The position numbers and the translations under genes are program-made. Of a DNA stretch of 64,000 nucleotides, positions 1-64,000 are shown piece after piece. The DNA comes from Nitrospira sp. GTDB taxonomy: Bacteria; Nitrospirota; Nitrospiria; Nitrospirales; Nitrospiraceae. The DNA lies in contig JAEURX010000038.1 of assembly GCA_016788885.1 (NCBI GenBank), positions 90,799 to 154,798 of the forward strand, in the 5' to 3' direction. Below the pieces are notes generated by a model. It saw only the letters and a list, made by a program, of their open reading frames with translations, was not told the origin of the DNA and made no database searches. Every line of letters starts with the position of its first letter. The stretch's first letter is position 1.

Positions 1-732
1 GTCGAGAATGGGCGGCTCGCCCTTGAGGCCCTCGCGAGGGAGCGATTCGATCTCGTTCTGATGGATTGCCAAATGCCCGAAATGGACGGCTTTACCGCCA
101 CCGCCGCCATTCGCCGGCAGGAGAGTGAGACGGAAGCGGTCCACCGCGTGCCGGTCATCGCCCTGACCGCAAATGCAATGGAGGGCGATCGCACCCGCTG
201 TCTGGCTGCCGGGATGGACGATTATCTGGCCAAGCCGTTTACCGTCGCGCAACTCAACGCGGTCCTCGCGCAATGGTTGACGCCGGTCACGGCTGACAGC
301 ACAGGTTCCTCCACAGCGCCACATACTGCAGCGCAGGGCCCGACGCCTGCGAAAGACCACGCGGCCCAGGAGCCGGCCATCGACAAAGCTGCGTGGAAGG
401 CGATTCGCTCGCTTCAACGGCCGGGACGCCCCGATTTTCTTGCCAAGGTGCTCACGACCTATCTGAACGATTCCCGTGTCCTGGTGGAGGAGATTCGCGC
501 CGCACTGGAAACCCAAGACGCCGAGTCCCTCGCCAAAGCCGCGCATCGATTAAAATCCAGCAGCGCGCAACTCGGCTTCGTGGCTACAGCAGCTCACTGC
601 AAAGAGCTGGAAGCCCTCGGACGCCTTGCGCATCTCGAGAACGCCGCCCGCCTGCTGGCTCAACTTGTCGAGACCCATCAACTGGCCTGCTCCACCATCA
701 CCGAAGAGCTGCAGCAACACACAGAACACTGA
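1..732 (+). CDS. Hybrid sensor histidine kinase, C-terminal part (REC-Hpt), 5'-truncated
   Basis: The reading frame is open from base 1, so the gene begins upstream of the window; 243 codons and the stop are present. It starts inside a receiver domain: the phospho-acceptor Asp is residue 22 in [11 protein letters not shown], and the conserved Lys lies in DDYLAKPF. A Pro/Ala/Thr-rich linker follows, then a histidine phosphotransfer (Hpt) domain with the phospho-acceptor His at residue 182 in [12 protein letters not shown]. The protein would pass phosphate from its own kinase core through REC to Hpt and on to an unseen regulator. The whole visible part aligns with the end of the kinase at 3907-6744, so the two are close paralogues. 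No Shine-Dalgarno or start can be judged. Confidence 0.9.
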
Positions 733-1078
733 TCGCTCATTTCTCAACGTCGTACGTGCTTGCCCCCGTTTAAGCTCGCGCCACAGGCGCCTTCACCGAC
801 AAGAAGAGGACTTTCCGGGCGAATCGAAGCAGGTCGCTTGCACTACGTCGTCGTTGATCGCCCCCCACTGTTTCTGCCTCCGAGCACATACGCAATTCCC
901 TGTATTACCGGCGCATTCCACGCTCAACGTCTCGTGCCTGCCCACACCCGCTTCCTCAAGTTGAGGCCATCAACTGCCGATATTGAGCCCGGACAGTTAC
1001 GCACTCGGCGAGTGCCTTGTGCATGTTCACTGCCTGCCTCACCCTTCATTCACCTTCGACGGAGATGTCCTGCAACCC
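733..1078. other. Intergenic region between hybrid kinase and TonB receptor
   Basis: These 346 bases separate two same-strand genes. I see no convincing ORF, tRNA, or hairpin with a T-run. GGAG at 1061-1064 lies 14 bases before the chosen receptor start, which is a long spacing. The receptor promoter may lie here, but no clear -35/-10 pair was found. Confidence 0.5.
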
Positions 1079-3115
1079 ATGAAAATTGATATGAGCACCC
1101 GGAGCGCCTTTGTCGTTGCGAGTTATTGCCTGTCGGTCACGATGGCGCTTGGGGCAAACATCGATCCGACCTTGGAACCATCAACAGACTTGACGGACCT
1201 GCCGCTTGAACAACTCATGTCAATCGAAGTCACCTCTGTCGCCAAGCAAGCACAGCCATTGTCACAAGCCGCCGCAGCCATCTTCGTCATCTCACAAGAA
1301 GACATCCGCCGCTCCGGCGCCACCTCGATTCCAGAAACACTCCGAATGGTTCCAGGGCTGCAAGTGGCTCGACTCGACGCGAACAAATGGGCCATCAGTG
1401 CACGTGGATTCAATGAGCGCTTTGCCAACAAGCTGTTGGTACTGATCGACGGTCGGACCGTCTACACCCCGCTGTTTTCCGGTGTGTACTGGGACGTGCA
1501 AGACACCTTGCTGGAGGACGTCGATCGCATCGAGGTGATTCGAGGTCCTGGGGCGACACTCTGGGGCGCCAATGCCGTCAACGGGGTCATCAACATTATC
1601 ACGAAAAAAGTAAAAGACACGCAGGGCGCGCTGCTCGTTGCGGGGGCAGGAACCGAAGAACGCGGGTCCGTCGGCATGCGCTACGGCATGGAACTCTCAC
1701 GCAACACCCATATGCGCGTCTATGGAAAATTCTTTGCGCGTGATGATCAGGCGACGCCCACCGGCGATCCTGCAACCGACCATTGGAATCAGGCCAGAAG
1801 CGGCATGCGAATCGACCACACCACCGATCGCGGCAATCAATTCACCCTGCAGGGCGATTATTACACTGGGCGAATCCATGATCGCTTGACGACCCCCACG
1901 CTGACGGCGCCGTTTTTCAATACTTCGGACAACAGTGGGCAAGTGACCGGAGGCAATTTATTGGGCCGCTGGACCCACACCCTCTCTCCAACCTCCAGCT
2001 ATACGCTCCAGCTCTATTATGATCGCAGTGAGCGGAACGCGGTGCAATTGGCTGAGAAACGAGACATCGCCGACATCGACTTTCAATATAACTTCTCCCT
2101 GGGCGATCGACACCATCTCCTGTGGGGGTTGGGGTACCGGTTTACGAACGACCAGCTCGTCAGCAGCTCAACCATTGTGGTGACGCCGTATAGCCGCCTT
2201 CTCAATCTGTGGAGCAGCTTCATCCAGGACGAAATCACGCTCGTGCCGAAAACCGTAGCACTCACGATCGGAACCAAAGTGGAGCACAACGATCTGACCG
2301 GTTTCGTCGTGCAACCGAATGCGCGTCTTCGGTGGACGCCGACGCCCCGCCAAACTTTGTGGACAGCCGTTTCTCGAGCCGTCCGTACCCCCTCACGGGC
2401 TGAAGACGATATGCGTATCAATCAGGCAACGCAGCCGCCAAGCCCGGCGACATCGGGTTTGCCGGTCCTTGCTTCCGTGTTCGGCAATAGGGCGTATGGC
2501 AACGAGAACACCCTCGCCTATGAAGCAGGCTATCGCACCCAACTGACCGAAACACTCTCGCTCGATATTGCGACCTACTACAATTCCGTTAAAGATCTCC
2601 GCACGTTTGAACAGGGGCCGATCAGGCTTGAAACAAGTCCAACACCGGTCCATCTGCTCGCACCGTTCAACATCGCCAACCGGCTTCGCGCCGAAACGTA
2701 CGGCATTGAGGTTGCCGTGGAATGGCGGCCGGTCGAGTGGTGGCGCATTCAACCGTCCTATACCTATTTGCATATGAACCTCTATACGGATCGCACGACC
2801 GATCGAACAGCCAACGCGGCAACGGGGCAAAGCCCAACCCATCAAGCATCGCTCCGCTCATTGATGTCGCTTCCTCACAATTTCGAGATCGATCTGTGGG
2901 GACGCTATGTCGACAGGCTGACAACGCCACAAATTCCTTCCTACTTCAACCTCGATGTTCGTATCGGCTGGCGGCCAAGCAAACAATTGGAGCTATCCTT
3001 GGTGGGGCAAACTTTGCTCGATTCGCATCGACCGGAATATAGAGAGGCGCTTATTTCAACCGCACCGACGGAAATTCAACGATCCGTCTATGGGAAAGTC
3101 ACATGGCATTTCTAG
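1079..3115 (+). CDS. TonB-dependent outer-membrane receptor
   Basis: The protein is a 678-residue outer-membrane receptor. A signal peptide is followed by a plug domain (about residues 48-175) with the typical segments LRMVPGLQVAR, SARGFNERFANKLLVLIDGR, RIEVIRGPGATLWGANAVNG and INIITK. The rest is a beta-barrel rich in aromatic strands and ends in a terminal Phe (GKVTWHF), as usual for barrel proteins. The frame is open back to 983, but the ATG at 1079 gives the better signal peptide, so I chose it. The next two genes encode a YfiR-type protein and a CHASE8 hybrid kinase. This suggests that the receptor feeds a signalling cascade rather than, or besides, importing a nutrient. The substrate cannot be read from sequence. 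Confidence 0.9.
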   Translation: MKIDMSTRSAFVVASYCLSVTMALGANIDPTLEPSTDLTDLPLEQLMSIEVTSVAKQAQPLSQAAAAIFVISQEDIRRSGATSIPETLRMVPGLQVARLDANKWAISARGFNERFANKLLVLIDGRTVYTPLFSGVYWDVQDTLLEDVDRIEVIRGPGATLWGANAVNGVINIITKKVKDTQGALLVAGAGTEERGSVGMRYGMELSRNTHMRVYGKFFARDDQATPTGDPATDHWNQARSGMRIDHTTDRGNQFTLQGDYYTGRIHDRLTTPTLTAPFFNTSDNSGQVTGGNLLGRWTHTLSPTSSYTLQLYYDRSERNAVQLAEKRDIADIDFQYNFSLGDRHHLLWGLGYRFTNDQLVSSSTIVVTPYSRLLNLWSSFIQDEITLVPKTVALTIGTKVEHNDLTGFVVQPNARLRWTPTPRQTLWTAVSRAVRTPSRAEDDMRINQATQPPSPATSGLPVLASVFGNRAYGNENTLAYEAGYRTQLTETLSLDIATYYNSVKDLRTFEQGPIRLETSPTPVHLLAPFNIANRLRAETYGIEVAVEWRPVEWWRIQPSYTYLHMNLYTDRTTDRTANAATGQSPTHQASLRSLMSLPHNFEIDLWGRYVDRLTTPQIPSYFNLDVRIGWRPSKQLELSLVGQTLLDSHRPEYREALISTAPTEIQRSVYGKVTWHF

Positions 3116-3237
3116 CTCGCACGTCTCTGATCGGCATACCGAGGCTGCGCGACAGCACACCGGCCATCGGCGGAGGCTTGATCGCGGCGTCCATGCGACG
3201 CACAGCAATTCTCATAATGGGTACGTAACCGATACGA

Positions 3238-3885
3238 ATGATCTCGCATTCATTGCATATGGACATAGCGGTACCATCGCGAGCGACGACACGCTCGCTC
3301 GCACGATCAACGCGAAGGAAGAGATCTGCCCTTACGTATAGACTCCACACGCTCCTCATGGCCACTCTTGCCCTGGCGTTACAACTTGCCGCCGTGACGC
3401 AGACGGCTCATAGCGATGAGAGCAGCGGAGAATACATACTCAAAGCGGCGTTTCTCTATAACTTTTCAAAATTCGTGGAATGGCCTGACGGCGCAAGCCA
3501 CGACAGGGAACACCACTTCGTGATTTGCATGGTCGGCACCGATCCCTTCGGCGATGCCCTGGATGCGATCGGAAAGAAAACCGTCAACGGCCATCCGATC
3601 GCCATCAGACGCCTGCGATCCTCCGAGACGCTTCACACTTGCCACATCACGTTCATCAGTGCATCGGAACGTGCCCATCTCGAGACGATCGTCTCGTCAT
3701 TGAAAGGACTGCCGACCCTCACCGTCTGCGATCTGGCATCCTGTATCGAGCAGGGCGCAATGATCGGCCTGCGGCTGGTCGGAAACAAAATACACATGGA
3801 TGTGAATCTCGAAGCTGCGCAGCACGCTTCGCTACATATCAGTTCTCAGTTACTGCGCCTGGCCACAGTCATCAAGCAGCCATGA
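3238..3885 (+). CDS. YfiR-family periplasmic protein (DUF4154)
   Basis: This 215-residue protein has the YfiR/DUF4154 hallmark near residue 65 (EYILKAAFLYNFSKFVEWP) and a conserved C-terminal part with GLRLVGNKIHMDVNL. The N-terminus has a basic stretch (STRRKR) and a hydrophobic segment (LLMATLALALQLAAV), so it is probably exported. Starts at 3238, 3259 or 3358 are possible; none has a clear ribosome-binding site, and the longer forms keep the basic n-region. In Pseudomonas, YfiR is a periplasmic inhibitor of the CHASE8-containing cyclase YfiN. Here the next gene is a CHASE8 histidine kinase, so a similar periplasmic control of the kinase is inferred. Confidence 0.82.
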   Translation: MISHSLHMDIAVPSRATTRSLARSTRRKRSALTYRLHTLLMATLALALQLAAVTQTAHSDESSGEYILKAAFLYNFSKFVEWPDGASHDREHHFVICMVGTDPFGDALDAIGKKTVNGHPIAIRRLRSSETLHTCHITFISASERAHLETIVSSLKGLPTLTVCDLASCIEQGAMIGLRLVGNKIHMDVNLEAAQHASLHISSQLLRLATVIKQP

Positions 3886-3906
3886 CCATCAAAGGAGCAG
3901 AGACCT

Positions 3907-6744
3907 ATGTTTCGTGATTGGGCCATTCAGCGAAAACTGACCGCTATCACGATGCTCATCAGCGGGTTGGTCTTGATTTTCTCCTCACTGACGTTTGTCG
4001 TGAATGACACACGGATTCTTCGTCAAAGCTTGATGCATCGAGTGACAACCCTGGCCAATGTGGTCGGCCTGCATAGCGCAGCCGCGCTCAGTTTCAACGA
4101 CCATGAGGTGGCGACGGAAACACTCGCGGCACTGGAACAAGAACCGCACATTGTCAGCGCCGACCTTTTCACGAAAGACCACTCGCTCTTTGCGCAGTAT
4201 ATCCGCTCGCATCCTCTCCGCGTGTCCGAGCGCACACCTTCATTCCCATATTCTTTTCCTCCAGAGATCGCGTTCGTCTTCACCGACGACTCTCTTGATC
4301 TCACCACACCGATTCATCTGCGCGGTGAGATCATCGGATGGATTCACATCCGCTCGGATCTCACGGAATTGGACGACGCCATTCGCGCATTTCTCGGGAT
4401 CGCCGGCACGTTCCTCTTTATTGTCGGGCTTTTGGCCTATGTACTCACGTCTCAACTCCAACGCATCGTCTCCAAACCACTCACAGACCTCGTCCAAACC
4501 GTGACGCATGTCTCGCTCACACGGAATTATCATGTCCGCGCACCGACCTCCGACAGTCGAGACGAAATTGGAATGCTCATCGAGCAATTCAATATGATGA
4601 TCGGCCAAATCAGAGAGCGTGATGATCAGTTGCAACGCTATGGAGAACGATTGGAAGAGGAGGTCATCCAACAAACACAAGAATTGTTTCAGACCGTTCA
4701 AGCCCTGCAGCAGGCCAAAGACTCTGCCGAAGCAGCCAACAGTGCGAAATCTCAATTTTTGGCCAACATGAGCCATGAGATCCGGACGCCGATGAATGGC
4801 GTCCTGGGCATGACCGAGCTCTTGCTCACGACCACGCTCGACACCCGGCAACGTCATCTGACCAGGACCATTCAACAATCCGGCGAAGCCCTTCTGTCCA
4901 TCATCAACGATATTCTCGACTTCTCCAAAATCGAAGCGGGGAAACTCCATCTGGAGCAATTGGATTTCAATGTGCAGGAAACCGTCGAAAGCGCCGTGGA
5001 GCTCTTTGCCGGACCTGCCCAGCGGAAACAGGTGGAATTGACCTGTCAGCTACTCGGCCCGTTTCCGCGTGCCCTCCGGGGTGACCCCATCCGGCTTCGG
5101 CAGGCATTGCTCAATCTGATCAGTAACGCCTTAAAGTTCACCGCAACAGGCGAGATCAACGTGCGAGTCTTTGCGTTGACTGAGACGAACCAGACCGTCA
5201 CCCTTCGATTCGAGGTGAAAGATTCCGGCGTCGGCATTCCGGCTGAAGCCCATCAGCGCATTTTCGAGGCCTTCTCCCAGGCCGACGGCACCACCACCAG
5301 ACGTTTCGGTGGAACCGGTCTCGGCCTCACGATCGTCAAGGAACTGGTCGCGCTCATGCAGGGACAGATCGGCGTGGAGAGCCAAGTGGGACAAGGCTCC
5401 ACCTTTTGGTTCACGGCGGACTTCGAACGGCAACCCGCGGCGGCTCCGGGCCAGGAACCGGCCACTGAGCAAGCGCTGCTGAACAAGCGAATCCTGGTCG
5501 TCGACGACACACCCGCCAACCGCGAGATCCTGGACGAACATCTCCGCACCTGGGGCGCGCTTCCGACCGTAGCCGCCTCGGCACAAGAGGCCTTGCTGTT
5601 GCTCGGAACCACTCTCGACTCGCCCCAGCCGTTCGACCTGGCCATCCTGGATCTGCATATGCCGGACATGGACGGGCTGGCCCTGGCGAAGGCTATCCGA
5701 ACTGATCCACGCCTGGCAGGCTTGCCGCTTCTGATGCTCACGTCGGTGGGATATGATGCCAGTGCACCGGACGCGCCTCATGTGAACGCATGGGTCACCA
5801 AACCCATCCGGAGCATGCTGTTCCGCCAAGCCCTGCTCGGCCTGCTTCAATCCAGGCCTCGCGTGCCGGTTCATGTCCCGGCGCCGCCCCCCTCGACCCC
5901 TGGCCCAATACCCTTTCAAGCCGCTCGCCTCCTCCTGGTCGAAGATACGCCCGTCAACCGGGAGGTGGCTCTCGGCATGCTGGACATGCTGGGACACATC
6001 ACGCAAGCCGTCGAAAACGGCCGGCTCGCTGTCGAAGCGGTGATGCGGGAACGGTTCGACTTGATTCTAATGGATTGCCAAATGCCGGAGATGGACGGCT
6101 TCACCGCCACCGCCACGATACGGCAACAGGAAGGGGACGCAGCAGACCACCGCCACGTGCCCATCATCGCCCTCACGGCCAATGCGATGGAGGGTGACCG
6201 CGCCCGCTGTCTGGCCGCCGGGATGGACGATTACCTGGCAAAACCCTTTACCCTGACACAGCTCAGCGAGATGCTGAAGAAATGGGTGCCAGTACCGACG
6301 AATGGTGACACGACGAAGCCCGCATCCTCCCCTTCGGCCGACCAGGAAGAATCCCCTGCTGATCAAGCATTCTCTCCAGCCCCTGCCGAAATCGATAAGG
6401 CGGCCTGGGAAGCGATCCTGGCACTTCAACGGCCGGGACGTCCTGATATCCTCGCGAAGGTTCTGACGGCTTATCTGAATGATTCCCGCACTCTGGTTGA
6501 GGAGATCCGCGCGGCCGTCCAGAGTCAGGATGCGGTGGCCCTTGCCAAGGCAGCGCATCGTTTAAAGTCCAGTAGCGCACAGCTTGGGGCCTTGGCCACG
6601 TCGGCCCACTGCAAGGAACTGGAAAGTCTGGGACGCCTCGCACGCCTCGACGGTGCGGCCGCACTGCTGGCACAGCTCACGGATGCTCATCAAGCGGCCT
6701 GCGCCGAGATCACCAGCGAGCTCTTGCAACGCACGGCGACATGA
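3907..6744 (+). CDS. CHASE8 hybrid sensor histidine kinase (HAMP-HisKA-HATPase-REC-REC-Hpt)
   Basis: A strong ribosome-binding site, AAAGGAG at 3891-3897, sits nine bases before the ATG. The 945-residue protein has a first membrane helix near residues 11-33 and a periplasmic CHASE8-like domain ([17 protein letters not shown]). A second helix lies near 162-185, followed by HAMP and a coiled coil. The HisKA phospho-acceptor is His290 in [11 protein letters not shown], and the ATPase carries [11 protein letters not shown]. Two receivers follow, with Asp582 in [10 protein letters not shown] and Asp723 in [10 protein letters not shown], then an Hpt domain with His884. It can carry out a full internal phosphorelay. 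The YfiR-type protein encoded just upstream is the likely periplasmic partner. No DNA-binding output regulator is visible nearby. Confidence 0.93.
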
Positions 6745-6810
6745 TTCTTCGTTCGGTGCTCCGCACATGACTTGCGAACCAGGCCGGTCCGCGCTAGTCT
6801 TGGCGCAGTC

Positions 6811-7629
6811 ATGGGCACCTATGCAATCGGTGACGTCCAAGGCTGCTTCAAATCTCTGACGCAGCTCACGAAGACCGTTCAATTCAATCCGAAGCAGGAC
6901 CGCCTCTGGTTTGTCGGCGACCTCGTCAACCGTGGACCCGACTCCCTCAAGGTGCTGCGCTACATTCGTGAACTCGGCCCGTCGGCCGTCGCAGTCCTCG
7001 GCAATCACGATGTCTTTCTCCTCGCCGTCGCCGCGGGCCTCGCGAATCTTCGTCCCAGTGATACCTTGACGCAGATCCTAGACGCCCCGGATCGCGATGA
7101 ATTGATGGATTGGCTACGGCAGCAACCGCTACTGTATCGGGAGGGCGACTTTCTGTTGGTCCATGCGGGACTGCTGCCTGGCTGGACAGTGGAACAGGCC
7201 GAGGAACTGGCCGGTGAGGCCCACACGGCGATGCGGGGAGACCAGTGCTTGCCCACCTTGCGCGCGCTCCACCCCAGCGGCGCTTTGCAATGGCACCCGG
7301 ACCTGACAGGCCCGGTTCGCCTGGCCACCATCATCAAGGTACTGACCAGACTGAGAGCCTGCTCAAGCGAAGGCATCATGGAATCTTCCTTCTCGGGGCC
7401 ACCGGACCGGACCCCGGAAGGGTTTCAACCCTGGTTCGACGTATCCGGTAGACGCAGCACGAACACCACCATCGTCTGCGGACATTGGGCGGCCATGGGG
7501 TTGAGGCTCACGCCGAACATGTTGGCCCTGGATAGCGGCTGCGTGTATGGCAGACAACTGACGGCGGTACGACTGGAAGATCGGAAGGTGTTCCAGGTAC
7601 GGTGCGAGGAAACTCGTGGCGGAGGGTGA
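6811..7629 (+). CDS. apaH: Bis(5'-nucleosyl)-tetraphosphatase, symmetrical
   Basis: ApaH hydrolyses diadenosine tetraphosphate to two ADP and also acts on NpnN-capped RNA. The 272-residue product has the metallophosphatase blocks GDVQGC near the N-terminus, VGDLVNRGPDSL and LGNHD, plus the C-terminal GHWAAMGL and ALDSGCVYG typical of the family. The length matches the family. The frame is open from 6772, but the ATG at 6811 places MGTYAIGDVQGC exactly at the usual N-terminus. It follows the hybrid kinase by 66 bases and overlaps the next gene by 14 bases. Confidence 0.95.
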   Translation: MGTYAIGDVQGCFKSLTQLTKTVQFNPKQDRLWFVGDLVNRGPDSLKVLRYIRELGPSAVAVLGNHDVFLLAVAAGLANLRPSDTLTQILDAPDRDELMDWLRQQPLLYREGDFLLVHAGLLPGWTVEQAEELAGEAHTAMRGDQCLPTLRALHPSGALQWHPDLTGPVRLATIIKVLTRLRACSSEGIMESSFSGPPDRTPEGFQPWFDVSGRRSTNTTIVCGHWAAMGLRLTPNMLALDSGCVYGRQLTAVRLEDRKVFQVRCEETRGGG

Positions 7630-8146
7630 CCGGACGACCAGAGCCGATCGGCCGCGGTACACGAACAGAACATTTCCCACCTACCGATTTCTTCCCGGGC
7701 ACAGCCCGCATCCCCGTCGGAATCCGAAGGGCCATTCGTTTGCACAACCCGAACCCGAACCACGCCCGTTCGAGCCAGGGCGATGGATGAACTCCGAGGA
7801 TTATCTGTACGGCATCGACCTCTACAACTGGACCTATTGGTGGGAAGCGCACGAAATCTTCGAGGGGTTCTGGCATGCCTACGGACGCGACACGCAGGCA
7901 GGCAACTTCTTCCAAGCGCTCATTCACTGTGCCGCTGCCCATCTCAAACGCGAGCTTGGCAACGAGCAGGCGACCAGGAACCTCGTTTCACATGCGCTCG
8001 GCCGCCTACGCCTGAGCCCCGATCTGTACATGGGCCTGAACACTGCCGCCATCTGCGAACAGCTCACATATTGGCTGAGCCGGAGCAAGGGGAACACGCA
8101 GGTGTTGTTCGAGCTATCGAACGAACGTGAGACTGGTGACGGCTGA
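7616..8146 (+). CDS. DUF309 domain protein
   Basis: This 176-residue protein begins with GTG inside the end of apaH, so translation is probably coupled. The N-terminal part has the family-like RFLPGHSPHPRRNPKGHS. The DUF309 helical domain follows from about residue 65, with YWWEAHEIFEGFWHAYGR and FFQALIHCAAAHLKRE. DUF309 proteins are small all-helical cytoplasmic proteins with no established reaction. The His and Glu residues in the domain are conserved in the family, but no catalytic role is assigned. The gene is convergent with panB, with a 22-base gap. Confidence 0.88.
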   Translation: MAEGDRTTRADRPRYTNRTFPTYRFLPGHSPHPRRNPKGHSFAQPEPEPRPFEPGRWMNSEDYLYGIDLYNWTYWWEAHEIFEGFWHAYGRDTQAGNFFQALIHCAAAHLKRELGNEQATRNLVSHALGRLRLSPDLYMGLNTAAICEQLTYWLSRSKGNTQVLFELSNERETGDG

Positions 8147-8168
8147 ACCAGGGAAGTGTCGAGGCTGA

Positions 8169-8960
8169 TCAGTGGTAGCTTTCGGAATCGGAGGGGAACA
8201 CACCTTTCTCCACGTCCTCTTTGTACCGACGAAGCGCCTGAAGGGCATCGACCTTGAGATGCCCGTAGGGCTTCACAAACTTCGGGACAAAATCATCGAA
8301 CAATCCCAGAAGATCGTAGAGCACCAGCACTTGCCCGTCACAGTGCGGGCCCGCGCCAATGCCGATGGTCGGAATCGCGATGCTCTCGCTGACCGTCTTG
8401 GCCAATCCCGCAGGAATCGCCTCCAAGACGATGGCGGCAGCACCGGCGCCTTCTAGTGCACGAGCATCCTCCAACACCTGTTGCGCCCGGTCCTTGCCCT
8501 TTCCCTGAACCTTGTAACCGCCGTACTGCTGGACTGATTGAGGGGTCATGCCGAGATGGCCGATGACAGGAATGCCGACGTTCGCCATCGCCGTCACACG
8601 GTCGACCATCGCCGCGCCCCCTTCCAGCTTCACCGCATGGGCTCCGACTTGAAGGAAGCGCCCGGCATTGCGAAGCGCCTCTTCCTGGCTGACCTGATAG
8701 GAGAGAAACGGCATGTCGCCGATGACCAATGAGCGCTGGACTGCGCCTGCCACGAGCTTGGTGTGGTAGAGCATGTCCTCCATGGTGACGGCGAGCGTAT
8801 TCGGCTTGCCTTGCACCACCACGCCCAACGAATCGCCCACCAAGATAACGTCGATCCCTGCCTGCTCCACGATACGCGCAAACAGCGCATCGTAGGCCGT
8901 CGCCACCGCAATCTTCCGTCCATCGCGCTTGCACTTCTGCAAGTCCGGGACCGTCATCAC
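8169..8960 (-). CDS. panB: 3-methyl-2-oxobutanoate hydroxymethyltransferase
   Basis: PanB transfers a hydroxymethyl group from 5,10-methylene-tetrahydrofolate to 2-oxoisovalerate, giving ketopantoate, the first step of pantothenate and CoA synthesis. The 263-residue length is typical. Visible motifs are ATAYDALFARI, ILVGDSLGVVVQG, AVKLEGG, VIGHLGMTPQSV and TIGIGAGPHCDGQVLV. Its start codon overlaps the metF stop by four bases (ATGA). It is last in a folD-metF-panB run, which makes sense because PanB uses the same folate pool. Confidence 0.97.
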   Translation of the reverse strand: MMTVPDLQKCKRDGRKIAVATAYDALFARIVEQAGIDVILVGDSLGVVVQGKPNTLAVTMEDMLYHTKLVAGAVQRSLVIGDMPFLSYQVSQEEALRNAGRFLQVGAHAVKLEGGAAMVDRVTAMANVGIPVIGHLGMTPQSVQQYGGYKVQGKGKDRAQQVLEDARALEGAGAAAIVLEAIPAGLAKTVSESIAIPTIGIGAGPHCDGQVLVLYDLLGLFDDFVPKFVKPYGHLKVDALQALRRYKEDVEKGVFPSDSESYH

Positions 8961-9847
8961 CCGAGCTCGGCTTTCGTGAGAATTTCCGGCAGCCGTTCCG
9001 TGGATTTGATGGCCATGATGTGGACCCCGTCGCAGTAGGGACGCACCGCCTTGATCGTCCGTACCGCAATCTCGACGCCCGCATCGAGCGCGCGTTTGTC
9101 ACCGGCCGCACGCATCTCGTCGATCATCTCCTGCGGCACACAGACGCCGGGGATGTTGGCGTTCATGAACTCGGCCATCTTGGCATTGCGCAGCAGCAGA
9201 ATCCCCGCGAGCACCTTCACCTTTAACGGACGCACCGCTTCCATGAACGTCTTGAACTGGTCCGGCTGATAAATCGCTTGGGTTTGGAAAAACTGCGCCC
9301 CGGCGCGCACCTTGACTTCGAACTTGACCAGCATCGGCCCCAGCGGATCCGCCTCCGGCGTGACGGCGCCGCCGATCGTGAAGTCGGTCGATCCGTCGAG
9401 CTTGTTCCCCGCATAGTCCTTGCCGCCGTTCAACCCCGTCACCAGCTGCATGACTTGCACGGAATCCAGGTCATACACCGGCTTTGCGTCCTTATGGTCG
9501 CCAACCGTGGGATAGTCGCCGGTCAGGCAAAGAATGTTCCGGATGCCCAGCATGTGTGCGCCCATGAGGTCGGATTGCATCGCGATACGATTGCGGTCCC
9601 GGCAGGTCAACTGCATGACCGGATCATGGCCCAGTTCATACAAGACCCGGCACACGGGCAAGGATCCGGCCCGCACGATCGCCGCAGTGTTATCCGTGAC
9701 GTTGACCCCATGCACACGGCCCACGAGCGATTTTGCGCTCTCGACCACATGGGTGAGGTTCGTGCCCTTCGGCGGGTTATACTCCACCGTCACGGCGAAC
9801 TGCCCCTGCGCCAGCACATCCTTCAGTCGCCGCGGCTCCCGGCTCAT
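8957..9847 (-). CDS. metF: Methylenetetrahydrofolate reductase family protein
   Basis: MetF reduces 5,10-methylene-THF to 5-methyl-THF using a flavin cofactor. The 296-residue protein shows the TIM-barrel family features FAVTVEYNPPKGT, QLTCRDRNR, LGIRNILCLTGDYP and FFQTQAIYQ. I chose the ATG at 9847 rather than the frame's first codon at 9886 because AGAGGAG lies six bases upstream of it. The gene lies between folD and panB on the same strand, and 4 bases overlap panB. A large palindrome occupies the gap to folD. Whether it prefers NADH, NADPH or ferredoxin cannot be told from sequence. Confidence 0.93.
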   Translation of the reverse strand: MSREPRRLKDVLAQGQFAVTVEYNPPKGTNLTHVVESAKSLVGRVHGVNVTDNTAAIVRAGSLPVCRVLYELGHDPVMQLTCRDRNRIAMQSDLMGAHMLGIRNILCLTGDYPTVGDHKDAKPVYDLDSVQVMQLVTGLNGGKDYAGNKLDGSTDFTIGGAVTPEADPLGPMLVKFEVKVRAGAQFFQTQAIYQPDQFKTFMEAVRPLKVKVLAGILLLRNAKMAEFMNANIPGVCVPQEMIDEMRAAGDKRALDAGVEIAVRTIKAVRPYCDGVHIMAIKSTERLPEILTKAELG

Positions 9848-9892
9848 ACGAGTCTCCTCTTTCTGTCCATCCTCTCTCACCCCCATGAATTG

Positions 9893-9989
9893 CAGCGGTC
9901 AGGCGGCGTGCTCCTGACTGCGCGCGTCCAACGAGGGCCTTCGGAGGCCGCGCGTTGCGCGAGCAACAGGAGGATGCCGCCTGACGCTG
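9893..9989. repeat. Long imperfect palindrome with nested hairpin between folD and metF
   Basis: The left arm (9893-9916) and right arm (9967-9989) are near-perfect reverse complements over about 23 bases; the core is TCAGGCGGC against GCCGCCTGA. The 50-base interior contains a second perfect hairpin, GGCCT-TCGG-AGGCC (9936-9949), with CG-rich alternating flanks. The right arm ends at the base before the folD stop codon. On the minus-strand transcript it would form a long structured RNA after folD and upstream of metF. No T-run follows. It may be a terminator/attenuator, an RNA-stability element or a palindromic mobile repeat. Confidence 0.75.
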
Positions 9990-10850
9990 TTACTTCATCC
10001 CTGCCATTCTCTTAGCAGATTCAACGGTATTGTCGAGCAACATCGCAATCGTCATCGGCCCGACTCCGCCCGGCACCGGGCTGATCCATCCGGCCTTGTG
10101 GCTCACCGGTTCAAAATCCACATCGCCGCACAGCTTGCCGTCCGGCCCCTTGTTGGTGCCCACATCGATGACCACCGCACCCTCTCGAACCATATCTGCC
10201 GTCACAAACTTCGCCTTTCCGATCGCCACCAACAAGAGATCGGCCTCACGGCAGACGGCCGCGAGGTCCTTGGTCTTCGAGTGACAAATCGTGACGGTCG
10301 CATTCCGCTGAAGCAGCATCAAGGCCAGCGGCTTGCCCACGATATTACTCCTCCCGACGACCACGGCGCGCTTGCCCTCGATGGACACGCCTGCCGATTC
10401 GATCATCTTGATGACCCCTTTCGGCGTACAGGCTTCGAAGACCGGGTTGCCTTCGACCAACCGGCCGAAATTATAGGGGTGAAACCCGTCGGCATCCTTA
10501 TTCGGCGACACCGCCTCCAACACCACGCGACTCTCGATGTGTTTGGGCAGCGGCAGCTGAACCAAAATGCCATGAATCTTCGGATCCGCATTTTTCTTTT
10601 CGATCAACGCCAACAGCTCCGCCTGTGTTGTGCTGGCCGGCAGCTTGTGATCGTCGACATAAATCCCTGCCAATTCGCAGGCCTTCTGTTTATTCCTGAC
10701 GTAGACGTGCGACGCAGGATCGTCTCCCACCAAAATCGTCGCCAGTCCCGGTTTGACTCCCGTTTTGGCCAGCACCGCGGCCGAGTCTACGGCCAGCCGT
10801 TCCCGGACCTGCTGTGCTAACGCTTTCCCATCGATCATTCGTGCCGCCAC
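9990..10850 (-). CDS. folD: Methylenetetrahydrofolate dehydrogenase / methenyltetrahydrofolate cyclohydrolase
   Basis: FolD interconverts 5,10-methylene-THF and 10-formyl-THF. Family motifs are [65 protein letters not shown] and the C-terminal [18 protein letters not shown]. The frame is open to 10904. The GTG at 10850 has GGAGG five bases upstream, and an ATG at 10838 (MIDGKALAQ) is the alternative. It is the first gene of the folD-metF-panB run and has a clear sigma-70-like promoter just upstream. Confidence 0.96.
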
Positions 10851-10890
10851 AATATCCTCCCTGGCCTGAATAGAAGCGAAAAGTGAGGGC

Positions 10891-10920
10891 ACCATAGCAG
10901 GCAATTTTTCAACAAGTCAA
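10891..10920 (-). promoter_or_regulatory. Sigma-70-like promoter of folD
   Basis: On the minus strand TTGACT (10915-10920) and TATGGT (10891-10896) are separated by 18 bases, about 40 bases upstream of the chosen GTG start. Sequence match only. Confidence 0.55.
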
Positions 10921-11107
10921 CGCTGGAGGCGGTGAGAAACTCCTGCTGGAAGCCCTCGACGCAAGAGGGTCCTCACACGATCATCCGGCTGCTTATGTAT
11001 CAGGTCTGTTGGCCGCCTCTCGCGTGTGATTCGGCGGCTTCCTTGACAGTCTTCGAGACCCTTGGCTACGATGCACCAGAACAATCTTCTGTGCGACATC
11101 TTCGTTG

Positions 11108-12139
11108 ATGATTTCCATGACCATCTTGTCCTTCTTCCCCGAGCGGCTGCAACGCCGCGGCAACCTTGGACTGGCTCTCGCCTGGGCCGTAGGGCTGTCG
11201 CTGACCTCGTCATGGGCCTGGGCCCTGCAAGTCAGCGGATTAGAATCGCCGCACAGCTTTCTGGCCGATCCCGCGTCACGGTCGTATTTTATTTCGAACA
11301 TCAATGGCGAAACCGACGCCCGCGACAATAATGGCTTCATCACCAAACTCAGCGACGATGGCCGGATCACCGCCTTCAAGTTCATCGAAGGGGGCCGGGA
11401 TGGCGTCACCCTCCATGCCCCCAAGGGCATGGCCGTCGTCGATCAGGTCCTGTACGTCACAGACTTGGATACGCTGCACGCTTTCGACAAGACGAGTGGA
11501 AAACTTCTCACAAGCCTGCTGCTTCCCCGCCCCGCCGACGGCAAGACCACCCAGTCGCTCGTGGACGTCGCACCGGACGGGCAAGGCCGTCTCTATCTGG
11601 CCGACCAAGGCGGCAACGCAATTTACCGGGTCGATCTCACACCGACGCCGACCCTTGCGCTCGTGCTTTCCGGAGCGCAGTTGGCGGGACCGTCGGGTAT
11701 CGCCGTGAATCCTAAGACGGGGCACTTGGCCGTGGTCAGTTATGACTCGGGGAAGATCTTCGACATCACTCCGGAAGGAGCGCTCACCGAGCTGGCCTCC
11801 AACGGATTTTTTACCGGACGTTTCCAAAACCTCAGCGGGGTGGATTTCGACCGATGGGGCAGCATGTATGTCTCCGATGTGACGAAGGGGAAAATCTGGC
11901 GGATGCTCCCCAATAACAAGTTCCAGGTGATCGCAGAATACCTCCCAGGCCCCTCGGACCTGGGCATTGACCGTGTGAACCATCTGATTCTGGTTCCCTA
12001 CCAGGACTCCAACGCCGCCGAAGTCAACGGCCTTGAGTCTCCCACCGTCTCGACGGGTGACCGCGCCAAACGCACGCTGGCAGACTATGGGTTTGTGGAG
12101 CCGAAAAAATCTGACAAGGAAGGATCACCGAGAAAATGA
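11108..12139 (+). CDS. Secreted beta-propeller (SMP-30/NHL-like) protein
   Basis: This 343-residue protein has an N-terminal hydrophobic segment after RLQRRG (LGLALAWAVGLSLTSSWAWA), so it is probably exported to the periplasm. The mature part consists of repeated propeller blades with motifs such as APKGMAVVDQVLYVTDL, DGQGRLYLADQGGNAIYRVD and GPSGIAVNPKTGHLAVV. These resemble SMP-30/gluconolactonase-type or NHL propellers. A catalytic metal site cannot be assigned from inspection, so function is open. Starts at 11105 (TTG), 11108 or 11117 are possible, none with a clear ribosome-binding site. Its stop overlaps the next start by four bases, so the pair is translationally coupled. Confidence 0.75.
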   Translation: MISMTILSFFPERLQRRGNLGLALAWAVGLSLTSSWAWALQVSGLESPHSFLADPASRSYFISNINGETDARDNNGFITKLSDDGRITAFKFIEGGRDGVTLHAPKGMAVVDQVLYVTDLDTLHAFDKTSGKLLTSLLLPRPADGKTTQSLVDVAPDGQGRLYLADQGGNAIYRVDLTPTPTLALVLSGAQLAGPSGIAVNPKTGHLAVVSYDSGKIFDITPEGALTELASNGFFTGRFQNLSGVDFDRWGSMYVSDVTKGKIWRMLPNNKFQVIAEYLPGPSDLGIDRVNHLILVPYQDSNAAEVNGLESPTVSTGDRAKRTLADYGFVEPKKSDKEGSPRK

Positions 12140-12837
12140 GCCAGTGTGTCTATTGCAAGCAACGCAAAGGGAAACGTTCCTGTCCCGCTCTAACCGGACT
12201 GATTTGCAGCCAATGTTGCGGAGAGCATCGCCTGGCACGCATCACCTGCCCTCCCGACTGCGAATATCTCGATACCGGCAGCGACTACCAGCAAAAGCGC
12301 CTAGGCGAACAATTCGCCCCCGTCCGGCGTGAACTCTACCGACAGCTCAGCGTGGCCGGCGGCGAAAAAGCGGCGGCGCTGTTCAACCTGATCGAGGTCG
12401 TCACATTCGGCTATTTCCATGACCGGCGGGACGGTCAGGACGCCGAAGTGTTTGCGGCCATCCAAGCGTTGCGCCGCACGCTCAGCCCGCTCCATGTGCC
12501 GGCTGCTCCGATGCCGGTCTTTGCGGAACGTCTCAAGAAGGAATATGACACGTTCGTCAAACAGCAACCTCAGCAGATCGCCGACGCCGGCTCGGCCCCT
12601 GAAATTCTGGATCGCGCATTGGCGATCCTGACGGAATTCTCCGGACAGGGATTCCAATCACGCCGGTTTCTTCTGGGCATGATCGGCTATGTCAAAACTT
12701 TCCATCCCGAAATTGCAGAACATCTAACCAAGCAGCACGAAGCCGGTCGAATTGTGCTTCCCGGCCAGCTCACTCCGCCCCCCCAGGAACCGGCCCCCCA
12801 TGTTCACGGCCCCGGATGCCAACATCACCACCACTGA
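12136..12837 (+). CDS. Cys/His-rich hypothetical protein, probable zinc-binding N-terminus
   Basis: I do not recognise a named family. The 233-residue protein starts with a cysteine cluster (CVYC, SCPAL, CSQCCGEHR, CPPDCEY) that probably binds zinc. A mainly helical middle part follows, and it ends in the metal-ligand-like tail HVHGPGCQHHHH. There is no signal peptide, so it is probably cytoplasmic. It overlaps the upstream propeller gene by four bases (ATGA). A role in metal handling or nucleic-acid binding is possible, but neither is shown. Confidence 0.8.
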   Translation: MSQCVYCKQRKGKRSCPALTGLICSQCCGEHRLARITCPPDCEYLDTGSDYQQKRLGEQFAPVRRELYRQLSVAGGEKAAALFNLIEVVTFGYFHDRRDGQDAEVFAAIQALRRTLSPLHVPAAPMPVFAERLKKEYDTFVKQQPQQIADAGSAPEILDRALAILTEFSGQGFQSRRFLLGMIGYVKTFHPEIAEHLTKQHEAGRIVLPGQLTPPPQEPAPHVHGPGCQHHHH

Positions 12838-13030
12838 CCTCACGACGCTAGCCACAAGACCTCCTGGCTCTCACGACCCCTTCCGATAGACGGTCCACCA
12901 CTCGTCTCCACGCTCGTTTTTCCCAGTTTTCTCTTTAGTTATAACGCGCTTCTGCCGATACAGGCGGGTCAGGACTTTCACCTGCGCAAGAAGCTGAAGC
13001 CGGACTGCACGCGCAACCCGTTGAAATTTC

Positions 13031-14767
13031 ATGCACTCATTTTTCAGTAATCTTTTAGCCGCTTTGCCGAAGGGAGATGCACTGGACGAGCCGGCCTGGG
13101 CCGTCCGTCACCGGGGTATTTTGTACGTCCTTTGGTTACACGTACTGGGTGTTCCCCTCTATGGCGCCTATATGGGTGCCGAGCTAGGCCTCTACCTCGG
13201 CAGCGGAGCCCTTCTCGGAGCCATCGCCATCGCCGCACAGCTTCCCGCCATCGGCCGTCGGATTCAAGCCGCCATTGCCACCTATGGATTGGTGATGGCC
13301 TCGGCGCTGCTGGTGCATCTCTCGGGCGGACGCATCGAGCTGCACTTCCATTTCTTTGTCATGATGTCCGTGATCGTGTTGTACCAGGATTGGCTGCCGT
13401 TTCTGGTCGGACTGCTGTTCATCGTCATCGATCATGGGATTATAGGCACCCTCCTGCCGAGCATGGTGTACGTCCATGCCGAAGGGCAGACGCACCCATG
13501 GACCTGGGCACTGATTCACGGCAGCTTCATTTTGGCTCAATGCGCAGCCCTGCTCTACTTTTGGCGCGTGAATGAGCTGGCCCGCGAGGAAGCCCTGCAG
13601 AGTGAGGCCCGCACTCGAATGATCATCGAAACCGCCCTCGACGCGGTGGTCACAACCAACGCCTCGGGAATCATTACCGACTGGAATACCCAGGCGGAAA
13701 TCATGTTTGACATTCCCCGCACCGACGCCATCGGACAACCCCTGACGACCTACCTCACCAGCGGTCATGCTCCTTCCGTGGCCGCCGCCGGCCTGGCGCG
13801 TTCCGGGCTCGTGCCTGGAGCGATTCTCAACCGCCGTGTCGACAGCATCGGTCGGAGCGGTTCCGGCCAGGAATTTCCCGTCGAAATCGCCACCAGTTGC
13901 CTGGCCATCGCGGGTTCTCAGCAGTTCACCACGTTCATACAGGACATTTCCGAGCGCAAGCAGCATGAACAAGCCCTTCGCCAGGCCAAGGACGCCGCCG
14001 AAGCGGCCAGTCAGGCCAAGTCCCAATTCCTGGCCAACATGAGTCACGAGATCAGAACCCCGATGAACGGTGTGCTCGGCATGACGGAACTGCTCCTGGC
14101 GACCCCGCTCAACGACAGACAACGACGCTATGCCGATACCGTCCACACGTCCGGAACCAACCTCCTGCACATCATCAATGACATCCTGGATTTTTCGAAG
14201 ATCGAAGCCGGCCGTTTAGTCCTGGAACACATCCCTTTCGACTTCCGGACGCTCCTGACCGAGACCTCAACAATTTTTCAGGAACAGGCGCTCAAAAAAG
14301 GTCTGACGTTCACCGTCACCGTCGCCCACGACATTCCCGTCAGCCTCTACGGAGACCCTCACCGACTCCGCCAGATCCTGACCAACCTCATCAGCAATGC
14401 CCTCAAATTCACGGCCACCGGACGTATTACAGTCTCAGCCGCCATGGAGGAGGACCACCCCGGTCACGTGCGCATCGACGTGGCCGACACGGGGATCGGC
14501 ATCCCGCGCGACGCGCAGGATCGAATCTTCGATTGCTTTGCGCAGGCCGACGGATCAACCACGAGAAAATACGGCGGGACCGGCCTTGGCCTCGCCATTG
14601 TGAAGCAATTAGTCGGCCTGATGGGCGGGCACATGGGGCTGAACAGTGTGTCCGGAGAGGGTTCCACCTTCTGGTTTACGATCTCCGCGTATGCCACCGC
14701 AACAGGATCGACTGCTTCGGACCAATCCATGGCTTCCACGGAGACGCTGCCGCGCCCACATTCCTAA
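13031..14767 (+). CDS. Membrane PAS sensor histidine kinase
   Basis: This 578-residue kinase has about six N-terminal membrane helices (residues about 28-185) with the segment GGRIELHFHFFVMMSVIVLY, a His-rich membrane sensor region seen in other kinases and cyclases. A PAS domain follows near 195-310 (IIETALDAVVTTNASGIITD). HisKA has His339 in [15 protein letters not shown], and the ATPase domain has ADTGIGIP and [11 protein letters not shown]. It ends after the ATPase, with no receiver, unlike its neighbours. It is the first gene of a four-gene sensory operon; FIST follows after 14 bases. The conserved His residues in the membrane part may bind a cofactor or metal, which is inference. Confidence 0.92.
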   Translation: MHSFFSNLLAALPKGDALDEPAWAVRHRGILYVLWLHVLGVPLYGAYMGAELGLYLGSGALLGAIAIAAQLPAIGRRIQAAIATYGLVMASALLVHLSGGRIELHFHFFVMMSVIVLYQDWLPFLVGLLFIVIDHGIIGTLLPSMVYVHAEGQTHPWTWALIHGSFILAQCAALLYFWRVNELAREEALQSEARTRMIIETALDAVVTTNASGIITDWNTQAEIMFDIPRTDAIGQPLTTYLTSGHAPSVAAAGLARSGLVPGAILNRRVDSIGRSGSGQEFPVEIATSCLAIAGSQQFTTFIQDISERKQHEQALRQAKDAAEAASQAKSQFLANMSHEIRTPMNGVLGMTELLLATPLNDRQRRYADTVHTSGTNLLHIINDILDFSKIEAGRLVLEHIPFDFRTLLTETSTIFQEQALKKGLTFTVTVAHDIPVSLYGDPHRLRQILTNLISNALKFTATGRITVSAAMEEDHPGHVRIDVADTGIGIPRDAQDRIFDCFAQADGSTTRKYGGTGLGLAIVKQLVGLMGGHMGLNSVSGEGSTFWFTISAYATATGSTASDQSMASTETLPRPHS

Positions 14768-14781
14768 AAGGAGATGACCTC

Positions 14782-15930
14782 ATGCATGTCGCGACCACCT
14801 GTCTCAAAACCGGCCAGTCCGGAATACCTGCTGAACTGACCGCCCTGGATTCGGAGACCAGCCTCCTGTTGCTGTTCGGAGGCTCACGCTTGATTGACCG
14901 TCCGGCGCTCATCCAGCAGGTGTTGGACGCATGTCCTCGCAGCCATGTGATGGGCTGCTCCACCGCCGGAGAAATTCACGGATGCGAGATCTCGGACGAC
15001 AGTCTGGTCGTGGCGGCCGCACGGTTCGACCACACCGCTCTTCGCACCGCCCAAGCCACCGTCCAGGCGCCAACGGACTCCTATACCGCGGGATGTACCA
15101 TCGCCGAGCAACTCACACACTCCTCACTTCGAGGCGTGTTTGTGCTCTCGGACGGACTGAACGTCAACGGGAGCGAGCTCGTGAAGGGCCTCAACGATAC
15201 GCTGGGAGGAGCGGTCGTGGTCACCGGTGGCCTGGCCGGAGACGGGACCGACTTCAAGCGGACATGGGTCATCAAAGATCGGATGCCGATCGGCGGCTAT
15301 GTCACGGCCATCGGCTTCTATGGTGACCACGTTAAGCTCGGACACGGCTCCAAGGGCGGATGGGATAAGTTCGGACCGGAGCGGTTGGTCACCAAGTCCA
15401 AGGGGAACATCCTGTACGAGTTGGACGGTCGCCCTGCACTGCAGTTGTACAAAGAATATCTCGGTGACCGCGCCGCCGGTCTTCCGGCCACAGGCCTACT
15501 TTTCCCCCTCGCGATCAGAAGCTCGAACACGGACGGGAAAATCCTGGTTCGCACCATCCTGGCCGTCGACGAGGCTGCTCAATCCATGACCTTCGCGGGT
15601 GATCTGCCGGAAGGTGTCCTCGCCCAATTGATGCGCGCGAATTTTGATCGATTGGTGCAGGGCGCATCAGATGCAGCCACGCTTGCGGTCAACGGCCGGG
15701 ACGATACGTCCAGCCCCTCGCCCACACTCTCTATTGCCATCAGTTGCGTGGGGCGACGACTGGTCCTCGGGGAACGGACGGAAGAGGAAATCGAAGCCGC
15801 GTTGGATATTCTGCCAAAGGGCAGCAGTCAGGTCGGATTCTACTCCTATGGCGAAATCTCGCCGTATAAGAGCGGTGCCTGCGATCTCCATAACCAAACC
15901 ATGACGTTGACGACCATTACCGAACACTAA
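14782..15930 (+). CDS. FIST domain sensory protein
   Basis: AAAAGGAG at 14766-14773 lies eight bases before this ATG, so the much longer open frame from 14533 is rejected as coding. The 382-residue protein has a FIST N-terminal domain (LLLLFGGSRLIDRPALIQQV, VMGCSTAGEI, GVFVLSDGLNVNGSELVKG, TGGLAGDGTDF) and a FIST C-terminal domain (LQLYKEYLG, GFYSYGEISP). FIST domains are proposed to bind small ligands, perhaps amino acids, and occur beside or within signal-transduction proteins. There is no membrane segment. Placed between two kinases, it probably supplies a cytoplasmic ligand signal to one of them. Confidence 0.93.
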   Translation: MHVATTCLKTGQSGIPAELTALDSETSLLLLFGGSRLIDRPALIQQVLDACPRSHVMGCSTAGEIHGCEISDDSLVVAAARFDHTALRTAQATVQAPTDSYTAGCTIAEQLTHSSLRGVFVLSDGLNVNGSELVKGLNDTLGGAVVVTGGLAGDGTDFKRTWVIKDRMPIGGYVTAIGFYGDHVKLGHGSKGGWDKFGPERLVTKSKGNILYELDGRPALQLYKEYLGDRAAGLPATGLLFPLAIRSSNTDGKILVRTILAVDEAAQSMTFAGDLPEGVLAQLMRANFDRLVQGASDAATLAVNGRDDTSSPSPTLSIAISCVGRRLVLGERTEEEIEAALDILPKGSSQVGFYSYGEISPYKSGACDLHNQTMTLTTITEH

Positions 15931-15935
15931 CACCG

Positions 15936-18900
15936 ATGCATCCGCTGCTGAAACGACAACTGAAGCGACTGGGGCTGGACGACGTCTCCGCCCCTCACTC
16001 CCCCGAGATCTGGCAACAGCTGCTCGAACGGGTGAGCCGCAGCTATCTGGAATCCGACCAGGGCCGCGAACTCCTCGAACGTTCGATCGCGCTGTCCGCC
16101 ACGGAAATGCAGGCGTTGAACGAACAATTGCGTCGCACCTCGGAGAGCCGGCTGACTGAGGAACGGGATAAGCTTCAGACCGTGCTTCGCTCGATGGGAG
16201 ACGGACTCTGCGTGGTGGATGCCAACTGGGACATCGTGTTGCTTAATCCCGAAGCCGCGCGACTCTGCGGCCTGTCCGAACACGAGGTTGTCGGTCGACG
16301 GCTTCATGACACAATTTCGGTGTCGTCAAGAACACATTCCGGGGAGACACTGTTCGCCGAGCTACTTCAGAGCGCATCGACACAGGGACAATCCTTCCGT
16401 ACCGACGACGGCGTTCTCACCGCGACCACCGGCCGATCGTTTCCCGTCGCCTGCGTCCTCGCCCCCATCGTGCGAGACAATCACCCAGTCGGTGCCGTCC
16501 TGGTCTTTCGCGATATCACCGAACGCAAACACATTGAAGATCGTCGTCGAGAAACCGAACACCTGCTCCGACAACAGCAAACCGCCCTATTCGAGTTGAC
16601 GAGCAACAGCGTCATCCAGAGCGGTGTACTCGAGCCAGCCCTTCGTGAGATCACCCGCGTCGCAGCGGCGACACTGAAGGTGCGCCGGTGCAGCGTCTGG
16701 CTGCTACAAGAAGCCTCTGCCGCCCTGCACTGCAAAGATCTCTATGATGCAGACAACCAGCTCCATTCTTCAGGAATGGAGCTCCTTGCACGGGACTTCC
16801 CGAGCTATTTCGGCGAGGTTCTCTCCGAACGCGTCATCGACGCGACCGACGCGCGGACCGATCCCCGCACGTCCGAATTCACCGACGCCTACCTAACCCC
16901 GCTGGGTATCGGCGCCATGCTCGATATTCCGATTCGTTTCAAAGGGAAACTGGTCGGGGTGCTCTGCAATGAGCATGTGGGACCGCCTCGCGCGTGGATG
17001 CTGGAGGAACAGCAGTTCGGTCACGCAATCGGCTCGCAAGTCTCACTGGCGCTCGAAGCCGTCGAGCGCCTCCATGCTGAAGGTGCATTGCGCAAAAGCG
17101 AAGGCCGAACCAGGCTGATCATCGACACGGCGCTGAGTGCGGTCATCAGCATGGATGAGCAGGGACGCATTATCGGATGGAATGCGCAGGCCGAACAGAC
17201 ATTCGGGTGGACTCGCCGGGAAGCGATCGGCCGGATGATGACAGAGACCATCATTCCGTACGCTCATCGCGAAGCCCATCAACAAGGGCTTGAGCGGTTC
17301 ATCAAGACCGGTGAGGGCCAGGTCATGAACAAACGGATCGAAACCACTGCCTTGCGCCGCGACGGCACAGAATTTCCCATTGAGTTGGCCGTCACTCCGC
17401 TTCGTCTAGAAAATGCGTATTCGTTCACGGCTTTCGTCGTGGATATTTCAGAGCGCAAACAAGCGGAAGAAGCCTTGCGCACCAGCGAAGCCCGCCTCAT
17501 GATGACGGTGCAGGGATCTCACATCGGGATCTGGGACTGGAACCTCACGACCGGCTCGATCTATTTCTCTCCGCAATGGAAAAGCCAGCTCGGCCATGAC
17601 GACCACACACTCACCAACGCATTCGAGGAATGGCGAATGCGCATTCATCCGGAGGACCAGCCATTTGTTCATAAGACCATTCAATCCTGCCTTGATGGCG
17701 ACCAGTCGCACTTCGAGATCGAACACCGTCTGCACCATCAAGACGGCAACTACCGGTGGATCCTCTCTCGCGGCAGCGTCATCCGGGACGTCTACGGCGT
17801 GGCGTCGCGCATGGTCGGCATCCATATCGATACCACCGAACGAAAGCGAAGCGAGGAAGAACTCCGCGCGGCCAAGGAATCGGCCGAAGCGGCCAGCAAG
17901 GCCAAGAGCGAATTCCTGGCCAATATGAGCCATGAAATTCGCACCCCCATGAACGGCGTGCTGGGCACGACCGAACTTCTGCTCAATAGCGCGCTGACGG
18001 ACAAACAGCGCCATCTGGCTTCGACGGTGCATCGGTCGGGTCGTACACTGCTTGCGATCATCAATGACATTCTGGATTTTTCAAAAATCGAGGCGGGCAA
18101 ACTCGATCTGGAGTGTGTCGGTTTCGACCTGCTACAGGTGCTCGAAGAATCACTCGAACTGTTCATGGAGGCGGGCCGACGCAAGAAGCTTGAACTCACC
18201 CAACAGATCGATGAGCGGGTTCCACGCTACCTGAAAGGCGACCCGGTGCGCTTTCGCCAGATTCTCATGAATCTTCTGAGCAATGCCATCAAGTTCACGG
18301 AGACCGGCGGCATCACCCTAGTCGCTGAATTCTTGAGTGGCACGACCACCCACGCACTGTTGCGCTTTGCCGTCTCCGATACCGGAATCGGAATTCCTGC
18401 CGCAGCCAAGTTGCGCATATTCGACGCCTTTTCCCAGGCGGACGGGTCGACCACCAGGCGATTCGGTGGGACCGGACTCGGCCTGTCCATCGCCAAGCAG
18501 CTGGTCGCACTGATGGGTGGAGCGATCACCGTAGAAAGCGAACCGGGGCGAGGCTCCACGTTCGCATTTTCCGCCCAATTCGAGTTGCAACCACTAAGCA
18601 CAGGATCCGACACAACCGTCGCATGCTATTCGCCGCCTCCTCATTCGTACCTTGTGCCTGACCACGCCGGGGGCTCGACGCATCCACTCGGCTCACCCTC
18701 TCAAGCGGATGCTCAGCCGGACGGACAAGCCGCCGGATGCATTTTGTTGGCAGAAGACAGTCCGGTGAACCGAGAAGTGGCCGTCGGCATGCTCGAACAA
18801 CTCGGCTATCAGGTGGAAATCGCCGAGAACGGACGGCAGGCGCTCCTGGCGACGGAGCATGCTCATTTCGATCTGATACTCATGGATTGTCAGATGCCTG

Positions 18901-19574
18901 AGATGGACGGTCTCACCGCCACCTCAGAAATTCGCCAACGTGAAACCGAGGCCGGGCGAAGCAGATTGCCCATCATCGCGCTCACGGCCAATGCCATGCA
19001 GGGTGATCGCGAACTGTGCCTCTCGGCCGGGATGGATGACTACCTCACGAAGCCGTATACGCAAATGCAACTGCGCGAGATCATCCAGAAATGGCTGAGC
19101 AAACGGAACCCCCTCGTGCCCGCATCAGTCACAAACAACCAGGCAGCAACTGACCCCGGGGTCGCCACGCACGTCGCGCAGGCCACTTCCGAGTCAGCCA
19201 CTACAGGCACCGGACATACCATCGACCTCAAAGCCTTGGACGCCATTCGTGCGTTACAGCGTCCCAATAGGCCGGCCGTGCTGGCCTCCGTGCTTCGCAA
19301 ATACCTGGACAATTCCCGAGACAGTGTCGACGCACTCCGCGACGCCCTCCGTGCCAATGATCCGGCCGGACTTCAAGCTGTCGCGCACCGACTCAAATCA
19401 AGCAGCGCGCAGCTAGGTGCCATTGCCCTTGCCGCCCGCTGCAAAGAACTGGAGTTGATGGGGGCCACCAAGAATCTCGTCGATGCCGATCGAACGCTTG
19501 CAGCATTGCAAAGTGAGTATGCCAACGCCTGTACGGTCTTTCGAAATGAGATCGCCAAGGAGAAACAAGCATGA
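15936..19574 (+). CDS. Multi-sensor hybrid histidine kinase (PAS-GAF-PAS-PAS-HisKA-HATPase-REC-Hpt)
   Basis: The 1212-residue cytoplasmic kinase starts five bases after the FIST stop. It has an N-terminal helical region and PAS near 83-205. GAF follows near 220-375 ([15 protein letters not shown]), then PAS near 380-505 and a PAS_3-type domain near 510-635 ([20 protein letters not shown]). The HisKA phospho-acceptor is His666 in [14 protein letters not shown], and the ATPase carries [15 protein letters not shown] receiver with Asp984 ([11 protein letters not shown]) is followed by an Hpt domain with His1151 ([12 protein letters not shown]). No membrane helices are visible. The REC-Hpt tail is of the same type as in the kinases at 1-732 and 3907-6744, pointing to family expansion within the genome. 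Confidence 0.94.
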
Positions 19575-20818
19575 ACACTCTCTTACCCGGTCAATCGCCC
19601 TATGCCTTGATCACGGATGACGACATCATCATCCGCATGTTTGCCCGCGAAGCCCTGGAGCAAGTGGGATGGGAGGTGGAAGAGGCGGAGAATGGACGAG
19701 AAGCCTGCATCGCATTCGAGAAGCGGACACCCGACGTGGTGTTGCTGGACGTGATGATGCCGGAGATGGATGGCTTCGCTACCTGTGCGGCACTGCGACG
19801 TCTCCCGGGCGGGGAACATACCCCCATTCTGATTATGACCGGACTTGATGACTTCGAATCCATCACGAAGGCCTACGATGCGGGCGCGACGGATTTTATC
19901 GTCAAACCGCTGAACGCAATGCTTCTGACTCATCGTATCCGTTATATGGTTCGGGCAAACCAGGTCCTGCAAGAGCTCCGGTCCAGCCAGGCGACACTTA
20001 CGCAGGCCCGAGATGCCGCGATCGAGGGCACCAGACTCAAATCGGAATTCCTGGCGACCATGAGCCACGAAATTCGCACGCCCATGAATGGTGTACTGGG
20101 AATGGCCGATTGGCTGTTAGAGACCGATTTGACGCCGGAGCAGCTGGATTGTGCTCAAACAATACGGTCTTCAGGAGATGCGTTGATGGTCATCATCAAC
20201 GATATTTTAGATTTCTCGAAGATCGAGTCGGGGAAACTCTCACTCGAGTTGTTGGATTTCGAACTTCCAGTGTTTCTCGATCGTGTCATGGCCTTGTTTG
20301 GTGAGCGGGCACAACGCAAAGGGCTGGTCCTGAGTTCACGCATTGCGGAGGATGTCCCACCCCTGTTGTGCGGAGACCCGAACCGACTGCAACAAGTCCT
20401 GAGCAATCTGCTGGCAAACGCGATTAAATTCAGTGAGCGCGGCACGGTCTCCGTGCTGGTCGATCTTGATCAACGACCTCCGGAGCAGCGCCTGGAGTTT
20501 CCTGCCACCACGTACAATGAATCGGCGGCGGATCAGTCACCGGTGACTCATGTCCGGTTTTCCGTCGTCGATAATGGGATAGGCATTGCTCCCGGCGCCT
20601 TCAGCAAACTGTTTCAGCCGTTCGTCCAGGCCGACGGTTCCACGACCAGAAAATATGGAGGGACTGGCCTGGGATTGGCGATCTGCAAACAGCTCGTGGA
20701 ATTGATGGGGGGACACATCGGAGCAGAAAGCGAACCCGGTGTCGGCTCGATATTTCGTTTTACCGTACCACTCCAACTTCCCCAAGCTGACATCAACGGA
20801 AAACAACAAGCCGCCTGA
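19571..20818 (+). CDS. Response regulator-histidine kinase fusion (REC-HisKA-HATPase)
   Basis: The start overlaps the preceding kinase stop by four bases, so the two are coupled. The 415-residue protein has an N-terminal receiver with Asp60 in [12 protein letters not shown], a short coiled linker, HisKA with His166 in [15 protein letters not shown], and an ATPase with DNGIGIAPG and [14 protein letters not shown]. It has no membrane segment. Such REC-kinases usually receive phosphate from an upstream Hpt, here probably the Hpt of the previous gene, and pass the signal on. It is the last gene of the operon; two perfect hairpins follow the stop. Confidence 0.92.
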
Positions 20819-20858
20819 CGACATGCTTCTCACCGCCACTGCTTGACGTGCCCCCTGA

Positions 20859-20878
20859 CATCTGGGCCCGCCCAGATG
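20859..20878 (+). terminator. Perfect 8-bp hairpin after the sensory operon
   Basis: CATCTGGG (20859-20866) and CCCAGATG (20871-20878) form a perfect stem with a four-base loop, 40 bases after the REC-kinase stop. No T-run follows, so it is not a textbook intrinsic terminator. A second perfect hairpin starts two bases later. Confidence 0.45.
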
Positions 20879-20880
20879 GG

Positions 20881-20898
20881 TGTATCCAGCAGGATACA
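20881..20898. repeat. Second perfect inverted repeat, adjacent to the first
   Basis: TGTATCC (20881-20887) and GGATACA (20892-20898) are separated by AGCA. The 7-bp stem is perfect and lies two bases after the preceding hairpin. It could be part of a tandem-hairpin terminator or an operator for the downstream deacetylase gene. Confidence 0.5.
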
Positions 20899-20980
20899 TC
20901 TTGGCAAATTCTTCGATACAGTCACCTGAAATCAACAGCAAAAGTACCCTCATCATACTGATATTACAAGGCAAAGTGAA

Positions 20981-20996
20981 TGGCTCAAACTTTGCT
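20981..20996 (+). promoter_or_regulatory. Candidate sigma-54 promoter of the polysaccharide deacetylase gene
   Basis: TGGC (20981-20984), seven bases, then TTGCT (20992-20996) match the -24/-12 consensus, with exactly ten bases between the invariant GG and GC. The element lies in the only gap before the deacetylase gene, with a leader of roughly 125 bases. Exosortase-type exopolysaccharide genes are often RpoN-dependent, which supports the call. A chance match remains possible. Confidence 0.5.
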
Positions 20997-21098
20997 TTAC
21001 TTCGTCGCGCGCTCATAGTATACAAAGCACGTCGAAAAGGGCAGCCGCTGTGGATTTCCCTCCACTGTCAACACAATCACCCTCGCCCCTTCCGGCTT

Positions 21099-21116
21099 TG
21101 TAGGCAAAACCCTACA
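21099..21116. promoter_or_regulatory. Inverted repeat in the leader just before the deacetylase start
   Basis: TGTAGG (21099-21104) and CCTACA (21111-21116) flank a six-base A-rich loop and end 16 bases before the TTG start codon. It could be an operator or a hairpin that controls ribosome access. Confidence 0.4.
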
Positions 21117-21132
21117 CATAAGGAACGCGACA

Positions 21133-22026
21133 TTGCATTGCCTCACATTCGATATTGAAGAACATTTTCAGGTTTCGCGATTTGATTCCCCGATCCGTCG
21201 TCGGCACTGGGGAGCATTTGAAAGCCGAGTGACGGCCAACACCTGCAAGGTCTTGGAGCTGCTTGCCAGACATCAAACCAGAGCGACGTTCTTCGTACTC
21301 GGTTGGGTAGCGGAGCGGCACCCCGGCCTCATCAAGCAAATTGCCGAGTGTGGTCATGAAATCGCGTCCCACGGGTATGGGCATGAATTGGTCACCGCCC
21401 AAACACCGGAACTATTTCGAGCCGACGTCAGGAAGTCCAAGCAGCTCCTTGAAGATCTGACAGGATCGCCGATTCTAGGGTACCGTGCTCCTGGCTTCAC
21501 GATCACTCGAGAAACGCTTTGGGCGCTTCCGATTCTTGCGGAAGAAGGGTACACGTACGACTCCAGCCTTGTTCCCATCCGGCACGAGCACTGTGGACTC
21601 CCTGGATCCGACCCCTGGCACCATTTGAAGCAGACTTCGTCCGGCCCCATTTGGGAAGTGCCTCCCTCCACCGTCAATCTTGGAGGAGTTCGTATTCCCA
21701 TCGCGGGGGGAAGCTACTTCCGGCTGCTCCCCTTTGCGGCGCTCTGCGGGCAGATGCGCCGCATCGAAGCCAAAGGCCGCCCGTTGGTGATGTATTTCCA
21801 TCCGTGGGAGCTTGACCCTCAGCAGCCTCGAATGGAAGGACCATTTTTCTCACAACTCGCGCACTACCTGAACCTGGACAAGATGGAATCGCGGATTACC
21901 ACCCTCCTCACGAGCTTCCGGTTTGGTCCTATTTCCGAACAGATTGACCTCTCCCCGATTCTCCCCCTCGAGCCAACAGCCTTTCCGGCCGTCCCCCCGG
22001 CGGAGATCGCTCAGGACGTGGCTTGA
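21133..22026 (+). CDS. XrtA-system-type polysaccharide deacetylase (DUF3473-like C-terminus)
   Basis: The 297-residue protein starts with TTG, with AAGGA eight bases upstream. It has a polysaccharide deacetylase (NodB-like) fold: LTFDIEEHF carries the catalytic Asp, SHGYGHE the metal-site His pair, and YRAPGFTI the Arg motif. The C-terminal part resembles the DUF3473 extension (GGSYFRLLP, VMYFHPWELDP). Such proteins accompany exosortase/PEP-CTERM exopolysaccharide loci and probably de-N-acetylate the polymer. No exosortase or PEP-CTERM gene lies in this window, so this copy is detached from its usual locus. There is no signal peptide. A sigma-54-like promoter lies upstream. Confidence 0.88.
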   Translation: MHCLTFDIEEHFQVSRFDSPIRRRHWGAFESRVTANTCKVLELLARHQTRATFFVLGWVAERHPGLIKQIAECGHEIASHGYGHELVTAQTPELFRADVRKSKQLLEDLTGSPILGYRAPGFTITRETLWALPILAEEGYTYDSSLVPIRHEHCGLPGSDPWHHLKQTSSGPIWEVPPSTVNLGGVRIPIAGGSYFRLLPFAALCGQMRRIEAKGRPLVMYFHPWELDPQQPRMEGPFFSQLAHYLNLDKMESRITTLLTSFRFGPISEQIDLSPILPLEPTAFPAVPPAEIAQDVA

Positions 22027-22169
22027 CCCTGCTCCCCGGCAAGCCTGCGCCTCCATCGTTCACGAAATATGGTACGCCATATCGGCAACACGTTGAGCCG
22101 AACGAGTATGCGTGTAGTGACTGGACGATTTTAGTACGGTAGGATCGACGCGGGAGGTGAGGGGGGCAC

Positions 22170-22748
22170 ATGATGGAAACGCAACGGACTATTCTTCAAC
22201 GGCACCTGTTGCTCATGGCCGGTCTGGCCTTCGTATCCACGGCGCTACTTCTCTTCCCTTCGCCGAGTCTGAGCCAGACGCTCGAGGACACCGTGCAGTT
22301 CATCAGCGACATGGCGAATACGCACGGCTTTGTCCGCAGTCTCAGTTGTCGGAATCCCAAAGCAGGGAAACCGACGAAAATCACTGAGATATACAGCGTA
22401 ATTCCCACTGGCACAAGACTCGGTACCGTCGAACTGAATCATGGGCATGATGAGGTCAACACCGGCTTCACCCATTTCGATCTGCACGATATCCAAACGA
22501 TCGAGTATCAAGGTCAGGACACGCGGGACAACAATCTGGTCCTCTACGGCGTACGGCTCGCCTGCACGAGTACCGGCCCCTGCATCATGAAAGCCACCTT
22601 TTGCACTGGCGCCGTGGCTTCGCTTGAGGCGCAATTCGCGGAAGATACATTGCTGTTCCGTTCTGCGTCCCATGCGGAACGCATGACCAAAGCACTCTCC
22701 CACCTTCTCAGTCTGGTGCGAGCACAACAGCAGAATCAACCATTCTAA
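22170..22748 (+). CDS. Secreted protein of unknown function
   Basis: I do not recognise the family. The 192-residue protein has a signal peptide (HLLLMAGLAFVSTALLLF, then a cleavage-like SLSQT), so it is probably periplasmic. The mature part has about four Cys (SLSCRN, RLACTST, PCIMKATFCTG) that could form disulphides. It has alternating hydrophobic and polar segments typical of a beta-rich fold and a helical C-terminus. The ribosome-binding region is very purine-rich (GGAGGTGAGGGGGG); ATGs at 22170 and 22173 are both possible. It is convergent with the cyclophilin gene across a hairpin. Confidence 0.7.
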   Translation: MMETQRTILQRHLLLMAGLAFVSTALLLFPSPSLSQTLEDTVQFISDMANTHGFVRSLSCRNPKAGKPTKITEIYSVIPTGTRLGTVELNHGHDEVNTGFTHFDLHDIQTIEYQGQDTRDNNLVLYGVRLACTSTGPCIMKATFCTGAVASLEAQFAEDTLLFRSASHAERMTKALSHLLSLVRAQQQNQPF

Positions 22749-22766
22749 ATTGATTGTCGATGAGTC

Positions 22767-22797
22767 CGAGTCGGCCGATCCTCACACGATCGACTCG
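22767..22797. terminator. Bulged hairpin between convergent genes
   Basis: CGAGTC and GATC (22767-22772, 22777-22780) pair with GATCGACTCG (22788-22797) across a seven-base loop, with GGCC bulged out. It lies in the 67-base gap between two convergent stop codons, as expected for a bidirectional terminator, but it lacks strong T-runs. Confidence 0.4.
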
Positions 22798-22815
22798 AAC
22801 TGTTGCCCCACCACT

Positions 22816-23469
22816 TCATTCGAGAAGCGTCACCGTCATCTCAACCCGATCAATCGGATTGTCACAGGGTCCTTTGTCTGCAGGACTCGGTGCTCCGGCC
22901 TGACACATAACTCTGGGCAAGGCCACGATTTTGTCGGCCACGCCGATACCTTTGACGACTTCTCCGAAAATCGTATATTTCCGGTCTAAAAATCGTGAGT
23001 CTTCCACGACGATAAAGAATTGTGATCCCGCACTATCCGGGTCTTGCGCGCGTGCCATCGACACCACACCTCGTTTGTGCGGCAGATCGCTGAACTCGGC
23101 TTTGACGTTCTGCCCAGGACCGCCTTGACCATAGGCCCCCTTTTTCAGGGAATCCTTGGTGTTCGGATCTCCCCCCTGAATCATGAACCCCGGGATCACA
23201 CGGTGAAAAATCGTACCGTTGTAGAATCCGGTTTTGGCCAACTTGATGAAGTTGTCAACATGCTTCGGCGCCACATCGGGCAGGAACTTGATCTCAATGT
23301 CTCCAAACTTGGTCTTGATCACCGCACGCATGTTACCCGCATTTGTGACTTCGCCACCCGATGACGGGGCAGGGTCGGCGGCCCAACCGTTCCCCCCTAG
23401 GCCGACTGCCAGCACCACACCGAACATTCCCGCAAGTCTCAACCGGTTGCACCATTGTCCTCGTGCCAT
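22816..23469 (-). CDS. Periplasmic cyclophilin-type peptidyl-prolyl isomerase
   Basis: The 217-residue protein has a signal peptide (LAGMFGVVLAVGLGGNGWA) followed by a cyclophilin domain with FHRVIPGFMIQGGD, GSQFFIV and YTIFGEV. It catalyses cis-trans isomerisation of X-Pro bonds during folding of exported proteins. The start at 23469 is chosen because GGAGG lies four bases upstream; 23472 and 23484 are in frame. A late insertion with two Cys (RVMCQAGAPSPADKGPCDNP) is unusual and could be disulphide-bonded in the periplasm. It lies downstream of rnc on the same strand. Confidence 0.93.
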   Translation of the reverse strand: MARGQWCNRLRLAGMFGVVLAVGLGGNGWAADPAPSSGGEVTNAGNMRAVIKTKFGDIEIKFLPDVAPKHVDNFIKLAKTGFYNGTIFHRVIPGFMIQGGDPNTKDSLKKGAYGQGGPGQNVKAEFSDLPHKRGVVSMARAQDPDSAGSQFFIVVEDSRFLDRKYTIFGEVVKGIGVADKIVALPRVMCQAGAPSPADKGPCDNPIDRVEMTVTLLE

Positions 23470-23503
23470 CATGCCTCCTTTCAACCATCCACGGCCGGCC
23501 GTG

Positions 23504-24211
23504 CTAGGCCGTTAACTGTGCCAGCGCTTCCTTCGCGGCCATCTGTTCTGCCTCTTTTTTGCTATGCCCACAGCCAATTCCCCGCATCACGCCCAAAATC
23601 GTCAGCTCAACTTCAAACACCTTTTCGTGGTCCGGCCCCGATTCCCGCACCGTCGCGTACTGCGGCAGACTATCGAAGCGCTTTTGACACAACTCCTGCA
23701 GCTGCGTTTTGTAATCGTCCATCCCCGGGCGAGCCCGTTCCGCACGCGCTGCCAGCAACTCTTCTTCCAACACCCGCAAGGTGAAGGCTCGGCTCGCCTC
23801 GAGCCCCCCGTCGAGATAGACGGCCGCGATCAATGCTTCGAGCGCATCGGCCAACAAGGAATGTTTTTCTCGTCCCTTCGACAGCTCTTCGCCTTTTCCC
23901 AAGCGCAAGAGTCGGCCCAGCTTCATGCGTCTGGCGGCCTTAGCCAGCGAAGCCTCACTGACGAGATGCGCTTTCAGCTTGGAAAGCCCCCCTTCATTGC
24001 TCCCCGGGAATTCCGTCGCGAGATATTCGCTCATGACCAGAGATAGGACGGCATCCCCGAGAAACTCGAGACGCTCGTTCTGGGTGCGCTCTTTAGTGCG
24101 CCGCTCGTTGGAATACGATTTGTGGGTCAGGGCTTCTTCCAAGAGCCGCGGCTGATGGAAATGGTAGCCCAACAGGCGCTGGACCGCCTCAATTGACGTT
24201 GCGGGCGTCAT
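23504..24211 (-). CDS. rnc: Ribonuclease III
   Basis: RNase III cleaves double-stranded RNA in rRNA and mRNA processing. The 235-residue protein has the catalytic signature NERLEFLGDAVLSLVMSEYL, a second acidic cluster around DALEALIAAVYLDGG, and a C-terminal double-stranded-RNA-binding domain (YKTQLQELCQKRF to GCGHSKKEAEQMAAKEAL). It lies 26 bases after fabF, the classic fab-rnc arrangement. Confidence 0.97.
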   Translation of the reverse strand: MTPATSIEAVQRLLGYHFHQPRLLEEALTHKSYSNERRTKERTQNERLEFLGDAVLSLVMSEYLATEFPGSNEGGLSKLKAHLVSEASLAKAARRMKLGRLLRLGKGEELSKGREKHSLLADALEALIAAVYLDGGLEASRAFTLRVLEEELLAARAERARPGMDDYKTQLQELCQKRFDSLPQYATVRESGPDHEKVFEVELTILGVMRGIGCGHSKKEAEQMAAKEALAQLTA

Positions 24212-24237
24212 ACCACCTGGCTCACACCCTGGAAGGA

Positions 24238-25488
24238 TTACTGATCACACCTGCGAAAGATCAGGCAGGCATTGACCCCGCCGAAACCGAACGAATTCGA
24301 AAGGGCCACCTGGACCTGAGCTGGACGAGCCTGATTGGGCACGTAATCAAGATCGCAGGCGGGATCAGGATGATCAAGGTTGATGGTCGGAGGCAGGATG
24401 CCATGGTGCAATGCAAGAATGCTGAACACAGCCTCAATTCCGCCGGCGGCACCGAGTAAATGCCCGGTCATGGACTTCGTCGAACTGACGGGAATACGGT
24501 AGGCCTGCTCCCCAAACACATGCTTAATGGCCTTCGTCTCAATGGCATCTGCCATCGTCGATGTGCCATGGGCATTAATGTACCCAATGTCCGTCTTCGC
24601 GACGCCGGCATTCTTGAGCGCCATGTCCATACAGCGCACCGCGCCTTCGCCTTCTTCTGGCGGCGCGGTGATATGGTACGCATCACTGTTCATCGCATAG
24701 CCGATCAGCTCAGCATATATGCGTGCGCCGCGGGCACGGGCGTGCTCCAATTCTTCGAGGACCACCACCCCAGCCCCTTCGCCCAAGACAAACCCGTCAC
24801 GATCCTTGTCGAACGGCCGGCTGGCCTTGGTTGGCTCACTGTTTCTGAAGGAGAGCGCTTTGGCCGAGGCAAACCCCGCGACACCCAGTGGGGTGATCGC
24901 CGCTTCCGCGCCACCGGCGATCATGACATCCGCGTCGTTCCGCTGAATGAGCCGATACGCATCGCCGATACAGTGATTGCCCGTCGCACAGGCCGTCACT
25001 GCGCAGGAGTTCGGTCCCTTTGCCCCAACCCGAATCGCCACTTGCCCTGAGGCCAGGTTGATGATCGTCATCGGAATGAAGAACGGAGAAACTCGGCCAG
25101 GCCCCTTCTCCTTCAGGACATCATGATAGTGTTCGATCGATCCCAGTCCGCCGATACCCGATCCGATGTACACACCGACTCTCGTGGCCTCTTCGGGCGC
25201 CACTTTGAGGTTCGCATCATCCACCGCAAGCTGGCTGGCGCCAACCGCATAGTGGATGAAGGTGTCCATCTTCTTGATTTCTTTTTTCTCGATGAACTGA
25301 GCCGGATCGAAGTCTTTGACTTCTCCCGCAATCTGCGCATCGTAACCGGTCGGATCGAATCGCGTGATGCGGCCGATACCCGACTCCCCGGCGCACAGCG
25401 CCTTCCAAGTCTTGTCTACCCCGGTGCCCAACGGGGTCACCAGTCCAAGGCCGGTTATCACGACACGTCTGACGGGTCGATCCTGCAT
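24238..25488 (-). CDS. fabF: Beta-ketoacyl-ACP synthase II
   Basis: FabF elongates acyl-ACP by condensation with malonyl-ACP. The 416-residue protein starts with [15 protein letters not shown]. It has the active-site Cys in [13 protein letters not shown], the catalytic His motifs [14 protein letters not shown] and [12 protein letters not shown], and the C-terminal [12 protein letters not shown]. It follows acpP by 12 bases in the fatty-acid synthesis run. Confidence 0.98.
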
Positions 25489-25500
25489 AGGTAGCGTCCG

Positions 25501-25734
25501 TTAGGCCTTCTCTTTAATGTAATCCAACGCCTTGCCGACCGTGAGAATTTTTTCCGCATCCTCATCGGGGATCTCAATTTCAAATTCTTCCTCAAGCGCC
25601 ATCACCAACTCAACGGTGTCGAGTGAATCCGCACCCAAGTCTTCGACGAAGTGTGCCTCAGGAGTCACCTCTTCTTCTTCGACCCCTAACTGTTCCGCAA
25701 TAATTTTCTTCACCCGTTCATCTACTGTTGCCAT
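25501..25734 (-). CDS. acpP: Acyl carrier protein
   Basis: This 77-residue acidic protein carries the phosphopantetheine attachment Ser in [20 protein letters not shown]. It holds the growing acyl chain as a thioester. The ATG at 25734 gives the usual length and N-terminus ([17 protein letters not shown]) and follows a strong GGAGG; upstream in-frame codons to 25827 are non-coding. It lies between fabG and fabF. Confidence 0.98.
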
Positions 25735-25834
25735 GGACTTGCCCACCTCCTTCCCCAATCGTACTTTGCTGCCACAATCTCCGCCGGGACATCCGAACCG
25801 GCCACAGCCGATCCGGCGACCCGACACGCCTACC

Positions 25835-26578
25835 TTATACCATGAGCATGCCGCCGTTCACGTGCAACACCTGTCCCGTGATGTACGACGCGGCATCAGA
25901 CACCAAAAACCGCACTGCCGCAGCAATGTCGGAGGGAAGCCCCAAGCGTCCCAATGGAATCTGCTTCTGCAAGGCATCCTTGACCTCCGGCGGTAACCCC
26001 TGGGTCATCGCCGTATCGATAAAGCCCGGCGCCACCGCATTGACCGTCACCGCACGGCTCGCATACTCGCGCGCCACGGTTTTGGTAAACCCCATCACCG
26101 CTGCCTTGGAGGCCGAGTAATTAGCCTGACCGACATTTCCCATCGCCCCCACAATCGAGGCGATGTTGACGATCCGCCCATATCGCTGCTTCGTCATTGG
26201 AAGGAGCACGGCCTTCGTGCAATGAAAGGTCCCGTTCAAGTTGACTTGAAGGACAAGATTCCAGTCCTCCTCCTTCATACGCAGCAACAATCCGTCCCGC
26301 GTGATACCGGCATTGTTCACCAGAATGTCGATCCGCCCCCACTCTTGCATCACCTGATCGGCCATGGCCTTGGCATCATTCCAATCGGCCACGTTGACCT
26401 TCACACTCAATGTCCGCCTTCCCAATTTTTGAATCGCCGCCACAGCATCCTGTGAACGAGCGGGATCGAGGTCCGCCACCACAATGTCGGCACCATCTTC
26501 CGCCAAGCCCTCCGCGATGGCGCGTCCAATCCCCTGAGCCCCACCGGTGACGATTGCTACTTTTCCCTGTAATGACAT
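25835..26578 (-). CDS. fabG: 3-oxoacyl-ACP reductase
   Basis: FabG is the NADPH-dependent reductase of the elongation cycle. The 247-residue short-chain dehydrogenase has [20 protein letters not shown], the [14 protein letters not shown] segment, a catalytic Ser in VNIASIVGA, and the [11 protein letters not shown]yr/Lys pair. The C-terminus [15 protein letters not shown] is typical. It is flanked by fabD and acpP. Confidence 0.98.
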
Positions 26579-26606
26579 CAGCCTGTTCTCCGCAGCCTCT
26601 CCCGAA

Positions 26607-27560
26607 CTACCCTTGCCCCTTCACACCTAAGGTCACCAGCGTGGCATCCAACGACTTCGGATCGTGGACATTCGCTGTCACCGCACCCGGAAGGATCCGC
26701 TTCACCAATCCGGTGAGGACAGTCCCCGGTCCGATTTCTACGAAGGTCGTGACCCCCAGCTGGGCCATCTTCTGCACCGATTCTTCCCATCGAACGGACG
26801 ACGGCAGTTGTCGAACCAAGGACGCCCGGATCTCATCGGCCCGTTGCAATGCTACCGCCTCGGCATTATTCACCAAGGGCACGTGCAAGTCATGCCAGGA
26901 CACCCCAGCGAATTCCGAGGCCAACCGGTCCGCCGCCTTCTGCATGAGCGGCGTATGCACCGGCACACTGACTGGGAGCGGGATCGCTTTTTTGCATCCC
27001 TTGGTCTTGGCGATCTCAATAGTCCGTTCGACGGCAGCCTTCTCCCCGGCAATCACGACCTGTCCGGGAGAATTGAAATTCGCAGCGGCAACCACTCCAG
27101 CCGGAGCGGCTTCCTGGCATGCAGCCTTGACGACCTCTGCAGACAAACCCAGCAAGGCTGCCACCAACCCCGTACCCGGCGGCACGGCCTCGGACATGTA
27201 CCGGCCCCGTTTCTGGACCAGGGCGACCGCATCACGGAACGAGACCCCGCCCGCGGCATACAAGGCCGAATACTCGCCCAGGCTATGCCCGGCGACCGCC
27301 ACTGGTTGTATACCTGCTGGTTCAAGGGCTTTCAGTGCTGCCGCACTACTCACTAACAGCGCCGGCTGGGTGTGTTCCGTCAGGTTCAACCGTTCAGCCG
27401 GCCCCTCGAAACAGAGTTGCGCAATGTCGTACCCCAGGATGGAGGAGGCATCGTCATAGAGGGCCTTCACGGTCGGGAACGCGTCATAGAATCCGCGTCC
27501 CATGCCCACCGACTGCGACCCCTGTCCGGGAAACAAAAATCCGATTCCTGAAGCTGTCAT
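26607..27560 (-). CDS. fabD: Malonyl-CoA:ACP transacylase
   Basis: FabD moves malonyl from CoA to ACP. The 317-residue protein begins GIGFLFPGQGSQSVGMG, has the nucleophile Ser in VAGHSLGEYSALYAAG, and later VPVHTPLM with the catalytic His. The frame is open to 27659. The ATG at 27560 gives the standard N-terminus, while 27587 is an alternative; neither has a strong ribosome-binding site. Confidence 0.96.
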   Translation of the reverse strand: MTASGIGFLFPGQGSQSVGMGRGFYDAFPTVKALYDDASSILGYDIAQLCFEGPAERLNLTEHTQPALLVSSAAALKALEPAGIQPVAVAGHSLGEYSALYAAGGVSFRDAVALVQKRGRYMSEAVPPGTGLVAALLGLSAEVVKAACQEAAPAGVVAAANFNSPGQVVIAGEKAAVERTIEIAKTKGCKKAIPLPVSVPVHTPLMQKAADRLASEFAGVSWHDLHVPLVNNAEAVALQRADEIRASLVRQLPSSVRWEESVQKMAQLGVTTFVEIGPGTVLTGLVKRILPGAVTANVHDPKSLDATLVTLGVKGQG

Positions 27561-27669
27561 AGCCGCGTAAGGTATCGTAGAAACCATGCTCAATGTCAAC
27601 GGGAAAAAGCTGGACGGGAGATGCCGGCTACACCCGCCGCGCCTGCCTCTCCTACCCACCCTATCGTCG

Positions 27670-28647
27670 CTACCAACGCACCAATGCCGAGGCCCAGGTG
27701 AGCCCCGCGCCGAATGCTCCGAACATCACCAACTGGCCATCCTTGACCCGCCCGTCACGCACGGCTTCGTCCAACGCGATGGGGATGGAGGCGGCAGACG
27801 TGTTGCCGTAACGATCCATGTTCAAGACCACTTTTTCGAGTGGCAGGCCCAGGCGATCGGCCACCGCCTTAATAATGCGCAGGTTGGCCTGATGAGGAAT
27901 ATACAGGTCCAGATCTTCCACTGAGAGATGGTGCGCCGCCAGGGTCTCTCGCGCCACATCCTCGAGCGTGCGCACCGCCACCTTGAAGGTTTCATTGCCC
28001 TTCATTTTGATGTACTGCGCCCGGTCGTTCATCATGGGTTCCGACGGTGGTATCCTGGTCCCACCACCCGGCACCACGATGAGATCGGAGAGGCTCCCAT
28101 CGGAATGCAAATGCGTGGAGAGGATCCCTCGATCACCGTCTGACGCACTCACCACGGCCGCACCGGCACCATCCCCGAATAAAATGCAGGTATTGCGGTC
28201 GGTCCAATCGGTGATCGTGGACATCACTTCCGACCCCACGACCAACACATGGCGCATTCCGGTCCGAACATACGCATCGGCCACACCCAGCGCATAAACG
28301 AACCCGCAGCAGGCCGCAGACAAGTCGCAAGCCGCCGCGCGGGTTGCGCCCAAGCGATGTTGGAGCAGACAGGCCGTCGAGGGCAACGGCATATCCCCGG
28401 TGCAGGTCGCCAGGAGGATCAGATCGAGATCACTGCCGGACAGGCCGGCAGCTTTCAAAGCACGCTCTGCGGCAATCAGTCCCAGATCCGAGCAGGCCTG
28501 CCCTTGAGCCGCAATGCGGCGCTCACGAATCCCTGTGCGCTCGCGAATCCACTCATCGGAGGTCGCAACCAACTGTTCCAGGTCGGCGTTGGTCATCACC
28601 CGTTCGGGAGCATACGAGCCGGTTCCGGTGATTCGCGCACGTCTCAC
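27670..28647 (-). CDS. fabH: Beta-ketoacyl-ACP synthase III
   Basis: FabH starts fatty-acid synthesis by condensing acetyl-CoA with malonyl-ACP. The 325-residue protein has the active-site Cys in DLSAACCGFVYALG, the IPHQANLRI His motif and the GNTSAASIPIALDEA Asn motif. N-terminal ITGTGSYAPERVMTN fits the family. Its start overlaps the plsX stop by four bases. Confidence 0.97.
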   Translation of the reverse strand: MRRARITGTGSYAPERVMTNADLEQLVATSDEWIRERTGIRERRIAAQGQACSDLGLIAAERALKAAGLSGSDLDLILLATCTGDMPLPSTACLLQHRLGATRAAACDLSAACCGFVYALGVADAYVRTGMRHVLVVGSEVMSTITDWTDRNTCILFGDGAGAAVVSASDGDRGILSTHLHSDGSLSDLIVVPGGGTRIPPSEPMMNDRAQYIKMKGNETFKVAVRTLEDVARETLAAHHLSVEDLDLYIPHQANLRIIKAVADRLGLPLEKVVLNMDRYGNTSAASIPIALDEAVRDGRVKDGQLVMFGAFGAGLTWASALVRW

Positions 28648-29675
28648 GCCTGCTTTCCTTCCGGCCGCTCATCCTGATGCCGCCGCAGACTCTCTTCAAT
28701 GTCACGCTGAATCAACTCGTCCAGGCGGGTTTCAGCCAGACCCTTCGCCCGGCGAATGGCATTCTTGATGGCCTTGGCAGATGAGCGACCGTGACAAATC
28801 ATCGTCGTCCCGTTGACGCCTAGCAGAGGCGCTCCGCCAAATTCGGCATAATCGATTTTTCGCTTCAGGTTCAGCAGCGGCTTGGCAATCAACGGATACG
28901 CCAACCGCCCAAGCCACGAACCCGAGAGTTCCTTCATCAGCAGCTTCTTAATGACATCTGCCACGCCTTCGGAAATCTTCAGAGCCACATTTCCGATAAA
29001 TCCGTCGCACACCACCACATCCGCGCTTCCGCTGTAGACGTCCCGCCCCTCGATGTTTCCAATAAAGTTCAGCGGGCTGGCCTTCAACAACTTGAACGCT
29101 TCCTTGGTGACCTCGTTCCCCTTGCTGTCTTCCTCGCCAATGCTCAAGAGTCCCACGCGAGGGTTGGGCTTGGCATAGGCATGCCGGGCAAATTCATTGC
29201 CCATCAAAGCGAATTGCTCCAGATGCTGCGCCGAACAATCGACATTGGCACCCACATCGAGCATCACCGCGCTCCCCGTCAACGTCGGTAACATCGTGGC
29301 AATCGCCGGTCGCTCGACGCCCTTGATCAACCCCAACACGAAAAACGCCGACACCATGCTGGCGCCCGTGTTGCCCGGGCTCACCACTGCATCGGCCTCC
29401 CCAGACTTGACCAACTCGGTCGCAACCCAGATGGAGGAGTCCCGCTTCTTTCGCGCCACGGCGGCCGGCGACTCGTGCATCTCGACCACTTGCGGCGCAT
29501 GGTGGATGGTGATCCGTTCGTCGTGACAGTTGAGTTTGCGGCATGCAGCGGTCAGCTCATCTTCTCTGCCGACCAGGATGATGCCGACACCCAGCTCCTG
29601 CGCGGCTTGCATCGCGCCTTCAATGACCGGGGCCGGTCCGTGGTCTCCGCCCATCGCATCGACGGCAATCTTCAT
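28644..29675 (-). CDS. plsX: Phosphate acyltransferase
   Basis: PlsX makes acyl-phosphate from acyl-ACP for phospholipid synthesis. The 343-residue protein has the N-terminal signature KIAVDAMGGDHGPAPVIEGA, then SPGNTGASMVSAFFVLG and DVGANVDCSAQHLEQFA. The ATG at 29675 gives the family N-terminus; an in-frame codon at 29693 adds six residues. It is coupled to fabH by a four-base overlap. Confidence 0.97.
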   Translation of the reverse strand: MKIAVDAMGGDHGPAPVIEGAMQAAQELGVGIILVGREDELTAACRKLNCHDERITIHHAPQVVEMHESPAAVARKKRDSSIWVATELVKSGEADAVVSPGNTGASMVSAFFVLGLIKGVERPAIATMLPTLTGSAVMLDVGANVDCSAQHLEQFALMGNEFARHAYAKPNPRVGLLSIGEEDSKGNEVTKEAFKLLKASPLNFIGNIEGRDVYSGSADVVVCDGFIGNVALKISEGVADVIKKLLMKELSGSWLGRLAYPLIAKPLLNLKRKIDYAEFGGAPLLGVNGTTMICHGRSSAKAIKNAIRRAKGLAETRLDELIQRDIEESLRRHQDERPEGKQA

Positions 29676-29826
29676 ATGCGGTGAACGGTCCACGGATAGA
29701 GAGGTGAAGAGTCGTGTAGAGACGCCCTGCCGGCCAGGCCCTGAACGGCCTCACGCATGACATGGCGTCGGATCGTGATCACGGTGGACGATTGTACCCG
29801 AATCACGTCAGGAAAATAAAACTCAG

Positions 29827-30012
29827 CTAGGATTCCTCGACGACGATCACGGCCTTGCCCTTATACGTACCGCAGTTCATACACGTATAATGCGGCAGTT
29901 TCAATTCGTGACACTGCGGGCACAGCGAAAACCCTGGAGGAACCAGCCTCATCTTGGCCGTTCTCCGCATATCCCGCCGAGATCGTGAATGTTTATGTTT
30001 TGGATTTGCCAT
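29827..30012 (-). CDS. rpmF: 50S ribosomal protein L32
   Basis: This 61-residue basic protein has the L32 N-terminus MANPKHKHSRSRRDMRR and a four-Cys zinc ribbon (LCPQCHELK and YTCMNCGTYKG). AAGGAG six bases upstream fixes the start at 30012. It sits between the DUF177 gene and plsX, the usual order. Confidence 0.97.
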   Translation of the reverse strand: MANPKHKHSRSRRDMRRTAKMRLVPPGFSLCPQCHELKLPHYTCMNCGTYKGKAVIVVEES

Positions 30013-30050
30013 GACGACTCCTTCAACGGGCACATGACCCGGTTAGCAAA

Positions 30051-30656
30051 CTACGCGTTTCCACTCTGGGATTGGCGCCCCCGCAACATGCGGAACGGAC
30101 TGGGCGCCTGCTCAGGCGGGCAACCACAGCGGCGCTCGTTCAAATTCTGTCCACATTGGGAGCACAGTCCGAGACACTCCTCTCGACACAAGGGCTGCAT
30201 CGGAGCGGCCAGAATCACCTGCTCACGCAACATCGGGGCCAAATCGAGATGGTCCCCTTGGTACCAATACATTTCGTCTTCTTCGTCGGCTTCCTCCACA
30301 GGCTCGACCGGTTGCGCGTCGCGTCTCGCACGCTTCCGGCCCTGCTCTGCCGGAGCCGATTTAGAGGGAGCGCCGACCTGCGGAAGATACTCTGCATAGA
30401 GATTGACGTACAGAGGATCAGCATAATCCGCAAGACACCGGACACACTGTCGGATTGCCGTGCCCTCCAGCGTGCCGGTCACACTGATCGGACCGTCCTG
30501 CCTGGCGAGTTCCAGGTGAATATCGAGCGATCCCTCGAACGTGTCTTCCGACTCATTCAAACCCAACTGTGCCCCTGTCGCCGCACACGACACAGTCAAG
30601 CCATCCGGGCCGATATCGGCAATCGCTGGGTTGAGCATATCCATGGGCATGGTCAT
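30051..30656 (-). CDS. yceD: DUF177/YceD family protein
   Basis: The protein (201 residues from 30656) has the YceD pattern of a central GTLEGTAIRQCVRCLADYA and a C-terminal LCREECLGLCSQCGQNLNER. The middle is acidic (EPVEEADEEDEMYW). YceD is almost always next to rpmF and has been linked to 23S rRNA or ribosome assembly in plants and bacteria; the exact role is unsettled. The frame is open to 30731. Four close ATGs (30656, 30650, 30644, 30638) are possible starts, none with a clear ribosome-binding site. Confidence 0.88.
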   Translation of the reverse strand: MTMPMDMLNPAIADIGPDGLTVSCAATGAQLGLNESEDTFEGSLDIHLELARQDGPISVTGTLEGTAIRQCVRCLADYADPLYVNLYAEYLPQVGAPSKSAPAEQGRKRARRDAQPVEPVEEADEEDEMYWYQGDHLDLAPMLREQVILAAPMQPLCREECLGLCSQCGQNLNERRCGCPPEQAPSPFRMLRGRQSQSGNA

Positions 30657-30740
30657 CACAGAAAGCACTGCCGCTAACCGAGACGGACGAGAGACTACGC
30701 CGCCGAGTGATCCAAGACGAACCAACAGCAACCCCTCGCC

Positions 30741-30998
30741 TTACCGCTCTTCTGCGAAACTGACCAGCGCAATCTGTCGCGCCCGCTTGACCGCCACCGT
30801 CAACACGCGTTGGTGCTGCAGGCAATTGCCGGAAATGCGGCGTGGGACAATCCGTCCCCGCTCGGTCAAAAAATTCCGCAAGAGGCCGATGTCCTTGAAA
30901 TCAATCGGGGCTTTGTCGACGCAAAACCGGCACGGTTTCCGGCGCTGAAAAAACCGACCGCCGCCCCCTCCGCTGTTTCCACGATCTCCTCGTTCCAT
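30741..30998 (-). CDS. rpsR: 30S ribosomal protein S18
   Basis: This 85-residue protein has the S18 core [20 protein letters not shown] followed by [19 protein letters not shown] Gly-rich N-terminus precedes RRKPCRFC. It is third in rpsF-ssb-rpsR. Confidence 0.97.
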
Positions 30999-31013
30999 GA
31001 TCGCCTCCGTCTC

Positions 31014-31409
31014 CTACAACTGTTCGTCTTCGTATGAAGGTGGTTCTTCATGAAAGCCGCCGCCCTCGCCTCCGGCCTCGCCACGCTTCGGTAGAAAGGT
31101 CACACCTTGGGCCACGACTTCGTGCTTGCTACGTTTCTGGCCGTCTTCCGTCTCCCACCGGCGCTGCTGCAGACGCCCGTCGATGATCACCCCGTTGCCT
31201 TTGCTCAGGTATTGCCCACAATGTTCGGCCTGTTTGCCGAAGACGACGATGTCGATGAAGCAGACTTCTTCCTTCAGCTCCTCGCCTTGCTTGAAGCGTC
31301 GACTGGTCGCCAAGCCGAAACTGGCGACCGGCGTCCCGCTTGGCGTATACCGCAGCTCAGGATTCCGGGTCAGATTTCCGACCAGAATAACTTTATTGAA
31401 CCCCGCCAA
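31014..31409 (-). CDS. ssb: Single-stranded DNA-binding protein
   Basis: The 131-residue protein has the OB-fold features FNKVILVGNLTRNPELRYTP and VVFGKQAEHCGQYLSKGN. The start is TTG, supported by AAGGAG six bases upstream, and overlaps rpsF by 17 bases. The C-terminus is Gly-rich but ends SYEDEQL. It lacks the DDIPF-type acidic tip with terminal Pro-Phe that most bacterial SSBs use to recruit repair and replication proteins. The ribosomal operon context identifies it as the main ssb locus, though another copy may exist elsewhere. Confidence 0.95.
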   Translation of the reverse strand: MAGFNKVILVGNLTRNPELRYTPSGTPVASFGLATSRRFKQGEELKEEVCFIDIVVFGKQAEHCGQYLSKGNGVIIDGRLQQRRWETEDGQKRSKHEVVAQGVTFLPKRGEAGGEGGGFHEEPPSYEDEQL

Positions 31410-31752
31410 CGGTGGCTCCTTGTGCGGCTGGTGTGGCCACGGGGGCGCCTCTGGGCGGAGCAGGCTCCTGCTCCAATTTCACCGTGAGGAACTTGATGAT
31501 GGAGTCTTCAAGCCGATAGGCGCGTTCTAGTTCGGCGATAGTCGAACCAGGCCCCTGGAAATAGAAATACACGTAGGTGCCCTTCCGTTCACGCTTGATT
31601 TCATACGCAAGCTTCTTGCGGCCCCAATTCTCGGCCCGGACGAGGTTGGCGCCGTTCTTTGTCACGGTGCCCTTCATCTTTTCAATCAGCGCAGTGGTTT
31701 CTTCGTCGCTTAAAGTCGGACGAATAATGAACAGGGACTCGTAGAGCTCCAT
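31393..31752 (-). CDS. rpsF: 30S ribosomal protein S6
   Basis: The 119-residue protein has YESLFIIRPTLSDEE, GRKKLAYEIKRERKGTYVYF and a Pro/Ala-rich C-terminal extension (QEPAPPRGAPVATPAAQG). It is first in the ribosomal run and has a clear promoter upstream. Confidence 0.97.
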   Translation of the reverse strand: MELYESLFIIRPTLSDEETTALIEKMKGTVTKNGANLVRAENWGRKKLAYEIKRERKGTYVYFYFQGPGSTIAELERAYRLEDSIIKFLTVKLEQEPAPPRGAPVATPAAQGATVGGVQ

Positions 31753-31834
31753 GCAGATTCCTCCTGAACAATGGCCCCCATTCGCAGATGGGAGCGAGGT
31801 GTAGGCATGCCGGTCCAGCCGACATGAGCCGTGG

Positions 31835-31864
31835 AAAATATCATACGAATTTCAAACCTGTCAA
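31835..31864 (-). promoter_or_regulatory. Sigma-70-like promoter of rpsF-ssb-rpsR
   Basis: On the minus strand TTGACA (31859-31864) is followed after 18 bases by TATTTT (31835-31840); GATATT and ATATTT at spacings of 16 and 17 overlap it. It lies about 80 bases before the rpsF start, in the only gap upstream. Confidence 0.55.
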
Positions 31865-31931
31865 CCATGCCGCTCCCCCGAGACGCTCTCTGATCGGTCG
31901 TTTCACAGCTCCGACCTTCCGGGATGAGGCG

Positions 31932-33551
31932 TCATGGATCCCCTTCCGGCATCATCCAATCCGTCAATGGTGAAACGTACGGCGGATTTTGGGTCAGACC
32001 GACAACTTTTGATGCCACATGTCCCAAACGACGCTGCGCTCCAAACGTCACGGAAAACCCTGCACCGGTGTCCTGGTCGAGAAATGTCTCCAGCGCTTCA
32101 ATGACCGCATGACGACTGAGGTCTCGACCAGCCCGCTTGAGTGATTCGCCCAGCACCGATACGGCACCCTGGCTCATACGAGCAAAGCCGACACTTGTTA
32201 CGGTAGCCTGCTCACTCAACGCCCGCAACGATGTCAGCTCCCGCTCCGTAGGAGGGTCGATCGGGGTTACGAGCACTACCCGCGAGCGAAGACCGGACGG
32301 AACGGTATGAGCGTGTGCGCCCACCATGCCGATCGCACTCAGCACAATCGGCGAAAGTTCCCGACGGGCAAGTTCATTGGCCATCGAGACAAGACCTTCT
32401 CCGTCTCCTATGAACAGGACGGCATCGATTCCCTGCTGTTCCAATTGCGTGACAAGAGCCACAACATCCTGGCGCCCTTTTGAATATTCATAATTCATGG
32501 CTAGATTCAAGCCATGATGCCGAACTTGCGCCAGCGCCCCCCGCAACGCCTCGCCGTTTCCTCCCCCGTTCCTATGCACGAGTGCCAAACGAGGCTGTGA
32601 TGTGCCCGTGAGGGCCTTCGCTCGGGACGCAAAAAAATCGAGCAATGATCGGAATTGAAGATCGAAACCAGGCAAGGCATAAAATAGGGAAGGGCTAGGC
32701 GGATCATATAGCTGGGGGGATTGAGTCAGAGGAAAAATCGAGGGGATATGGTACTGCTCCAGGCGCTCACGGGCGCCTACCTCTCCCGCCGGCTCAAAGC
32801 TTCCCACGAGGGCGAAGACGTGATGTGTCTCGATGAGGCGAGCAACGGCCTGCTCCGTGAGTGCAGGCTCCCCCCGGGAATCTTCCACAATCAACTCGAT
32901 GTGCCGGCCGTACACACCCCCCTGCTCGTTCAGACGCTGTATAGCCCCTCTCAAGATCGCGGCCACATCCTGGCCTATCCGTGCAAGCGGCCCCGTCAAG
33001 GGGAGCGCCGCTCCGACCGTGACAGCAGTCGCGGTCACTCCGAGATCCGTGTCCGACTCCCCTCCGATCCGGTTCAAATACGCGATCACCCCTGCCAATT
33101 GGTCGGAGGTTAGCTGATACCGCGGCATACTCGGGTGTAACGCATGGTGGGACGCATCAATGCCTTGCGTGATGGCGTTCGCCAGCCCCTCGTCCGTGTA
33201 TCCGGGACGAGCCCCTCCGGCACTGACACCTTCCCGCGCCTGCCTGAGCGCCAGTGGCGTGAGAGGAGGGACTCGCAGCCCCCCCTCTTGCGTTCCCTGT
33301 CCACGGTGGCCATGACACCCCGCGCACCGAAAAAGAGTCGGCGGCAGGCCTCCCTTGACTCCCTCCAAGCTCACGCGAACATGATCCGCATGTCCGTCCG
33401 CGCCATACTGATAGAAATCGCGCCCCTGCCGCTCCTGTGGCGTGAGCGGATCGATCCATGCCGCGGTCGAAGGCCGCACCATACAACACACCACCATGAA
33501 CAGGCCGACGGTAACACAGACTCTGGGCACTCGGAGCAGTCGACGAGCCAT
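31932..33551 (-). CDS. Cytochrome c - periplasmic binding protein fusion
   Basis: The 539-residue protein has a signal peptide (VCVTVGLFMVVCCMV). A class-I cytochrome c domain comes next, with the haem motif CAGCH at residues 76-80 and a likely axial Met142 in HPSMPRY. From about residue 172 a Leu/Ile/Val-type ABC substrate-binding domain follows (VGAALPLTGPLARIGQDV, GGVYGRHIELIVEDS, FALVGSFEPAG). No ABC permease or ATPase is nearby, so the binding domain is more likely a sensor or docking module than part of a transporter. It is the last gene of the multicopper-oxidase operon, ten bases after the SCO gene. It may accept electrons from the oxidase, which is inference. Confidence 0.9.
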   Translation of the reverse strand: MARRLLRVPRVCVTVGLFMVVCCMVRPSTAAWIDPLTPQERQGRDFYQYGADGHADHVRVSLEGVKGGLPPTLFRCAGCHGHRGQGTQEGGLRVPPLTPLALRQAREGVSAGGARPGYTDEGLANAITQGIDASHHALHPSMPRYQLTSDQLAGVIAYLNRIGGESDTDLGVTATAVTVGAALPLTGPLARIGQDVAAILRGAIQRLNEQGGVYGRHIELIVEDSRGEPALTEQAVARLIETHHVFALVGSFEPAGEVGARERLEQYHIPSIFPLTQSPQLYDPPSPSLFYALPGFDLQFRSLLDFFASRAKALTGTSQPRLALVHRNGGGNGEALRGALAQVRHHGLNLAMNYEYSKGRQDVVALVTQLEQQGIDAVLFIGDGEGLVSMANELARRELSPIVLSAIGMVGAHAHTVPSGLRSRVVLVTPIDPPTERELTSLRALSEQATVTSVGFARMSQGAVSVLGESLKRAGRDLSRHAVIEALETFLDQDTGAGFSVTFGAQRRLGHVASKVVGLTQNPPYVSPLTDWMMPEGDP

Positions 33552-33561
33552 GATGCAGGAC

Positions 33562-34152
33562 CTATTGAGCGACGTCAGAGGGAATGGGGTCGGGTCGGCC
33601 GACGGCAGCGTCGAGGCGTTCCATTACCATCGGAACAGAGGCCTCGCCGTACAGGCGCGTCCATGTCCCAGCGGCTTCGTTTCCAATGACCACGATGGCC
33701 GGATGGTCCGCTTTGTTCGATGCGAAGACCTGCAGGGATGCCAAAATGCGGGCGACATCTGCCGGGGTGCCGGTGAGGAAGCGCCATCCCTTCCCCGCGC
33801 CAAATTGCGCGGCATAGGCTTTGAGTCGGGACGGCCGGTCGTGGACGGGGTCGACAGTCACAGATAGTAGGGTAACCGGTTGGTCCGTTGCTCGTACCCG
33901 GTGGTACACACCGCTCAGCAACCCGGTTGCCGCAGGGCAACTGGTGTTACAGGTCGTGTACATGAAGTTGATGACCACAATGTTCCCCTTCACCAAATCC
34001 TTATAGAAGCGGTGCGCGATACCGTCTTGGTCGATCACCTCGACATCGGGAATGGAAGGCAGGGTGACATCGGACCAGGCCGGCGCGGCAACCGCGCTAC
34101 ACAACCACACCATCATCATGACGGCAACGTTCCTCAGCCTCATCAAGCACAT
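33562..34152 (-). CDS. SCO1/SenC-type copper chaperone
   Basis: The protein (196 residues from 34152) has a signal peptide (MRLRNVAVMMMVWLCSAV). A thioredoxin-like fold follows, with the copper-binding CNTSCP motif after VVINFMYTT and the downstream His in KADHPAIVVIG. SCO proteins deliver Cu(I) to copper enzymes such as cytochrome oxidase CuA. Here the gene lies four bases after the beta-propeller gene and two genes after a giant copper oxidase, so metallation of that oxidase is the likely job. ATGs at 34152 and 34143 are both plausible; the frame is open to 34293. Confidence 0.9.
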   Translation of the reverse strand: MCLMRLRNVAVMMMVWLCSAVAAPAWSDVTLPSIPDVEVIDQDGIAHRFYKDLVKGNIVVINFMYTTCNTSCPAATGLLSGVYHRVRATDQPVTLLSVTVDPVHDRPSRLKAYAAQFGAGKGWRFLTGTPADVARILASLQVFASNKADHPAIVVIGNEAAGTWTRLYGEASVPMVMERLDAAVGRPDPIPSDVAQ

Positions 34153-34156
34153 GCCC

Positions 34157-36133
34157 TCATGGCTTTCCCGCCTCTCCCAGAGCCTCCGGAGAAGACGACA
34201 TCGGTGGCCCGACCGTGAGCAGAACGGGACGGCTATCTGCAAAACGCACCTGCCTGGAGGATGATTGCACCAGCACCCGATATTCTCCCGCATGCGGAAA
34301 AGACTGTGTGATCACATAGTGTCCGGCGTGTTCTTCTTTGGCCCACCGTCGTTGTTGCCATGTGCCCGGCGGCTCGAAGAGCAATACCTGCACGTCATGG
34401 AGTCCCGTGACCGGCTCCTGAGTATCGGCATCCAGCAAGTCGAACGACAAGGAGGCTGGAACGTGCGCCGGCACGAGTTTGCCCTCAAACCGCACCTGAA
34501 TACGTCCCGGTCGAGCGCTCGGCTCCCCGGCCGTGGACATCGGGGATTGCTGAACCGCCACCTGAAAACAGTGGGACACGCGAGGTTGGTCAAGTAACAC
34601 GGGAACGTCGAATCGACCGGAGTGCGGAAGCGTCACGGTCGCCTGGTACACCCCGGGAGTCAGCTCTTTCAGGCTTCGATCCAGCACGAGGATGCCACGC
34701 GGCATCCGACGGTAATTCGAAAAGGTCCCCGTCGGAGCCATCATGCCTTCCTGATAATAATGGAGCGTCGCATCCGGTGCATTGGCGATCATCACGGCAT
34801 TGCCTTCGGGTGTCGCGACAATCATAGGGGCAACACCCAGTTCCTGCGGCGCGGCACTCGGCGCTTGCCGTCCGGCCTGCACATCCAGTGGAGCCAGCTT
34901 TCCCTTCCGAGCCTCACGGAGATCGAGGAGGGTGAACTTTTCCGATTCGATGCCACGCACATAGGCATACCGTTGCGTGAACACGATTTGATCCGGATCT
35001 TTGACCACCTTCGTGGTGGCCGTCACCGTGTTCGTGGCGGTATCGATGATGGACAGGCTGCTCTCGACTTGATTGACGGCAAAGACAAAGCGCCCCTGAG
35101 GCTCCACAGCCAAGGCGACGACGCCCGGCGCCAGGGACATCTGAGCGACAGGGCGATGTGTCGAGGGATCAATCGCCACAATCTCCGAGCCATTGACCCC
35201 TCCGACGTACATCCGACGGGCAGCGCTGCTGTAAGTCAATGCCACAGGTGTCTTGCCGACCGGCACCGACGCCACAGGCGCCAAGACCTGGGTATCGATC
35301 ACCGACACCGTGTCGCTCTGGCTATTCGTCACATACATGAATCGACCGTCGGGAACAGCCGCCAATGTATGAAGTCCTCGTCCTACCGTTATGGACTCAA
35401 GGAGCCTGTGGTTTTCCCCGTCAAGCACCGCTACCTGATGTGTTCCGTCCAGGCCGACCCAAAGCCGGCGGCTATCGGGCTCCCAGAGGATTCGTCCCGG
35501 GCGTGCTCCCTCTCCAACGGCAATGGTCTGGGTGAGCTTGCGGGTTCGCGTCTCGATCACCGCGACGGCGTCTGCATCCGGAATCGTCACATACAGATAC
35601 GTCTGATCGGGACTGAGGACCCAATCCGCCCCGACACCTGGCAGCGTGACAAGACTTTCCAACTTGGTCGCGCTAAACTCCAGCTGCGGGTCGATCACCG
35701 ATACCGTCTTGTCGTGATTCAGCGTCACAATCACATAGCGATTCAAGTCGATCTCGGCGCGGGCACTCAAGCGTCCACCGGCCAGCCGACGGACCTTCTC
35801 GTAGCAGGTGACTTCATCAGCCGCCATCTCAGAAGGCCGACCCGTCATCCACCCCTTTGGACGTATCCCCACCACAGGAGATCCACTCCTGGCATCCATG
35901 AGCGCGACCCTGACCGTGGCGAGTTGACCGGCGGTCAACTCCTTCCCGGTTCCCGATGCGCTGTTCAGAGGAGCAACGGTCAGCTCAATTGCGAGACCGT
36001 TCTGTTCATACCGTTGCACAGCAGAGGGCAGCGCAGACTCTGTTGCGCCAACTACCACAGGGGCTGCTGCGAGCAGAAAGGTCGGAATACTTCCGCTCGC
36101 CGCGACCAGGAAGTTGCGTATGGTTTGTCTCAT
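34157..36133 (-). CDS. Secreted YVTN-type beta-propeller protein
   Basis: The 658-residue protein has a signal peptide-like N-terminus (FLVAASGSIPTFLLAAAPVV). A beta-sandwich-like region (IELTVAPLNSASGTGKELTA) precedes a seven-bladed-type propeller of YVTN repeats, for example GRFMYVTNSQSDTVSVIDTQ, YLYVTIPDADAVAVIETR and VSVIDPQLEF. Two more beta domains follow (VQVLLFEPPG, PHAGEYRVLV). The start overlaps the oxidase stop by four bases (ATGA), so its amount is coupled to the oxidase. Propellers of this kind often act as protein-docking platforms, but no enzymatic motif is evident. The frame is open to 36175. Confidence 0.85.
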   Translation of the reverse strand: MRQTIRNFLVAASGSIPTFLLAAAPVVVGATESALPSAVQRYEQNGLAIELTVAPLNSASGTGKELTAGQLATVRVALMDARSGSPVVGIRPKGWMTGRPSEMAADEVTCYEKVRRLAGGRLSARAEIDLNRYVIVTLNHDKTVSVIDPQLEFSATKLESLVTLPGVGADWVLSPDQTYLYVTIPDADAVAVIETRTRKLTQTIAVGEGARPGRILWEPDSRRLWVGLDGTHQVAVLDGENHRLLESITVGRGLHTLAAVPDGRFMYVTNSQSDTVSVIDTQVLAPVASVPVGKTPVALTYSSAARRMYVGGVNGSEIVAIDPSTHRPVAQMSLAPGVVALAVEPQGRFVFAVNQVESSLSIIDTATNTVTATTKVVKDPDQIVFTQRYAYVRGIESEKFTLLDLREARKGKLAPLDVQAGRQAPSAAPQELGVAPMIVATPEGNAVMIANAPDATLHYYQEGMMAPTGTFSNYRRMPRGILVLDRSLKELTPGVYQATVTLPHSGRFDVPVLLDQPRVSHCFQVAVQQSPMSTAGEPSARPGRIQVRFEGKLVPAHVPASLSFDLLDADTQEPVTGLHDVQVLLFEPPGTWQQRRWAKEEHAGHYVITQSFPHAGEYRVLVQSSSRQVRFADSRPVLLTVGPPMSSSPEALGEAGKP

Positions 36134-39100
36134 GGTTGCGTAACCGGAGTCTCGTTCGACGCCTGAACTTTGCACAGGTCCGACGAGGCCACTTTGCTCG
36201 TCTCATACCCGAAGAGATTTCCGGCCCAGGCCCAATCCGGTTGATACGAGCGCAGCCCGGGGTTCTCCTCAACTCGGAAGATGCCCCACAATCCGCCGCC
36301 GAACATGAACCCCTCTTGCGTGCGGTAGAGATAGTCGCCCGGAACCTTACAATCCCCTCCGGCCGTTGTCAGAATGTTCACGTTGCGGCCCGGCCCAATG
36401 CCTCCGGCCGATCCGACTCGCGTCAGGCCATCCTGATTCCAGCCCATGGTTTTCGACGCATCGATCCATGGACTCGGCACCCAGTCGTGGCCGAAAACGG
36501 TGAAGCCGTGCTGCCGTGGATGCCCTCCTGGATGTACCACCCGGAACCGCACCGGCTCTCCGGCCTTAGCGGTAAAGATCGGCGTTTCAGGATCACAATA
36601 TTTTTTCCCCATAAAATCAGCCTCGCACCGGAAATGCGGAACCGTGGAGCTCAAGACATTCGACCAATCGAACTGGCTCATCGTCTCCGGCTCATCGGCT
36701 GCATTGGCGCCTAATCTCGCCCAGAGCGGCTCCGAGCGATAGTTGAACCCCTTCTGCCCGGAATCTTCGGAGTCGTCCCCGTTCCGAAGATTGGGAATGG
36801 GCTGCCCATACTGCTGGACGCTCAGGTTGTCCTGATACAGCAGCACCATTTCTTTGAATCGATACAACTGTCCGGAGTCCACCTTGGGCTCGACGGGGCA
36901 GACCCGGTGTTTCAGATGTCTCCCCTGCCGGCCTGATGCCGACTCCGGCTTCCAATAGGTCACCACCGCTTCGGCGTTGCCCGTCGACGGCACGGTCTCC
37001 CAGCGCGAGCATTGCGGCTCGATGAGTAAGGCGCCGATCGCCCCGTGGGACGCATGTTTGATGACATCTCCCATATCCTGCAAGCCGATGGCTCCAAACT
37101 CATGCGGGATGCCCACGATGCGAGTCCCCTTCTCATTGGTCACGATGTCGCCGGCGTACCAGAGGTAGGTCTTGCTGGCACCCGGCGCGACGGTGGAATC
37201 ATCATTGAGTCCCACATGCGCACCGTCGCTCTTCAGCAGGTTATAGTCCACCAGCTGGGGGTGTAATCCGACCCGGCTCGACGAACGTACCTGATTAAAC
37301 GAGAACCCCGAGACGATCGGGGGTACCATGTTGTAGCTCCAGGTTTCCGGATGATCGGGGCCATCCTGCATGACCGCAGGGAGGTGGTTGGTCAGGGTGA
37401 CACGGATGCAGTCGCCGGCCCGGGCGCGAAGGATGAGCGGCTCCGACCGCTTGCTCCCCGATCGCAGCATGGCTTTCTCGCTGGATTCCACGAAGATAAT
37501 CGCATTGGGATCTGCAATACCGAAATGCTCGTTGTAGAACAGCTTTCCGCCTGGTAACAGGTCCTTGGCCAACCAGGCTTCCACCTCGTAAGAGCGGGAT
37601 AGCAAGGTCTGACCGCCCTTCTGACAGAACGCCTCCAGCGCATCGGTCGGCGCGGCGTTCGATCCCGCGTCATCACCGGCGTCGTCATCTGAGACCTCCA
37701 GCCTTTCGCGATCCAACAGCTCGTCGAGATTCTGCATGAACGCCGACGCCAGGACATCATGCGTTTTCTCCGTATTGCCCGGCAAGCGAACAAGGCCCTG
37801 TTCATCCTCCGTACGGGGATAGACACGCATCAGTCCCCACTGACCATCCCACAGATTGTCCGTCGCGGCTGAGGAGTAGAGATGATCGATCGGTTTGCGC
37901 TCGCCTGCTCCGCCGAGCGATTTGTTTCCATCGCTTCGGCCGAACGGCATAAAATCCACCACGCGATCGTTGAATTCGAAATGCTCGGAAATCCCGATAG
38001 TCTGGGCATTCACATAGCCTGTGTTCAGACTATCCGGCTGGGCCAGCCATTTGGAGCCATGCATCGTGAAGACATGTTGTTCCTCCTGGGCTCCCTGAAT
38101 CAGCCGAATCTGAACGTGATCGCCTTCATAGGCTCGCAGGAGCGGTGTCGCCGGATCACCTGGCGTACGCCCCTTACCGATAGGCTCGGTAAACAGACGC
38201 TCGTCTACAGACTTTTGTTCCTTATGAACAGTTGAACTGAACACATGCGCCAGATCACCGCGCTCCTGATCGACGGGCAACTGCGTGAACTGATTGCCCG
38301 CTTTGTCCTGCGTCGCGATGCGCAACGGAATCGGTTCGTTCCTGTAATTGATCAATTGGGTGCCGGGATCTTTTGTCGAGATGCCTTCCGGCACAGGAAT
38401 ACGGCCGGGGAGAATAGGCGTCTGTAACCCACCTTCGATCTGACTCGGTGGGTTCACCGGTTGATTCTCCTTGTCGTAGACAATCGCAAAATCCGCAAAG
38501 GCCAGATTGAATTCCCGGCCGGTTCGATCGGCGTCGATACTGCCCTTGGAATCGAGCGCGTCACTGCACACGACCCCGTCCTTGCCCGGAGTGATGCAGG
38601 TCTTACCGTGACTTCGCACGATCACGTTCGCGGCATAGGAGGTCGGACCGCCGTCCTTGCGCCCATTCACCGGCTCAGGAACACCTGTGGCATCGGTTCC
38701 CCCCATCACTCGGCCATCCGGGAAATACCATTTTGAATTTCTCGGCTCGACCACCAGCGCGGCATAAAACCCGTGGTGCTGATGCGAACTCGGGCCGAAA
38801 TGGTCGTGAGTGAACACCGTGCGCATCGTGCGATCTTTGGTGCCCTTGTCGCCAGGCTTTCCGTTCAGCACCGGGTCCGCCCACCATCGCTGCGTCGTGG
38901 TCTGCGCTCCACACCAGGGATGACCGACAGGATCGTGATCATCTGCCTCTTTTCCGGTGATATCGCTGCACAGACCGCGGGAGTCCCCTGCCATGGCGCC
39001 GTTCTCAGTGGCTCCGAGTTGTCCTTTACGAAGGAAGAGCCGATGGGTGCGAGGCTTGAGCCGCTGCGCGGGATTCGTCTTGTTGTAGGCCTGGATTCTT

Positions 39101-42100
39101 TCCCGCACTTCATCGGCAGCCAAGGTGCCGTCTTCATAATTCCATCCATTGCCCGATCCATCCGATGATGTGACGTCGAACTTCACCAGATGAATGTGCT
39201 GACCGATCGTATCGGTCGGCGTATAGACTTGAAAATCATCCAGGTTGAGATTGCTCGGGATCAGATTCGTTGCGTGAAAAACCACGCACTCCCCAGACTG
39301 CGCCCGGAAGAAGAGTGGCTCGGTGGGACGATTCCCGTCCAAAGTTTCTTTGACATCTTGCTCCAAGACCGGGAAACGGGCTTGCGGGTCATGCCAGCCC
39401 GATTTATTGACCGTCATATTCATCTGGATATAGACGGCACGATATTCGCGCGTCTTCACATCATGAACATGACCCTTTTCGTCAACGAACTGCTTGGGGC
39501 AAGGGTTTGAGAACGGGGCTCCTGACTTCCCGTCTCCGCGCTCGGCATCGGCGACATTCCCCCCACCGTTCACATGGAACAACACCCGCGTTCCGTGAAG
39601 GTCATCGCAGACGCCGTTGGAAAGACAGGTCACATAGCCAGGTGCTTCCCAGTTATAGGGGGTATACGTCCAGCCCGGAGCGCCGGGGCGAACGGCAGAA
39701 GTGCCGTTGACCTGAGCCATTCCGGCATGAAACTTCATCGCCCGTTGTTCGTTGGGCGTGCCGGCGGTCGAGATCACATCTAATTTTGCCGTGACCAATT
39801 CACGCGCCAATCCGACCAAATCCTTATCGGCATTCTGTGTGGATACGCGCGAAGCAATATGAGCCGACTGCTGTCGTCCTTTATCAAATAGGTCATTGTT
39901 CATCGGCGGAGCCTGTTTCATCTCCTGAGGCCCATGCGCATCCAGGGCGTCATGTACCGTGCCGTCGGCCACCACGTGGCGGCGAAGCGTGCCCACATCG
40001 TCTCCGCCTTCCAGATCAAGCGGCGGTTGCGGGGGCCGATGGCCCGGTTTCCCGGCAATGTAGAACGGGTAGCCTCGAAAACTCTTTGAACTATCTTCAA
40101 TCTCTTTTCCATCTTTGGTCTTTTGCGTCACTACCATCGGCATAGGAGGTAATGGAGTACGCGGCAATGGAACAATGGCGGGGTTCGGCGTCCCTTCTTC
40201 GATTTCGGCATCGGGAAGATTGCGCCACCGAGGATTGTTGTTGGTTTCGCTGATCGTTTCTTGAGGGTCAAATGCTCCCTTTCCGAACAAACCATCCTCA
40301 AACACGTCGTGTGTCCGCCAAAGTTCCCACATCCCTTGCGCAAAATGGGGATAGAGGTGGCAATGGAAAATGGAATCACCTGGCCCGAGATTCCGGTTGC
40401 CGGACCCGCCGTAATGCACCTCGTACGAGAAGGTCGTACCAGGTGAAATCGTCTGTGAATCCAGGTAGTGCGAGAGAGGATCGTGCTTGTCTTCGACCCA
40501 TTGGTGCGCATGTAAATGGAACACATGGGTTTCTTTGGGGCCCGCATGCATGTTCCGGAAGCGGACCGGGTCGCCGAGATAGGAGTGATGCACATTAGAC
40601 GGATCATCAGGATACCGCGCCCGCGTGACGAACCGTCCATTGCCGTCCTTCTTGTACGTCCCGTCTTTCTCCCGTTCGTATCCGACCACCATCGCCGGAT
40701 CGCCGTTGACCCAGGAGGTGAGGAAAAATTCTTCGAGTTTGCATTCCACACAATCCCGCGCCGGGCCAAGCTTGTTCCGATTGGCCACGACGAGAGATCC
40801 CACACCAGAGGCGCCGTAGTTGATCCCCATGCCGTCGCGGAGCGAATTCAGGGGAGAGCCTTCTTCTCTGAGTTCGTCGAAAGCTTGCACGGCAGTGATC
40901 TCATCGTGAAAAATCACGGTAAATTCACGATACGGTCTCCCGCAGGCATTGCCCTCACCCATTTTTTCACAACCGTCCTCTCGATCGATATCGACCACCG
41001 CATTCAGATCCGAGTGGACAAGTTCGCAGCGGCGACGGTCTTGCGGATTACACTTGAGCATATTCAGAATCGGGTCGCCCGCATGTGGCTCGCTCTTATA
41101 CGTCGCGTCATAGTCGATGATCGGCTGGCCGAATTTCGTCGGCTGCGCATGGCTCGCCGCGCTCAAATCTTCATGGGTCACCTGGGAGCGATACCACTTC
41201 GCGCCCCTTGGTTGCACATTAATCGCGCCGAACAGGCCTAACCCGACCTGTCCACCGTCTCCCTCGCCACCGGCAGGCGCCCCCATGGAATAGAGGAAAA
41301 ATGTCCCTTCCTTTTTGGCGTACCAGGTGTAGGTTCTGGTTTCACCGGGTGCCGCCAGTGCGCAGAGATTCGCGCCAAAATCGCTTCGGTTCGAGGAGCA
41401 TCGGCCGTCTGTCTTCTTGCCGCTTCCATCGTGCCATCCATTACGACCGACATTCGCCCCCTGAGAATCGATAGAATCCACCAGACTTAATCCGTTCACA
41501 TGCATGGAGGCGTGCCGGGTAGACGGTTCGTCGCTGTCGCTGACAGCCGTCACTCGCTTGTCCGGCCGGGTAAGCCGTTTTTCCGGATCAAGCATGACTT
41601 CCTGACCGTTCGTTTCCGGAGAAAGCAGGTTGGTGAACGTGACCTGCAAGCAATCTCCTTCATTGGCCCGAAGTACCAACGGGCGTGGGCGCTTGTCGGA
41701 TCGCAATTTGACGTTTCCGGCTAGGTCGATATCGGCAGGCCCGTGCTGAAGGGAGATCGACTGTTCCTTCTCGTCCGACCAACTATCCAAATCTCCATTG
41801 AGGAGATCTTTCTCATCGGTAGGAACAACATCCCGCCGCAACGCATACATGATGCCGGCCGGATTAAATGCACCGAACCGGTTGTAGTAATACACCTGGT
41901 CCAACGCCACCACCTCAGCCGTGATGGTCCGCTCACAGGCCGGCTTCACCACTTGCTGGGATTCCGGCATTTTCGGCTTGGCACAGCCCCACCAGATGAG
42001 TGACAGGCTGAGAATCGCCGTGGTTTTGATGACCACCCCGATTCGAGACACATTCCACCCAAGACTTGTTCGAACGGGACGAACCACGCTCACAGGCGTT

Positions 42101-42147
42101 TTAGCGATCACATGAGAAGGCGTTAGAACGAATTCATCATCTCGCAT
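36130..42147 (-). CDS. Giant six-domain multicopper oxidase (MnxG-like)
   Basis: The 2005-residue protein has an export signal (VVIKTTAILSLSLIWW) followed by GC, possibly an atypical lipobox. Four multicopper-oxidase motifs are complete. THVFHLHAHQW holds His541, 544, 546 and 548; FHCHLYPHFAQGM holds His595, Cys596, His597, His601 and Met606; GQHIHL holds His984 and His986; HDHFGPSSHQH holds His1114, His1116, His1122 and His1124. Six segments of the type RA-x-x-GDC or GDPVRF mark six cupredoxin-like domains in three pairs (near 150/525, 955/1340 and 1585/1865). The enzyme should oxidise a substrate by one-electron steps and reduce O2 at a trinuclear site. Size, domain count and motif order recall MnxG-type Mn(II) oxidases; substrate is unproven. 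GGAG lies nine bases before the ATG. Confidence 0.9.
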   Translation of the reverse strand: MRDDEFVLTPSHVIAKTPVSVVRPVRTSLGWNVSRIGVVIKTTAILSLSLIWWGCAKPKMPESQQVVKPACERTITAEVVALDQVYYYNRFGAFNPAGIMYALRRDVVPTDEKDLLNGDLDSWSDEKEQSISLQHGPADIDLAGNVKLRSDKRPRPLVLRANEGDCLQVTFTNLLSPETNGQEVMLDPEKRLTRPDKRVTAVSDSDEPSTRHASMHVNGLSLVDSIDSQGANVGRNGWHDGSGKKTDGRCSSNRSDFGANLCALAAPGETRTYTWYAKKEGTFFLYSMGAPAGGEGDGGQVGLGLFGAINVQPRGAKWYRSQVTHEDLSAASHAQPTKFGQPIIDYDATYKSEPHAGDPILNMLKCNPQDRRRCELVHSDLNAVVDIDREDGCEKMGEGNACGRPYREFTVIFHDEITAVQAFDELREEGSPLNSLRDGMGINYGASGVGSLVVANRNKLGPARDCVECKLEEFFLTSWVNGDPAMVVGYEREKDGTYKKDGNGRFVTRARYPDDPSNVHHSYLGDPVRFRNMHAGPKETHVFHLHAHQWVEDKHDPLSHYLDSQTISPGTTFSYEVHYGGSGNRNLGPGDSIFHCHLYPHFAQGMWELWRTHDVFEDGLFGKGAFDPQETISETNNNPRWRNLPDAEIEEGTPNPAIVPLPRTPLPPMPMVVTQKTKDGKEIEDSSKSFRGYPFYIAGKPGHRPPQPPLDLEGGDDVGTLRRHVVADGTVHDALDAHGPQEMKQAPPMNNDLFDKGRQQSAHIASRVSTQNADKDLVGLARELVTAKLDVISTAGTPNEQRAMKFHAGMAQVNGTSAVRPGAPGWTYTPYNWEAPGYVTCLSNGVCDDLHGTRVLFHVNGGGNVADAERGDGKSGAPFSNPCPKQFVDEKGHVHDVKTREYRAVYIQMNMTVNKSGWHDPQARFPVLEQDVKETLDGNRPTEPLFFRAQSGECVVFHATNLIPSNLNLDDFQVYTPTDTIGQHIHLVKFDVTSSDGSGNGWNYEDGTLAADEVRERIQAYNKTNPAQRLKPRTHRLFLRKGQLGATENGAMAGDSRGLCSDITGKEADDHDPVGHPWCGAQTTTQRWWADPVLNGKPGDKGTKDRTMRTVFTHDHFGPSSHQHHGFYAALVVEPRNSKWYFPDGRVMGGTDATGVPEPVNGRKDGGPTSYAANVIVRSHGKTCITPGKDGVVCSDALDSKGSIDADRTGREFNLAFADFAIVYDKENQPVNPPSQIEGGLQTPILPGRIPVPEGISTKDPGTQLINYRNEPIPLRIATQDKAGNQFTQLPVDQERGDLAHVFSSTVHKEQKSVDERLFTEPIGKGRTPGDPATPLLRAYEGDHVQIRLIQGAQEEQHVFTMHGSKWLAQPDSLNTGYVNAQTIGISEHFEFNDRVVDFMPFGRSDGNKSLGGAGERKPIDHLYSSAATDNLWDGQWGLMRVYPRTEDEQGLVRLPGNTEKTHDVLASAFMQNLDELLDRERLEVSDDDAGDDAGSNAAPTDALEAFCQKGGQTLLSRSYEVEAWLAKDLLPGGKLFYNEHFGIADPNAIIFVESSEKAMLRSGSKRSEPLILRARAGDCIRVTLTNHLPAVMQDGPDHPETWSYNMVPPIVSGFSFNQVRSSSRVGLHPQLVDYNLLKSDGAHVGLNDDSTVAPGASKTYLWYAGDIVTNEKGTRIVGIPHEFGAIGLQDMGDVIKHASHGAIGALLIEPQCSRWETVPSTGNAEAVVTYWKPESASGRQGRHLKHRVCPVEPKVDSGQLYRFKEMVLLYQDNLSVQQYGQPIPNLRNGDDSEDSGQKGFNYRSEPLWARLGANAADEPETMSQFDWSNVLSSTVPHFRCEADFMGKKYCDPETPIFTAKAGEPVRFRVVHPGGHPRQHGFTVFGHDWVPSPWIDASKTMGWNQDGLTRVGSAGGIGPGRNVNILTTAGGDCKVPGDYLYRTQEGFMFGGGLWGIFRVEENPGLRSYQPDWAWAGNLFGYETSKVASSDLCKVQASNETPVTQP

Positions 42148-42187
42148 GGTCTAAATCTCCACTGGCCTCACTGATGACGGTGACGCA

Positions 42188-43741
42188 CTATTGAGTGCAG
42201 GAAAACGTCGGCGTTGAGCCTCCCGGCCAAGGTGTCAGGCGAGGGATATTGGGCAACCCGCTATCGGGAAGTGCCCATCCGTTCGCAAGAAACGCTAAAC
42301 ATTGAAAATTCAGCGCAGGCTGAGCCCCGCCTTGCACGCCGGTTGGTTCCGGGAAAATATACTCTCCGACCGGCGCCACATAGGCACCGGCCGTCAGACC
42401 ATGTGCAGCCTTGGGTGCGCTCGGCACATCGCTACCGTCCGGCAGTGGCACAGGATCGTCGATGCGCACCATCAGCTCACGCGTGGCACCTCTCAGATTC
42501 CCGTTGAGATCAAAGAGTGTGGCGGCTGTTAAGGGAGGCACATATCGAAACCGACCAAACACCGCCTGGTCCTTTTCCGTGCTGTGGAGCAAGCGGACCT
42601 TGGGCATGCCTCCGGGCGCCACATCCACAGCGTAGACACTGACACGCCGGCTTGGATCCGTCGTGAATCCTTCAACCTTCAAACGGTCCTGGCATTCGGC
42701 AGCAGCGCCGCAATCCACCACTGGCCCCCTTGTTCCAAGCAGTGACTCCTCCAGACTCACATAGGCACGTCCACCGGGTTTGGTATAGATGCCCACATTG
42801 GCCACCAGAGTATGCACGGACAAAAAGTCTCCCTGCGCGTCACGCGCTCTCGTACCCGAAAAGGTGATGTAATCGCCGACTCTCACGGGCGCCTGCTTAT
42901 TCGCATCACACAACGGACAAGCCTTAATTGCGTTATTTCCAAATTTAATCGGCGGCACGAGATCCACGGAGTCCATGACGAAGGTGAGCTCCGCGGGTCG
43001 ATTTTGATTGGGACAGTGCGCGTCGTTGGCCGCCCGCGGCACACACATGGGGAACCCGGTCAGAGCGTGCACCGTGGGATTGCCTTGATCGACAGTAAAG
43101 CGCGGATCAGGGTAGCGAGAGTTCGGATCATCCATACCGATGGGTGGCGGCGGCGAATTCGGCTTGCCGTAACGACCATCCCCCGAAAAGGGGTCCGAGG
43201 CATCCAATGCAGGATCATTCAGGCGGATACGCGCATCACCGCCGCCACACGCCACGGCTGTCGCGCTTCCGCCCACACACATCATGCCGGTTGCGGTATC
43301 GATGTGATGAATGAAGCCGGCGCCGCTATTCAGCGATTGTTGCGAGATACTGACCAATCCGGCGATATAGAGACCATTCACGATATTCCCGCTCACATCG
43401 ACCTCAAATGCCGCCAGAGGAGGAAACTTATCGCTCAGCGCGAGCCCGGATTCTCCATACTTTTTAGAGACGCCCTGCGCGTTGTCGAACAGCTGCTGTG
43501 CGGTAAAATAGGCCGCCGGCAATTGGATCACGAGATTTTTTGGCAACACCACATCCACGCCATTGACGGTCAGCTTCGCGCCGGACAGCGGATCCGCAGG
43601 GCTATCGAGCGTGAAACGTTGGATGTGTCCGATTATCTGAAAGGGAGTCACGACCTGTGAGAGCGCGGCGCGCGGCGAGGCCATGCCACATAAGACAAGT
43701 ACACCGATCATCCATGTGGTGACAGTGGACGGTACACGCAT
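42188..43741 (-). CDS. Secreted protein of unknown function, first gene of the copper-oxidase operon
   Basis: I do not recognise the family. The 517-residue protein has a signal peptide (WMIGVLVLCGMASPRAALSQ) and a beta-rich mature part with GHIQRFTLDSPADPLSGAKL near the start. A CPLC motif (KACPLCDANK) and further Cys (DCGAAAECQD, FSCTQ) suggest disulphides or metal binding. The start at 43741 has a strong GGAGG upstream. The stop lies 40 bases before the oxidase start, so it belongs to the same transcript. It may be an accessory, surface or substrate-binding subunit. Confidence 0.82.
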   Translation of the reverse strand: MRVPSTVTTWMIGVLVLCGMASPRAALSQVVTPFQIIGHIQRFTLDSPADPLSGAKLTVNGVDVVLPKNLVIQLPAAYFTAQQLFDNAQGVSKKYGESGLALSDKFPPLAAFEVDVSGNIVNGLYIAGLVSISQQSLNSGAGFIHHIDTATGMMCVGGSATAVACGGGDARIRLNDPALDASDPFSGDGRYGKPNSPPPPIGMDDPNSRYPDPRFTVDQGNPTVHALTGFPMCVPRAANDAHCPNQNRPAELTFVMDSVDLVPPIKFGNNAIKACPLCDANKQAPVRVGDYITFSGTRARDAQGDFLSVHTLVANVGIYTKPGGRAYVSLEESLLGTRGPVVDCGAAAECQDRLKVEGFTTDPSRRVSVYAVDVAPGGMPKVRLLHSTEKDQAVFGRFRYVPPLTAATLFDLNGNLRGATRELMVRIDDPVPLPDGSDVPSAPKAAHGLTAGAYVAPVGEYIFPEPTGVQGGAQPALNFQCLAFLANGWALPDSGLPNIPRLTPWPGGSTPTFSCTQ

Positions 43742-44235
43742 CGAGAGTCCTCCTCCTGGAAGCAGAGCCACCTAGTATCAATGTGTTCAACGCAATCAAG
43801 GCCCGGAGAGCAGCAACTCGCACGAAAGCAGTACGTAAGGGATGCCCGCTGCGTCCGAACTAGGCCGGGCACGAGATACTAGATTGCACAATACTTGCCA
43901 AGCCATTTCCCATCAGGGCTCACGAAAAATCACATACGCAGACATCACGCGAATAACGCGTACTGCTCATCAAAGTCCTGGAGCTGCGGCTTGCACGTCG
44001 TCACCAATAGCCTGATTGGCGTGATACTCCCACATTCATCTTGGGTGAACGCACATGACTCCGGATGAGACGCGGAGCATACGCACGTCTACGTGAAGCG
44101 GAAGACGGTGCCTTATCACTTTGGATACAAGGCCGTATTGGAATGGATACAGAACGGATTCAATCGGCGTGACGACGAGTGATGCAGTGGGTACTTTCGG
44201 TGGTTCACGATCGTTGGATGATCGCGGCAACCCCC
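43742..44235. other. 494-base gap upstream of the copper-oxidase operon
   Basis: No convincing gene is seen. It holds a candidate sigma-54 element (43885-43900), described separately, and a short 5-bp CGATC/GATCG hairpin just after the lipoprotein stop. The operon promoter most likely lies here. Confidence 0.5.
43885..43900 (-). promoter_or_regulatory. Candidate sigma-54 promoter of the copper-oxidase operon
   Basis: On the minus strand TGGCA (43896-43900), then TGCA (43885-43888), with ten bases between the GG and GC dinucleotides. The -12 box is GTGCA rather than TTGCA. It lies 143 bases upstream of the first start. Such matches occur by chance about once or twice in a window this size. 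Confidence 0.3.
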
Positions 44236-44640
44236 TCAGTATTTTTTCTTGAATTGCGGAGGAGCATGGCTCGGAGGCGTGGGACGAGGGCCCGGCGCAC
44301 CTGACGGCGGACGCGCTGCACCAAATCCTCCGTATCCGCCATACCACCCAAACCCCGCTGGCCCATATGCTCCGTAGGGAATACCGTAGTAACCGAATGG
44401 ATGGCCCCAATAGCCCGCGCCATACCCAATCCCATACCCATAGCCGGGACCAGGCCAATAGGCATAATTTTGGGCGCCCGCGTATCCAGGATCGAGCATG
44501 AAGTCTTGCTGAGCGAGCCGTTGCGATTGATGCACGGACTGGGCACAGGCCGACATCAATACTACAGCACAGAGCACCACGGCAGATCCGCAGAGGCTCA
44601 TAGGTGCGGCTAGATGCCGCTGTACAATTCGTCGATGCAT
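44236..44640 (-). CDS. Small Gly/Tyr/Pro-rich lipoprotein A
   Basis: The 134-residue protein has a lipoprotein signal (VVLCAVVLMSAC, Cys at the lipobox) followed by AQSVHQSQR. A low-complexity Gly/Tyr/Pro-rich body (GYGYGIGYGAGYWGHPFGYY) and a conserved tail PPQFKKKY follow. AGGAG nine bases upstream supports the ATG at 44640. It is a paralogue of the next gene upstream (44662-44961), with the same post-lipobox motif and tail. It is probably anchored in the outer membrane or surface. Gly/Tyr-rich tracts may mediate assembly, but no function is known to me. Confidence 0.78.
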   Translation of the reverse strand: MHRRIVQRHLAAPMSLCGSAVVLCAVVLMSACAQSVHQSQRLAQQDFMLDPGYAGAQNYAYWPGPGYGYGIGYGAGYWGHPFGYYGIPYGAYGPAGFGWYGGYGGFGAARPPSGAPGPRPTPPSHAPPQFKKKY

Positions 44641-44661
44641 CTCGTCGATCTCCTCTCCGAA

Positions 44662-44961
44662 TCAATACCTTTTCTGAAACTGCGGCGGGGTATTCGCGGG
44701 CAGGGACGGACGAGAAGCCGGCGCACTCGCTGAAGGACCGGCACCGCTGGGCGTCCCGCCCGACCATCCATATCCCGGACCATAATACCCGAATGGATTC
44801 CACCACGGTCGCGCCCCAGACCAGATCCAAGATTCATCGGCAAAGGCTCCCGTCATGGGACGACTCCATCCTTCTACCCGCTCACTTTGATGGGAGGACT
44901 GGGCACAGGATGTGAGAAATACGATCATGGATGCAGCAACAAGCCTGGGGCAGCATCGCAT
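44662..44961 (-). CDS. Small Gly/Pro/Trp-rich lipoprotein B
   Basis: The 99-residue protein has a lipoprotein signal ending MIVFLTSCAQSSHQSER, a Trp/Gly/Pro-rich body (WWNPFGYYGPGYGWSGG) and the tail PPQFQKRY. It shares these end motifs and NPFGYYG/HPFGYYG with lipoprotein A, so the two arose by duplication. The ATG at 44961 is chosen because AAAGGA lies about nine bases upstream; the upstream in-frame codon is TTG. It lies 14 bases after the outer-membrane barrel gene and probably shares its transcript. Confidence 0.75.
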   Translation of the reverse strand: MRCCPRLVAASMIVFLTSCAQSSHQSERVEGWSRPMTGAFADESWIWSGARPWWNPFGYYGPGYGWSGGTPSGAGPSASAPASRPSLPANTPPQFQKRY

Positions 44962-44975
44962 AGAGACAGATCCTT

Positions 44976-45617
44976 TCAAAAGTGATAGGACAGGCCCATG
45001 AAGACTTGATTGGCTCGGTACGTCCCGTCGAATCCCCCCACAGGACCAAAGGCTCCGCCAAAGCGGACTGTCGTATCGGTATACTTATATTCAGTAAATA
45101 GTGCGATTTTCGGCGTGATGAACGCCCGCACACCGACGAGCACATTGGCACCGAAGGATACTTGTGAGTCGCTCTCGGTGGTCGCAGACCGACCAAGATG
45201 CGCCACGAGGATCGCCGGACCTCCACCAATGTACGGCTGCCAGGTTAAGCCCGGATATCGCAGCACCACATTCGCACCGATGTTCGTGACCGAAAGATGG
45301 ATGCCCGGCACGTCATCAAGATTCTTAATGTGCGGCGTGCTGTGAGAAACATCTACTTCGATTCCCAGAATCCCATGATTCGGGAATACCCCCAATTTAC
45401 CGCCGAACGCGGGACTGGTTTTGAGATTGAAATTGGGAGCTTCCAATCCAGCAAGGGAACCGCTCCCTCGGACATTCCGGATCGGGTCCGCGAAGTTCGC
45501 CCCAAACTGAGCTGCCGCATACCATTCAGCGTGGGCAAAAGGGGAAGCAAGAAGGAAAAGGGTGGCCCAGACCAACCCGATGCTCAGCCCGCGGGAGACA
45601 CAAGTCATCAGCGCCAT
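44976..45617 (-). CDS. Outer-membrane beta-barrel protein (opacity/OmpA-like)
   Basis: The 213-residue protein has a signal peptide (GLSIGLVWATLFLLASPFAHA) and an eight-strand-like barrel: WYAAAQFGANFAD, GGKLGVFPNHGILGIEVDVS, VVLRYPGLTWQPYIGGGPAI, SFGANVLVGVRAFIT and IALFTEYKYTDTTVRFGG. It ends in the barrel-type GLSYHF. The ATG at 45617 has GAAGGA six bases upstream; the open frame to 45800 is otherwise non-coding. It is first in the barrel-lipoprotein-lipoprotein run that precedes the copper-oxidase operon. Confidence 0.87.
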   Translation of the reverse strand: MALMTCVSRGLSIGLVWATLFLLASPFAHAEWYAAAQFGANFADPIRNVRGSGSLAGLEAPNFNLKTSPAFGGKLGVFPNHGILGIEVDVSHSTPHIKNLDDVPGIHLSVTNIGANVVLRYPGLTWQPYIGGGPAILVAHLGRSATTESDSQVSFGANVLVGVRAFITPKIALFTEYKYTDTTVRFGGAFGPVGGFDGTYRANQVFMGLSYHF

Positions 45618-45648
45618 GGCATTCCTTCCATGGGCGAGGCGTTCTCTG

Positions 45649-45657
45649 ATCATACCA
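45649..45657 (-). promoter_or_regulatory. Possible extended -10 element upstream of the barrel gene
   Basis: The minus strand reads TGGTATGAT, an extended -10 (TGnTATnAT), 32 bases before the barrel start. No good -35 box is seen. Confidence 0.3.
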
Positions 45658-45817
45658 GGCAGCCAACGCAACAGACTGGACAACTTTGCCCTGCTCCCCT
45701 GAGCGATGTCGAATGCGTGCGGGAAACGATGAGGCGTAACGGAGACTCGATGGAATGCGTGCGAAGCCCTGCGGTCCGCAGCGTGGAGCACCGCGGCCAA
45801 CCCGGTTGGGAAACGCG

Positions 45818-46078
45818 CTAGGGCTCGTTCCGTGCAGAGGAATTGTACAACCGATAGAGCGCAAGCCCACCGATCACGGCGATGCCCAGGCCTACCAATG
45901 CGTGGGTCCCAAACCCCAGCGGTCCAACGAAGAACTCCGCCACGCGAGGTACGGCCACCGTGGCAAGGAGGACCAATGCCAGCGCGATGAGGTGAATTCG
46001 TAGATAAATCGGTTCGCCGGGTTTGCGCATACCTGAGGTCACGTGATCCAACACGCAGTGTACGAACTCCGACGCCAT
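45818..46078 (-). CDS. Small two-helix membrane protein
   Basis: The 86-residue protein (from the ATG at 46078; the frame is open to 46117) has two hydrophobic helices, IHLIALALVLLATVAVP and ALVGLGIAVIGGLALYRLY, and a short hydrophilic tail. I do not recognise a family. It follows the dioxygenase gene by 43 bases on the same strand and may be co-transcribed with it. No clear ribosome-binding site decides the start. Confidence 0.55.
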   Translation of the reverse strand: MASEFVHCVLDHVTSGMRKPGEPIYLRIHLIALALVLLATVAVPRVAEFFVGPLGFGTHALVGLGIAVIGGLALYRLYNSSARNEP

Positions 46079-46121
46079 TATTCCAGCCCCGGAGGAAGCA
46101 CCACGCCGCACATCCAACGCG

Positions 46122-47327
46122 TTAGTCCTGAATGACGCGTTTCGTGTCGTCCAGGTGTTTGTTCAAATAGGGCATGAACGGCGTGCCCCCGGTCCCGACC
46201 GAAGTAGGATTGCTGGCATGCGACTGTTGTTGGCGGAAGATATACCGCTCAGCGTAGTCCAGATGAATCTGACGGAACTGGGCCAACAAATCCACGCAGC
46301 CGCTATACGCCCGCCAGAGTTCGGGGTGCGTCGATTTTCTGTCGCGGGCATACCCGAACAACAATGGCCGTCCTCGCGCGTCCGTGCGCGCTTCCAGTGC
46401 CGCCAAAAATGCCCGGTGGCGCGGAGGCATGTACTCGCGCATTTCGACCAGATACTGCGTCAGTGGATCCTCGGCATGGGGCACGCCAAGCCCCGCATCC
46501 AGGGCTGGCACAATCGAGCTTTGCGACCCCGTCTCACCGCGGAACTGTTGCGGCTGCCCGGCATACTCAGCCACTCCTGCATAGATGAGCCCATTCGGCA
46601 GCGCCTGACTGTTCTTCCAGCCGTGAATGTACGGACGCACACGACTGTAATAAATGTAGGGATCACATCGTTCGGGCATACGCAGCAAGGTCTCGCGCAT
46701 GGCTTCCTGTGCCGTCGCAAGCATTTCCAATCCCGCCAACACGGCATCCACGCGATCGTCCAACGCCGCGTGATGCGCCTGCAGCAGCCCCTGCAATCCA
46801 GGCCCCGCCTTCGCCTCAATATCGATGTGAATCAGCACAAACCACTCCTCATCGAGTCCGCCGAGGAAGTTCTGCAACAACACGATATTGCCGAGCTCAA
46901 TGGGCTTCTGGGGGTCAAGCCGCCGCCAATTGTGCAGTGCGTAGGAAGCATAGGACAGCACGGGCGGACGACCGAGCTGTTGGGCCACCCCGAACCAGGG
47001 ACGAGCGAGACTCGCCGGCAACCGATCCGCAGGATGGTCGGGGTCTTCCCACACATAGGCATGACTGACAAACGACAGGGCCCGCATCACCGACCGAAAG
47101 ACATCCAGACCCCATTCGTCCGCCACCGCGCCCATGACTTCATCGCGATCCTGGATGAACCGACGTACCTGTCGCGCGCTGAGAAGTTTGGGCAGTTCCG
47201 TACCGATCTGGTTCAGAATCGGCTCTTCCGGCAACTGGTCTACGGGGTCAGTCGCGGGAAGAAATCCGCGGGCGGGTGAAAGGTCAAACGTCGAGGGTAC
47301 CAGCGGGGGTAGAGATGAGGTCGTCAT
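46122..47327 (-). CDS. Indoleamine 2,3-dioxygenase family haem protein
   Basis: The 401-residue protein matches the indoleamine 2,3-dioxygenase family, haem enzymes that open the indole ring of tryptophan to N-formylkynurenine. Family motifs are FRGETGSQSSIVPALDAGLG, MREYMPPRHRAFL, the proximal-His region RQIHLDYAERYI, and the haem-propionate loop GTGGTPFMPYL. No signal peptide is present. No kynureninase, formamidase or other tryptophan-catabolism gene is next to it, so the true substrate is uncertain; some bacterial members have other roles. An active haem site is inferred from motif conservation only. Confidence 0.85.
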   Translation of the reverse strand: MTTSSLPPLVPSTFDLSPARGFLPATDPVDQLPEEPILNQIGTELPKLLSARQVRRFIQDRDEVMGAVADEWGLDVFRSVMRALSFVSHAYVWEDPDHPADRLPASLARPWFGVAQQLGRPPVLSYASYALHNWRRLDPQKPIELGNIVLLQNFLGGLDEEWFVLIHIDIEAKAGPGLQGLLQAHHAALDDRVDAVLAGLEMLATAQEAMRETLLRMPERCDPYIYYSRVRPYIHGWKNSQALPNGLIYAGVAEYAGQPQQFRGETGSQSSIVPALDAGLGVPHAEDPLTQYLVEMREYMPPRHRAFLAALEARTDARGRPLLFGYARDRKSTHPELWRAYSGCVDLLAQFRQIHLDYAERYIFRQQQSHASNPTSVGTGGTPFMPYLNKHLDDTKRVIQD

Positions 47328-47588
47328 GGGCGCTCCTGCACCGGATGCTGATCCCTTACTGTACCATAGGCCGAGTGCCGTCTGATGCTACCTTCCCGCT
47401 CTCCTGCCGACTGAGCAAGTCACTCTTTGCTCGCAGCCGACTGTGGAGTCGTACGGATCCGGCGCGTGCCGCCCTGTGAATGGAGCCGTCACGGACCGAC
47501 TGCACGGGCGGTCAAGAGAAGATCGAGAGAAGCACTGGCGCAGCATTGCCACATTGGCGTGTCGGCCGCAACGACCAGTCCGGCATGT

Positions 47589-48167
47589 TTATGCGCCCTC
47601 TGCCTTTTCCCGCACATTGAACTGATTCATGGCAGTTGCGATATCGCGGTTGAGCAGCAGTTCGAGGGCATCGACCGCCCGTTCCAGGCAGGGCTCATAC
47701 GAGGCGCGTTCTTCCAGGGAGAGCGGCTCCAGCACATAGTCCGCGGTATCTTGCCTCGGCGCCGGTCGGCCCACGCCGATCTTCAGACGGACGAACTGCG
47801 GCGTCCCCAGCGCTTCGATCACAGACTTGATACCATTGTGACCACCGCTTCCGCCGTCCCGCCTGATGCGCAAACGGCCTGGTTCCAGATCCAGATCGTC
47901 GTGCACGACAACGAGGGCATCAGGGGTAAGACCGAGCTCGCGAAGGAGACCTTTCAGGGGAGGACCGCTGAGATTCATCCAGTCGAGTGTTTCGGCCAGC
48001 TCGACGAGTTTGGAGCCGGCGCGACCCGAGCCTCGCTGGGCCGCGCCCTTCCTGGTGAGACGTATCGACCAGCGCACCGCCGCCCGTTCGATCACCCAGC
48101 AGCCGATGTTGTGCCGGGTCTCGGCATACTCAGCTCCGGGATTGCCCAATCCAACGAGCAGGCGCAA
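47589..48167 (-). CDS. pth: Peptidyl-tRNA hydrolase
   Basis: Pth releases peptides from prematurely dropped peptidyl-tRNA. The 192-residue protein has the N-terminal LLVGLGNPGAEYAETRHNIG with the catalytic His, then VVHDDLDLEPG with the catalytic Asp and SGGHNGIKSV. It lies five bases after rplY, the common rplY-pth order. Confidence 0.96.
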   Translation of the reverse strand: MRLLVGLGNPGAEYAETRHNIGCWVIERAAVRWSIRLTRKGAAQRGSGRAGSKLVELAETLDWMNLSGPPLKGLLRELGLTPDALVVVHDDLDLEPGRLRIRRDGGSGGHNGIKSVIEALGTPQFVRLKIGVGRPAPRQDTADYVLEPLSLEERASYEPCLERAVDALELLLNRDIATAMNQFNVREKAEGA

Positions 48168-48172
48168 CGCAA

Positions 48173-48940
48173 TTACTTCTTCTTCTCGGGTTCCTTCTTG
48201 GCTGGGGCTGCCCCTGCCTTGGGTGCAGCCGCTCCGGCCTTGGCGTCACCCGCCTTACCGGCTTCCGCGCCAGCCGCGCCTTCAGCCGCAGCTTTCCCCT
48301 TGGCCGCCACTTCTGGTTCCTTCGCGCCCTCCGCTCCGGCTGCACCGCTGGCAAGCAAGGATTCCAACTTGGCATCGGTCATCGGCGCCGCCACGCTCAC
48401 GACCATGTGGTCGGGATCATCCAGGAAGCGCAAACCGTCTGTTTTCGGAATATCCTTCAGGTGGATACCTTCATTGATCTGCAATTGCGAAGCATCGATC
48501 GCGATGAAATCCGGCAACACAGACGGAAGACATTCAACATGCAATTCGCGCAAGGCCTGATGCAGCACGCCGCCTTCTTTCAGGCCGATCGGCTGACCGC
48601 CGGTTAGATGGATGGGGACCTTGACGCGAATCGGCTTATCCATCGCGACTTCAAAGAAATCCGCGTGCAACACGCTACCGGCAATCGGATCAACTTGGAA
48701 GTCTCGCAGCAATGCCGTCCGCTTCGCTTTGTTTTTCGCCCCGTTGATCGTGAGAGAAATGAGCGCCGTGGTCCCTGCCTGAGATCGCAAAATTTTCACT
48801 AACTCATCCGGCTTGACGGACAGCAGCAGACATTCTCCCTGCCCATACAAGACCGCCGGGACCCGACCGGCACGACGAAGTTGACGTGCGGGGCCCTTGC
48901 CTCCGCCATCCCTGCTCTCAACGGTTAACTCGAATTTCAT
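48173..48940 (-). CDS. rplY: 50S ribosomal protein L25 (CTC/TL5 type)
   Basis: The 255-residue protein is the long CTC form: an L25 domain with RRAGRVPAVLYGQGE that binds 5S rRNA, then a beta domain (PVKVPIHLTGG-like, here IRVKVPIHLTGGQPIG). A low-complexity Ala/Lys/Gly/Glu tail of about 65 residues follows, ending PAKKEPEKKK. The ATG at 48940 has GGAGG upstream; the open frame to 49012 is not needed. It lies 37 bases after prs. Confidence 0.95.
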   Translation of the reverse strand: MKFELTVESRDGGGKGPARQLRRAGRVPAVLYGQGECLLLSVKPDELVKILRSQAGTTALISLTINGAKNKAKRTALLRDFQVDPIAGSVLHADFFEVAMDKPIRVKVPIHLTGGQPIGLKEGGVLHQALRELHVECLPSVLPDFIAIDASQLQINEGIHLKDIPKTDGLRFLDDPDHMVVSVAAPMTDAKLESLLASGAAGAEGAKEPEVAAKGKAAAEGAAGAEAGKAGDAKAGAAAPKAGAAPAKKEPEKKK

Positions 48941-48977
48941 GATGCTCCTCCTCGACCTGTCGCTCGACGCGGACGGC

Positions 48978-49919
48978 CTACACGAATAACGAACTGACTG
49001 ATTCATCCTCATGGATACGCCTGATGGCTTCGCCGAACAGCGGCGCCACAGACAACAATTTCAACTTCGGGCACTTCACTTCTTTCCCGCGCAACGGAAT
49101 GGAATCAGTCACCACCACTTCCGTCAGACCGGACTGCTGAAGCCGTTCCAAAGCAGGCCCGGACAGCACACCATGCGAGCAGCCGGCCCAGACTTCACGA
49201 GCGCCTTTGTCGAGGCAGGCTTGCGCCCCCTGCACGATGGTGCCGGCTGTGTCGATCATATCGTCGAGCAACAGAGCACTTTTGCCCTCCACATCACCGA
49301 TAATATTCATGACTTGGGCCTGGTTCGGTCCCTCGCGCCGCTTGTCGATGATGGCGAGATTGGCCTGAAGCCGTTTGGCAAAGGCCCGCGCGCGCTCCAC
49401 GCCACCGGCATCGGGAGACACCACGACCAAATCCTGAATTTTGCGTTTGGTGATGTACTCCAGCAACACCGGTAATGCGTACAGATTGTCCACGGGAATA
49501 TCGAAGAACCCTTGAATCTGGCTGGCATGCAGATCCATCGTCAGCACGCGGTCCGCGCCGGCGGTGGTAATGAGGTCTGCCACCAATTTGGCTGAGATCG
49601 GCACGCGCGGCTGATCTTTACGGTCCTGCCGGGCATACCCGAAATAGGGAATCACCGCGGTAATCCGGTTGGCCGACGAACGCTTCAACGCATCGATCAT
49701 GATGAGCATCTCCATGATCGAATCATTGACGGGCGCACAGCAGGACTGAATCAGAAACACGTCCGCCCCACGCACGTTCTCCTCGACGCGAACCCGGATC
49801 TCCCCGTCACTGAAAGACGAAACCGTCGCGGCGCTAATGGGCAGATCGAGATACGTTCCAATCGCGCGCGCAAGCGCAGGATTGGCGTTGCCCGAAAAGA
49901 GCTTCATTTCCCTGTTCAT
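48978..49919 (-). CDS. prs: Ribose-phosphate pyrophosphokinase
   Basis: Prs makes PRPP from ribose 5-phosphate and ATP. The 313-residue protein has [32 protein letters not shown], the [22 protein letters not shown] loop, [16 protein letters not shown], and the PRPP-binding [15 protein letters not shown]. The start is placed at the ATG at 49919 ([10 protein letters not shown]), with 49907 as alternative; the frame is open to 50060. Confidence 0.97.
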
Positions 49920-50058
49920 TCCACCCCTTCGATGCGGTACGTGGCGATTAACGGTGCTGGTCGAGTTCGTACAACACGGTGGGCACGGACAGGACTCTGA
50001 GTCAATCTCCCTGACCTCGTGCACTGCCTGAACAAGCAGACGCCTACCGAAGCTCAGC

Positions 50059-50088
50059 ACAATAACGAAATGTCCCGGAAGTTGTCAA
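50059..50088 (-). promoter_or_regulatory. Sigma-70-like promoter of prs
   Basis: On the minus strand TTGACA (50083-50088) is followed after 18 bases by TATTGT (50059-50064). The leader to the prs start is about 130 bases. Confidence 0.5.
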
Positions 50089-50214
50089 CCAAATGAACCA
50101 CGGTGGAGGATCCGGCAGCGGGGTGGGACGGAGGGAATAACGGTGTCCAGTGAAAGATCGGCCAGGCCGCCAGCAGGCTCCTTCCTGCCAGGCCATTGCT
50201 CAACCCGAAACGCC

Positions 50215-51117
50215 CTATGACAAGGCAGTCGCTTCGGGGGCGCGACCAGCCGGGACGACATACACCTTTCTCTGCGGATCGGCAGCACACACCATTGCAG
50301 CCTGCTTGGCCGCTGTTTCGTTTTGAAACACCCCGAACATGGTGGCGCCGCTTCCGGACAGGAGGGCAACCTCGGCCCCTAGACTGACGAGTTGGCGCTT
50401 CATCTGGCCCAGCACCGGATGTTGAGCAAAGACGGGCACCTCAAAGTCGTTCTCCACCAGGGGAATAATCTCTGCCCAATCCAACGTTGGGCGGTTCTCC
50501 AACTGCTGCAACGAGTCGGAAAGTGGCCGCACACCTTGGCGAGTGGCCGCGAGTTGTTGATAGGCCCATTTCGTTTCGACCGGAAATCCCGGGTTAACCA
50601 GCACGATCCACCGCTGCCCGGTAACCTGTACCGGACGAACCACTTCACCCCTTCCTGTCACGCAGGCGGCAGGCGCCACGAAGAAGAACGGCACATCACT
50701 CCCCAGTTGCTGTCCCACCTCGGCCATCTGCTGAACCGACCAGCCCAACCCCAACAGTCGGACAAGGCCCAGGATGGTCGCCGCCGCATCACTGCTGCCG
50801 CCCCCCAATCCGGCCCCCAGAGGAATCCGCTTTGTGAGCGTAATGGAGAGGTCGATCGGTCGATCCACCCGCTCAAGCACAAGCTGCGCCGCACGGTAGA
50901 CGAGATTGCTGCGGTCGACCGCCAACGCGGCATGATCACAGCGCAAGGCGATCTGCGACGCTGCGGCAGGCCGCATGGCAAGGGTTATTTCATCGGTGAG
51001 ACCGACCGTATGCATCAGCGACCAAATGGCATGGAATCCATCAGGCCGCCGGTCAAGGACCCGGAGAATCAGATTCACTTTGGCAGGGGTGACAACACGA
51101 AGACTGGTAGAGTTCAC
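50215..51117 (-). CDS. ispE: 4-diphosphocytidyl-2-C-methyl-D-erythritol kinase
   Basis: IspE is the GHMP-family kinase of the non-mevalonate isoprenoid pathway. The 300-residue protein has the N-terminal TPAKVNLILRVLDRRPDGFH with the catalytic Lys and Asn, the ATP-binding PLGAGLGGGSSDAAATI, and the C-terminal ALLSGSGATMFGVF. It lies upstream of prs in the usual ispE-prs order. Confidence 0.97.
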   Translation of the reverse strand: MNSTSLRVVTPAKVNLILRVLDRRPDGFHAIWSLMHTVGLTDEITLAMRPAAASQIALRCDHAALAVDRSNLVYRAAQLVLERVDRPIDLSITLTKRIPLGAGLGGGSSDAAATILGLVRLLGLGWSVQQMAEVGQQLGSDVPFFFVAPAACVTGRGEVVRPVQVTGQRWIVLVNPGFPVETKWAYQQLAATRQGVRPLSDSLQQLENRPTLDWAEIIPLVENDFEVPVFAQHPVLGQMKRQLVSLGAEVALLSGSGATMFGVFQNETAAKQAAMVCAADPQRKVYVVPAGRAPEATALS

Positions 51118-51138
51118 TCGCAGATCACTGGGGCGGCG

Positions 51139-52502
<1,364 letters not shown>

Positions 52503-52518
<16 letters not shown>

Positions 52519-54311
52519 GGTTCCCTTCCTTCATGCCGCAACCGAGCCCCGGTTTCCGCAGACTGCGGAAGACACACGACAAAGCGTGCGCCGCTCCCGA
52601 CTTCGCTCTCCACCTTGATCCACCCATCGTGCAGATCCACAATCCGGTGCACCTGGGCCAACCCCAACCCCGAGCCTTCTTTTTTTGTCGTGAAAAACGG
52701 GAGAAAAATCTTGTCGAAGTTCTGCTTGGGAATGCCTTCTCCGCCGTCCTGGAAGCTGATCTCGATGACATCGGAGCGGCGCCCGCCGACTTCCACCCGC
52801 CGCACCCCCGTGGCAATCGTCAGCGTCCCTCCGCCGGACATCGCGTCAAACGCATTCACCGCGAGGTTCCAGAACACCTGTTTCAGCTGATCCTGATCGA
52901 CCTGCGCGACCAGTGCCGCGGGCGCCGTGCGGGAGACGATCGAGATCCCGGTTCGAGACTGCGCTTCATGTTGGATCAGATCCAGCGTATCGGCAAGGAC
53001 TTTGTTCAAATCTTGTTCGGCAATATGCAACGCGGGCGGCCGCGCATATTGCAGAAACTCCGTGATGATGTTGTCGAGCCGCCTGGCCTCCCTAATGGCA
53101 ATGTCCATCAACCGCTGGCTGGTTTCATCGGAGCCTACGTCCTGTCGCAACATCTGCATGGCTCCGGCCAATGCTCCGAGTGGATTACGTATTTCATGGG
53201 CCATACCCGCGGACATCTCTCCCAGGTTCGCCAACCACTCGCGCCGACGCATCTCCTCTTCCAGGTAGCGAATTTGCGTGAGGTCCTTGAACACCCCCAC
53301 CAAACCACGTTGCATCCCCTGCTCCTGGAGCGGCGACAGGGTCATACCCAACACCAGACAACTGCCGTTGGCATGAAAGCAATCCACCTCAAAACGCAGA
53401 GGCGACAGCGACGTCATGTCTGTAGTCTGCGCTCCGTCCGTTGGGTGCCAATTGAAGACTTCCTGCCACAAACGGCCCTGCACATCCGCGAACGCATAAC
53501 CGGTCACCTCATGCGCCGCGGGATTGAACGAGGTAATACGGCCCTCCTGATCGGTCGTAAATACGCCGCTGCTGATGCTGCGCACGATATTTTCGTGGAA
53601 TACCTGGAGACGATTGAGCCCCTGCTCTTTCTCGCGTAAAGACTGATCGGCATGCCGAAGCTCGTCGGCCAGTACACTGCTCAAGAATCCAACCACCAGG
53701 AAGGCGAGCCCATACACTTCAAAGGTCTGCAACGCTTCGGGTCCTTCCAGCTTACTGGGGGGCAACCAGATGGAGGCGTTCAAGAGCCCGAAATATTGAA
53801 CAGCCGTGATGGCCCCGAACAGCAGGGTACAACCGGCTCCCGTGACAATGCCGACACGCCGGTGCGGAACCAGGCTGGCCACCGTCACCGTGATGACATA
53901 CAACACGGCAAATGGGCTCTCGACACCTCCGGTCCGCGCGATCAGCACGGTTTCGAGGAGCACATCGATTCCGACCTGCACCCAGATGAATGCCGTATAC
54001 GCAGCGGCAGTCCTGAGCCGCCGTAGCACCAACGCGTAGAGGATCGTAATGGTGTAGGTAACGACGATGAGTGCGGTAAACGTGGGCGCTGACTCGCCAC
54101 GCGTCGACTGAAACGCCAGGGATAATCCCAGCATCAACGTGACCAGGACCACCCGCAGCCCCATCAGCCAGTGGAGCCGCGTCTTCAACTCAGGCATGGC
54201 GCGCTCGCCAGCCGGCGTGGGATGCGCGTCAACAGCGTGCGCAAGCACGAGTTGCCGGGCGCCGGGCGATTCGGCGTCGGTGGACGGGACTGGGCAGGTT
54301 GAAGACAGCAT
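52503..54311 (-). CDS. pilS: Membrane sensor histidine kinase, PilS-like
   Basis: The 602-residue kinase has about six membrane helices (for example LRVVLVTLMLGLSLAF, ALIVVTYTITILYALVL), a PAS domain (GVFTTDQEGRITSFNPAAHE), HisKA with MAHEIRNPLGALAGAM, and an ATPase with GEGIPKQNF and GSGLGLAQVHRI. This is the PilS layout. The ATG at 54197 (MPELKTRLHWLMGLRV) is the more usual N-terminus; the frame runs to 54311 and neither start has a clear ribosome-binding site. It is coupled to pilR by overlap. Confidence 0.88.
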
Positions 54312-54403
54312 GCCGGGCGCGTTGCCCTGATGGATGTGCGACGCACGGCCCTTTCGTCAGATCGGGCCGCGCGCCGGAAATCGGACGCGAGTGTGCAGCG
54401 TCG

Positions 54404-55618
54404 TTATTGGATGGCCTGCGCCATCGTGAAGATCGGCAGGTACATGGCGACGACGATAAACCCGATGATGGTCCCCAACACCACCATCATGATCGGTTCC
54501 AAAAGCGAGGTCAGTGTCTCGACGGCCTGATCGACTTCGTCTTCATAGAAATCGGCGATCTTTCCGAGCATGGCATCGAGCGCGCCGGTGGATTCTCCGA
54601 CGGCGATCATGTGCGTGACCATTTTGGGAAATACGTTGCACTTGGCCAGTGGCTCGGAAATGGTTTTTCCGCCGCTGATACTCACCCGCGCATTCATGAG
54701 CGCTTCTTCGATCACCTTGTTGCCCGACGTCTTGGCGCAAATGCTCAGCCCTTCCAATAACGGCACGCCGCTGGTGATCAAGGTGCCGAGGGTGCGCGTA
54801 AATTTCGCAACGGAGGCTTTCCTGATCAAATCGCCGACGATCGGCATCTTGAGGAGCAGCCGGTCGATCACCACCCGTCCGTTCACCGTGGCATAGTAGC
54901 GCTTGATCGCGAAGATGGCGCCAGCCACCGCCCCAAACATGGCATACCAGAAGCTTTGGAAGAAATTGCTGACGTTGATGACGATCTGCGTCGGGCCCGG
55001 AAGTCCGACCTTGCCGCCGGACATTTCAGTGAACATTTGCGCAAACACCGGAATGACCCAGACCATCAACACGCTGATGATGACGACCGCCACACCAACG
55101 ATCGCCGTCGGATAGACCATCGCCGACTTGATCTGGCCCTTCAGTTTCATGGCCTTTTCAATGTGCTTGGCCAACCGGGTCAAAATCGTATCGAGCAGAC
55201 CGCCGACCTCGCCGGCATGGATCATGTTCACGTAGAGATCGTCGAAGACCTTCGGATGGCGCTTCAAGGCGTCAGAAAATGTGGAGCCGGCTTCCACGCT
55301 GTTCTTCACGTCGCCGACCGTTTCGCGCAGGACTTTATTTTCAGACTGGGTGGACAGAATATCGAGACATTGAATCAGAGGCAGTCCGGCATTGATCATC
55401 GTGCCGAATTGGCGGGTGAACACGACGAGGTCCTTATCCGTCAGTCCGCTCCCGATGTTCAGCTTAAACTTTCCGCCGCCTGACTTTTCTTCCAGGCTGG
55501 TGACCACAACCTGCTGCTTGCGAAGCTGGTCCACCGCCTCGTCTCTCGTTTTGGCGGTGAGTTCCCCCTTCTTCACAGCGCCCTGGCGAGTGCGTCCGAC
55601 ATAGGTGAATGTGCTCAT
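54404..55618 (-). CDS. pilC: Type IV pilus inner-membrane assembly protein PilC
   Basis: PilC is the inner-membrane platform that works with the PilB/PilT motors. The 404-residue protein has two repeated T2SSF domains; each carries an LLDTILTRLA- or ALDAMLGKIA-type helix after a GE-rich loop (IHAGEVGG and IAVGESTG). It has three membrane segments, including VGVAVVIISVLMVWVIPVFA and PIMMVVLGTIIGFIVVAMYLP. N-terminal TFTYVGRTRQGAVKKGEL is typical. It is followed by pilS and pilR; pilA, pilB and pilT are not in this window. Confidence 0.96.
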   Translation of the reverse strand: MSTFTYVGRTRQGAVKKGELTAKTRDEAVDQLRKQQVVVTSLEEKSGGGKFKLNIGSGLTDKDLVVFTRQFGTMINAGLPLIQCLDILSTQSENKVLRETVGDVKNSVEAGSTFSDALKRHPKVFDDLYVNMIHAGEVGGLLDTILTRLAKHIEKAMKLKGQIKSAMVYPTAIVGVAVVIISVLMVWVIPVFAQMFTEMSGGKVGLPGPTQIVINVSNFFQSFWYAMFGAVAGAIFAIKRYYATVNGRVVIDRLLLKMPIVGDLIRKASVAKFTRTLGTLITSGVPLLEGLSICAKTSGNKVIEEALMNARVSISGGKTISEPLAKCNVFPKMVTHMIAVGESTGALDAMLGKIADFYEDEVDQAVETLTSLLEPIMMVVLGTIIGFIVVAMYLPIFTMAQAIQ

Positions 55619-55956
55619 AACGCGGTTTTCACTCCTTTGAACGCCAGGCAGGACACGTAGGTATGCAGCGGAAAACTATGATCGAAGTCTATAAGACGAC
55701 CTAAAAACTGTCAAACAAATGCACGAAAAGGAACCGGCAGGACAGGGCGAACCACGCATCCCAGCAAGGCGACCGCGCGCGAGCCCGGATTCTTCATGCA
55801 TGTCGTCGCGAGGTGTTCGAGACCGAAGCCCGCCGGAGCTTCTCGCAAGCGAGGCCGACGCAGACCTACTGACAGTTCGTCGAGGAGGCTGAACGAGAAC
55901 TGCCCCGCCGAGTGAGAGCATCGGACGACGGAGCCGTCATTCATGAAAAGTCCGGG
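55619..55956. other. 338-base gap between pgsA and pilC
   Basis: Apart from the pilC promoter (55686-55714), described separately, the sequence is GC-rich and has no supported gene. I found only short imperfect inverted repeats (such as GTTC/GAAC near 55880) and no T-run terminator. Confidence 0.45.
55686..55714 (-). promoter_or_regulatory. Sigma-70-like promoter of pilC
   Basis: On the minus strand TTGACA (55709-55714) and TAGACT (55686-55691) are 17 bases apart, about 68 bases before the pilC start; an overlapping TATAGA gives a spacing of 15. Confidence 0.55.
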
Positions 55957-56499
55957 CTAGGCTTGACTGGAGGTGATACGGAAGTACCCGCGGGAAAGGT
56001 AGTGCAAGCCGGACATGAGCGTGACCCCGCCCATCAGGTAGACGAGCGGATCGAGGACGGCGAGATCGAGCCGCCGCGAGGCAAAGAACACGATCGCAAT
56101 CAGGGTCGTCAGCTGGATCAACGTGGTGACCTTGCCCAGGACCGTCGGCGAGATGTCGACCTGCGTCTGGGTGAAATGGGCCACGGCCGCACCCAACATC
56201 AGCATCAGATCGCGACTGGCCACCAGAATCGTCAACCAGAGGGGAACCATGTGCATCACGGACAGGGTAATAAACCCGGTCGTCAGCATGAGCTTATCCG
56301 CCAGAGGATCCAAAACTTCTCCGAGCCTCGTCCGTTGATTGGCGACGCGGGCAATGATGCCGTCAAGGGCATCCGTCACGCCGGCGATGAACAGCGTAGC
56401 CAGGGCGTAGTCGAATTGTTCATAGTTCAACAGTCCGACGTAGACCGGGATCAACAAGATCCGCAACATCGTCAGGCTGTTCGGGACGTTCATATTCAT
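55957..56499 (-). CDS. pgsA: CDP-diacylglycerol-glycerol-3-phosphate phosphatidyltransferase
   Basis: PgsA makes phosphatidylglycerol phosphate at the inner membrane. The 180-residue protein carries the CDP-alcohol phosphotransferase motif: DALDGIIAR, then LGEVLDPLAD, with the D-x2-D-G-x2-A-R-x8-G-x3-D-x3-D spacing intact. Several membrane helices are present. The ATG at 56499 (MNMNVPNSLTMLRI) fits the family; 56493 is an alternative and the frame is open to 56547. A strong sigma-70-like promoter lies upstream. Confidence 0.94.
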   Translation of the reverse strand: MNMNVPNSLTMLRILLIPVYVGLLNYEQFDYALATLFIAGVTDALDGIIARVANQRTRLGEVLDPLADKLMLTTGFITLSVMHMVPLWLTILVASRDLMLMLGAAVAHFTQTQVDISPTVLGKVTTLIQLTTLIAIVFFASRRLDLAVLDPLVYLMGGVTLMSGLHYLSRGYFRITSSQA

Positions 56500-56558
56500 T
56501 GAACGGATGGTGCGAGCTTCGCCCTTGTAGCGTTCTGAGAATTCCACCGGAGCCGCGC

Positions 56559-56587
56559 ATCATAGAAACCCCGTAGAACCTTGTCAA
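56559..56587 (-). promoter_or_regulatory. Sigma-70-like promoter of pgsA
   Basis: On the minus strand TTGACA (56582-56587), 17 bases, then TATGAT (56559-56564): five of six at -10 and a perfect -35. It is back-to-back with the plus-strand promoter that starts at 56594. Confidence 0.65.
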
Positions 56588-56593
56588 CGACGG

Positions 56594-56622
56594 TTGCACT
56601 CCACACGGGAGGTCCCTATAAT
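56594..56622 (+). promoter_or_regulatory. Sigma-70-like promoter of the small hypothetical gene
   Basis: TTGCAC (56594-56599), 17 bases, then a perfect TATAAT (56617-56622). It points to the gene at 56669, with a leader of roughly 40 bases. Confidence 0.65.
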
Positions 56623-56668
56623 CGAAACCCGTACAACGGGCCCAGGTGATGATCGACGGAGGTTGTGT

Positions 56669-56989
56669 ATGAGCGGACTTCCCCTCCTCTTCAAAAAAGA
56701 GGGACTCATTGAACGGCACCAAGTCGAGGGGATTGACCCAAGCGACCGGTACTTCAACCGGGCCATCCTTGTCAATCGGGTGGCCGCGGGCTATACGGGC
56801 AAAGTCACCTATGAGGCCTACGCCGTCGAAGGCTCGGCTCACCCCACCACCGGGGCAGCCGTCAAAGCCGTTGTCGAAAAACTGCGCGATGTCGGGTTTA
56901 CTCGATTGCGTACACGCTTGAATTTCAAGGGCAGCCGCTATCTCGCCGAGAAAGAAACCTGGACCGACTATCCGGATCTTCCCGCCTAA
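56669..56989 (+). CDS. Small conserved-looking hypothetical protein
   Basis: I do not recognise a family. The 106-residue protein starts MSGLPLLFKKEGLIERH and has an alpha/beta pattern with KVTYEAYAVEGSAHP and AVVEKLRDVGFTRLRTRLNF. It has no signal peptide or membrane helix. It is the only plus-strand gene in the last 40 kb and has its own strong promoter, so I take it as real. The frame is open to 56594, but that would start inside the promoter. Its stop overlaps the convergent serine hydrolase stop by four bases. Confidence 0.72.
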   Translation: MSGLPLLFKKEGLIERHQVEGIDPSDRYFNRAILVNRVAAGYTGKVTYEAYAVEGSAHPTTGAAVKAVVEKLRDVGFTRLRTRLNFKGSRYLAEKETWTDYPDLPA

Positions 56990-58116
56990 CTTTTCAACAG
57001 CTCGCGACAGATCAGATCGTGAATCAACGGGCGGAAGAGGCGAATCTGCTCGTTCCGTCTCGTTGGATGCACGCGATTCGAGAGTAGCACCACTTCCAGT
57101 TCCTTCATCGGATCGATCCATACAGAGGTGCCGCTAAACCCAAGATGTCCAAACGACTCAGGGGAAAATCGTGTCCCTGACGAGGATCGGACCGATGGGG
57201 TATCCCAACCCAGCGCCCAACTGGAGTTCGGCACTCCCTGCCTGTTGCTCGTGAACAGACTGACCACATCGGGCGACAACAAACCCGGCTTCTTCCGGCG
57301 ACCATCCATCCACGCCCGCGCAACCGCCAGCACCGCTCGCGCAGTGCCGAACAATCCGGCGTGACCGGCCACCCCACCGAGTGCGTAGGCATTCTCATCA
57401 TGGACTTCCCCACGCAAGATACGCCCCCGCCACGAATCTTCCTCCGTCGGAGCAATAGCCTGAACGGCATCACAGAGTCCGGTGGAGGTTGGAGCGAGCC
57501 CGTGCGGTATATACCCGAGTGGGCAGGCACCAAGCGGCACAAAGATTTCCTCGCTGCAGAATCGCTCCAGCGGCCGGCCGGAGACCCGCTCCACGACCCA
57601 TCCCAACAGCATAAACCCCAGGTCGCTATAGAGGCTGCGCGTCCCCCGTTCGTAGATCAGCTCTTCCGCGGCGATATAGTCCAACACCGCCGCCCGCGCG
57701 GCTGCACTTCCGAGAAACCCGGGGTGCACCGCGTCTTGTGAGGCTATTCGTTCATAGTAGGGCCGCCACCCAGGCAGCCCAGAACTGTGTGTGAGCAGGT
57801 GCCGCACGGTCGCCGCACCAATGGGATGATCACGAAGTTCCGCCAGAATCCCTTCGATCCGCTCATCCAGTTTCAGCAGTCCACGCTGCACGAGCAGCAC
57901 CAGCGCCGTGGTCGTCGCTAACACCTTGGTGAGAGAGGCGAGGTCATAACAGGTGTCACCCGACACCGGCACACTAGGTTCCTTTTGCGTAAGCAAGCCG
58001 GCAGCTCCTTCAAACACCATGGCTCCACGCAACCGGACGGCCAACACCGCGCCGGGAAACGTGCCGTCATCGACCGCCGCTTGCAGCGCCGACTGAAGTG
58101 GATGTGCTGTGGCCAT
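56986..58116 (-). CDS. Serine hydrolase (beta-lactamase/penicillin-binding-protein class C type)
   Basis: The 376-residue protein has the class C serine hydrolase motifs: the nucleophile S-x-x-K in DLASLTKVLATT, a YSD motif in SLYSDLGFMLLGW (usually YxN) and a later HLGFSGTSVWID in the HxG position. No signal peptide is evident, so it is probably cytoplasmic or membrane-associated. Such proteins include esterases and peptidases, and resistance cannot be inferred. The YSD variant is noted as a small departure. It lies downstream of divIVA on the same strand. Confidence 0.88.
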   Translation of the reverse strand: MATAHPLQSALQAAVDDGTFPGAVLAVRLRGAMVFEGAAGLLTQKEPSVPVSGDTCYDLASLTKVLATTTALVLLVQRGLLKLDERIEGILAELRDHPIGAATVRHLLTHSSGLPGWRPYYERIASQDAVHPGFLGSAAARAAVLDYIAAEELIYERGTRSLYSDLGFMLLGWVVERVSGRPLERFCSEEIFVPLGACPLGYIPHGLAPTSTGLCDAVQAIAPTEEDSWRGRILRGEVHDENAYALGGVAGHAGLFGTARAVLAVARAWMDGRRKKPGLLSPDVVSLFTSNRQGVPNSSWALGWDTPSVRSSSGTRFSPESFGHLGFSGTSVWIDPMKELEVVLLSNRVHPTRRNEQIRLFRPLIHDLICRELLKS

Positions 58117-58197
58117 GTCTACAGGGCTCCGTTCAAGAGGAGAAGCGAGAAGGTGTGCCCGAGGAGGCTAGGCCACGCCGACGAGGCAGGCTCAGGT

Positions 58198-58220
58198 GGC
58201 AAGGAGGGGGATTCGAACCG
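58198..58220 (-). other. tRNA 3'-end-like remnant (T-arm and acceptor half)
   Basis: Read on the minus strand, this stretch gives GGTTCGAATCCCC followed by CTCCTTGCC, which looks like a tRNA T-loop and acceptor 3' strand, and ACC comes next. No matching 5' acceptor, D-arm or anticodon arm is found upstream, where divIVA coding sequence ends ten bases away. It is not an intact tRNA. It could be an integration-site remnant or a coincidence. Confidence 0.3.
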
Positions 58221-58230
58221 CGCAGACGTG

Positions 58231-58743
58231 TCACCGGGCAGGGCTTGATTCGCCGGCCAGTTTGCCTTCGACGGAGGCCGCATCTGCTTGATAGGCATCG
58301 CTATCCTCGACCTCCAGCATCCGCTCAAAGGAACGCAGGGTGGAGCGAAACCGTTCCACCATCATCAGACGTTGTTTCTGAAGATCCGCGACGCCCCGCT
58401 GCATCTCCGTAAGGCTGACCTTGGCCTGGCGGATGATCTCACTGGCTTTCAGTTCCGCTTCCTTGACGATCAGATCAGCCTCGCGCTGCGCCGAACGCTT
58501 CACATCCTCGGCCAGAGTCTGCGCCGACACCAACGTGTTGGAGAGGGTCGCCTCCGTGCGTCGCAGATCGGTCACTTGCTGCTCGGTCGCCGTGAGCTTC
58601 TCGCGAAGCAGACTGTTCTCCCGATTCGCATTCTCAACCGTGAGCGCCAACTCCTCGAGGAAGCGGTTCACTTCGTCCCGGTCGTATCCCCGGAACTTCA
58701 CCTGGAAGACCATCTGCTGAATGTCGATGGGAGTAATTTTCAT
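58231..58743 (-). CDS. divIVA: DivIVA domain protein
   Basis: The 170-residue coiled-coil protein starts with the DivIVA membrane-binding motif (KITPIDIQQMVFQVKFRGYD) followed by RDEVNRFLEELALTVE and long heptad repeats. DivIVA proteins bind curved membrane at poles and septa and recruit partners. It is next to yggT and close to ftsAZ, as in many Gram-positive genomes and some other phyla. Confidence 0.93.
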   Translation of the reverse strand: MKITPIDIQQMVFQVKFRGYDRDEVNRFLEELALTVENANRENSLLREKLTATEQQVTDLRRTEATLSNTLVSAQTLAEDVKRSAQREADLIVKEAELKASEIIRQAKVSLTEMQRGVADLQKQRLMMVERFRSTLRSFERMLEVEDSDAYQADAASVEGKLAGESSPAR

Positions 58744-58764
58744 GCGACACCTCTTACCCGACAG

Positions 58765-59061
58765 TTAGTGCATCCGGACGGCGATATCCCTCAAGGATTG
58801 AACCACGGCATATTGCAAAAAGACAAGGATCAGGATTGCGATCATCGGTGACAGATCCATGCCCATACGCCATCCGATCATCCGACGAATGGGCGTAAGC
58901 ACCGGTTCCGTCGCCCGCTCCAAAAATTGGACGATGGGATTCCACGGATCCGGATTGACCCAGGAAATCAACGCACGGGCGATAATGACCCACATGTAGA
59001 GCCACAACACTGTATCCAGGATTGTAGCCGTGCCCTGCAACACATTGCCTAGCACAAACAT
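58765..59061 (-). CDS. yggT: YggT family membrane protein
   Basis: The 98-residue protein has two hydrophobic helices flanking SWVNPDPWNPIVQFLERATEPV, the YggT hallmark. YggT proteins are small inner-membrane proteins linked to envelope or osmotic functions. The ATG at 59061 overlaps the proC stop (TGATG), so the pair is coupled. The frame open to 59118 lies within proC. Confidence 0.92.
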   Translation of the reverse strand: MFVLGNVLQGTATILDTVLWLYMWVIIARALISWVNPDPWNPIVQFLERATEPVLTPIRRMIGWRMGMDLSPMIAILILVFLQYAVVQSLRDIAVRMH

Positions 59062-59864
59062 CAGCGTCCCAACTCCTGTGAACGTTTCGTGGCCGCCTCG
59101 ACGGCCGCCATCAGACAACCCCGCATGCCTCCGACCTCCAACTGATGCAACCCGGCGATAGTCGTGCCCCCCGGCGAGGCCACCTGATCCTTTAAACGAG
59201 CCGGATGCTCACCCCGCTCCAGGACCATCCGCGCAGCCCCAAGGACCGTCTGGGCCGCCAACAATTGCGCGGTCGCTCTGGGCAGTCCCATCTTGACCCC
59301 GCCGTCGGCCAAGGCCTCAATGGCCACAAACACATAGGCCGGCCCGCTCCCGCTCAAGCCGGTGACGGCGTCCATGAGCCGTTCTTCGACCGCAACGACC
59401 GACCCCACGGCCTCAAACACTCTCCGCACTGCCGCCACATCGTCCGCGGGAAGATCTGCCTGATAGGCCAATGCCGTCACACCCTCGCGAACCAACGCCG
59501 GTGTATTCGGCATGGCACGCACAATCCCCCGCGGCTGTGTTACCCGCTCGCGGATCCAGGCAACCGTCACTCCTGCCGCGATGGACACGATCAACTTTCC
59601 GTCGAGCGCCGACCCGATTTCGCTCAGCACAGCTGGCATCGCCTGGGGCTTGACCGCCAGCACGACGAGATCCGCCTGACGAACAGCCTCGCGGTTCTCC
59701 TCGCCGACCCGAATGCCGAACCGTGATGTAAGGAGATCGCGGCGGGCGGCCACCGGATCCGTGGCGCAAATGGAATCGGGGGCGGCCGCCTGCGACGCCA
59801 CCAACCCACCGATTAAGGCCTCAGCCATTTGTCCGCCGCCGAGAAAGGCGATCGACGTCTTCAC
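59061..59864 (-). CDS. proC: Pyrroline-5-carboxylate reductase
   Basis: ProC carries out the last step of proline synthesis with NAD(P)H. The 267-residue protein has SIAFLGGGQMAEALIGGL (Rossmann glycine motif), VVLAVKPQAMPAVL and the C-terminal SGSGPAYVFVAIEALADG and VASPGGTTIAGL. The GTG at 59864 gives the family N-terminus. An ATG at 59906 would overlap yggS by 35 bases and is less likely. It is coupled to yggT. Confidence 0.95.
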   Translation of the reverse strand: MKTSIAFLGGGQMAEALIGGLVASQAAAPDSICATDPVAARRDLLTSRFGIRVGEENREAVRQADLVVLAVKPQAMPAVLSEIGSALDGKLIVSIAAGVTVAWIRERVTQPRGIVRAMPNTPALVREGVTALAYQADLPADDVAAVRRVFEAVGSVVAVEERLMDAVTGLSGSGPAYVFVAIEALADGGVKMGLPRATAQLLAAQTVLGAARMVLERGEHPARLKDQVASPGGTTIAGLHQLEVGGMRGCLMAAVEAATKRSQELGR

Positions 59865-59871
59865 CAGTCCA

Positions 59872-60579
59872 CTACTCACCACGCGCTCCAAAAATTGCCG
59901 TACCAACCCGCACGTACGTCGCGCCTTCCTCCACGGCTACGGGGTAGTCATGCGACATCCCCATAGACAGCTCCTGCATATTAATGTTCCGGCACCCCAG
60001 TCCTGTCAATGCCTGAGCCAGTTCTCGCAGTTGCCGAAAGTAGGGACGGGCATCCTCCGCAGCCGGTGTGGGGGGAGGAATGGCCATCAGGCCTCGAACC
60101 TCCAGATGCTCAAGGTCATTCAACGCCGGCAGGACAGCCGCCAAGGCCGACGGCGAAAATCCTCCCTTACTGAGTTCGCCTCCAAGATTGACCTCCAGCA
60201 GGACACGTTGCCTCAGCCCCGCCGCCTTGGCCTGACGATCAATCTCCTCCGCCAGCGCGAGGCTATCGACCGAATGAATGATGTCGAACCGGCCGACAAC
60301 GGACTTGGCCTTACGTCGTTGCAACGTCCCGATAAAATGCCAGGTCACTCCCTCGCGCCCCAAGGTGTCGATTTTGGGAAGCGCTTCCTGGAGCCGGTTT
60401 TCGCCGAGATGCCGAACCCCGGCATCCACCGCTTCCCTCACCCGTTCGACCGGGATGGTTTTGGACGCAGCCACGAGGTGCACAGTCTCAGGAACCCGCC
60501 CCGCACGATGGGCGGCACGACGAATCTCCTCCCTCACCACATGCACCCGGGCCGCAATCGTATCCTCTCCTGCTTCCAT
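59872..60579 (-). CDS. yggS: YggS-type pyridoxal-phosphate homeostasis protein
   Basis: The 235-residue protein has the PLP-binding HLVAASKTIPVERV (Lys), HLGENRLQEALPKI, WHFIGTLQRRKAK and the C-terminal LSMGMSHDYPVAVEEGATYV and VRVGTAIFG. YggS/PROSC proteins bind PLP without a known reaction and keep PLP and amino-acid pools balanced. It is next to proC, the usual neighbour. Confidence 0.95.
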   Translation of the reverse strand: MEAGEDTIAARVHVVREEIRRAAHRAGRVPETVHLVAASKTIPVERVREAVDAGVRHLGENRLQEALPKIDTLGREGVTWHFIGTLQRRKAKSVVGRFDIIHSVDSLALAEEIDRQAKAAGLRQRVLLEVNLGGELSKGGFSPSALAAVLPALNDLEHLEVRGLMAIPPPTPAAEDARPYFRQLRELAQALTGLGCRNINMQELSMGMSHDYPVAVEEGATYVRVGTAIFGARGE

Positions 60580-60676
60580 ACTGCGCCTTGCGGATGACCC
60601 ACTGCCCCCCTGCTGTCCCGAAGGCCTCCGGCAGCGGGCCGAATCAGCCAGCGCTCCACATCAACTCGATACGGAC

Positions 60677-61432
60677 TTACCGGCCCGGCAGGAGCGCAAT
60701 CCCGCTGACCATCGTGGCGTTGACCACACCTTCACGGCGGTAGCTGAAAAATAAATCGGGCTGGCAGATGGTGCAGGCATTGACCATGGCGATGCGGTCC
60801 GCACTCAGGCCATCGGCAAGCGCCTGCCGGCGCACGAACGCACGCAGATCGAGGTGGGCCTTGTTCGCAGCAACCGGCCTCACCACCGCGTGCCAATCGG
60901 AAAGCACCTCGCGCAGCTTCGATAACACGGGCTCATCGACTTCGTAACAGCAGGGACCGGCCGAGGGCCCGATCGCCATTCTCAATCCTTCGACGGTGGC
61001 CCCGAAGCGATCCACAAGCAGCGCCACCGTCTTCGGCACAATACCGGCGACCGCCCCACGCCACCCCGCATGGATTGCGGCGACCACTCGTCGACCAGGA
61101 TCGTGCAGCAGCACGGGAACGCAGTCTGCCGTCCGCACGGTCACCATCACCCCCGGCTGGTCGGTCACGACCGCGTCCCAGCCGCCCTCGAAGGTGGCTC
61201 CATGCTCGACCGGCTTGTCGACCACCAGCGCGTCTGTGCCATGCACCTGTTTGACGGACACCATCACGGGCGCCGCCCCATCCCGATGCTTGGCCTGGGG
61301 CGCAGAGGCGCGACCCGGTGTTACTGATAAGCCGGACAACCGGGTCCCGAAAAAATGCTCAACCCCATCCGCATCGGTCGCGAACGAGGGAACCGTGATC
61401 ATCTCAGACGCCATCGTCCGTTCCACCCTCAC
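60677..61432 (-). CDS. pgeF: YfiH/PgeF laccase-domain protein
   Basis: The 251-residue protein has the YfiH-type active-site residues: VKQVHGTDALVV, RTADCVPVLLHD and AAIHAGWRGAVAGIV. Members edit peptidoglycan precursors (removing L-Ser wrongly added to MurNAc in E. coli) or act as purine nucleosidases; older names call them polyphenol oxidases. It is 22 bases after ftsZ, in a cell-wall context. Starts at 61432 and 61411 are possible. Confidence 0.92.
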   Translation of the reverse strand: MRVERTMASEMITVPSFATDADGVEHFFGTRLSGLSVTPGRASAPQAKHRDGAAPVMVSVKQVHGTDALVVDKPVEHGATFEGGWDAVVTDQPGVMVTVRTADCVPVLLHDPGRRVVAAIHAGWRGAVAGIVPKTVALLVDRFGATVEGLRMAIGPSAGPCCYEVDEPVLSKLREVLSDWHAVVRPVAANKAHLDLRAFVRRQALADGLSADRIAMVNACTICQPDLFFSYRREGVVNATMVSGIALLPGR

Positions 61433-61454
61433 CAGTTCGTCGATTGGCGACAGC

Positions 61455-62654
61455 CTAGTCGGCCTGCTTCCTTAGGAACGTCGGGACATCCCACTCATCA
61501 TCACCGACCACGGCAATTCGCTCCACCGCTTCCCGCGTCTCACCCAGACGGCGAAGGAAGGTCGGTCGGTCGATATCCTTGATGGGTCGATCCGAAGCCG
61601 CGGCATGGACGCCCGTCAGCACCTGTTGCGCAGGGCGTCCGTTGGGTGTCCGTGCGACAGGGCGTTCGGCGGTGGTCGGCCGAGCAGCCGGTTGCTCCTC
61701 CCGTTCGAACCCCGTGGCAATCACGGTCACGATCAGGTCGTCACCGATTTCGGGATTGATGACCTGCCCGACGATGATGTTCGCTTCGGCATCCGCCGCA
61801 TGTTGCACGATCGACGCCGCTTGCTCAACCTCGTGCAGCGACATGTTCGGACCACCGGTGATGTTCAACAACACCCCGCGAGCCCCCTCCACGCTGCCCT
61901 CTTCCAAGAGCGGGCTGCAAATCGCCTGTTGCGCCGCGTCCTGAGCCCGGTTCGCGCCGCGCCCGATCCCCATACCCATCACCGCGCGACCCGTGTGCGC
62001 CATGATCGTCCGCACATCGGCGAAATCGACGTTGACCAATCCGGTCGTGGTGATGACGTCGGCGATGCCTTGAATCGCTTGCCGCAACACATCATCCGCC
62101 ACTTTGAAGGCATCCAGCAACGGCGTCGCCTTATCCACGATGCCCAGCAATCGTTGATTGGGGATGATGAGCAGCGTATCGACGTGGCGGCCGAGATCCC
62201 GGATCCCTTCCTCGGCATGGCTCATCCGGCGATGCCCTTCGTACTGGAACGGTTTGGTCACGACCGCAACGGTCAGGATTCCCAGTTCCCGCGCGATGCT
62301 CGCCACGATCGGAGCAGCGCCGGTTCCGGTGCCACCGCCCATGCCGGCGGTCACAAACACCATGTCCGCGCCGACCAGGCTCTCACGGATTTCATCTTTG
62401 CTTTCGAGGGCCGCATCGCGTCCGACCTCTGGCTTGGCGCCCGCACCCAGACCACGTGTGCGCTCCGGGCCGATTTGAATTTTGTACGAGGCCTGCGACC
62501 GGTCGAGCGCCTGCACGTCCGTATTTGCCGCCACGAAGTCGACCCGGCACAATCCGCCGGTGATCATCGTGTTGACGGCGTTGCACCCGGCCCCTCCGAC
62601 ACCGATCACTTTGATGCGAACGGGCGACTGCGGTTCCTCTTGAAATGAAAACAT
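61455..62654 (-). CDS. ftsZ: Cell-division protein FtsZ
   Basis: FtsZ is the tubulin-like GTPase that forms the Z-ring. The 399-residue protein has [16 protein letters not shown], the tubulin signature [16 protein letters not shown] and [12 protein letters not shown] linker is followed by the C-terminal conserved peptide [15 protein letters not shown], which binds FtsA. It follows ftsA by 54 bases, the standard order. Confidence 0.98.
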
Positions 62655-62708
62655 TGTGGCACCTCCCTTGACGATGGCGCGGACCCGGCATGACGCCGAC
62701 CGCGAAAG

Positions 62709-63953
62709 TTAGAAAAAGTCGAACATCCACGATCGCATGCGATCGAACACTTTCCCGAGCCCTTTGCCGTGACGCATGCCGGCAGCCTCCAGATTGTCGG
62801 CATGTTGACGCGCATGAAGGAGTAACCCGACGCCGGTCGCGTGCATCGGATTGCTGACGATATCGCGCAGCCCGCCGATGCCTGTCGGCACACCGCGACG
62901 AGCCGGAAGATTCAACCCGCGTTCCGCCGCGTCCGGCATGCCTTCCAAGAGCGACGTTCCGCCCGTAATCACAACGCCCGCGCCCAGCATCCCTTCGTAC
63001 CCGGCCCGCACGATTTCGCGCTTCACCAGATCGAACATTTCTTCGACGCGCGGCTCAAGAATTTCCGCGATGTCGCGGCGCGTAAATTGCCGCGGCGGCC
63101 GATCGCCGACCGAGGGCACTTCCACCATCTGATGGCCGTGCACCAGTTCGGTACGCGCGATGCCATGCTGCACTTTGATTTTTTCGGCGTCGGTTTGTGA
63201 CGTCAGCAACCCGATGGCCAGATCCTTCGTCAGATTCTGTCCGCCGATCGGTAGGACGGCCGTATGCCGGATGCTGCCGTCGAGGAAGATTGCGAGATCG
63301 GTCGTCCCGCCGCCCAGATCCACCATGGCGACGCCCAGCTCGCGCTCCTCCGCGCTCAACACCGCTTCGCTGGAGGCCAGCGGCTGCAGGATAATATCGA
63401 CGACGTCGAGTCCCGCGCGATTCACGCTCTTGATGATGTTTTGCGCTGAGGTCACGGCACCCGTGATGACATGCACATTGACTTCAAGCCGGTTGCCCGA
63501 CATGCCCAACGGATCGCGGACCCCTTCCTGATCGTCGACCATGAACTCGCGCGGGATGACGTGCAGAATGCGCCGTTCATGGGGAATGACGGCCAACGTC
63601 CTGGCGCTTTCCACCGCGCGGCTGATATCCTCACGGGTCACTTCCTGTTTTTTCAGCGCCACCACGCCCTTGAGGTTTTCTCCCGAAATGTGGCTACCCG
63701 CGATGCCCGTATAGACCGAATTGATCTGCACGGCCGCCATGAGTTCCGCCTCTTCAACCGCTTTCTTGATCGATTCGACGGTGCTTTCGATATTGACGAC
63801 GACACCTTTGCGAAGCCCGCGCGAAGGACAGGAGCCGACGCCGATGATGTTCAGCGGGCCCTCCTCCGGCACTTCGGCGACAATTGCGCAAATCTTGGTC
63901 GTTCCGATATCGAGCCCGACCAGGATATGATCCCGCTTAGACACTCGGCTCAC
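62709..63953 (-). CDS. ftsA: Cell-division protein FtsA
   Basis: FtsA is the actin-like protein that tethers FtsZ to the membrane. The 414-residue protein has LVGLDIGTTKICAIVAE, VVDIILQPLASSEAVL, MVDLGGGTTDLAIF and VITGGTSLLEGM, and the C-terminal amphipathic-helix region (GLGKVFDRMRSWMFDFF). It starts with GTG and overlaps the ftsQ stop by four bases. Confidence 0.97.
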   Translation of the reverse strand: MSRVSKRDHILVGLDIGTTKICAIVAEVPEEGPLNIIGVGSCPSRGLRKGVVVNIESTVESIKKAVEEAELMAAVQINSVYTGIAGSHISGENLKGVVALKKQEVTREDISRAVESARTLAVIPHERRILHVIPREFMVDDQEGVRDPLGMSGNRLEVNVHVITGAVTSAQNIIKSVNRAGLDVVDIILQPLASSEAVLSAEERELGVAMVDLGGGTTDLAIFLDGSIRHTAVLPIGGQNLTKDLAIGLLTSQTDAEKIKVQHGIARTELVHGHQMVEVPSVGDRPPRQFTRRDIAEILEPRVEEMFDLVKREIVRAGYEGMLGAGVVITGGTSLLEGMPDAAERGLNLPARRGVPTGIGGLRDIVSNPMHATGVGLLLHARQHADNLEAAGMRHGKGLGKVFDRMRSWMFDFF

Positions 63954-64000
63954 CCCCTTCCCCGAACAATGACGCGGTCGGCAAAGCGAAGATCGATTTC
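63950..64000 (-). CDS. ftsQ: Cell-division protein FtsQ, C-terminal end only
   Basis: The minus strand reads EIDLRFADRVIVRGRG and stops, which is the usual end of FtsQ (a DLRF...V-V-R strand). The gene continues past the window. Its stop overlaps the ftsA start by four bases (GTGA). Only 16 codons are visible, but the ftsQ-ftsA-ftsZ order supports the call. Confidence 0.75.
   Translation of the reverse strand, partial: EIDLRFADRVIVRGRG

Follow-up and report, generated by a model that had tools for sequence, protein, structure and literature searches.

The described systems closest to the locus discussed here are those of the manganese oxidase MnxG, which we take to be encoded by PputGB1_2447 in Pseudomonas putida GB-1. 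The appendix of PMC3600357 lists PputGB1_2447 with 1944 aa and MnxG of Bacillus with 1217-1227 aa, within a protein set that spans 1217 to 2681 aa. According to a passage of PMC5906577, both Mn(II) and Mn(III) are oxidized by mutants of P. putida producing MnxG alone, and the text of PMC8218464 names MofA and McoA as further multicopper oxidases linked to manganese, like MnxG. In PMC8218464, the legend to Figure 2 lists mnxG alongside a lactonase-family propeller, a SCO protein and an ABC transporter. MnxG in Nitrospira is already published, as PMC12070406 refers, via a cited bioRxiv preprint, to MnxG in metagenome-assembled genomes (MAGs) of sand-filter Nitrospira and to a role proposed for it in manganese removal; the same text holds that Nitrospira of drinking-water sand filters may both remove ammonium and oxidize manganese, without proof being given. 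A passage of PMC11995701 similarly reports such genes in MAGs of nitrifiers, their function awaiting verification.

The giant multicopper oxidase

The window, i.e., the whole stretch of 64,000 nucleotides of Nitrospira sp. DNA that was analyzed, contains on its minus strand an unbroken open reading frame with an ATG start (36130..42147), which encodes a protein of 2005 aa. A sequence-only reading had described this protein as a multicopper oxidase akin to MnxG, which is borne out by two matches. The NCBIfam MnxG model NF041487 matches with 938.3 bits (7.6e-282) in three colinear parts (model positions 1-594, 633-1364 and 1470-1894), and the solved structure of Bacillus MnxG (PDB 9bxa_A) aligns colinearly as well (8.9e-100), so that the homology to MnxG is significant, full-length and colinear. 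Since 938.3 bits lie below the curated cut-off of 3100 bits of this equivalog model, the protein is filed as an MnxG-type homolog and not as an MnxG equivalog. A Pfam search of the 2005 aa gave zero domain matches. The protein had also been called about twice as long as MnxG, but the length ratio is 1.65 to Bacillus MnxG (1217 aa), 1.03 to its P. putida GB-1 counterpart (1944 aa) and 1.06 to the NCBIfam model (1894 positions); the protein is therefore no length outlier. The closest named record is 87% identical, and the host genome encodes three further giant multicopper oxidases. As a candidate lipoprotein signal the N-terminus carries WWGC at residues 52-55, the Cys of which is found in that column in 79 of 142 aligned rows, and a lipobox-like pattern lies within the first 120 residues in 60 of these 142 rows, with the frames as taken.

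The sequence-only reading had also seen signs of six cupredoxin domains, arranged in three pairs, in repeated segments of the protein, and profile comparison (hhalign) with controls agrees with this, the pairs being in tandem. The quoted segments of the types F-x-x-(F/Y)-x-D/E and NY are present in one copy each, starting at residues 406, 1212 and 1764 and at 442, 1266 and 1801, respectively, which differs by 1-2 residues from the positions given earlier, and six GDC/GDPVRF-like segments start at residues 160, 524, 948, 1338, 1574 and 1861. All domains are encoded on the minus strand: the cupredoxin-like D1, which is supported by the motif rows as well as by its profile match to D5, covers approximately residues 80-325 (41173..41910), with boundaries set by hand, followed by D2 with residues 400-620 (40288..40950), D3 with residues 895-1145 (38713..39465), D4 with residues 1205-1450 (37798..38535), D5 with residues 1512-1722 (36982..37614) and D6 with residues 1755-1962 (36262..36885). 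The odd domains match each other (D1-D5 99.6%, D3-D5 98.5%, D1-D3 87.6% probability) and so do the even ones (D2-D4 96.6%, D2-D6 98.2%, D4-D6 99.5%), whereas all nine odd-even pairs stay at or below 8.9% and 18 column-shuffled controls at or below 3.3%. The input consisted of hand-cut pieces of an alignment of 142 sequences, namely the window protein, frames from 25 loci and 116 of 120 listed proteins; P0001, which is the window's own protein, and three proteins of at most 1600 aa were dropped, locus L024 and the paralogs L056-L058 were excluded, and near-duplicates were retained. Two AlphaFold models of the protein are of poor quality (mean pLDDT 60.0 and 64.2, with large parts of D2 below 50), and Foldseek aligns them to 9bxa with low global scores, namely TM scores of 0.33-0.36 and 0.46-0.50 and an rmsd of 13.5 and 10.5 Å; at this low confidence they are consistent with 9bxa on the plan of six domains in three pairs.

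The copper motifs start at residues 541, 595, 984 and 1114. D2 contains HxxHxH (H541, H544, H546) and HCHxxxHxxxxM (H595, C596, H597, H601, M606) (40330..40527, minus strand), and D3 contains HIH (H984, H986) and HDH (H1114, H1116), the latter followed by SHQHHG (38773..39198, minus strand). With the role of each ligand taken from the general multicopper-oxidase pattern, the type 1 set is H541, C596, H601 and M606, all in D2, and the trinuclear histidines are H544, H546, H595 and H597 in D2 and H984, H986, H1114 and H1116 in D3. The protein thus has complete type 1 and trinuclear ligands, in D2 and then D3 as in MnxG-type proteins. All 12 ligands are kept in 137 of the 142 rows, the other five being gapped fragments with zero ligand substitutions. 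The residue opposite H601 in 9bxa is Ala, which is presumably the H340A residue, as the title of 9bxa names an H340A mutant. D1, D4, D5 and D6 have no full copper set; single histidines at equivalent places, H216 (D1), H1358 and H1363 (D4), H1629 (D5) and H1880 (D6), are possible remnants of copper sites. From the homology to 9bxa and to two-domain laccases it can be assumed that the four motifs would meet at one trinuclear center. Their order had been called changed, which is true in so far as it is the reverse of the laccase order, but it is not unusual: D2 precedes D3 in all 20 aligned rows, including the Bacillus-type MnxG of Priestia (L069, 1228 aa, plasmid-encoded), and is thus the MnxG order. 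A chance origin of the motifs is argued against by 20000 shuffles of the window protein, none of which had all four in order and with rough spacing, the pattern having been written after the sequence was seen.

Neighboring genes and a slot beside rpsF

Three genes lie downstream of mnxG on the same strand. The first encodes a YVTN/cytochrome-D1-type beta-propeller with a YtkA-like C-terminus (34157..36175, 672 aa as listed), whose start would overlap the stop codon of mnxG if a later ATG (36133) were used; the second encodes a SCO1/SenC copper-chaperone-like protein (33562..34293; PF02630, 1.2e-19), and the third a fusion of cytochrome c with a periplasmic-binding-protein (ABC-type) domain (31932..33551; PF00034, PF13458). 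The cytochrome excepted, these are the gene types of the P. putida mnxG operon. On the plasmids pRo-1 of Roseomonas and pSH1 of Sphingobium the homolog is followed by hypothetical proteins, a SCO protein and a cytochrome c. Upstream of mnxG lies a gene for a protein of 527 aa, here UP527 (42188..43771, minus strand), with zero matches in Pfam and NCBIfam; among 7998 scored proteins 583 are homologs at E≤0.001, and among the best 120 of these the descriptive names, where given, all read hypothetical. Across 26 MnxG-bearing loci, homologs of the propeller were found in 18, of SCO in 13, of the cytochrome/binding protein in 13 and of UP527 in 16, counting frames of at least 100 aa at E≤1e-4, with fragments included, several loci truncated where their contig stops and a pair (L024 and L066) looking like one place. 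L063 and L064, with 5 to 6 kb available downstream, are without propeller, SCO and cytochrome, and L016 and L060, with at least 5 kb available beyond the propeller, gave no SCO or cytochrome match; such loci speak against a simple operon story. Scans for promoters and terminators gave counts near chance (6 vs. 4.9; 12 vs. 9.5).

Within the genus, 13 of 29 genomes (numbered G000 onward) match MnxG strongly, with a best E of 6.5e-57 or better, whereas the best E in the other 16 is 4.9e-10 or weaker, the matches listed there being other giant multicopper oxidases. UP527 occurs in 10 of the 13 and in none of the 16 (Fisher p 1.4e-5, with relatedness ignored). MnxG is present and UP527 absent in G013, G025 and G027, and in G015 UP527 stands behind the cytochrome gene rather than before mnxG. 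As no AmoA match was found in the 29 genomes, while the same model matched three of five other genomes, the host is likely a canonical nitrite oxidizer; two of these three are the MnxG-bearing Nitrospira of L011 and L021, which are therefore likely comammox.

Together with the genes around it, mnxG forms a cassette (approximately 31866..44235) that relatives with an empty slot do not have. When the window is compared with five such empty slots, the DNA homology ends at 44236-44965 and begins again at 31836-31865, which gives an extra piece of about 12.4 kb. Measured as the distance from the indoleamine-dioxygenase-like gene (IDO) to rpsF in the 28 genomes that have both on one contig, the slot is 0.75-2.3 kb long in 21 and 13.9-15.1 kb in seven (G000, G006, G007, G009, G013, G015, G024); in G019 it is spread over separate contigs and seems to be filled. 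Five genomes (G012, G022, G025, G026, G027) have an empty slot and MnxG elsewhere. Exact direct or inverted repeats of at least 9 bases were not found between the cassette ends (31700-31940 vs. 43760-44320), and hence no transposon-like mechanism is shown.

In a tree of 45 hand-chosen rows (quick search, LG+G4), which covers 10 of the 13 MnxG genomes (G009 was left out, G019 and G026 are fragmentary), the MnxG proteins of the genus fall into five groups interspersed with those of Proteobacteria, Acidobacteriota and plasmids. The splits between the window group and its nearest group (L016, L060 and a Methylococcaceae row) have supports of 80-100, while several deep joins, with long branches involved, are unsure; MnxG of G009 is 90% identical to that of the window. 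Three of the five groups, i.e., the window type, the G015 type and the G013 type, fill the same slot. Between G006 and G013 the flanking IDO, OMP and s134 are 93, 93 and 85% identical, but MnxG 41%; the values are 92, 91 and 87% vs. 41% for G013 and G015, and 92, 86 and 89% vs. 52% for G024 and G015. From these comparisons, a cassette that was replaced in place, or repeatedly inserted at one site, is the best reading. We see the chances as evenly balanced that Nitrospira species take up and exchange complete manganese oxidase cassettes of separate ancestry at one fixed chromosomal slot upstream of rpsF, with UP527 as a dedicated partner of MnxG, and, if this is true, Mn oxidation would be a plug-in trait of nitrifiers. 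A limited literature search found no published report of such an exchange, and the turnover at the rpsF slot is possibly new. As the enzyme type is known and the protein alone is ordinary, the place of the gene matters more: full and empty slots within one genus offer a natural comparison for Mn oxidation, and the co-occurring, as yet unnamed UP527 is a concrete target, so that cassette turnover and UP527 are the parts worth following.

Proposed function and its alternatives

Judged by homology, the protein is probably a giant MnxG-family oxidase with a predicted six cupredoxin domains in three pairs, which likely oxidizes extracytoplasmic Mn(II) and passes the electrons to O2. Mn(II) would bind close to the type 1 copper of D2, and its electrons would pass via the His-Cys-His bridge to a trinuclear cluster between D2 and D3 that would reduce O2 to water; the SCO1 protein may aid copper loading, and Mn(III/IV) oxide would form outside the cell. 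What counts against the manganese oxidase reading is the score of 938 out of the 3100 bits required by the MnxG equivalog model, along with the poor quality of the structure models and their low global scores to 9bxa. Since the genome encodes three other giant multicopper oxidases, the window protein may also have another substrate, and PMC11995701 has a passage that stresses the substrate promiscuity of multicopper oxidases and calls Mn oxidation unproven in several nitrifier families.

A different purpose of the same reaction, possible but rather doubtful, would be protection, with a Mn(III) product that quenches superoxide in the envelope instead of serving energy gain or mineral formation. 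This role was proposed in PMC3578206 for an MnxG-like oxidase of Nitrospina gracilis and Ca. N. defluvii, described there as being without the usual defenses, and is raised again in a passage of PMC11995701; however, the oxidase of PMC3578206 is probably another type of Nitrospira giant multicopper oxidase, and the patchy presence of a strong match in 13 of 29 genomes of the genus is ill-suited to a core defense. Mn(II) oxidation is ranked first here, with defense as the leading alternative for its purpose in the cell. Less likely still is a broad metallo-oxidase that would physiologically act on a phenolic compound, on Fe(II) or on Cu(I) and not on Mn(II): the fold is common to laccases and ceruloplasmin, and a paralog and a Bacillus-type MnxG weakly match copper-resistance oxidases, but the closest characterized proteins found are MnxG, and the neighboring gene types are those of mnxG. 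That length and rearranged motifs define a new subclass, as the sequence-only reading had suggested, is highly improbable, because Pseudomonas-type MnxG is equally long, the motif order is common to MnxG and the protein is colinear with 9bxa, even though its score is below the equivalog cut-off and the Nitrospira group is a separate branch of the tree; the protein is a real, intact and well-conserved member of the MnxG kind.

Comparison with known systems

The window protein resembles P. putida MnxG in length, in the three colinear matching parts of the model and in the types of neighboring genes (lactonase-type propeller, SCO, ABC-type protein), and differs in its 938 bits under the cut-off of 3100; within the same genus, the G013 protein is nearer to NF041487 with 1966 bits, which is also under 3100. 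With Bacillus MnxG it is colinear over all of the latter, the motif order is identical, and the 12 ligands are common to the window protein, Priestia L069 and the parts of 9bxa that are shown, bar the engineered H340A. Compared to the 1217 aa of Bacillus MnxG, the window protein has about 790 residues more, probably in loops and linkers. Ceruloplasmin and the coagulation factors V and VIII also have six cupredoxin domains, and as structural matches to the models of the window protein they rank below 9bxa. The active site kept in ceruloplasmin is a different one, its trinuclear site lying between D1 and D6, whereas the ligand-bearing domains here are D2 and D3; D1 and D6 of the window protein are without HxH sets, which rejects the ceruloplasmin class. 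In three-domain laccases the N-terminal HxH motifs precede the C-terminal HxxHxH and HCH motifs, and this class is rejected by the reversed order. Each domain pair of the window protein resembles one subunit of the two-domain (small) laccases, of which 3t9w matches D2 by sequence and others match by fold. Unlike these, the window protein consists of three fused pairs with one full ligand set, and its architecture thus resembles a fused trimer of a two-domain laccase in which one of three active sites was kept.

Cassette slot at rpsF and neighboring genes

The cassette slot, which adjoins rpsF and lies between the indoleamine-dioxygenase-like gene and rpsF, holds about 12.4 kb in the window (31866-44235); the observation also covers the loci L061, L062, and L070-L074. 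Among the 28 genus genomes that have both bordering genes on one contig, the slot next to rpsF is empty in 21 and filled in seven, and three distant MnxG lineages occupy it across these seven genomes. The unnamed 527-aa protein UP527 (42188-43771), encoded upstream of mnxG, is present in the genus only alongside MnxG, namely in 10 of the 13 genomes with MnxG vs. none of the 16 others. The gene at 31932-33551 encodes a fusion protein that combines cytochrome c with a periplasmic binding domain of the ABC type. The indoleamine 2,3-dioxygenase-family protein (46122-47327; PF01231, 1.7e-85) is full-length and has a match in 28 of the 29 genus genomes; the host of its gene is likely an autotrophic nitrifier.

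Other giant multicopper oxidases of the window's genome

The genome of the window contains three additional giant multicopper oxidases, with frames of 1686 aa (L056, 7377-12434), 1639 aa (L057, 7608-12524), and 1332 aa (L058, 3-3998, close to a contig end), respectively. Their relationship is a distant one only, and all three also have the copper motifs in the order D2, then D3, the second and third cupredoxin-type domains. Among the matches listed, many genus genomes have frames of similar length.

Plasmid-borne MnxG-type genes

MnxG-type genes accompanied by SCO and cytochrome c genes are plasmid-borne at the loci L067 and L068. The two plasmids are pRo-1 of Roseomonas gilardii and pSH1 of Sphingobium xenophagum, the latter with integrase genes nearby.
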